This document shows, in pieces, positions 1 through 27,176 of a stretch of 27,176 bases of DNA (position 1 is the first letter of the stretch; every line of letters begins with the position of its first letter). The position numbers were made by a program, and so were the translations under genes. Source of the DNA: a virus; IMG/VR virus record IMGVR_UViG_3300025889_018063, positions 1 to 27,176 of that record, one strand, 5' to 3'. Under the pieces are notes generated by a model that was given only the letters and a program-made list of their open reading frames with translations, searched no databases and was not told the DNA's origin.

Positions 1-304
1 GTGCAACGAGCTCCGCCGACTCATACCAGGTTCTCACGCTTTCCCAGTCATCAGGTCCGGCCGGTTCGCGACCGAGCAGAACAATCGCGGCCAGTCCGAG
101 TCCATCGCCGGAAGCGCCACAGGACCAGCACTTCCAGCCTCGGCCCTCGTGCACGATGCGGCCGGAGGGCCTGCCGTCGGAATGGTCCTCACCGTGAGAC
201 GGACAGGTGAAACCAACGACTGAGCCCTTACGCCGGACGCGCAGGCCGAGTGCCGGAGCCACTCGACTGACGGGTATACGTCTCGCCTCATCCATCCAGC
301 TCAT
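1..304 (-). CDS. DNA primase-type CHC2 zinc-finger protein, partial at the left edge
   Basis: The first 101 codons are present and the reading frame runs off position 1. Residues about 34-62 hold a zinc ribbon: C34-P-S-H37 then, after about 20 residues, K-C59-W-S-C62-G-A-S-G-D, the CHC2 arrangement of the N-terminal DNA-binding zinc finger of bacterial and phage DnaG-type primases. The following helix (GLGLAAIVLLG) is also typical. The start at 304 overlaps the upstream stop as ATGA, so it is probably translationally coupled. The toprim catalytic domain is not visible, so this may be either the N-terminus of a full primase or a stand-alone zinc-finger protein. If the window is circular the frame would end after 128 residues, favouring the stand-alone form. 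The fold call is fairly sure; the enzyme activity is not. Confidence 0.8.
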   Translation of the reverse strand, partial: MSWMDEARRIPVSRVAPALGLRVRRKGSVVGFTCPSHGEDHSDGRPSGRIVHEGRGWKCWSCGASGDGLGLAAIVLLGREPAGPDDWESVRTWYESAELVA

Positions 305-510
305 GAGATCGTCATCCTTAGCCAACGGCGCAGCCGTTTCTGATGCTCGGCCTCGCCGGTACCATCGGCCAGCTCGGTCATCGCCGAAACCCTACCTCGC
401 GCCAGCACCTCGGTCTCGCCGTCGATGATGCGCCACAGCACAGCGCGATCGCCATCGTGAGCGGCATGGAAGACTCCCTCCGTTGTACGGATCTCATCTC
501 GCCAGATCAT
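301..510 (-). CDS. Small hypothetical protein, 69 aa
   Basis: This is a short acidic/basic mixed protein beginning MIWRDEIRTTEG and ending RRWLRMTIS. A GTG codon six bases upstream in frame is possible, but the ATG at 510 overlaps the TGA of the preceding gene as ATGA, the pattern used throughout this block, so it is preferred. The stop overlaps the primase start in the same way. The beta-rich central part (DRAVLWRIIDGETEVLARGRVSA, written here only as a composition note) has no motif I recognise. Its position between an exonuclease and a primase finger suggests a replication-accessory role, which is inference only. Confidence 0.65.
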   Translation of the reverse strand: MIWRDEIRTTEGVFHAAHDGDRAVLWRIIDGETEVLARGRVSAMTELADGTGEAEHQKRLRRWLRMTIS

Positions 511-740
511 GCCCACTTCCCCAGCTCGGTGATGATGTCCGAAACGGTCTCGGAGTCGCGGTGATTCGTTGGCTTGTCGAACGATGCGACTCGAACGATC
601 TCGCGCAGATCATCGATGCTATCCTCGTTGTCGACGGCGAGAACGACATCCCACCAGACATCAGTGAGAGCATTCGCATCGGCGAGCCGAACTGCGATCT
701 CCCGCAGCCGTTGACGGCACTCCCGCTCCGGCGCCTTCAT
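507..740 (-). CDS. Small hypothetical protein, 77 aa
   Basis: The protein has an N-terminal basic helix (KAPERECRQRLREIAVRLA) followed by an acidic segment rich in Asp, Glu and Val, and ends ITELGKWA. No catalytic motif or zinc ligand set is visible. Both ends overlap neighbours by four bases (ATGA), upstream with the exonuclease gene and downstream with the 69-aa gene, so it belongs to the same leftward operon. Function is unknown; a small adaptor or DNA-metabolism accessory protein is possible from context alone. Confidence 0.65.
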   Translation of the reverse strand: MKAPERECRQRLREIAVRLADANALTDVWWDVVLAVDNEDSIDDLREIVRVASFDKPTNHRDSETVSDIITELGKWA

Positions 741-1522
741 TCGTACAACCCGAGAGCGGATGGAACATCATAGATCCAGGCGAGTTTCCGTTCGACGAGA
801 ACATCCTCGCGGCAGTGCTCCTCGATCCGAGCCAGGTTTCCCTTGATCCAGTGCCGAGGAACCTGGGAGCCGTCATCCGTCTGCAGTTCGATCTTCCAGT
901 TCTTAGCTGCCTCGGCCTTCGACAGTCGACCGTTGACGGCACCGGGAGCGAACGGCATCAGATCCCAGTTAGCAGGACCGGACCAGAAGACGCGACCGTT
1001 GTAAGGTCGAGGAGCGTACCGCCGACGACCGGCCAGACCCCAGCGCCGCATCCTCGCATACAGCACTCGATAGTCGAACGCCGGACCATTCCAGGCCAGA
1101 AGACAAGGATCGAGCCCGTTCCGATGGTAGCGCTCGAGGTGCGCCTCCAGGGAGGCGAGAAGATCTCGCTCGTCCTGACCGCAGGCAGAAACGACCTCGC
1201 CGGCCGAGGCAGTTGTATGAATCGGCGCAACGGCCCAGGCAACGACTCGACATCGCCGAGGGTTGAGTGCCAGACGGAGATACTTCTCCTGGCACTCCTT
1301 CTGATGCTGATACTTCCCCTCGGCTATCGCGTAGTCGATTCGAGCCGTTTCCGAGGCCTCCCATCGCTCCGCTGCCTCCGACCCTGCCCGATAGTTACGG
1401 GGAAGGGTTCGGCGCTTAGGAGATACGAAGGGAGGATAAAATTCCTCCGGGATCGTGATCGGCGCATCGAACTCGAGAGTCTCCGGCACCGTTTCGATAT
1501 CGAGGACAAGCCCGTATCTCAT
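737..1522 (-). CDS. DnaQ-like (DEDD superfamily) 3'-5' exonuclease
   Basis: This 261-aa protein carries the three exonuclease motifs in order: ExoI LDIETV (D8, E10), ExoII AWNGPAFD (N145, D150) and ExoIII IEEHCREDV (D240). The layout resembles the stand-alone PolB-type exonuclease family that has no polymerase domain. In that family the general base position is usually Tyr (Y-x3-D); here it is His236 (H-x3-D), which is unusual for that spacing. The substrate would be single-stranded DNA 3' ends, in proofreading, end processing or recombination together with the ERF protein encoded divergently. The start at 1522 overlaps the upstream stop as ATGA. The superfamily assignment is firm; the exact subfamily is inferred. 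Confidence 0.85.
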   Translation of the reverse strand: MRYGLVLDIETVPETLEFDAPITIPEEFYPPFVSPKRRTLPRNYRAGSEAAERWEASETARIDYAIAEGKYQHQKECQEKYLRLALNPRRCRVVAWAVAPIHTTASAGEVVSACGQDERDLLASLEAHLERYHRNGLDPCLLAWNGPAFDYRVLYARMRRWGLAGRRRYAPRPYNGRVFWSGPANWDLMPFAPGAVNGRLSKAEAAKNWKIELQTDDGSQVPRHWIKGNLARIEEHCREDVLVERKLAWIYDVPSALGLYE

Positions 1523-1692
1523 GACTTCGGCTCCTCGGTCGCGAGTCCGCGAAGCACCAGGGCTCGGCAGGTTTCCCCAAGGGAGACGAGCCGCAGACCG
1601 GTGATGTCTTGAAGGTGCGCTCGATGCTTCTCGATGCGCTTCAGTTCCTCCGGCTCCACCCTGAGGATGATTCGTTTCTTCTCATCTGACAT
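1519..1692 (-). CDS. Small ribbon-helix-helix-like DNA-binding protein, 57 aa
   Basis: The start at 1692 was chosen because an AAGGAGG ribosome binding site lies just upstream and because the protein then begins MSDEKKRIILRVEPEEL. The pattern is a short basic beta strand (RIILRV), a helix (EELKRIEKHRAHLQDI) and a second helix (SLGETCRALVLRGL), which fits the ribbon-helix-helix fold used by small phage and plasmid repressors. It is the first gene of the leftward block and lies next to the divergent promoter region, so it could autoregulate that region. A longer version from 1782 is possible but would read through the promoter and lacks a binding site. Confidence 0.65.
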   Translation of the reverse strand: MSDEKKRIILRVEPEELKRIEKHRAHLQDITGLRLVSLGETCRALVLRGLATEEPKS

Positions 1693-1795
1693 GATGCCCT
1701 CCTTGCCCCAGGTGCTTACCATGCTGACGCCATTCGGCGCAACCGTTGACACGTTGCCGCTCCCTTGGTATGGTTGCGACATTCCTGGAGGAAAG
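1693..1795. promoter_or_regulatory. Divergent control region between the two early blocks
   Basis: This 103-bp gap separates the leftward RHH/exonuclease operon from the rightward ERF operon. It holds one good rightward promoter (see 1746-1774) and the ribosome binding sites of both flanking genes. A short inverted repeat GCAAC/GTTGC (1739-1743 and 1753-1757) overlaps the rightward -35 box. On the leftward strand only a poor match (TTGCGC, 17 bp, GTAAGC) is present, so the leftward promoter may be weak or use a phage factor. Confidence 0.6.
1746..1774 (+). promoter_or_regulatory. Sigma70-type promoter for the rightward block
   Basis: A perfect TTGACA -35 box (1746-1751) is followed by exactly 17 bp and a TATGGT -10 box (1769-1774, 4 of 6 consensus). 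Transcription would begin around 1781, giving a very short leader before the GGAGG at 1787-1791 and the ATG at 1796. Confidence 0.7.
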
Positions 1796-2500
1796 ATGGA
1801 AACGATAACGGTAAACGGTCTGACGATGACCGTTGCTCAGGATCAGCTCGGATCCGCCGTCGCCTCGGCGCAGGCGATGGTCGGCACCGCGGCGAAGAAC
1901 AGAAAGAACGGGCATCTGCGCAGTAGATACGCAGACCTCGAGTCGGTCATCGCAGCCGTAAAGCCAGCGCTCGCCGCCAACGGGCTGGCCTGTCCGATGA
2001 TGCCGATCACGGAACCAGGGCGAGCAGGGATCCGATGGGTTCTCATGCACAAGTCAGGGCAGTGGATGTCCGGCGAGTGCTGGCATGATCGCGGCAACGC
2101 GAAGGGGCTCACGCCGGCGCAGGCAGATGGAGTCTGCCACAGCTATGCTCGTCGCTATGCACTTTCGGCGCTGTTCCTGGTCGCTACCGGTGATGATGTC
2201 GACGGAGATATTCAGCCGGGAACCGCCAGCCCTCCGGCACGACAGGCAAAGCCGGGAAGGGCGGCAGGCACCGGCCGGCGCATCGACCGGCGCAAGACTC
2301 ACCCTGACGCCTGGTCCGGCTTTATCAAGGCACTCGCGGAGCACGAGATCCCGTTGGAGACGCTGGATGCCTGGCTCGTGAAGAACGGCCGACCGCGCTC
2401 CTGGGAGGTGCCGGATGATGCCTTCTCGAAGATGTGCAACTGGGCGATCTCGCCGGCTGGCCGCAAGGCCATTCTTGGAGGCAACGATGGAAACGAATGA
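1796..2500 (+). CDS. erf: ERF-family single-strand DNA annealing recombinase
   Basis: The 234-aa product begins METITVNGLTMTV, with GGAGG five bases upstream of the ATG. The ERF core is seen at residues about 20-135: an N-terminal helix with KNRKNGH, then SRYADLESVIAAVKPAL, a strand-rich part containing SGQWMSGECW, and the signature GLTPAQADGVCHSYARRYA followed by VATGDDVDGD. ERF proteins anneal complementary single strands in phage recombination and genome circularisation. The C-terminal 90 residues are basic and then form a small helical domain (AWSGFIKALAEHEIPLETLDAWL) resembling the C-terminal tail seen in many ERF proteins. It is first in its operon, directly behind a strong promoter. 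Family call is confident. Confidence 0.88.
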   Translation: METITVNGLTMTVAQDQLGSAVASAQAMVGTAAKNRKNGHLRSRYADLESVIAAVKPALAANGLACPMMPITEPGRAGIRWVLMHKSGQWMSGECWHDRGNAKGLTPAQADGVCHSYARRYALSALFLVATGDDVDGDIQPGTASPPARQAKPGRAAGTGRRIDRRKTHPDAWSGFIKALAEHEIPLETLDAWLVKNGRPRSWEVPDDAFSKMCNWAISPAGRKAILGGNDGNE

Positions 2501-2750
2501 GGAACGCATCACCGAAACCCTGACCGGGATGGGATGGTCGACTCGCTGGCATGGTCCGGCATCTGAGCGCTGGCTCATCGCCGAGGCACCGGGCAGCCGA
2601 GTCCGCTTCTACGTCCTGCCGAACGATCGGCTCCGACTCGTGAAGATGGAGGGCGCCGGCACCGTTTCCCAGTTGCTTTCGCACATCGCCGATCTGAACG
2701 AGGCGCTGAGGGGAAACGAGACACTCGTGCTCGGCGAGGTGCAGCCATGA
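2487..2750 (+). CDS. Small hypothetical protein, 87 aa
   Basis: The start at 2487 overlaps the last codons of the ERF gene and has GGAG upstream; the protein begins METNEERITETLTGMGW. The middle alternates short strands (RWLIAEAPGSRVRFYVL, RLRLVKMEG) and the end is a helix (VSQLLSHIADLNEALRG), giving an alpha-beta-alpha outline. No catalytic residues or known family could be recognised. It ends in an ATGA overlap with the next gene, so it is co-translated with the recombination operon. Confidence 0.7.
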   Translation: METNEERITETLTGMGWSTRWHGPASERWLIAEAPGSRVRFYVLPNDRLRLVKMEGAGTVSQLLSHIADLNEALRGNETLVLGEVQP

Positions 2751-3037
2751 CACTCGAACGCATCGCCCTCGAGGCTGCAAAGCACGGCAGGGTTCTGTAC
2801 GGGTTTCGACGTGACACCCTCGACTGCATCGATCTTCTGAACGAGCTGGGCGGATCGGCAACAGTGCCACAGATGGCTCGGCACATCGGGAGCACGAATA
2901 CCGGCGCCGTACACCAGCGAATGCAGGGACTAATCACGAAAGGACTCGCGAAGCGGCAGGGTCGAGGTCTCCGCGGAGATCCGTTCCGGTTCCGGCTTAC
3001 CGCTGCCGGCAGGGCATTGCTCGAGGTGTCGGGATGA
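2747..3037 (+). CDS. Winged helix-turn-helix protein, 96 aa
   Basis: Residues about 25-90 look like a winged helix: DCIDLLNELGGSATVPQMA, a recognition helix region NTGAVHQRMQGLITKGL, then a basic wing (KRQGRGLRGDPFRF) and a last helix TAAGRALLEVSG. This is the outline of MarR/PadR-like phage regulators, though no specific family is recognised. It starts by ATGA overlap with the preceding gene and ends by ATGA overlap with the next. It is a candidate regulator of the repeated operators found downstream in this block; which protein binds them cannot be told from sequence. Confidence 0.65.
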   Translation: MTLERIALEAAKHGRVLYGFRRDTLDCIDLLNELGGSATVPQMARHIGSTNTGAVHQRMQGLITKGLAKRQGRGLRGDPFRFRLTAAGRALLEVSG

Positions 3038-3336
3038 CCGCGCAGGAGATCGCCAACGAGCTCGAGCGCCTTCGAGGGCTTGCCTTCAAGTTTGGATATA
3101 CCGCCGACGGTCGCGAGCTAATGGAGGGCCTGGCCTCTTTGATCGGCACTGTCCTGCGCGAGGCTGTGAACCATCGCTGCAACCGAGCCGAGAGCTGGTG
3201 GGAGCATGATGCGCAGGGCATCGAACTCTGCCGGGTTTGCGACTACTGCCAGGAGGTCAAGCTGCGCAGGTTCAGGCCGGAGATCCTGACCGGCTACACC
3301 CAGGCCGATGTCGCCGAACCCATCGAGCCAGGATAA
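3034..3336 (+). CDS. Small Cys-rich protein, possible zinc-binding, 100 aa
   Basis: The N-terminal two thirds are helical (IANELERLRGLAFKF; GLASLIGTVLREAVNH). The C-terminal third holds H-R-C, a Trp-Trp-Glu-His cluster and then C-R-V-C-D-Y-C, enough Cys and His residues for one zinc site. No named family was recognised. The ATG overlaps the previous stop as ATGA, and the TAA lies just before the palindromic operator at 3339, so this is the last gene of the first rightward operon. Confidence 0.6.
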   Translation: MTAQEIANELERLRGLAFKFGYTADGRELMEGLASLIGTVLREAVNHRCNRAESWWEHDAQGIELCRVCDYCQEVKLRRFRPEILTGYTQADVAEPIEPG

Positions 3337-3338
3337 TC

Positions 3339-3381
3339 GCAGATATCTGCAGATAACGGTCGACAGTTAACCGCGATCTGC
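3339..3381. promoter_or_regulatory. Operator copy 1: palindrome plus inverted repeat around a -35 box
   Basis: A perfect 12-bp palindrome GCAGATATCTGC (3339-3350) overlaps the left arm GCAGATAAC (3349-3357) of an inverted repeat whose right arm is GCGATCTGC (3373-3381). Arms start 24 bp apart and flank the -35 box of the promoter at 3360. The same geometry recurs at two other sites and, with 23-bp spacing, at a third. Confidence 0.6.
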
Positions 3382-3388
3382 GTATATT
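3360..3388 (+). promoter_or_regulatory. Promoter, operator-linked copy 1
   Basis: TCGACA (3360-3365), a 17-bp spacer and TATATT (3383-3388) match sigma70 boxes at 5 of 6 each. It lies about 25 bp upstream of the start of the 84-aa gene at 3412, with an AAGGAGG binding site between. Confidence 0.7.
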
Positions 3389-3411
3389 AGTCAGGAACCA
3401 AGGAGGCAGCT

Positions 3412-3666
3412 ATGTCGAGCGATACGATGGAGAAGATCGCCAAGTGCAAGAAGGCGATCCGGGAGGTCGAGGATTCGATGGACTGGGCCCTTCGGACTCG
3501 CGCGAAGGCGCTCGCTATCGGCGAGACCGAGATCGCGGATGCGCTGACCGGCATCGCCGACCGAATGAAGGAGCGCGCAGATCAGATCCGCTCGGACATG
3601 TATGCGCACTACTGCAACCTCGAAGGGCCGGATCTTCCGGACTGGTCGACCAGGGCCGGAGCGTGA
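3412..3666 (+). CDS. Small helical hypothetical protein, 84 aa
   Basis: A strong AAGGAGG site (3400-3406) precedes the ATG. The protein is almost all helix and charged: MEKIAKCKKAIREVEDSMDW, then RTRAKALAIGETEIADALTGI and ADRMKERADQIRSDMYAHY, consistent with a short helical bundle or coiled coil. No enzymatic motif or membrane segment is seen. It heads a second small operon driven by the operator-linked promoter, followed by an overlapping 81-aa gene and the methyltransferase. Function is unknown. Confidence 0.7.
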   Translation: MSSDTMEKIAKCKKAIREVEDSMDWALRTRAKALAIGETEIADALTGIADRMKERADQIRSDMYAHYCNLEGPDLPDWSTRAGA

Positions 3667-3908
3667 GCCGTCCGGTCACGAAGCTATCCAGGCTCACCGA
3701 TGCCTGGAACGCCGGAGATCTCATCGGCGCCCTTCGCATTGCGGCTCGGTTTCCCCGGCTCGGCGTGGAGGCAGATGCGATTCGCCGCGGATGGGATGCC
3801 TATCAAAACCCTCGCTTCTATCGTTCCATCGGTCGAGATCCTGAGGCCCTTGTGGCTGATGCGATCGCGGCTGTGGGGCGCCGATACCAACTCAAGGAGA
3901 CAGCATGA
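3663..3908 (+). CDS. Small hypothetical protein, 81 aa (GTG start)
   Basis: The GTG at 3663 overlaps the previous TGA (GTGA), which is why it is chosen over longer in-frame starts that would lie inside the preceding gene. The product begins VSRPVTKLSRLTDAWNAGD and is helical, with a tetratricopeptide-like flavour (LIGALRIAARFPRL, ADAIRRGWDAY) but too short for a confident repeat call. It ends in an ATGA overlap with the methyltransferase gene, suggesting the two are made together. No known function. Confidence 0.65.
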   Translation: MSRPVTKLSRLTDAWNAGDLIGALRIAARFPRLGVEADAIRRGWDAYQNPRFYRSIGRDPEALVADAIAAVGRRYQLKETA

Positions 3909-4813
3909 TTCAGAAGGACTTGTTTGGAAACGCCATCCAGCGCCGAGCACCTGGCAAGCTGGCGGATGAATGGGGAGCTTATCCCTTCACCGTCCTGAAT
4001 GCTCGTGAGGGCTGGTGGCAAGATCGGAAGCACGAATGGCAGAACTTCGGCATCCGTTCGGAGGTCGGTCGCGATGCGCCCTGCTACAATACGCACTCGA
4101 CTGAGTACATGACCGGAGCGCCGGAGGGTCATACCGGAACTTCGATCTTCGACCCTGTTCTTACTGAGCTGATGTATCGATGGTTCTGCCCTCCCGGCGG
4201 TCAGATCCTCGACCCCTTCGCCGGCGGTTCGGTTCGAGGCATCGTTGCCGCCTGCGAAGGCTACCGGTACCACGGAACAGAACTGCGACCGGAACAAGTG
4301 GCAGCAAACAGGATGCAACGGCACGAACTTCTGACCGCGGAACAGGCCGAACGTCTGCACTGGAGGACGATGGATGCTCGCGACATCGGAACGGAGGCAC
4401 CGGAGGCAGATTTGGTCTTCACCTGTCCGCCGTATGGAGATCTCGAGGTGTATTCCGACGATCCGCGAGATCTTTCGACGATGGACTATCCGCAGTTTCT
4501 TGCGGGGATGGAGGCCGCGCTTGGCGCTGCCGTTTCCCGGCTTCGCCGGCATCGGTTCCTCGTTATCGTCGTTGGCGATTTTCGCGACCGTCATGGTCTG
4601 ATGCGAGGCTTTACAACCGATACGGTAAACATCGGCCGGCGCCTTGGTCTGGGGCTGTACAACCAGGCGATCTTGCTAACCGCGGTCGGCACCGCGGCGA
4701 TGCGAGCCAACAAGCAATTCAGGGCATCGCGGAAGCTGTGCAAGATTCACCAGGACGTGCTTGTCTTCGTGAATGGAGATCCGCGCAAGGCAACGCAGGC
4801 GATCGGTGGCTGA
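3905..4813 (+). CDS. Orphan site-specific DNA methyltransferase (adenine-N6 or cytosine-N4 type)
   Basis: The 302-aa protein has the AdoMet-binding motif I ILDPFAGGS (residues 101-109), an acidic residue after the next strand (T-E126-L-R), and the catalytic motif IV TCPPYGDLEVYSDDP (about 173-187). Motif I precedes motif IV. The form CPPY-x-DLE-x-YS with DLS after it is typical of a subfamily common in phages and often paired with ParB-like proteins. The reaction is methyl transfer from AdoMet to an exocyclic amino group of A or C. No restriction endonuclease gene is adjacent, so the likely roles are protection from host restriction or control of packaging or transcription. The start has GGAGACAG upstream and ATGA overlap with the previous gene. 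Confidence 0.85.
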   Translation: MIQKDLFGNAIQRRAPGKLADEWGAYPFTVLNAREGWWQDRKHEWQNFGIRSEVGRDAPCYNTHSTEYMTGAPEGHTGTSIFDPVLTELMYRWFCPPGGQILDPFAGGSVRGIVAACEGYRYHGTELRPEQVAANRMQRHELLTAEQAERLHWRTMDARDIGTEAPEADLVFTCPPYGDLEVYSDDPRDLSTMDYPQFLAGMEAALGAAVSRLRRHRFLVIVVGDFRDRHGLMRGFTTDTVNIGRRLGLGLYNQAILLTAVGTAAMRANKQFRASRKLCKIHQDVLVFVNGDPRKATQAIGG

Positions 4814-4855
4814 ACGTCTGGACGAGCACTGCGATTGCTACCGATGAAGATATCT

Positions 4856-4888
4856 GCAGAAACCGGTAGACACCCTGCCGGGTTCTGC
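4856..4888. promoter_or_regulatory. Operator copy 2: inverted repeat flanking a -35 box
   Basis: Left arm GCAGAAACC (4856-4864) and right arm GGGTTCTGC (4880-4888) pair at 8 of 9 positions, with arm starts 24 bp apart. The -35 box sits between them and the -10 box begins two bases after the right arm. The left arm is part of a larger palindromic core ATCTGCAGA. Confidence 0.65.
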
Positions 4889-4895
4889 GTATATC
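4867..4895 (+). promoter_or_regulatory. Promoter, operator-linked copy 2
   Basis: TAGACA (4867-4872), 17 bp, TATATC (4890-4895). It serves the 97-aa gene at 4919. A 37-bp stretch from 4880 to 4916 (right operator arm, -10 box, leader and ribosome binding site) is identical to 5279-5315. Confidence 0.7.
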
Positions 4896-4918
4896 TGGTG
4901 TGTAGCAAGGAGACAGGC

Positions 4919-5212
4919 ATGAGCAACGGCATCTCGTCAGATTACTTCGATCGGTTCTGTCGTCATCTCGGCACCCTCGACGGTTTCGAGTTCGACCGGG
5001 TTTCTGAAGGAGTGCGCTCGGCGATCACTCCGACCCTCGACCTCTGGGCCACTCCCGGCTGGGACGGCCTCCCCGGCCTGCCCTGGTCGACCGAGGAAAA
5101 CGGCGATGTGCCAGACGTTGGCGATGAGCCTGTTCAGTGGACTGGCGATCTGGACAAGGACGCCGAGCTGTACAGATCCGCAGTCGCCAGAATCGTCGCT
5201 CGTCTCGGATGA
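4919..5212 (+). CDS. Small acidic hypothetical protein, 97 aa
   Basis: The start was placed at 4919 because of the AAGGAGACAG binding site and because earlier in-frame codons lie inside the promoter. The protein begins MSNGISSDYFDRFCRHLG and is acidic, with a Trp/Pro/Gly-rich middle (WATPGWDGLPGLPW) and a C-terminal helix (DAELYRSAVARIVARLG). A soluble, small phage-encoded host-interacting protein is plausible, since it has its own promoter and is acidic, but no family was recognised and this is inference. Confidence 0.7.
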   Translation: MSNGISSDYFDRFCRHLGTLDGFEFDRVSEGVRSAITPTLDLWATPGWDGLPGLPWSTEENGDVPDVGDEPVQWTGDLDKDAELYRSAVARIVARLG

Positions 5213-5254
5213 AGCCGAAGCAATCGACCGAACCGGGCAAGCCACAAGATTAAT

Positions 5255-5287
5255 GCAGAAACCCGTCGACATCCCGAGGGGTTCTGC
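5255..5287. promoter_or_regulatory. Operator copy 3: inverted repeat flanking a -35 box
   Basis: Left arm GCAGAAACC (5255-5263) and right arm GGGTTCTGC (5279-5287), arm starts 24 bp apart, exactly the geometry of copy 2. The sequence between the arms differs from copy 2 while the arms are kept, which argues that the arms are under selection. Confidence 0.65.
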
Positions 5288-5294
5288 GTATATC
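5266..5294 (+). promoter_or_regulatory. Promoter, operator-linked copy 3
   Basis: TCGACA (5266-5271), 17 bp, TATATC (5289-5294), about 22 bp upstream of the ATG at 5317. Boxes and spacing match copies 1 and 2. Confidence 0.7.
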
Positions 5295-5316
5295 TGGTGT
5301 GTAGCAAGGAGACAGT

Positions 5317-5706
5317 ATGCCCCGTTTCATTCGAGCACCTAAGGGACGCGCGCGCCAGGTCGAAGGTGCTGAGCATCATCCCTGGGCGATGCTCACCGGC
5401 AGCATCATCGGCTGCGCCTCGTGCTCGCACTGCGGCAGCGCGCTGGTTGCGAAGGCCGTCATCGATGACGATGGAAAGGTCTGGGGCGTTGACTGCTACG
5501 CAAGCGCTCATCCCGAGTGGAAGGCGCCGAAGGCCCGTAAGACCAACAGCAACCAGGAGGAGGCAAGCCTTCTTCGCCGGATCGCCAAGATCGAGGCTCG
5601 GTTTCCCGGTAGCATCGCCAAGGCCCGCTCGGGTCAGCGTGATGACCGGGCAAGCCGGACGATCGCCCGAGACTTGGAGACGCTTGCAATCATCGCGGCA
5701 GTTTAA
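5317..5706 (+). CDS. Hypothetical protein with Cys cluster, possible zinc ribbon, 129 aa
   Basis: Residues about 33-60 contain C-A-S-C-S-H-C-G followed some 20 residues later by D-C-Y-A-S-A-H, which could form a zinc ribbon or knuckle. The N-terminus is basic (RFIRAPKGRARQ) and the C-terminal half is a basic helix-rich region (EEASLLRRIAKIEARF; RASRTIARDLETLAIIAAV). This mix suggests nucleic-acid binding, but no named family is recognised. It has its own operator-linked promoter and an AAGGAGACAG site. Confidence 0.65.
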   Translation: MPRFIRAPKGRARQVEGAEHHPWAMLTGSIIGCASCSHCGSALVAKAVIDDDGKVWGVDCYASAHPEWKAPKARKTNSNQEEASLLRRIAKIEARFPGSIAKARSGQRDDRASRTIARDLETLAIIAAV

Positions 5707-5727
5707 CCATCGACCCTGGAGACAGAG

Positions 5728-6108
5728 ATGACTCACGAAGAAGTATGGAATGGCGAGATCGCCAGCCTGCGCAGCCAGGCCGAACGTCGCAGCGGCTGGG
5801 TTGTATGCACTCCGGATGCCTACCTGGCACTCATGGACTTCCGCAAGTCCTACCGGGCTGCGGTGCGACTGGACAAGCTGAACGGCACGAACCGAGCCGC
5901 CAGGTTCTCCCCGGACGCTTTGTGCTTAGGCCGAGTCTGCCGGAACCTCGATGAGTTCCGCACCTTCGACCAGGAGGAAGCCGAGCGGCTTCTTGGCCGC
6001 ATGGACTGGGCTCGCGAGCTTTCGGAGGACGGCTTCGTAGCCTGCACAATTCAGGAGATGGTCGAGCGCCGCGCAGCAGCCATCAGGGAAGAACAGCAGC
6101 TGGCTTAA
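5728..6108 (+). CDS. Hypothetical protein, 126 aa
   Basis: The gene starts 21 bp after the preceding stop with GGAGACAGAG before the ATG, and has no promoter of its own, so it probably shares the transcript of the 129-aa gene. The protein is soluble and mostly helical, with a central WVVCTPDAYLALMDFRKSY segment and a C-terminal helix (IQEMVERRAAAIREEQQLA). Three isolated Cys residues do not form an obvious metal site. Function unknown. Confidence 0.7.
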   Translation: MTHEEVWNGEIASLRSQAERRSGWVVCTPDAYLALMDFRKSYRAAVRLDKLNGTNRAARFSPDALCLGRVCRNLDEFRTFDQEEAERLLGRMDWARELSEDGFVACTIQEMVERRAAAIREEQQLA

Positions 6109-6120
6109 GAAAGATGCATT

Positions 6121-6162
6121 GTGCTGCAGATTCCAGTGGACTTTCACCGGTATCTGCAGCAC
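6121..6162. promoter_or_regulatory. Operator copy 4: extended inverted repeat
   Basis: A 14-bp arm GTGCTGCAGATTCC (6121-6134) faces GGTATCTGCAGCAC (6149-6162), matching at 13 of 14 positions around a 14-bp centre. It contains the same GCAGA-x-x-CC / GG-x-x-TCTGC core as the other three operators, with core arm starts 23 rather than 24 bp apart. A TATGAC box follows at 6163, but the -35 region (TGGACT, 20 bp away) is poor, so promoter activity is uncertain. As RNA it could also form a long hairpin. Confidence 0.65.
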
Positions 6163-6188
6163 TATGACTTCAGACAAGGGAGACAGAC

Positions 6189-6506
6189 ATGACCAAGGCA
6201 CGAATCCTCAGCGCAATCTCGAACAAGCACTCGGCTCGCACCAGCGAGCTGACCGAGGCGCTCGACCTGTCCAGCGCAACCGTCATCCGGCACTGCCGCG
6301 CACTTCAGAAGGATGGCTTCATCTTCTGCGAGGATGACTACGAGGGCCGGCAGCGGAAGGGCGGCAAGTACGCAGCAGCCCTCTGGTGCATGAACTGCGA
6401 GACCAGCGGCATCAGCGTCGAGCAGGCCAAGGCAGCCATGAAGATCGCGAAGGCCCAGGGCGCGAACGGTCGCGATGTGCTCTGCGATATGGACCTGGCC
6501 TGCTGA
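6189..6506 (+). CDS. Winged helix-turn-helix regulator-like protein, 105 aa
   Basis: GGGAGACAGAC precedes the ATG. Residues about 4-65 have the winged-helix outline: RILSAISNKHSARTSELTEAL, a recognition helix DLSSATVIRHCRALQKDGF, then a wing containing CEDDYEGRQRKGGKYAAALW. The rest (VEQAKAAMKIAKAQG, then a Cys-containing tail) is helical. The gene lies directly behind the best copy of the repeated operator, so autoregulation by this protein is an obvious hypothesis. It could equally be a structural DNA-binding protein; the binding target is not shown by sequence. Confidence 0.7.
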   Translation: MTKARILSAISNKHSARTSELTEALDLSSATVIRHCRALQKDGFIFCEDDYEGRQRKGGKYAAALWCMNCETSGISVEQAKAAMKIAKAQGANGRDVLCDMDLAC

Positions 6507-6606
6507 GCCAGCCGGGTAACGGTCGCACCCGAAGCGGCCGGCACTCCTACTGGAGCCCGTGCCTGCAGGGATGGCACACAGCCGAGGGGATCGGCCGGAG
6601 ACAGAC
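6507..6606 (+). other. 100-bp leader with competing short inverted repeats
   Basis: Between two small genes lie three alternating arms: GGCAC (6540-6544), GTGCC (6559-6563) and GGCAC (6573-6577). The middle arm can pair with either neighbour, giving mutually exclusive hairpins just ahead of the GGAGACAGAC binding site of the next gene. No promoter boxes are clear here. A leader with translational control is possible; chance is also possible given 5-bp stems in GC-rich DNA. Confidence 0.35.
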
Positions 6607-6843
6607 ATGAAGAAGCCGTATAAGTTCGCCCGCATTGGCGCAGGCAGCGCGACAGTGCTTGATCGCGCCAGTGGTGAGAAGGTTGGTCGGGTAAGGTATC
6701 GCGAGGAGAGATGGAATCTTCGGCGTGTCTACGTCTCTCGATTGTGGGAGGCTTACTCGCCCGATGGTCACAAGGTCACTGAGGCTGCCACTCGCGCAGA
6801 TGCTGCCCAGGCTCTCTGGAATCTCACGAAGGCGGCAGCATGA
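6607..6843 (+). CDS. Small basic hypothetical protein, 78 aa
   Basis: The ATG at 6607 follows CCGGAGACAGAC, so it is preferred to an in-frame upstream start inside the leader. The protein is basic and strand-rich (YKFARIGAGSATVLDR, KVGRVRYREERWNLRRVYV) with a C-terminal helix (TRADAAQALWNLTKAAA). It has no recognised motif. The last codon overlaps the start of a small membrane protein by ATGA. Confidence 0.65.
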   Translation: MKKPYKFARIGAGSATVLDRASGEKVGRVRYREERWNLRRVYVSRLWEAYSPDGHKVTEAATRADAAQALWNLTKAAA

Positions 6844-6998
6844 ATCCCGATTCAGCAGCCTGGCTCATCGGAGTCGCGACTGCCCTGGGCATCGCCTCGC
6901 TGAATATGCCTGGCGAGGATGCGGACGATCGACCCTGGCGGATGGGATCCTGCGCTGTGGGGTTCGTGATCTGCTCCGCTGCCTGGTGGCTTTCATGA
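6840..6998 (+). CDS. Small membrane protein, 52 aa, two predicted transmembrane segments
   Basis: This short frame begins at the ATGA overlap with the preceding gene and ends in another ATGA overlap with the next one, which supports it as a real gene despite its size. Residues about 6-21 (AAWLIGVATALGIASL) and 35-52 (MGSCAVGFVICSAAWWLS) are hydrophobic enough for two membrane spans, joined by an acidic loop (GEDADDRPW). Possible roles include a holin-like pore, a superinfection-exclusion protein or a host-membrane modifier; none is indicated strongly. Confidence 0.6.
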   Translation: MNPDSAAWLIGVATALGIASLNMPGEDADDRPWRMGSCAVGFVICSAAWWLS

Positions 6999-7378
6999 GC
7001 CGCCCTTGGCAGCCGTTGCCGGACCTACCCCAGCCAGGCATCGCATCAGATCGAGTCGTTGCCGAGGCTCATGGAGTCCACAGGCAGACGGTTATCGCCT
7101 ATCGACGCAGGAACGGCATCGAAGGAGGAGGCCAGCCCGGAAGACCAAAGGGCTCAGGCTGGAATCCGAAGCCGGACCCAGATCTGCCGATGCCAGGCGA
7201 GGCCCCAGATCATACGGTCGCGAAGGCGCATGAGGCGACTCCGACCCAGGTGCTTCGTTGGCGACATCGCCGAGGCATTCCTGCCTTTAACAGGAACACC
7301 TCGCACCCTTACGACGAGTGCGGATGTTCCGGCTTGGACTGTCCCTGCGCAGGACCGCCGGGTTTTCGGAAGCGTTAG
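6995..7378 (+). CDS. Tandem helix-turn-helix repeat protein with Cys-rich tail, 127 aa
   Basis: The start is the ATGA overlap at 6995. Two similar units follow each other: LPQPGIASDRVVAEAHGVH and then TVIAYRRRNGI (about 9-39), and LPMPGEAPDHTVAKAHEAT then QVLRWRHRRGIPA (about 58-89). Each looks like a short helix-turn-helix of the kind DxxVAxxHxxxxxxVxxxRxxxGI, joined by a Gly/Pro/Lys-rich linker, so the protein probably binds DNA at two adjacent half-sites. The end is Cys-rich (D-E-C-G-C-S-G-L-D-C-P-C), perhaps metal binding. It is the last rightward gene and overlaps the last leftward gene tail to tail. A regulator role is inferred. Confidence 0.7.
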   Translation: MSRPWQPLPDLPQPGIASDRVVAEAHGVHRQTVIAYRRRNGIEGGGQPGRPKGSGWNPKPDPDLPMPGEAPDHTVAKAHEATPTQVLRWRHRRGIPAFNRNTSHPYDECGCSGLDCPCAGPPGFRKR

Positions 7379-7590
7379 GCTACGATCCGAGAAACAATCC
7401 CGACGATCAGACCGATAACAAGCCCGAGCGCGATGTAAGAAAGCATCGGCTCGGGCTTCGCCGCTTGGACTGCGGCCGGCATCGCTTCCCTCCGAGCGGC
7501 CAAGGCGTCTCGATGCCGTCGCACTTCCTCGAGATCGATGCCTGAGGTAAGAGTGCCTCGGCACATCGCGATCCGATCCCCCTCGGTCAT
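7375..7590 (-). CDS. Small C-tail-anchored membrane protein, 71 aa (lysis cassette candidate)
   Basis: The N-terminal 45 residues are charged and soluble (RIAMCRGTLTSGIDLEEV, RRHRDALAARREAM) and the last 23 are a clear membrane segment (LSYIALGLVIGLIVGIVSRI). It starts by ATGA overlap behind the 115-aa membrane protein with GGAGG upstream and is the last gene of the late block. Position and topology fit an accessory lysis protein such as a holin partner, but no family is recognised. Its stop overlaps the stop of the convergent gene, leaving no space for a conventional terminator. Confidence 0.55.
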   Translation of the reverse strand: MTEGDRIAMCRGTLTSGIDLEEVRRHRDALAARREAMPAAVQAAKPEPMLSYIALGLVIGLIVGIVSRIVA

Positions 7591-7934
7591 GGCTCCTCCA
7601 GGTTTCCGATGAGTTCAGCGACATCGATTCCAGTGGCAGCACCGGCCGCGGCGATGAGAGACAGCACGATGCCAACCCAGGTTCTCACGTCAATCGATCC
7701 GAGCGCTCCGGCAAGACCGGCCTTCGTTTCCCCGGCATCGAGTTGAGTTTGCACCCGTTCCAGAGTGCGAACGACCTCACCCAGCGCCTCGGCCAGCGGC
7801 CGGCGAGCCTCATGGTCAGTGAGAGTTGCGACGGTATCACCGAGCACCTTTCCGGCGTGCTCGCGCCTGGCCTCGTCTTCGATGCCGTCGAGAATGGTAT
7901 CGACCTCGAGCTCGAGTCGGCTGGCGAGAATCAT
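7587..7934 (-). CDS. Membrane protein, 115 aa, holin candidate
   Basis: The N-terminal 75 residues are amphipathic and helical (ILASRLELEVDTILDGIEDE, RPLAEALGEVVRTLERV) and one membrane segment lies at about 85-105 (WVGIVLSLIAAAGAATGI), followed by a short acidic tail. A single late-placed membrane span next to a cysteine-peptidase-like gene is consistent with a holin, but the long soluble N-terminus is unusual and a structural role cannot be excluded. Starts and stops overlap neighbours by ATGA. Confidence 0.5.
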   Translation of the reverse strand: MILASRLELEVDTILDGIEDEARREHAGKVLGDTVATLTDHEARRPLAEALGEVVRTLERVQTQLDAGETKAGLAGALGSIDVRTWVGIVLSLIAAAGAATGIDVAELIGNLEEP

Positions 7935-8107
7935 GATGTGACGCGCTTATCCAGAACGCTCAGCAAAGCCTCGACGCAGGCGCCGATGATCTCATCTCGT
8001 TCGGCCGGAGTGATCCGAGCGCCGCCTTCGGAGTCCTTGCGAGTTGCCGAAGCGACTGTCTTCAGTGCTCCAAGAATTGCAACGATAATCCTCGTCTGCA
8101 GCATCAT
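7931..8107 (-). CDS. Small hypothetical protein, 58 aa
   Basis: The frame starts at the ATGA overlap with the preceding gene (a second ATG follows immediately) and ends in the ATGA overlap with the next, which supports it although it is short. The N-terminus is hydrophobic (RIIVAILGALKTVASA), possibly one weak membrane span, and the C-terminal part is a helix (ERDEIIGACVEALLSVLDKR). It sits between a possible endolysin and the holin candidate. Function is unknown. Confidence 0.6.
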   Translation of the reverse strand: MMLQTRIIVAILGALKTVASATRKDSEGGARITPAERDEIIGACVEALLSVLDKRVTS

Positions 8108-8625
8108 CCCCCCCAGGACCAGCCCTCAGGTAAGTATACGACACCGACCGCATAACCGGTGAGCCCTGCCGATCCGGTCCAGGTGCCAGTGGTATCCCGA
8201 TAGCCCAGATTCACCGAGGACTGTACGATTCGGCAGACTCCATCATCGGCCAAGTGAGCCAGATAGGTGTGACCGGTCGACTGGCCTGGCTTCACGAGAT
8301 CGTCTCCGAACTCGGCAGTCTCGCCAGGGTCGAGGTTGCGCCATCGTTGTACGAGATGCCATCGGCCAGCACGCAACGGAGGTGCAGTATGCAGAACCTC
8401 CTGAACGCGAAGATCGGCAGCACCAGTGATCTCCCGAGCAGCATCGAGCGCGGACCAGGGGCGAGTCGGATCCCAGACGTTTGCATCCTTCCACCATTCC
8501 AAACCACGAGCGCGAGGACCGTCATCGATGGAAGTGATCTCCGCTCCATCCGCCTCGAGCAACGCCAGAGCGGTGAAGGTGCAGCAGGGCAGGTTCTCCC
8601 GCTTCGCCAGATCGAGAACGCTCAC
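8104..8625 (-). CDS. Putative cysteine-peptidase-like endolysin or tail-linked hydrolase, 173 aa
   Basis: The arrangement of an early Cys pair in a helix start (LPCCTFTALALLEADG, C14/C15), a late G-H119-T-Y-L strand and a further polar strand (CRIVQSSVNLGYRD) resembles NlpC/P60 or CHAP-type cysteine peptidases, which cleave peptidoglycan stem peptides. Trp-rich segments (LEWWKDANVWDPTRPW; WHLVQRWRNL) lie between. It is followed at once by small membrane proteins, as in a lysis cassette. The family match is by pattern only; another hydrolase or a tail-tip protein remains possible. Confidence 0.4.
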   Translation of the reverse strand: MSVLDLAKRENLPCCTFTALALLEADGAEITSIDDGPRARGLEWWKDANVWDPTRPWSALDAAREITGAADLRVQEVLHTAPPLRAGRWHLVQRWRNLDPGETAEFGDDLVKPGQSTGHTYLAHLADDGVCRIVQSSVNLGYRDTTGTWTGSAGLTGYAVGVVYLPEGWSWGG

Positions 8626-8888
8626 GGCTGCGCCGCTGGGAGCGTCTCCAGATCGGGCGGATAGATTCCGGCCTGGATCGCATCGAGGGCGGCGAGGGTC
8701 TGATCGCGCTCCTCGGCAGTCGGTACCCGTGACCCCGACTCCAACGCCGAGAGGCTCGCTTCGCTCATCGAGTAGAGGACCGCCCGCTGAGCGCGCGTTG
8801 TGCTCCCCAGCATGGAGGCTCGGCTGGACATCGCGGAGAAGAGACCCTCCACGGAGTCCACGTTCATTCGGACATAGCTCTGGCTCAT
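8622..8888 (-). CDS. Small hypothetical protein, 88 aa
   Basis: The product is helical, beginning MSQSYVRMNVDSVEGLFSAM and containing a Ser/Ala-rich helix (YSMSEASLSALESG) and a helix TAEERDQTLAALDAIQAG followed by a Pro-rich end. Similar short late proteins often sit between tail-tip genes and lysis genes. No motif is recognised. Both ends overlap neighbours by ATGA. Confidence 0.6.
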   Translation of the reverse strand: MSQSYVRMNVDSVEGLFSAMSSRASMLGSTTRAQRAVLYSMSEASLSALESGSRVPTAEERDQTLAALDAIQAGIYPPDLETLPAAQP

Positions 8889-9640
8889 GCTGTGGCCCTC
8901 CGTAGCACTCTCATCCCGTGTACTGTGACGTCCGTTACGCCGGAGCTCCGGTACGTGCTGAAGCCGAGCTCCGCACTAGCGATGCTCGGATCGACGCTCG
9001 AACGTGCCGCGCTCGCCTTCGTGCCGATCGCATCCTTCAGAGTGCCACCCTCCACCGAAGGCCAGGCACCGGACCAGGAGCCGCGGTCATACACACGCAT
9101 CCCGGCAGCCGTGATCAGCACTTCCAGAACCGCGTCTGTACTGTCGGAGACGGCCACTCCGGGATCGGTGTACTGGTCCGAATACACCACCGAGCCGAAC
9201 TCCCAGCGGCCGGGAGAGGACTGGTACATGGCTCCAGCGTTCACCGAGTTGACAGCCGAGCTCCCGTAGAGCGTGACCACCAGCCGAGCGAAGTTCCCGC
9301 CCGTAGCCAGAGCGCTCCAGCGGAGTTGAACCGCGAGCTCCTCACCAGCGGCCACCGTCCCGATCGAACTCATGGCCGCATAGACGCGCGGAGACGTTGC
9401 GGAGGAGACGTTCCCGATCGCGGTCTGCTGAATGCGGAAGCCCGTGGAGCCATCTGGCCCGAAGGTGGAGGAGCACTTGTTCCCGTTGACGGTGCTCCAT
9501 GTCACTCCGCCAGCGGCCACCGTGCCGCCGCCACGCAGATCAGCAGCAGCCGCAGCGCTGAAGTCCGCCTCCCGAAGCACTTCCCAAGATGCTCCTGTCG
9601 GAGCTCCAGGTCCCTGTGCGATGCATGGGGAGGGCATCAT
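8885..9640 (-). CDS. Putative tail-tip or fibre protein with a jelly-roll-like domain, 251 aa
   Basis: After a short N-terminus (MMPSPCIAQGPGAPTGASW) the sequence is rich in Ser, Thr, Gly and Val and appears all-beta (TWSTVNGNKCSSTFGPDGS; AVQLRWSALATGGNFARLVV; YDRGSWSGAWPS), with a pattern like carbohydrate-binding jelly-roll domains found in phage receptor-binding proteins. It sits at the end of the tail module, after the hub and before the lysis genes, where receptor-binding proteins often lie. The fold is inferred from composition only. Confidence 0.5.
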   Translation of the reverse strand: MMPSPCIAQGPGAPTGASWEVLREADFSAAAAADLRGGGTVAAGGVTWSTVNGNKCSSTFGPDGSTGFRIQQTAIGNVSSATSPRVYAAMSSIGTVAAGEELAVQLRWSALATGGNFARLVVTLYGSSAVNSVNAGAMYQSSPGRWEFGSVVYSDQYTDPGVAVSDSTDAVLEVLITAAGMRVYDRGSWSGAWPSVEGGTLKDAIGTKASAARSSVDPSIASAELGFSTYRSSGVTDVTVHGMRVLRRATA

Positions 9641-9951
9641 GCACCCTCATACATCGCGGTGAGTGCCACCGAGCCAGAGCCGGAGGATACAGCGACATAG
9701 ATCACCGAGTCGTCTTGCTTTCGGCCGTTCCCCTTCATTCCGTATACCGATCGGATATAGATCGCTTTTTGCGGAAACGTCTCATAGTCACTCGCCAGCG
9801 CTCCGCCATCAGAGCCAGTGACAGCGATCACGACATCATGCGCCAGCGCTTCGATCCGCAGATAGCGTGCGCTCCTGGGAACCGTTACGGCTTCCGTCGT
9901 TGTCCCGAGAGCGATCCGCTTCGGCTCTCCGAGAACTAGTTCCGTCGCCAT
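9637..9951 (-). CDS. Small beta-rich virion protein, 104 aa
   Basis: The gene starts behind an AGGAG that overlaps the stop of the tail hub gene. The protein is strand-rich (AVTVPRSARYLRIEALAHDV, VIAVTGSDGGALASDYETF) and ends SVIYVAVSSGSGSVALTAM, like the small beta-sandwich tip or decoration proteins of siphophages. It has no signal peptide or catalytic motif. It overlaps the next gene by ATGA. Assigned to the virion from position and composition. Confidence 0.5.
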   Translation of the reverse strand: MATELVLGEPKRIALGTTTEAVTVPRSARYLRIEALAHDVVIAVTGSDGGALASDYETFPQKAIYIRSVYGMKGNGRKQDDSVIYVAVSSGSGSVALTAMYEGA

Positions 9952-9960
9952 GCTGGGCTC

Positions 9961-11625
9961 CTAAGTCGTTGGCACATCATACATGAGGGGATCTCGAAGG
10001 AGCTCGACCGTTACCCGAACGACTGAGCGCCCTGTCTGAATCTCCTCTATCGTGCCGAGAAGAATTTGGTTCGGATCGAGGGCCGAATCGTCAATCTGCA
10101 CGACATCGCCGATCGCCAGACCCTCCAGCTCGATACCGCCCTCGTATAAACGCCGGAAGCGCGGCAACGTCTCCCGATCGAGATAGTCGAGAGCAAGACG
10201 ATGAGCAGTCGAGGTGTCCCAGGTCGTTGGCACCTCAAGAACCGCCTCGATCCGACCCGAGAACGAGTGACCGATCTCGGCCAGATGAGAGCCGCCCTCG
10301 CGCAATGAGCCTGTGGTCGTTGTCAGCGCCGAGTCCCCTGGAGTGACTCCGACCTCCACGGCCTTCGAGTAGTTAGCGAGCCTCTCGAATCCATACTCCA
10401 CTCGTACATGATTCGCCTCGGTAACGGAGACCGGCGTGAGTGGAGATGCAGCTGTCACCAGGATACCCTGACCGACGGTCGAAAGCGTAGCAACGGCCTC
10501 GGCCGGAGTGGCTCGGTATGATCGGCGCCGGCAGTAGAGTCCATCTGGACCCTCGATGATTCTCACCGGATACACCCGAAGGATCTCTCCCTCAATCCAC
10601 TCCTCGATCTGCACCGGCTCCGTCAGAACTGCGTCGATCGCATACTGGTTGAGCTCGGCCGCGAAGGCCTCCATCCTGCCCTGATCTATTCGTCGATTCC
10701 CGACGAACTCGTACAGATACCGGAGCACATCGGACAGCCCGCGGAGATCTCCTGGGCGGTACGGGTTGGCTCGTCCCTCACCGGTCGCGATGCCCCAGAA
10801 GAACTCCCGGCCGCTATTGACCCTCTCGTCGGCGGATGGGAAACCGGAGAAGGGGTTTGTCGTCTTTGCAACGCCGGACCATCGGCGCCCTTGCTCATCG
10901 GTATAGGACTGAACCGGCTCGATCGCAGTGACGAGCCCGTTTCCAGCGTCCCAGATGTAAACGTTTGAGGATCCGATGAGATGCCCACAGAGAAGCCAGG
11001 CCGGAGACTTGAAGTCGGCGAGGGTATTATCGGTCAGCGTCAGCTCGAGCATCGGCATCGCCGCTCGGCCGTTCGGTGCTCCCGGTCGACCGAAGACCTC
11101 CGGTCGATACATGCCGATTGCTGGACTGTCCGCCTCAACTCCGTTGTTTACGATATTCGGAACCTGCGGTATCGACTCCTTCGTCAGAATCACCGAGGGG
11201 ATCAATCGCCCCAGCACGAGATCGATAGGTCGAAGAACCGCGGAGAGTCGATTCGGTGCAGACGGATCGGCGAGCGAGACATCGACGAGGAAGCCGTCAA
11301 CGAGCAGACGCATATCCTCGAAGGTGTCTCCCGTATGCCATCTGTACAGACGGGCTGGGATCCGGCTCGGGATGAGGCCTCGCCGGAGTGGCTCTAGCCA
11401 GTCGAGTCGGTCGGAGTCGATGACGATCCGCACCTCGGGCGATGGCTCCGACCGACCAAGCGTCAGATCGGCGAGACCATCGGAAACGAGCAAGGTTCCG
11501 GCATCGGATGAGAGCTCAAAGGCACGATCGGACCAGTACAGGGTGCCGTCACGATACCACTCGAGAGCGATAACGAAGCGACCGATCGCCCCTCGCAGAT
11601 CTTCCCATCGCTTCGCAACCGGCAT
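9961..11625 (-). CDS. Putative tail hub / baseplate protein, 554 aa
   Basis: The N-terminal 130 residues hold repeated short strands (LYWSDRAFELSSDAGTLLV; LTLGRSEPSPEVRIVIDS; IPARLYRWHTGDTFED), resembling hub domains that bind the tail tube end. The middle has conserved-looking VFGRPGAP and YSYTDEQGRRW-like segments, and the C-terminal third (HRLALDYLDRETLPRFRRL; GLAIGDVVQIDD) looks like the beta-rich domain found in distal-tail hub proteins. Its place after the tape measure and the large tip protein supports this. It starts one base into the upstream stop (TGATG). Assignment is by context plus fold pattern, without a clear family signature. Confidence 0.55.
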   Translation of the reverse strand: MPVAKRWEDLRGAIGRFVIALEWYRDGTLYWSDRAFELSSDAGTLLVSDGLADLTLGRSEPSPEVRIVIDSDRLDWLEPLRRGLIPSRIPARLYRWHTGDTFEDMRLLVDGFLVDVSLADPSAPNRLSAVLRPIDLVLGRLIPSVILTKESIPQVPNIVNNGVEADSPAIGMYRPEVFGRPGAPNGRAAMPMLELTLTDNTLADFKSPAWLLCGHLIGSSNVYIWDAGNGLVTAIEPVQSYTDEQGRRWSGVAKTTNPFSGFPSADERVNSGREFFWGIATGEGRANPYRPGDLRGLSDVLRYLYEFVGNRRIDQGRMEAFAAELNQYAIDAVLTEPVQIEEWIEGEILRVYPVRIIEGPDGLYCRRRSYRATPAEAVATLSTVGQGILVTAASPLTPVSVTEANHVRVEYGFERLANYSKAVEVGVTPGDSALTTTTGSLREGGSHLAEIGHSFSGRIEAVLEVPTTWDTSTAHRLALDYLDRETLPRFRRLYEGGIELEGLAIGDVVQIDDSALDPNQILLGTIEEIQTGRSVVRVTVELLRDPLMYDVPTT

Positions 11626-14600
11626 CAGACGAGCTCCGTAACCGTCAGGGATTCGATGCGAATGAACTCGTCTGAGCCCTCATCTCCGAGAACATGACTC
11701 GACTGGATCGTGCCCTCGAGCACGCCGAACAGATACAGCGACGGATCTGTGATCGTCTCCGTCTGTTCCGGTATCGCCGGCAGAACCAAGACGGGCAGTC
11801 GGCCAGACTCGCAACGTGACTGCAGCGCCTCGAGCTGCCAGATCACATCATCGCGACCAGCGAGAACGGCGGTAGGAGCACCGGCCGAGATGTGATCGAC
11901 GTTAGCCTGATTCGTTCGCAACTGATGGAGATTCGTGCCGTGCTGCCATGAAACGGTGAGCCGGCGCCTCGGTGTACCGCGCTCCTCGATCCGTCTTGTT
12001 CCGGAGGCCGAGTCGGTTGAGGAGATGACTGGCTCGACAGCATATGTGAAGCCCTGACCCCAGCGCTTACCCATCGCAACGACCGAGGTGAGAGCCAAGC
12101 TGCCGATCTCGAAGTAACCCTCCGCCGTATCCTGCACGGGAATGCGGAAGCGCCAGAATCGAACCGCGGCCGGCGTATATCCCGAGAGAACCAGCACTCC
12201 GCTATGATGCACGATTCGACAGGTACCGGATGCCGAAACTCCGCCTGGTGAGTCGATGCGGAAAACTGGCTGCACCGTTGCCGATGCCGTCGGACAGCCG
12301 GCGGTATGCCCGAGGATCTTGCGAACGACTCCACTACCAAAGTCGATATGGCCTCCGGCTAACTCATCGGCGTGCAGCCAGCGGGTCGGAGTCGGTGAGC
12401 CGGTGATCGAGACGGCATCTCCGGCGAGGGTGTAAGCAATACCCGTCGGAAGACCGAAGTTGAGATCAAGAGTGCCGATGGTTGTGAAGGTTCCGGCAGC
12501 CGTTCCGGTTGCGACCTCGACCTGCCTGAAGTTGGCATTCCGAATCACGACTGCCGGCAGCGCCTCATCGAGTCGGCTGTCGACTCCGGGCTGAAGACCG
12601 ACAACGATATCAATCACAGAGCCGTCCGAGGTGCTTCGCCAGGTCGCATCCGGAGAAGGCGAGGCATCGGGGAAGATCGACCCGATCGGGTAATCATGCG
12701 AAGGATCGAGATTGAAGTCGGGAGTTCCGATCGGCCTGTTGAATCCGCCAACGATGCGAACGAAAGCCTCGCGAGTCGAGCTCCCGATGCCGGGGAGCGG
12801 ATACGGACTCGCAGCGATTCGTTTACCGATCTGCTCGTTGATGCCGGTTCCGAATGATCTCTTGACCTCGGTGTCCTCATGCCGGTGAGCGAAAAACCAC
12901 CAGCGAGACTGCGCGCTGGCAGAGGACAAGTGACCCCAGGTCGTTCTGGCGATTGTTACCGCTCCGCCTGTCGTGATCGAGATAATCGTTGCGATCTGCT
13001 CCCACACCTCCGCCGGATGAAGGCGCGAATAGAGACGAGCGGTGAGCCCGTTGAGCTCGAGCAGATAGTCTCGTCTCACGTTCGTTGTCAGGACGGCATC
13101 GCTGCTCGTCGTTCCATCGGTGAGCCGAAGGCTGCCGGTCGAGTCGATATTGACTAATAAAACAATCTCATTACCGGCCAGACTGCGATGCCGGAGAGAG
13201 ACTCCGATCCGAGTGCTCGACTTCCCACCTCCGCTGATCGCCTGCATTGACCATTCGACAACGGCCGAAGCTCCGGCGGTAACGCCGGACTGTTGAGCCG
13301 AATAGAATCTCGTATTCGCGCTCGTCGTAACCTGAAGGTATCTCTCATCAGTGTCGGAACCGTTGAGGATGCCGGTGCCGGATCCGCCGGGAGTGTAGCC
13401 ATTCACACCGGATGCCGGGAGAAGGGCTGCGTACCAGTTGCCGTTGAGCGCTGACGTTAGGCCATAGTTTCCGGCGAGACCGTTTCTGCCGGTATTTGTG
13501 TGATTCGGTCCTGGGGTAACGTTCGACCATCCGGAGCAGGTATGCATCCAGGCTCCGGTCGCATTCGAGAGCACAGTGAACAGATACAGTCGGCCGTTGA
13601 CGCAGGCAGACCGGAGCATCGTGAACAATCCCATGCCGACCGACCCGACTGGGCCGTCCGTATATTCGACCCAGTTCAGCCCGCCGTCAGTGCTCTCGTA
13701 CATGATTACATAAACGCTAAGGGGTCCGTCGTTTATGGAGTCATATGTGAGGCAGTAGGCAGTTCCATCGGCATCGATCGAAACGGTGAGCGGCAGACTC
13801 GCCTGAACTACCGGATCTCGAGTCGGGAGCTCTACCTTGGGAGCATCGCTAATCGCGGCGAAGGCGGAACCGAGCCGGAAGGCCTCAAGCTTGTCGTCGG
13901 TCGTATCATGCGCGACAACGAGAATCGTTCCATCTGCATAGACATCGACTCCGACTCCCTGCCCACTTACGCCGGCGATCGTCTCAACGAAGCGAAAGGA
14001 TGCCCCGAGATCGGCGGATGCCAACTGGTGAAGGTTTCCGCCGGTATCCGTCATCAGGCAGAGGATCTGTCCGCGAGCATATCGAATCCAGAGCCCGTCG
14101 ATCGCTCCGGAGATAAAGGAAGTTCCTCCGGGGAAGGGATCATCAGATAGCTGCGTCCAGGCACCTCCAACTGTGTCCTGGGAGTAAACGGTCGGCCCTT
14201 GAAGGTTGGCAGGACCATAGAACTCCACGATGAGTCTGCGACCGTCCGGAAGTGAAAGGATCGAGGCAGGTCCTCGCATCGATCCGGCACCTCCGCCAAC
14301 GACCAGAACCTCATCGGAGGCCGTGAGGGTCTGATCCGACTCGGTGAGCACCCTATACTTGAGCGGACTCGTCGAGCCCTCGGCGTGAATGACCGTAAGT
14401 CTCTGGCTGTCGTGATCGACGCAGGCGTCCAGTGTCGTGATCGTTGCCGTTGTCGAGAAGTGGACTGGATCACTCCGCCAGCACCAGACCGGGGAGGCCC
14501 AGCCGCGATAGGCCGTTACAGCCTCGGCGTCGGTCTTCCAGAGAACGGCTGAACCGCGGCGATCGATCGAGGGATCTCCCGCCTTGGAGACCTTGAGATC

Positions 14601-14783
14601 GATAGCCGTCTCCTGATCGCCGGACATCACGGGAGCAGCGTTCTGCTTCGCATTCGTCGGGATCGCTACACCTGGCCGCGGTCCTGCCTGGGTATACGAT
14701 GAGAAGGACTCATCGAGAGCCGTCTCCCGGTATCGCGGATCTTGCGGCGCAAGTCCCTGAGCGGGCAGATCGACTCGAGCCAT
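11625..14783 (-). CDS. Large tail-tip protein with sialidase-like (BNR/Asp-box) beta-propeller, 1052 aa
   Basis: The start at 14783 follows GGGGGAG and gives MARVDLPAQGL; an earlier in-frame codon gives 11 more residues but no site. Residues about 95-430 are repeat-like beta strands with Asp-box forms SADLGASF (256-263) and STDGGLNW (364-371), plus a divergent SQDTVGGAW (about 201), typical of sialidase-fold propellers. About 480-660 is a concanavalin/jelly-roll-like region, and the C-terminal 100 residues (LHQLRTNQANVDHI; LALEAL-like helix, then LYLFGVLEG) look like a virion-attachment part. Together this suggests host-surface glycan binding, perhaps cleavage; catalytic residues cannot be verified by eye. 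Confidence 0.65.
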   Translation of the reverse strand: MARVDLPAQGLAPQDPRYRETALDESFSSYTQAGPRPGVAIPTNAKQNAAPVMSGDQETAIDLKVSKAGDPSIDRRGSAVLWKTDAEAVTAYRGWASPVWCWRSDPVHFSTTATITTLDACVDHDSQRLTVIHAEGSTSPLKYRVLTESDQTLTASDEVLVVGGGAGSMRGPASILSLPDGRRLIVEFYGPANLQGPTVYSQDTVGGAWTQLSDDPFPGGTSFISGAIDGLWIRYARGQILCLMTDTGGNLHQLASADLGASFRFVETIAGVSGQGVGVDVYADGTILVVAHDTTDDKLEAFRLGSAFAAISDAPKVELPTRDPVVQASLPLTVSIDADGTAYCLTYDSINDGPLSVYVIMYESTDGGLNWVEYTDGPVGSVGMGLFTMLRSACVNGRLYLFTVLSNATGAWMHTCSGWSNVTPGPNHTNTGRNGLAGNYGLTSALNGNWYAALLPASGVNGYTPGGSGTGILNGSDTDERYLQVTTSANTRFYSAQQSGVTAGASAVVEWSMQAISGGGKSSTRIGVSLRHRSLAGNEIVLLVNIDSTGSLRLTDGTTSSDAVLTTNVRRDYLLELNGLTARLYSRLHPAEVWEQIATIISITTGGAVTIARTTWGHLSSASAQSRWWFFAHRHEDTEVKRSFGTGINEQIGKRIAASPYPLPGIGSSTREAFVRIVGGFNRPIGTPDFNLDPSHDYPIGSIFPDASPSPDATWRSTSDGSVIDIVVGLQPGVDSRLDEALPAVVIRNANFRQVEVATGTAAGTFTTIGTLDLNFGLPTGIAYTLAGDAVSITGSPTPTRWLHADELAGGHIDFGSGVVRKILGHTAGCPTASATVQPVFRIDSPGGVSASGTCRIVHHSGVLVLSGYTPAAVRFWRFRIPVQDTAEGYFEIGSLALTSVVAMGKRWGQGFTYAVEPVISSTDSASGTRRIEERGTPRRRLTVSWQHGTNLHQLRTNQANVDHISAGAPTAVLAGRDDVIWQLEALQSRCESGRLPVLVLPAIPEQTETITDPSLYLFGVLEGTIQSSHVLGDEGSDEFIRIESLTVTELV

Positions 14784-14837
14784 AGTGCTCCCCCTTCTGC
14801 GGCAGCATATCACCACAGGGAAAGGCGAGCCCGATGG

Positions 14838-16754
14838 CTATCTGCCCAGATAGGGGCTGCGCGCTCCGATAGCCGAGTGAGCCCTGCCGCGAGACGATCG
14901 GGTCAGACGCTGGGTCCGCAGGAGATCCTCACCGAGGAAGACGTTAATGTTTCCGATCGGCTCGTCTCGATTGAGTGCCTCGATAGCCCTTCGACCGAGG
15001 CGCTGAGTCGCGCGCTCGTTGAGAACCGCCTCCCCCTTCCGCAGCATCGCCGGCGACTCGTCAGGCATCAGGCCGCCATCATGGAACTTGGGAGGCTTTT
15101 GCGCTCGGATCTTCGCGACGTTGACTGAAGTGGTCAGGGCGATGCTCGCGGCTGCGAGGGAGCCGGCCGGAAACCCGAGCTCCGCGAGTGCTCGAACTGC
15201 GGCTGCCGCTCCGCTGATGATCGTCTCGGAGATGCGCAGGGCTTTCGCTTCACGGAAGGCCTTCCGAGCATCCTTCTTCGCCTGGTCCGATCGACTCTTG
15301 GCCTGCACCAGCTCATCTTCCTTGAGCGCGATGCTGTTCTCAATCTGCTTGCGCTCGGCCTCGCTGGCCGTCTCAAGACCCGCTTTCAGATCATTGATCT
15401 CGCCGCGCAGTGCTCTGGTCCTGCCGACGGCATCGGTTGCACCTTCGCGCAGGTTCTCGAACTTGATCTCCGAGAACGATGCGATTGCACCGACCGCCGT
15501 AGCCTGGAGATCGGCCAGGGACAGCATCGTCTGCTTCAATTGCTCGCGCTGTTCCTCGAGTCGCTTTTGGTCTTCCTCGTGGAGCTGCCTTTTGCGCTCT
15601 GCCATCTCACCTTGGAGAATCTGCTGCTGACGTTCGGCCTCCATCTCCTCATCGATTGAGGCGATAGCCGCTGCGGCAGCCTGTCTGCCCTGCTCGATCT
15701 TCGCCTGGTACCGAGCCCGATCTGCCCTCGCCTCCTCGTTTCGGCCTCGCGCGATGTCTTCGAGTGCCTCCTGCTCCATTCGGGCGAGTTCGTCTCGGCC
15801 GGCAGCGATCTTCTCGAAGGCATCCTCAACGCTCTGAGACTCGTCATGGTACACAGTGCCGAGTTTCTTCGCCGAGTCAGCTGTGTCGTCGGTCGCATCC
15901 TTGACCTTGAGCACAGCCGCTGCCATCGGCGCAAAGTCCGCCTCAGGATCGGCGAAGGCCTGAGCCACTCGGCGCAGAAGGAAGGGGAAATTCGCCAGCT
16001 CGGTAGCGATGTCGCCGAGAGGCCCGAGGGCCTCCATGAACTCATCCTTCGCGTCTCCGATCGCATCGCCAAGCTCGGAGATGTACGTGACTGCGGCGCT
16101 GTTCGTGATGTTATTGATCGCGCTGAGCACCTCCCGGAATACCCGGAGCAGCTCGATCATCGCATCACCGGCGAGAAGTTGAGCCTCCAGCTTCAGGGCA
16201 TTGAACTCGGCGGTCAGTTGGCTCGTCGTCAGCTGGAACTGATCGAATCGTTCCTTCTCCTCGGGAGTGAGAACCCTACCCATCGCCTCGGCTGTCTCAT
16301 CGGCTCCATCGGCAAACTCGTGAATCCCTCGAATGATCTCAGGGGCGATCGACAGCGCCGCAAGACCGGCTCCGACCAGAGCCATCTTTCCACTGACGCC
16401 GACCAGCACCTCGCCGAGGTCGAATGCATCGCCGGCGATACCGCCGAAGGCCGCTCCGCTCAGTCCCTTGATGGCTCCGAACTGATCTCGGTAACTGCCC
16501 TCGATCTCCCGATTCGTGCTCTCGATCATCCGGAGCCGCTTCTTCTCAGCGGCCTTGTCCTCTCGCAGTCGATCGGCGATCGCCTTCTTCCGGATCCGTT
16601 CGAGATCCTGCTGGGCCTTGATCTCCTGCTTGACCATCGCCGAGGCGGCCTTCGCGGCTGCCTGGTCGGTCATTCCAGGAATCTTCGCCATCTCCTCCTG
16701 ATACCGGCGAGTGTTCGCGATGATCGCCAGGCTGATGTCTCTGCGCTCGGTCAT
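14838..16754 (-). CDS. Tail tape measure protein, 638 aa
   Basis: The longest mainly helical gene of the tail module. It has an N-terminal coiled-coil (residues about 15-90, Ala/Lys/Glu rich), hydrophobic stretches near 95-150 (GAAFGGIAGDAF, GKMALVGAGLAALSI), a long charged coiled coil at about 320-500 and a second hydrophobic stretch at about 505-550 (ISGAAAAVRALAELGFPAGS). The end carries FHDGGLMPDESPAMLRKGEAV, a typical tape-measure C-terminus. This protein sets tail length and helps DNA ejection; 638 residues implies a fairly short tail of roughly 90-100 nm if the usual 0.15 nm per residue holds. Start 16754 has TAGGAGA upstream. Confidence 0.88.
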   Translation of the reverse strand: MTERRDISLAIIANTRRYQEEMAKIPGMTDQAAAKAASAMVKQEIKAQQDLERIRKKAIADRLREDKAAEKKRLRMIESTNREIEGSYRDQFGAIKGLSGAAFGGIAGDAFDLGEVLVGVSGKMALVGAGLAALSIAPEIIRGIHEFADGADETAEAMGRVLTPEEKERFDQFQLTTSQLTAEFNALKLEAQLLAGDAMIELLRVFREVLSAINNITNSAAVTYISELGDAIGDAKDEFMEALGPLGDIATELANFPFLLRRVAQAFADPEADFAPMAAAVLKVKDATDDTADSAKKLGTVYHDESQSVEDAFEKIAAGRDELARMEQEALEDIARGRNEEARADRARYQAKIEQGRQAAAAAIASIDEEMEAERQQQILQGEMAERKRQLHEEDQKRLEEQREQLKQTMLSLADLQATAVGAIASFSEIKFENLREGATDAVGRTRALRGEINDLKAGLETASEAERKQIENSIALKEDELVQAKSRSDQAKKDARKAFREAKALRISETIISGAAAAVRALAELGFPAGSLAAASIALTTSVNVAKIRAQKPPKFHDGGLMPDESPAMLRKGEAVLNERATQRLGRRAIEALNRDEPIGNINVFLGEDLLRTQRLTRSSRGRAHSAIGARSPYLGR

Positions 16755-16756
16755 CG

Positions 16757-17446
16757 CTAGTCTCCTAATAGTCGAGCGATATCATCGACGATAGCCTCGG
16801 CCGTCGGTATGCCTTTCTTAAAGATGAGCTCATCGACTACTCGCCTGCCTCGACGAGGCCTGCGGCGCTTGGTCGACCCTGAGCGGATCCGGTTCAGAAC
16901 CCCTCGAGCATATGCATAGGTAACCGGGTTAATCTTGCGCGAGGTAACGATCACAGCCTGCTGCCATTCCGTCTTCCCAACTCCGGACGGAGGCCGGCTC
17001 ATGATTCGCAACTCCGAGGGACTCAGCGCTCGGTTCTTCGGCCTCGCTGCGCTCGTTCGCTTCGCCGGGACATCCCTGATGAAGTAGGCGTATGGAGCCG
17101 TGCAGACGATCTTACCGGTGAGCGTCTCGTCAGTCGTTTCGTATTGAATGCCGAGAAGCGACTTCGATAGACCAGTATCAGTGGGCCAGGCGTCGAAGGC
17201 ATCGAGAGCCAACTCACCCAGGTGCTCGTTGAAGGCGTGAGCGATCGCCGGAAACGCAGCCGAGATCAGCTTCTGAATATGCCTCGCCGCGGCCGGATCC
17301 GGCCTCACCAAGTCGGCTGGGTTGAACTTGTACCGATAGCCCTTGAGATACTTCGCTCCCGATCTCTGCCACTGCGAGCGCTTGAGCACGGCAGACTTTT
17401 CGGGCTGGAATCGACGCTGACGGCGGAAGAACTGAGACAGCGACAT
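16757..17446 (-). CDS. HK97 gp10-like tail completion / neck protein, 229 aa
   Basis: The centre contains AFDAWPTDTGLSKSLLG followed some 25 residues later by CTAPYAYFIRD, the P-x-D-T-G ... A-P-Y-A pattern of the HK97 gp10-like family that joins head and tail. The N-terminus is basic and aromatic (SLSQFFRRQRRFQPEK), and the C-terminal part has a strongly basic stretch (RSGSTKRRRPRRGRRV). The gene lies between the chaperone and the tape measure, whereas gp10-like genes usually precede the tail tube, so the position is atypical. Its start lies 3 bp after the stop of the frameshifted chaperone with only a weak binding site, suggesting coupling to it. Confidence 0.5.
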   Translation of the reverse strand: MSLSQFFRRQRRFQPEKSAVLKRSQWQRSGAKYLKGYRYKFNPADLVRPDPAAARHIQKLISAAFPAIAHAFNEHLGELALDAFDAWPTDTGLSKSLLGIQYETTDETLTGKIVCTAPYAYFIRDVPAKRTSAARPKNRALSPSELRIMSRPPSGVGKTEWQQAVIVTSRKINPVTYAYARGVLNRIRSGSTKRRRPRRGRRVVDELIFKKGIPTAEAIVDDIARLLGD

Positions 17447-17448
17447 CG

Positions 17449-18023
17449 TTAGTCTCGCATCCGCTCGAGTTGAGCGAGTGAATCAGGCGAGCCCTGGAAC
17501 TCGATCTGCCGCGAGGTCTTCTGACCGTTTCGAGACCGATGCATCTCAAACCCCAGCAGAACTAACAGCGCCTCCCGATCCTCCCGAGCCAGGCGGTAAC
17601 ACCCGAGCGGATCTCCCAGATAGCTTAGGCCGCATCGGACGAAGACACCGTGCAGGGCTCCGTCCTCTCCGTGGAAAAATTCTCGGCCTCCTCGAGCTCC
17701 TCCTGGTTCGGTAGCTCGTTCAGGATCTTCAGAAGATGCTTGGTTGCGACATCGAAGATCTCGGAGATCGAGGCTCCGTTCGTGAGAAGGTGATCGGCAG
17801 CACGCTCACCGAGGTCGATGTAATCTCCCCCTCGGATGATCTTCCTACGGTCGCGAAGTGATTCTTCGACGATCGAAGGAATCGCCATCGCCAAAATGAG
17901 CCCTCCGACCGCAAACAGGTTCTCCGCTTGGTCCTGATGCTCCATGTATAGAGCTCGGAGCCGGTATCGAATGGGAATGAGAATCGATCGCGTCTCATAC
18001 TCGCGTCCTCCGATCTTGATCAT
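17449..18023 (-). CDS. Tail assembly chaperone, long form made by a -1 ribosomal frameshift (gpGT-like), about 191 aa
   Basis: Translation from 18023 would slip -1 at the run of five T residues at 17679-17675 (minus strand G-A-A-T-T-T-T-T-C-C), after codon 116 (TTT). The new frame adds about 75 residues: FHGEDGALHGVFVRCGLSYL and onward to QLERMRD, stopping at 17449. This extension is protein-like, with LAREDREALLVLLGFEMHR resembling the helix of gpT-type extensions, and contains no start codon early enough to be expressed alone. It fills the space before the next gene. The slip site is not the classical X-XXY-YYZ form (P-site slip TTT to TTT; A-site TCC to TTC), so the exact point is uncertain. 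Confidence 0.65.
17625..18023 (-). CDS. Tail assembly chaperone, short form (gpG-like), 132 aa
   Basis: This is the zero-frame product. It is a helical protein beginning MIKIGGREYETRSILIPIRY, with DRRKIIRGGDYIDLGERAA and a Glu-rich end (NELPNQEELEEAENF). Residues after the T run (STERTEPCTVSSSDAA) are low-complexity, as expected for an out-of-frame tail after a slip site. It lies between the tail tube and the tape measure, the standard place for lambda gpG-like chaperones, which coat the tape measure during tail assembly and leave the virion. GGGAGACAGC precedes the ATG. Confidence 0.75.
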   Translation of the reverse strand: MIKIGGREYETRSILIPIRYRLRALYMEHQDQAENLFAVGGLILAMAIPSIVEESLRDRRKIIRGGDYIDLGERAADHLLTNGASISEIFDVATKHLLKILNELPNQEELEEAENFSTERTEPCTVSSSDAA

Positions 18024-18045
18024 GCTGTCTCCCGATGTGAGCCGA

Positions 18046-18135
18046 CTATCGGCCCTTCTTGGTCTTCTTCTTTGTCGTCTTCCTGATGATCTTCTTCGGC
18101 TTGATCATCTTCTTCGGCTTCATTCCGTACCCCAT
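18046..18135 (-). CDS. 29-aa Lys-rich peptide
   Basis: ATG at 18135 overlaps the stop of the tail tube gene by one base (TGATG), and TAG is at 18046. The peptide is MGYGMKPKKMIKPKKIIRKT followed by eight more Lys and Thr residues and GR. Very similar tiny Lys-rich frames recur near structural genes in some siphophages, but their function is unknown to me. It is kept because of the tight coupling and clear composition; a chance frame is possible. Confidence 0.5.
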   Translation of the reverse strand: MGYGMKPKKMIKPKKIIRKTTKKKTKKGR

Positions 18136-18605
18136 CAGGTTACCGTAATCGCGCCGTTATTCGTACCGGAGAAGGTCATGGTCACTGCCTCCTTCCCCTC
18201 CTTGAAGTCGACACTGCCCTGCACATAAGGCAGAGTCATCGTCGCAGTATTCGTGCCGTCCGTTGCGGTGATCTCCATTTTGAAGGCCCAGATCGTCGAG
18301 TCGACCGAAGTTGCTGCGTTGAAGCTGCCGGACTTCATCACCCAGTCTCGGATGCGATCTGCCGAGGCATCGGTGAAGGACTGATTCTCCAGCTCGATCG
18401 TGATCGAGACATCCTGCTCGAGATCATCGCCCTGCACGAAGCCGTCGAACTGGCCGCGGTTCAGAACTCGGATGTGCTCGACGTTCTCGGCATTGGTTTC
18501 ACCGATGCTGAGATCACCAGGCCCAGGGCCGACTGTGATCTCATCCGGCGAGCCGGCTGCATCCTTGAACTTCACTGTGATGAGGCGATTAGTCCAGCGC
18601 GCCAT
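18135..18605 (-). CDS. Major tail tube protein, 156 aa
   Basis: The product begins MARWTNRLITVKFKDAAGSP and is mostly beta with paired strands and an extended acidic loop (DLSIGETNAENVEHIRVLNR), a helix (DASADRIRDWVMKSG) and a last beta region ending FSGTNNGAITVT, in the manner of siphovirus tube proteins. AAGGAG precedes the start. It directly precedes the chaperone pair, the usual order. It would form stacked hexameric rings of the tail tube. Confidence 0.75.
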   Translation of the reverse strand: MARWTNRLITVKFKDAAGSPDEITVGPGPGDLSIGETNAENVEHIRVLNRGQFDGFVQGDDLEQDVSITIELENQSFTDASADRIRDWVMKSGSFNAATSVDSTIWAFKMEITATDGTNTATMTLPYVQGSVDFKEGKEAVTMTFSGTNNGAITVT

Positions 18606-18616
18606 GAGGGGCTCCT

Positions 18617-19090
18617 TCAGATCGTAGAGTCGAAACGTGCGAGATATCGTTGCTCGACCAGGACCGCCTCTCCGTCGTCGGTCATGGTCGGACTGTATAC
18701 CAGATCCGGAGTGATATTGTATACCGCGTCTGCGGAGCCGAGCGTCAGAATAGAGGCAGCAACTGCCTCGGCCGCATCCGCGGCCTTGTCCAGATCGGCC
18801 TGCCGAGAAGCACGGACCCGATAGGTAAACAGAACGGCAACAGTCGCCAGGATCTGGAACGGTGAAGACGCCGAGCTGCCGTCGGAGTTATCCGTGACGA
18901 TCGCCTCGGAGATCTGACACGAGAAGGCGAGATGAGCGCGAGCCTTCGGCTCATCCAATAGTGCGAAGGGGGATCGTTCCTCCTTCCAGGTTGGAGTCGT
19001 GAGCGATCCCTGACCAAGGCCGACAGTCGACGTTGCCGAGATGCGAGTCACGAACTCCTGCCGCAGTGCCGATATGGTTCCCGTCGCCAT
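18617..19090 (-). CDS. Putative tail terminator / minor tail protein, 157 aa
   Basis: The gene lies just before the tail tube gene, where siphophages encode the tail terminator that caps the tube and joins it to the head. The protein starts MATGTISALRQEFVTRISAT and shows a helix-strand alternation ending LVEQRYLARFDSTI, compatible with the small alpha/beta tail terminator fold. A helix DLDKAADAAEAVAASILTL lies near residues 99-117. No diagnostic motif is seen. Start has no strong binding site and lies 3 bp after the upstream stop, so coupling is likely. Confidence 0.5.
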   Translation of the reverse strand: MATGTISALRQEFVTRISATSTVGLGQGSLTTPTWKEERSPFALLDEPKARAHLAFSCQISEAIVTDNSDGSSASSPFQILATVAVLFTYRVRASRQADLDKAADAAEAVAASILTLGSADAVYNITPDLVYSPTMTDDGEAVLVEQRYLARFDSTI

Positions 19091-19093
19091 GAC

Positions 19094-19858
19094 TTACCAG
19101 AGGGGACTGCGGCGCCGGTACCTCGACCGAGCTCCGCCTCGATGAATCGTCCTCGAAACCGACTCGCGAGCTTCGTCATCGGCGAGCCCGTCATCATCGC
19201 GATCGAGCCGAAGACGCAGATCCTTCATTACCCGAAGATACTCGGCACGATGCAACTCCATGAGCCTCTCGCTTCGTTCGGAGTCGTTCGTGCTGAAGAG
19301 GAACCTGAAGACTTTGGTATAGGCCGACTGACGAATCGGCTCGAACAGATCCGAGGGTCCGGTGATGATGTCCGGCCAGGTTCCGCACTGCTCGAGCTCG
19401 CGCAGAACGTCTCGCTTCGCGGCTTCGATGAAAGACTGCAGAGTCGTTCCATAATCGCCGAGCTGGTCGACCAGATCAGGATACTCACCGCCGGTGAGAT
19501 CATCGTCGGTAACCGGCAGGACCATCGGAAAACGAGCGACGGTGCAAGGCCGTTGCACCGTCCTCTCGAGTCCGTCGATCGTGAGCGCCCAGCGAAGGGT
19601 GTAGAGCTGACCAGTCGGTTCGGTTGCCGGCAGATCACCTGCCGAGACCGTATAGGTTGCAACCAAGCCGCTGATCGTTGCCGTTGCCTCATCGACGATC
19701 GCCGTTCCGGCAGGCCGGAGAAGCGAGACCTTCGCCGAGGTGGGCGCAACCAGGGCTCCATCTCGCCAGACCTCCAGTCGAACCGTATTCGCACGAGACC
19801 GCTGCAGAACATCAGGCCCTGACTGGCGGTAGGTGTAAACGGTCTCACCGGAGGCCAT
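19094..19858 (-). CDS. Putative head-tail connector protein, 254 aa
   Basis: Residues 1-110 look like an all-beta domain (VRLEVWRDGALVAPTSAKVS; LPATEPTGQLYTLRWALTI), and about 120-220 is helical and acidic (DLVDQLGDYGTTLQSFIEAA; KRDVLRELEQCGTWPDIITG), like gp6/adaptor-type connector proteins. The C-terminus is basic (ARSRYRRRSPLW). The location between decoration/head genes and tail genes fits a neck protein. The N-terminal beta domain is larger than in simple connectors. Assignment is by position and outline. Confidence 0.5.
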   Translation of the reverse strand: MASGETVYTYRQSGPDVLQRSRANTVRLEVWRDGALVAPTSAKVSLLRPAGTAIVDEATATISGLVATYTVSAGDLPATEPTGQLYTLRWALTIDGLERTVQRPCTVARFPMVLPVTDDDLTGGEYPDLVDQLGDYGTTLQSFIEAAKRDVLRELEQCGTWPDIITGPSDLFEPIRQSAYTKVFRFLFSTNDSERSERLMELHRAEYLRVMKDLRLRLDRDDDGLADDEARESVSRTIHRGGARSRYRRRSPLW

Positions 19859-19862
19859 GAGA

Positions 19863-20228
19863 TCAGCTCAGCGAGATCGCGACAACGGCGATCAGAGTCC
19901 AGGCGGTTCCATCGCAATAGACGACAGCCGACTCGTTCTGATCAATCGTCACGATGTCCGAGCCGGCATCGTTCTTGAGAACGACATCCTGATCTGTGTC
20001 GGCCGCATTGATCACCCAGCGGATTCGCCCAGGACAGTCGGCCTCGGCCTCGAGAGTCACATCGCGACTCGCCGCGGCCGGATCGAGCTTGAGGATCGCC
20101 GGATGCTTTGCCGTGAGGGTGAGATCCCCTGATAGCGTTGCCGAGTAGGCAGACCCGACGAGATCGAAGGTGCCGACACCGACAGCGGACGCTGCGGAGA
20201 TGTCCTGAAGAGCGGAGATCAAGGGCAT
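19863..20228 (-). CDS. Putative capsid decoration protein, 121 aa
   Basis: The start at 20228 (MPLISALQDISAASAVG) follows GGAGTCCTCC and is preferred over an upstream in-frame codon inside the preceding gene. The rest is a small beta-rich domain (SATLSGDLTLTAKHPAILKL; RDVTLEAEADCPGRIRWVIN; DVVLKNDAGSDIVTIDQN) ending VYCDGTAWTLIAVVAISLS. Strand-rich modules of this kind occur as head decoration proteins or fibre tips in tailed phages. The position behind capsid genes favours decoration. Function is inferred. Confidence 0.5.
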   Translation of the reverse strand: MPLISALQDISAASAVGVGTFDLVGSAYSATLSGDLTLTAKHPAILKLDPAAASRDVTLEAEADCPGRIRWVINAADTDQDVVLKNDAGSDIVTIDQNESAVVYCDGTAWTLIAVVAISLS

Positions 20229-20238
20229 GGAGGACTCC

Positions 20239-20397
20239 TCATCTATTCTTGTTGGCTCGTTTGAGATCGCCGGAGACGACTGCACGCCGGACTCTAGCCT
20301 CGGCCTGCGTCTGTGTCATCTTACCATTCGAGGCCCTGCGAAGGGTTGCCGCGGTGCTGGCGATTGCATCTCGGCGCTTGCGCTCATCGGAACTCAT
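20239..20397 (-). CDS. Small basic hypothetical protein, 52 aa
   Basis: This frame begins in an ATGA overlap with the stop of the 249-aa gene and ends 10 bp before the next start. The protein is basic and helical (MSSDERKRRDAIASTAATLR; MTQTQAEARVRRAVV; LKRANKNR), so it could bind DNA or capsid. No family is recognised. The tight overlap and sensible codon use make it likely to be real. Confidence 0.6.
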   Translation of the reverse strand: MSSDERKRRDAIASTAATLRRASNGKMTQTQAEARVRRAVVSGDLKRANKNR

Positions 20398-21143
20398 GCC
20401 GGCACCTCCGCGCTTTCGAGTTCCTTAATCCGGCGCTCGAGGTCGGCGATCTTCGCAGCGCGCACATCCGGCGAGATCGATGAGTTGCGAGTTCGGCCGA
20501 GATGTCTCTCGATCGTCGCTCTCATGTGATTCCTCGCCTGCGCAACCGGAGCAGCGATGGTACCGGACTTCACAAGCGAAGCCCGCCAACGATCCCAGGA
20601 CTCGCGATGCAGCTCGAAGGTAATCGGGGAATCTGGAAGACCGGACTGCGGAACTGCCCAGGCGGATACCCAGGCCTCCGTTTCGACTCGAGTGACCGGA
20701 TGCACTCCTCGAATACGCCGACGGTATCGACCGGCCGCAACTCCCGGCGGGAGCAGCTCGGTCGGAATGATCGTCGAGAGCGGAAGATACACCCAGCCCT
20801 TACGCCGAGCCTTGAGAACGCTGTCGGAATAAGCAGCGCTCTCCGGCTCGTGAGGGCCGGGAGTTCGGATGCCATCGGCACCCTTCACCAGGAGATGAGG
20901 CTCGATCCTCGGCAACCAGGCAGGGCTGCCGTCAATCTCGCCGATCTCCCAGCTCATCGGCCAGTGCCGGTACAGGAACGGAGGACGCGACTCGACCCTG
21001 GGCAGATTACTGCCGCGGCCGGTGTCGATCGGATCCTCCAGCAACGAGGCCAGGCCAGGATCAATCGCCTCCGGTACCTCGCCAACGAGCAGAGCATCGC
21101 TCGCTGCCGCTGCTGTCTTCTTCTTCGTTCCTCGAATCGGCAT
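20394..21143 (-). CDS. Hypothetical structural-region protein, 249 aa
   Basis: The first gene behind the hairpin that follows the major capsid gene. It starts MPIRGTKKKTAAAASDALLV and has an aromatic/Pro-rich central part (PPFLYRHWPMSWEIGEIDGS; KGWVYLPLSTIIPTELLPPG), a basic region (GRYRRRIRGVHPV) and a C-terminal coiled coil (VRAAKIADLERRIKELESAE). It has no motif I recognise. The position suggests a head or neck role. GAGACAGCC precedes the start. Confidence 0.6.
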   Translation of the reverse strand: MPIRGTKKKTAAAASDALLVGEVPEAIDPGLASLLEDPIDTGRGSNLPRVESRPPFLYRHWPMSWEIGEIDGSPAWLPRIEPHLLVKGADGIRTPGPHEPESAAYSDSVLKARRKGWVYLPLSTIIPTELLPPGVAAGRYRRRIRGVHPVTRVETEAWVSAWAVPQSGLPDSPITFELHRESWDRWRASLVKSGTIAAPVAQARNHMRATIERHLGRTRNSSISPDVRAAKIADLERRIKELESAEVPA

Positions 21144-21174
21144 CTGGCTGTCTCAGTCCCTCGGCGAGTGACAA

Positions 21175-21208
21175 CGCGCTCGGACCGCCGAGGAGGAGTC
21201 CGAGCGCG
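21175..21208 (-). terminator. Strong 11-bp hairpin after the major capsid gene
   Basis: CGCGCTCGGAC (21175-21185) and GTCCGAGCGCG (21198-21208) are perfect inverted repeats around a 12-base loop, 13 bp downstream of the capsid gene stop on the minus strand. There is no U-run after it (TTGTCACT follows), so it is more likely an attenuator, an RNA-processing or stabilising structure than a full terminator. In the leftward RNA the loop contains UCCUCC, able to pair with GGAGGA. Confidence 0.75.
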
Positions 21209-21220
21209 CAACCGTCTCAC

Positions 21221-22186
21221 TCAGGGAGCGATCTTGGAGATCACCTTCCGCTGAAGGAAGACATCGCTGGAACCGGCTGCAACTCCGAGGAAGCTGCGAG
21301 CCTCCGCGGTTTCCTTACCGTTCGTGCTCGAGGACGAGGGGAAGGTGACGATCGTTCCGAACTGGGGAATGCGGATCGCATCGATCCCTCGCGCTCGGAC
21401 GCCTGCCGTAGAGCCGACCGCATACCCAACTCCGCCAGGCGAGTAGGCTCCGCCGATGTAATCGGTTGCATCATCGGTCACGGAGGTCGACATCGAGATA
21501 TCCGGACCCAGGCCAGCGAAGTTCCGAATGGTCTGAGTGTTTCCGGGCAGACCGGTCAGCTGACCGAACTCGGAGACGGAGAGGCTCAGGGCGGACTCCG
21601 ACCGAACCGACTCGATGAGATCACTCACCTGCTTCGGATGGAGCAGAATGACCGGCTGGCCGGAGCCAGGGTTCTCACGGTGAGCCGCGAGCAGGTCGAG
21701 GTAGTCGTCGAACGTGAGCGCGGTTCCCGAGCTGCCGATCGTCGTTGAGAAGCCAGCAACCGTAGTCGCGACCAGATCACGGAGGGTCCGCAGCCAGGAG
21801 TCCGGCATCGTCTGCACGAGAGCGTCGAGCATCGCAGCCGGCTCGCGACCGAGCACCTGAGCCTTGTAGCTCTCCTCGTAGCTCAGGCCATAATCGGCGA
21901 TCGTGACCGTCGAGTATCCGAGGTCGAATGGAGACGGACTGATCGCGGCAGTCTCGGAGGCGAGTGCAGTCATCGCCTGATTGAAGCCGGTTCCGCCGAT
22001 ATTCGTGACTCGGATCGTATCGGAACCGGTGCCGGCCGCATCTCCGACCAACCGAACGAGGCCGGTCTGAGTCACGTTGAGCGCATCCTCGAGCCTGCGC
22101 TCAATGGCGATCTGCGCGAAGGTATACGCAAAACCGACTTCGTTGTTGACGTTGCCGGCGAGAGACGGAGGAGAGATCGAAGCCAT
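21221..22186 (-). CDS. Major capsid protein, 321 aa
   Basis: The protein begins MASISPPSLAGNVNNEVGFA and has an N-arm, an alpha/beta body (RLEDALNVTQTGLVRLVG; DYGLSYEESYKAQVLGREPA; PDSWLRTLRDLVATTVAG) and a later HPKQVSDLIESVRSE helix followed by beta strands, in keeping with an HK97-fold capsid protein of about 35 kDa. It follows the scaffold gene, and no separate protease gene is seen in this module, so maturation by a scaffold-dependent, possibly non-proteolytic path is likely. GGGAG precedes the ATG. The hairpin just downstream may stabilise its mRNA. Confidence 0.75.
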   Translation of the reverse strand: MASISPPSLAGNVNNEVGFAYTFAQIAIERRLEDALNVTQTGLVRLVGDAAGTGSDTIRVTNIGGTGFNQAMTALASETAAISPSPFDLGYSTVTIADYGLSYEESYKAQVLGREPAAMLDALVQTMPDSWLRTLRDLVATTVAGFSTTIGSSGTALTFDDYLDLLAAHRENPGSGQPVILLHPKQVSDLIESVRSESALSLSVSEFGQLTGLPGNTQTIRNFAGLGPDISMSTSVTDDATDYIGGAYSPGGVGYAVGSTAGVRARGIDAIRIPQFGTIVTFPSSSSTNGKETAEARSFLGVAAGSSDVFLQRKVISKIAP

Positions 22187-22295
22187 AGCAGCTCCCAGTG
22201 GCTAAGTGTTCGAGCCCGTCTTCCTCATTTGCACCGGCGAGTTACCGTCAGGCCCCAGGGTATCATCGCCCGAGAGTCTGACGGATGCAAGACGT
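22187..22295 (-). other. 109-bp leader of the capsid gene with an inverted repeat
   Basis: This is one of the few gaps in the late block. It contains CCGTCAG (22245-22251) and CTGACGG (22278-22284), a perfect 7-bp inverted repeat whose loop has its own GGG/CCC pairing, upstream of the capsid ribosome binding site. No promoter boxes stand out. A structured leader that sets capsid expression is plausible. Confidence 0.45.
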
Positions 22296-22913
22296 TCAGT
22301 CAACGATGCCCCAGCGCTTCGACCAGCTCGTGCCGTTCTGCGCGTCGAGGTTCTTGAGGTGCTCGTTTTGCTGATCACGAGACAGCGAGGACCATTCACG
22401 CTGACCGACGAGGCGCTGCATCGCCGATAGCGAGACGGCAGCGCCGGCCGGAGTGGAGGCGGATGCCCCTCGGTTCAGATCAGGCAGCGAGACAGCGGAG
22501 CCGCTCTGATCCTGAGGGGCATCCGCAGAGCCGAAGTATCCAGCCAACAGAGGCACCTCGCGACCGGCGCCTCCCTCGGCCAGGAACTCAGTGAAGGAGG
22601 GCGCCTCCTCCAGGCCGGCTGTCCGGCTGTTATAGATCGCCTCGATGTCTCCGAGGGCATCCGCCGGAATACCCACCTGGGCCAGATACCCGATGCGCTC
22701 CGACTTCTCGATCTGCGAACGGAGGCCGGTGATCTCCGACTCCATCGGCTCAAGAACCGAGATGCGCTCGCGGAGCCGGTTGAGCTCGGTACCGGCCAGA
22801 GCCAACTCGGCACGAACGGCGCTCAGTTGCTCGGCGTGCTTTGTCTTTACCCGCTCCATCCTCTCGGAGACGATCCGGTCGATCTGTTCCTGCGTAAAGG
22901 TTGCCTCACTCAT
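22296..22913 (-). CDS. Capsid scaffolding protein, 205 aa
   Basis: It begins MSEATFTQEQIDRIVSERME and forms a long N-terminal coiled coil to about residue 75 (VKTKHAEQLSAVRAELALAG; LNRLRERISVLEPMESE), followed by an acidic, Ser/Ala-rich linker and a short C-terminal helical part with LSAMQRLVGQREWSSLSRDQ. This is the standard outline of phage scaffolds: helical, acidic, immediately before the capsid gene. The GGAGAGACAGAC leader lies inside the end of the preceding gene, and the start overlaps its stop as ATGA. Confidence 0.75.
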   Translation of the reverse strand: MSEATFTQEQIDRIVSERMERVKTKHAEQLSAVRAELALAGTELNRLRERISVLEPMESEITGLRSQIEKSERIGYLAQVGIPADALGDIEAIYNSRTAGLEEAPSFTEFLAEGGAGREVPLLAGYFGSADAPQDQSGSAVSLPDLNRGASASTPAGAAVSLSAMQRLVGQREWSSLSRDQQNEHLKNLDAQNGTSWSKRWGIVD

Positions 22914-23674
22914 GTCTGTCTCTCCTTAGCCTTGGGATGTCCCGAAGGCAGCAGATCGTTGTCACCCTTATACTTCGAATCTCGCGGCCGACCGCGGCGA
23001 AGAAGGTACAGAAAGGCATTCACCCTGGCGAATGACCACTGCGCCCTCGTCATACCCGGACGATGAGAAGCCGAGAAGGCACCAGATCCTCGGCGGTACA
23101 CCGCGGCGAGCTTCGATGCCGTCGCTCGTTTCGTTCGGTCGGATCCGTGCTTGTCGTTATGCTCCTTCGCCTTTCGGCGGAGGGTTCTCATCGTCGCCTC
23201 ACCGAGGTCGATGCTCGTTCGACCCTTCGCCGTTGCCGAGCCAGGTCGGTTTCGACGACTGCCCTTGATGCGGTCTCGCTTCGGTGCCGGCGTTGACTGT
23301 TCCCGCTGATCTTCTCGCCGTGCTCGGGCGAGTCGTTGGAGATACCACTCCCGATCATACTCGCGGAGGATCCGACGAGCCCAGGCCCTGCCGGCATCGC
23401 CTCCCCAGCCCGCCCAGGCCTGCCGACCCTTCGACGGGTAGCCTTCGCCTCCCGGCCTGAATCCTTCCGCCTTCTTATCGATCTCGTGTCTGTCGAAGAA
23501 TGAGAGCATCCGACGAAGCGTCTCGATCGAAACCGGCTGGCCTTCGGCGAGCTGAACTGCACGCCGGACTCCGACCGCCGTCATCCCCCTCCTCGAGGGC
23601 GGGAGTTCCTTGCGCCAGTCGAGAGCTCGACGCGCCTCGCGTCGAACCGAACGGGGAGCTCGGAAGGGAGGCAC
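22910..23674 (-). CDS. Two-domain head-module protein, 254 aa, function unknown
   Basis: The GTG start at 23674 follows GGAGG of the portal end. Domain one (about 20-115) contains SIETLRRMLSFFDRHEIDKK, the block GFRPGGEGYPSKGRQAWAGW and then GGDAGRAWARRILRE, a pattern I know from uncharacterised phage head-gene proteins. Domain two (about 165-250) contains KRATASKLAAVYRRGSGAF, MTRAQWSFARVNAFLYLLRR and KYKGDNDLLPSGHP, also a recurrent phage pattern. The linker is basic and disordered (QSTPAPKRDRIKGSRRNRPG). Roles in head assembly or portal/DNA interaction are plausible from position between portal and scaffold. Confidence 0.65.
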   Translation of the reverse strand: MPPFRAPRSVRREARRALDWRKELPPSRRGMTAVGVRRAVQLAEGQPVSIETLRRMLSFFDRHEIDKKAEGFRPGGEGYPSKGRQAWAGWGGDAGRAWARRILREYDREWYLQRLARARREDQREQSTPAPKRDRIKGSRRNRPGSATAKGRTSIDLGEATMRTLRRKAKEHNDKHGSDRTKRATASKLAAVYRRGSGAFSASHRPGMTRAQWSFARVNAFLYLLRRGRPRDSKYKGDNDLLPSGHPKAKERQT

Positions 23675-23675
23675 C

Positions 23676-25316
23676 TCAAGCCCTCCGGATCATCGCCAGC
23701 GCAGCGACGAGAGACTCGAGCGCATCCGTTGACTCCTCATGTTCCATCGGCATCGCCCGAAGTGACTCGATCGCCGACTCCAGCTCGTCAACCGCCTGCA
23801 CCAGATCATCATCGACGGCACCGGAGGCAACGATCTCCTCCTCGCGAGCGATGCGTCGGAGTTGCTCGAGCGCATCATCGGAAGTCAGACCGGGATAGCG
23901 CTCCCGGTAAACGTCGACCTTCGACCTGTACCCATTATCCACGAGCCACTCATCGGTCTCGCGGGAGTCGCGCTCCTCGTTCGGTGAGCGTGCCGGTCGA
24001 TGATAGACAATAGAGTATCCGGACTCCGGATAATTCCGACCCAGGCCTCGGTTGAGCACAGCGGCGCATTTTCCGATGAGCTCGAGATCCCCGGACCGAA
24101 ACAGCGGCTCGACCCGTTCTTGATACTCGCGGCGCTGACGGTCGGAGATGTGAAGCGCGGCTCCGGAGGCCGGATTTGCCGAAACCTTCTCGACCGATGC
24201 CTGCCCGAGTCCGCGATTAAGCATCAGATCGTGAACATATCCCCGCATGAAGGCATGAAGGGGAGCGAGATTAATGCCCGGACCGACTACGCTGACTCCG
24301 GGCTGCACTCCGGGCTCAACGATCTGGCAGGCCGAGATCGCCCCAGGGGTAATCGGCACCTGTTCGACCGGCGCTGCTCCAGGCCGGTATCCGATCCCAT
24401 CATCATAGGGCTCGCCGCTCGACAGACGAACCTCACCGCCGGGGAGTTGGAGATTCCACGTTAGAACATGACTCCCCGTCGCATCGAGCGCAGCCCTCCC
24501 GGCATAAGTGCCGTAAGTACAGGCGTGCAGAGTGCCGCGATGCAGACCGCGCAACTCGGACCAGTGCCACAGTCGGCCGTTGTCGCAAGCACGGAACTGA
24601 ACCCAGGGCAGGAATGGTCGACCGTCCTCGTATCTGAACGGGTAGGCATCACCGACCGCGGCTCCTCCCTCTAGGTATCGGTCGGATACGTCGAGATAGT
24701 TTCCGGACTCGTCCTTCTCCGTTGCGCTGCAGATCCGCAACGAGGGCTCGGCATCGCCCTGGCCCAGAAAATACTTATCGTAAGTCCAGACCCAACGATG
24801 GAGCACCGGATCGTGACGGAGCCTCAGGTGCCACAGTTCGACAGCCCGATCAGGCCGGCGAGGATCAGCGCGGAGATGGATGTCGCAAGGTTCGACGAGC
24901 TTCAGAACGAGCTCGCCTTCGTGAACCTCGATACCGACGAAGTAATCTCCGATGCCGACGGTTCTCCGCTCATAGGTCTGCGCCTTCGTGAGCCATCCGG
25001 CACGATCGAGCTCGCCGCCTGGCTCGAGCAGCCCGTTGGCGGTCGGCATCGGATGGAACAAGATCGGACGCCGAGCATATCTGCCAGGTGTCGTCAGTTG
25101 GGAGACATAGGAGACGAGTGGGTTCGTCGATGTATCGGGCTGACCCCAGGTCTCGAGAATCTCCGGGGAGACATAGTTCTCCAGCCATGACTCGAGAACC
25201 CGATCGAAGGACTCATCCAGAATCGCACCGCGAGCCATCTGATGCTTCGAGCGGTCCTCATCCGGCATCGCCGGCCGCGGAGGGTATACGTCGGGATAAT
25301 AACCCATCGATCTCAT
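23676..25316 (-). CDS. Portal protein, 546 aa
   Basis: The gene follows TerL with a four-base ATGA overlap. The N-terminus is MRSMGYYPDVYPPRP; an in-frame ATG three codons in could also serve. Conserved-looking segments are WLENYVSPEILETWG, TYERRTVGIGDYFVGIEVHE, LVEPCDIHLRADPRRPDRAV and WVWTYDKYFLG, then GINLAPLHAFMRGYVHDLML near residue 365, and helical stem/crown regions to the C-terminus (VQAVDELESAIESLRAM). Size and place match a dodecameric portal that anchors DNA packaging and later the tail. The identification is by context and outline rather than a sharp motif. Confidence 0.75.
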   Translation of the reverse strand: MRSMGYYPDVYPPRPAMPDEDRSKHQMARGAILDESFDRVLESWLENYVSPEILETWGQPDTSTNPLVSYVSQLTTPGRYARRPILFHPMPTANGLLEPGGELDRAGWLTKAQTYERRTVGIGDYFVGIEVHEGELVLKLVEPCDIHLRADPRRPDRAVELWHLRLRHDPVLHRWVWTYDKYFLGQGDAEPSLRICSATEKDESGNYLDVSDRYLEGGAAVGDAYPFRYEDGRPFLPWVQFRACDNGRLWHWSELRGLHRGTLHACTYGTYAGRAALDATGSHVLTWNLQLPGGEVRLSSGEPYDDGIGYRPGAAPVEQVPITPGAISACQIVEPGVQPGVSVVGPGINLAPLHAFMRGYVHDLMLNRGLGQASVEKVSANPASGAALHISDRQRREYQERVEPLFRSGDLELIGKCAAVLNRGLGRNYPESGYSIVYHRPARSPNEERDSRETDEWLVDNGYRSKVDVYRERYPGLTSDDALEQLRRIAREEEIVASGAVDDDLVQAVDELESAIESLRAMPMEHEESTDALESLVAALAMIRRA

Positions 25317-26731
25317 CCATAGCGGAGGGAAAGTGCGACGGCACGACGAGGCCCTATCACACGCTCAATGGGATAGCGCGCAGCGTCGATGATATCCTTA
25401 CCTGGATCCTGCCTGTGTCCTTGGAAGGTCATCAGAGCTCGAGCGAGCTCATCGCATCGCGGATGTAGAAGAAGATGCGGAGTGCCTCGGGTATCGGTTG
25501 CCGCGAGCGAGTTAATCATCGTGAGTCCGGCAACGACCGAGCCGTCATACTTTCGAGGAGTCGTGATCCTCGGAAACCGATTGTAGGGCAGACCCGATAG
25601 GGCAGCCAAGTGTCGCCGCAGAATGGAGTTCGACTTCCGAACAAGTCCTCTCGCATCGGCAGGCCGGTCACCGACCCAGAGATCTACATCGGAAACCTCC
25701 AGGCCGGCGGTGTGAAGCATTCCGATAATCGCCCTGGCGTCCTCCTCCTGTGAGGTCTGTCCGTGACCGACGGACTCACCCAGAATCCAGACACGGGGAC
25801 GAAGGGAGTCAGCGCCAACGACGGCACCGACACAGGCCGCCTGCTTACCGGCGACTACACCATGATCAATCCCGCAGAAGACGATGGCTCCAGCCGGAGG
25901 TTCCGGCTCGGCTCGTACATGAGTCTCGGTCGAGAAGGAGCTGATCCAGCGCTCATCGACTAGCGGATCCCAGGCGCCCTCGATCCGCATCCGCTGAACC
26001 GGCGCCGGCAACGAGGCCCGAAAGTCCTCGAGCATCCGTCTGCTGTAATATGGAAACGGTGAGCCTTCAGGATGGCAGTTCTCGGGGCAGAGGCCGTAAT
26101 TGTGCTCCGTGATAATACCGCGATCGATGAGAGAGCGGAGCCATCCCATCGGAGGCATATTCGGAACCGGAGTGAAGTTGATCCGCATCGTGCCTCGATG
26201 CTTCAACAGACGAGGACGGAGCTCCTCATATGTGCCGGCCGGCATCGGCTCATCCGAGAGAACATGATGAATCGTTGAGCCGGCGTATCGAGTCGGGTTC
26301 TGCGCGAAGGTGCCGAAGTAGATAACGCTCCCGGCTCCAGGTCCGGATCGGAAGACAAGCCTCGGCGGTTTCCCGGTGATGCCGCGGCCGGGTTCGAAGC
26401 CGGTAACCGGATCGAGCTCGTTCTTCGGGATGAGCTCCCAGAGCTTCTGCATGATGCCGCCTGGCTGACCCATCTGCTCGACCGACACTCCGACGACAAC
26501 TGCGAAGATCGGAGGCTTGCGTACCGTCTGCCAGGGATGAGTGCCGCGGCAACGATGGACCAGATCGACCAGGGAGCCAGTCGTCTTTCCGAGCTGGTTG
26601 CCGTCTCTCCACAGCGCGATGCTCGCCGTCTCCGACAGCCAAGCCTTCTGCGGAGCCGTCGGACGGAAGGCGAACAGCCCACAGTCCAAAGCATCGATGT
26701 GAAGATCTCGAGTCGCCTCGGCCCAGGTCAC
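25313..26731 (-). CDS. terL: Terminase large subunit, 472 aa
   Basis: Walker A-like DGNQLGKTTG lies at residues 43-52, Walker B HHVLSDEP with D160-E161, and a coupling motif region MRINFTPVPNM near 182-192. The C-terminal nuclease domain starts with FCGIDHGVVAGKQAACVGAV (acidic D near 289), with further Asp residues DVDLWVGDRPADAR and DIIDAARYPIERV. Together these give the ATPase motor and RNase H-like nuclease that package DNA into the prohead through the portal. It overlaps the preceding small gene and the portal gene by ATGA. Confidence is high. Confidence 0.9.
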   Translation of the reverse strand: MTWAEATRDLHIDALDCGLFAFRPTAPQKAWLSETASIALWRDGNQLGKTTGSLVDLVHRCRGTHPWQTVRKPPIFAVVVGVSVEQMGQPGGIMQKLWELIPKNELDPVTGFEPGRGITGKPPRLVFRSGPGAGSVIYFGTFAQNPTRYAGSTIHHVLSDEPMPAGTYEELRPRLLKHRGTMRINFTPVPNMPPMGWLRSLIDRGIITEHNYGLCPENCHPEGSPFPYYSRRMLEDFRASLPAPVQRMRIEGAWDPLVDERWISSFSTETHVRAEPEPPAGAIVFCGIDHGVVAGKQAACVGAVVGADSLRPRVWILGESVGHGQTSQEEDARAIIGMLHTAGLEVSDVDLWVGDRPADARGLVRKSNSILRRHLAALSGLPYNRFPRITTPRKYDGSVVAGLTMINSLAATDTRGTPHLLLHPRCDELARALMTFQGHRQDPGKDIIDAARYPIERVIGPRRAVALSLRYG

Positions 26732-27078
26732 GATGCGACCCAGGCTCCGTCGGTTCGACTTACCCGATCGCCATCGCGGACCAGATAGATAGTCGCCGAG
26801 TGGCGCCTCGAGTACTCATCGATAGCGGCCTCGAGAAGGCTATCGGGGATGTCCGGCAACGCATCGCGCCAGACGTTCTCGCGCTCCTCGCGAGATAGCT
26901 CGACCTGCTCGGCCGCCTGCAATTCCGCGGCCTCCGAGTCGAGCGAGACGAGCATCGCATGAGCCTTGAGAACCGCCGTGAAGGAACGAGCCCTCCGCGC
27001 TTCGATCTGGTCCGCGGCGATCTCGTCCTGCCGCTTCCGGATCTCGCGGAGCCTGGCCTTGCGCTGCTTCGGTGTCAT
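26728..27078 (-). CDS. Putative small terminase or packaging accessory protein, 116 aa
   Basis: It precedes TerL and overlaps it by ATGA, the usual place for a small terminase subunit. The protein starts MTPKQRKARLREIRKRQDEI and is strongly basic and helical at first, then has an acidic helix LDSEAAELQAAEQVELSREE and EAAIDEYSRRHSATIYLVRD. No helix-turn-helix is obvious, so the call rests on position. GGGAGGCAGAC precedes the start. It may instead be an unrelated DNA-binding protein. Confidence 0.45.
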   Translation of the reverse strand: MTPKQRKARLREIRKRQDEIAADQIEARRARSFTAVLKAHAMLVSLDSEAAELQAAEQVELSREERENVWRDALPDIPDSLLEAAIDEYSRRHSATIYLVRDGDRVSRTDGAWVAS

Positions 27079-27176
27079 GTCTGCCTCCCGTCTTCACGTA
27101 ACGAACCAAGGCCGGCGATGCCGGGGAGCCTCCCCTTTTCCAGGAGGGGCGCGCGCGCGTGTTTCGTGAAACCTAC
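27079..27176. other. Right-edge leader with hairpins
   Basis: This 98-bp end holds the binding site of the first late gene, a hairpin CCGGC-GAT-GCCGG (27112-27124), a second C-rich/G-rich stem (CCCC...GGGG around 27132-27149) and an alternating CG run. No -35/-10 pair is clear. On the minus strand it is open in a frame that would continue the left-edge primase if the ends were joined, stopping at 27096-27094. Confidence 0.4.

Follow-up and report, generated by a model that had tools for sequence, protein, structure and literature searches.

The early block of a small, uncultured tailed phage contains four sites at which short inverted arms recur, and the question raised by this locus is whether these sites are operators through which one phage regulator co-ordinates several short transcription units, and which phage protein would bind them. 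The window, meaning the whole stretch analysed here, is a 27,176-base virus record with 61% GC, from a phage with a genome of some 30 kb and a small number of HTH candidates. A terminase (phrog_2), a tape measure protein (phrog_3336), an Erf annealing protein and a methyltransferase are encoded by this tailed phage. The repeated inverted-arm sites of constant geometry described in an earlier note on this DNA are confirmed, and the coordinates given there for the four sites (c1 to c4) are correct on re-check. The sites and the units that follow them are listed here.

3335–3395, + strand: cassette c1; core arms 3349–3359 and 3371–3381, centre 3365; −35 TCGACA at 3360–3365, −10 TATATT at 3383–3388; outer symmetry ATAT/ATAT
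3402–3409, + strand: RBS of unit 1, GGAGGCAG
3412–4813, + strand: unit after c1; o3412 (84 aa), o3663 (about 81 aa) and a DNA methyltransferase (3905–4813; phrog_12517, 2.8e-92; phrog_498, 4.3e-67)
4842–4902, + strand: cassette c2; core arms 4856–4866 and 4878–4888, centre 4872; −35 TAGACA at 4867–4872, −10 TATATC at 4890–4895; AGATAT/ATATCT as outer symmetry, giving a dyad of about 49 bp
4919–5212, + strand: unit after c2; a single ORF of 97 aa with no family match
5241–5301, + strand: cassette c3; core arms 5255–5265 and 5277–5287, centre 5271; −35 TCGACA at 5266–5271, −10 TATATC at 5289–5294
5317–6108, + strand: unit after c3; ORF 5317–5706 (129 aa, with a few Cys) and ORF 5728–6108 (126 aa), no family match
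6117–6167, + strand: operator copy c4; 14-nt arms GTGCTGCAGATTCC at 6121–6134 and GGTATCTGCAGCAC at 6149–6162, with one mismatch; immediately 5′ of the winged-HTH (wHTH) gene at 6189, without a good −35

All four copies are intergenic, with 11-nt core arms around a centre of 10–11 nt. The arm formula proposed earlier, GCAGA-NN-CC/GG-NN-TCTGC, holds for c2, c3 and c4 but fails for c1, the arms of which are GCAGATAAC and GCGATCTGC. The formula has three matches in the window (c2–c4) against 0.00 expected from 100 shuffles, and the looser pattern GCAGA-N14-30-TCTGC has five against 0.95 expected, a count reached in 1 of 100 shuffles. Cassettes c1, c2 and c3 belong to a single repeat family, 70 nt long with the RBS included (71, 100 and 87% identity to c2, respectively), and from the outer right arm through the RBS c2 and c3 do not differ. 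These three copies are therefore not independent, and their agreement partly reflects common descent. On the other hand, a motif trained on c1–c3 gives c4 a score of 23.1 bits, compared to 19.5 bits for the best of 20 dinucleotide shuffles, and c4 is independent support for the operator motif. What this divergent copy retains of the cassette is the arms, the GT-GAC centre and the spacing. In a leave-one-out search, every copy is recovered by the motif built from the other three. The GGAGACAG sequence is the RBS in c2 (4909), c3 (5308) and c4 (6179) and is found at several other genes as well, so GGAGACAG/GGAGGCAG is a general RBS of this phage and not a part of the operator.

The constant geometry of c1–c3 is reproduced on re-measurement. 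The −35 box begins 11 nt after the start of the left arm, the −10 box starts 2 nt after the end of the right arm, and the promoter spacer is 17 nt. Each −35 box matches the consensus at five of six positions, and the −10 boxes match at five (c1), four (c2) and four (c3), the last two lacking the final T. Sigma-70-type hexamers 16–18 nt apart are present in c1–c3; a stricter sigma-70 scan finds c1 only. The longer arms and poor −35 (4/6) ascribed to c4 are borne out, and there is no good −35 located 16–18 nt from its −10-like TATGAC, where the spacer is 20 nt.

Strand folding reveals an outer symmetry that was not part of the earlier description. The AGATAT on the 5′ side of the left arm is mirrored by ATATCT at the −10 box, and in c2 the resulting dyad takes in this box, while c1 and c3 keep only a part of it. 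A different outer arm, CATTGTGC, is likewise mirrored in c4. With transcription assumed to start 7 nt after the −10 box, the dyad in c1–c3 is centred near −30 and covers about −46 to −14, extending to about −54 to −6 when the outer symmetry is counted. A dyad across the −35 to −10 region is the usual position for a repressor. The true pairing of left and right arms within copies is the best of 24 permutations, which, in a test as coarse as four copies allow (1/24), is weak evidence that the symmetry itself is selected.

From the copies, geometry and symmetry read directly in the DNA, we infer binding, its sign and the transcription starts. Most probably, c1–c3 are sigma-70-type promoters with a shared operator, c4 is an extra operator copy, and a phage wHTH dimer represses the units. 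The dimeric protein would bind the dyad and block RNA polymerase, and would thereby co-repress three short units comprising the methyltransferase and small accessory ORFs. It would also set its own level via c4. The weak −10 boxes of c2 and c3, the lack of a clear promoter at c4 and the shared ancestry of c1–c3 count against this explanation, and activation is possible at c4 or in the related phages.

The relatives of this phage have a different palindrome in a similar layout. Among 50,697 phage records, the terminase has one weak match, to Rhizobium phage RHph_N3_2 (27% identity over 37%), which leaves the group essentially undescribed in that set; the terminase profile has no matches in prokaryote genomes. 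Terminase-based searches gave five sister records (G004–G008, 83–84% terminase identity) as well as a near-identical record, G003, that does not span the early region. In G005 and G006, the genes for Erf, the wHTH protein at 2747 and a tandem-HTH protein occur in the same order, without the 6189 gene and most of the intervening block. Beyond these two records, the Erf profile finds distant phages only (at most 41%), and proteins 5317 and 6189 have no relatives in IMG/VR. The relatives of the methyltransferase are other phages and were left out of the synteny comparison.

No GCAGA sites are present in the relatives, with up to three mismatches allowed. Arms that are not conserved in relatives were among the outcomes that the earlier note had named as refuting its proposal, and for the GCAGA letters, taken literally, this is what is found. 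The regulatory reading survives in a changed form, however, because the relatives carry another repeated palindrome by the corresponding promoters. This palindrome, ACAACTTT-N7-AAAGTTGT, occurs up to three times per genome (G005 has three copies, at 1475, 9191 and about 29,873, G006 has two, and G004 and G008 have one apiece), and some copies are degenerate. After it come a −35 resembling TTGCC, then GCGTTATGTT and an RBS similar to GGAGACAG, ahead of variable small ORFs. The AACTTT-N-AAAGTT pattern, which has two matches within the initial 20 kb of G005 against 0.00 expected, stands next to a −10 of the GCGTTA type and an RBS of the form GGAGA(C/G)A, the copies being of varying quality. One of the relatives' copies is syntenic with c1, directly after the homologue of wHTH2747. 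In four records, one such promoter stands ahead of a single ORF and a terminator-like hairpin, an insert on the opposite strand that separates the terminase from its neighbour. The ORF in this insert varies among the phages, being partly related in G006 and G008 only.

Among the sister phages, the promoter architecture recurs and the putative operator sequence turns over. The letters would have been replaced and the layout kept, as expected of an operator for which the regulator changed specificity or was exchanged. The GCAGA operator is found in one phage only. A scan of 84,980 prokaryote genomes with the strict pattern gave no match, which disfavours a common host operator. Two pattern matches in IMG/VR (L021 and L022) were rejected as chance, with one site per record and no −10 after the right arm.

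There are other explanations for these sites. A phage protein at or beside the weak −35 could recruit RNA polymerase, which would make the dyads activator sites of a middle-early gene class. The −35 boxes are imperfect in all copies, the −10 boxes of c2 and c3 are weak, and c4 precedes a regulator gene yet has no good promoter. In the relatives, moreover, the palindrome abuts the TTGCC-like −35 from upstream and does not lie across it, so their mode of control may differ; as one arm is also degenerate in G004 and in one copy each of G005 and G006 (G005a, G006a), repression is not the sole reading. In the window, however, the dyad covers the region from −35 to −10, where an activator would compete with sigma, and c1 is a good promoter unaided. 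The activator reading is unlikely in our assessment. The palindromes could also act as RNA hairpins in read-through transcripts, in processing, pausing or stability. The four sites fold better than shuffles (z of −2.7, −6.7, −5.3 and −5.9), and the arms change in step: position 6 is T/T in c1 and c4 but A/A in c2 and c3, position 10 is G/G or C/C, pairing is kept at both, and the divergent outer arm of c4 is self-complementary. The permutation result would fit such a role, coarse as it is. Folding is expected of any DNA palindrome, however; the sites have no T-tract terminator and no Rfam match, the right arm keeps a fixed spacing from the −10, and an arm is degenerate in several of the relatives' copies (G006a and G004). 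We regard the hairpin role as improbable.

The repeats could instead be recent duplications of a promoter-RBS segment carried along with accessory genes, the palindrome having no regulator at present. The identity of c2 and c3 and the single family formed by c1–c3 would be expected in this case, and phage morons are inserts with the same order of promoter, ORF and terminator as the terminase-side inserts of the relatives, in which a single variable ORF has its own promoter and a terminator-like hairpin. Unlike morons, several units per genome share the operator, suggesting common control. Moreover, at the one arm position where c2 and c3 differ, the change is complementary on both sides, c4 keeps the arms, centre and spacing without the cassette, and the corresponding sites in the relatives carry repeated palindromes of unrelated sequence. 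Duplication without a regulator is also improbable, and repression by a phage wHTH dimer is the reading favoured here.

Four proteins had been proposed as binders of the operator.

6189–6506, + strand: wHTH protein, 105 aa; HTH_24 6e-7, MarR 1.3e-6, HTH_5 1.9e-6; directly 3′ of c4
2747–3037, + strand: wHTH protein, 96 aa; conserved (40–41%) in G005 and G006
6995–7378, + strand: tandem-HTH protein, 127 aa; conserved in relatives
1519–1782, − strand: RHH-like ORF, so assigned in the earlier note, matching no family; divergently oriented to the Erf gene

The two wHTH proteins remain, the most likely binder on sequence grounds being 6189, followed by 2747. The first choice falls on 6189, a winged-HTH protein with its gene immediately after c4 and no counterpart in the relatives, which have no GCAGA sites; its predicted fold is poor (pLDDT 48.5). 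The 2747 protein is the second choice because its predicted fold is nearest to MarR proteins (best Foldseek E 1.6e-3, pLDDT 80), it is retained beside the syntenic promoter in the window, G005 and G006, and the start of its recognition helix has changed (TNTGAVHQR versus SNWSNWIQR). The tandem-HTH protein is less likely, since it is 53–55% conserved, including the first recognition helix, across phages with wholly different operators. The RHH-like ORF has a promoter region of its own (TTGACA-17-TATGGT, 1746–1774), and no GCAGA operator is present at this divergent promoter; it is a possible binder but not a favoured one. The proposal of one regulator for several short units is well supported as far as the units are concerned, by the repeated cassettes and the analogous set in the sister phages; the regulator itself stays at the level of candidates.

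Among known systems, the closest likeness is to the ESAS of cluster K mycobacteriophages such as TM4 and Adephagia, which are several intergenic imperfect inverted repeats with a SigA-like promoter of 17–18 nt spacing, above a conserved RBS-like sequence and before small non-structural genes, and with a repeat consensus that differs among subclusters (PMC3203893, PMC11373665). For Adephagia, the authors report seven copies and propose repression by a regulator not yet found, which they consider unlikely to be the immunity repressor (PMC11373665). Several intergenic imperfect inverted repeats with a short variable spacer and a promoter are found here as well. There are clear differences, however. 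In the Adephagia repeats that we located, TTGACATGCATACAG-N11-CTGTATGCATGTCAA, the −35 and −10 are held within the arms, which are 15–17 bp long in ESAS, whereas the core arms in the window lie on either side of the −35 and stop 1 nt short of the −10, which is reached by the weaker outer symmetry alone. The SAS sequence GGGATAGGAGCCC at the RBS is replaced by GGAGACAG/GGAGGCAG, which also stands at operator-free genes. No sequence similarity was noted, the window phage does not belong to cluster K (its one weak terminase match is RHph_N3_2), and the operator letters of its sister phages differ throughout instead of at a few positions. An integrase and a repressor are encoded by Adephagia, and neither was found in the window phage. 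Since the sequence and placement features of ESAS fail, the window system is ESAS-like but not a member, a set of putative repeated promoter-operators with a different sequence and placement.

Repeated motifs linked to start codons in short intergenic gaps have been described in unrelated phages of Microbacterium, SAS/ESAS-like in cluster EF and 18-bp inverted repeats in cluster EG, where an integrase or repressor was not found (PMC7302621). In the sections of that report concerned with them, the EF motifs (centred on GTAGAG, weakly conserved) and the EG repeats (GATCAACCNNGGTTGATC, 14–22 bp before the start codon) are described without a link to promoters. Cluster O mycobacteriophages (Corndog) carry 17-bp palindromes thought to bind a dimeric phage protein, with several HTH candidates; these number more than 30, many intragenic and mostly away from promoters (PMC4351075), compared to four here, all intergenic and three fixed to promoters. 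In lambda-like immunity, operators go together with an integrase and a CI-like HTH_3 repressor. No match to Phage_integrase, Resolvase or HTH_3 exceeds the cut-off in the window, which may lack the left part of the genome, or in G004, G005 and G006, and the lineage carrying the cassettes is apparently non-temperate.

ESAS-type repeats have been described from actinobacterial phages in culture, and the same design would here be found in a small genome with few HTH candidates. Sister phages with a different operator offer a natural comparison, by which the list of candidates shrinks to one or two proteins. In addition, the shared cassette flags the variable small ORFs as a putative co-regulated accessory set, with possible roles against host defence. 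A broader proposal, tentative and rather doubtful as it stands, is that each phage uses an operator code of its own: palindrome and regulator specificity would have been swapped together across the whole regulon with the promoter layout unchanged, and accessory genes would be plugged into a standard promoter-operator-RBS cassette. If true, such a code would resemble heteroimmunity, but in phages without lysogeny, and would keep the accessory regulons of co-infecting sister phages apart.

Methylation of the operators at CTGCAG by the 3905 enzyme was considered and dropped, the enzyme having no known target. Of the 11 CTGCAG hexamers in the window, those at positions 3347, 4854, 6124 and 6154 overlap operators, three in all.

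The right end of the window (27100-27176) falls at the same point as an end of the near-identical record G003 and of the sister-phage records G004, G005, G007 and G008 (ends of L033, L034, L037, L040 and L041). This common stop point lies upstream of the terminase genes. There the terminase strand begins with GTRGRTTTCAC or similar, followed by CGCGCGCGC. The shared stop in these six records is probably the physical end of the genome. In G005, AAATCCAC is also found at the start of the record, the same 8 nt as at its end. The sequence of G006 (L039, about 6000-6869) runs on past the common end, into a gene. By eye, this gene resembles queC (7-deazaguanine synthesis), and it is possibly a DNA-modification gene.

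Three further features are described here.

L036/L037 (G005), about 29,870-30,210, opposite strand: promoter-ORF-terminator insert (further cases in L039, L034 and L041)
Window 1720-1795: Erf/RHH-like divergent intergenic region, with a good promoter, TTGACA-17-TATGGT
Window 3905-4813: orphan DNA methyltransferase, downstream of cassette c1

The insert of the sister phages is flanked by the terminase on one side and a neighboring small gene on the other, with a variable cargo of 56-162 aa. No such insert is present between these two genes in the window phage.

In the intergenic region, a further short dyad, GCAAC-N9-GTTGC, overlaps the promoter. The relatives have GCTACC-N11-GGTAGC there instead. 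This may be an operator in its own right, belonging to the RHH-like protein.

The methyltransferase has distant matches across phages of many hosts, with up to 58-60% for cyanobacterial phages. CTGCAG is present in cassettes c1 and c2, and in two copies in the related palindrome c4.
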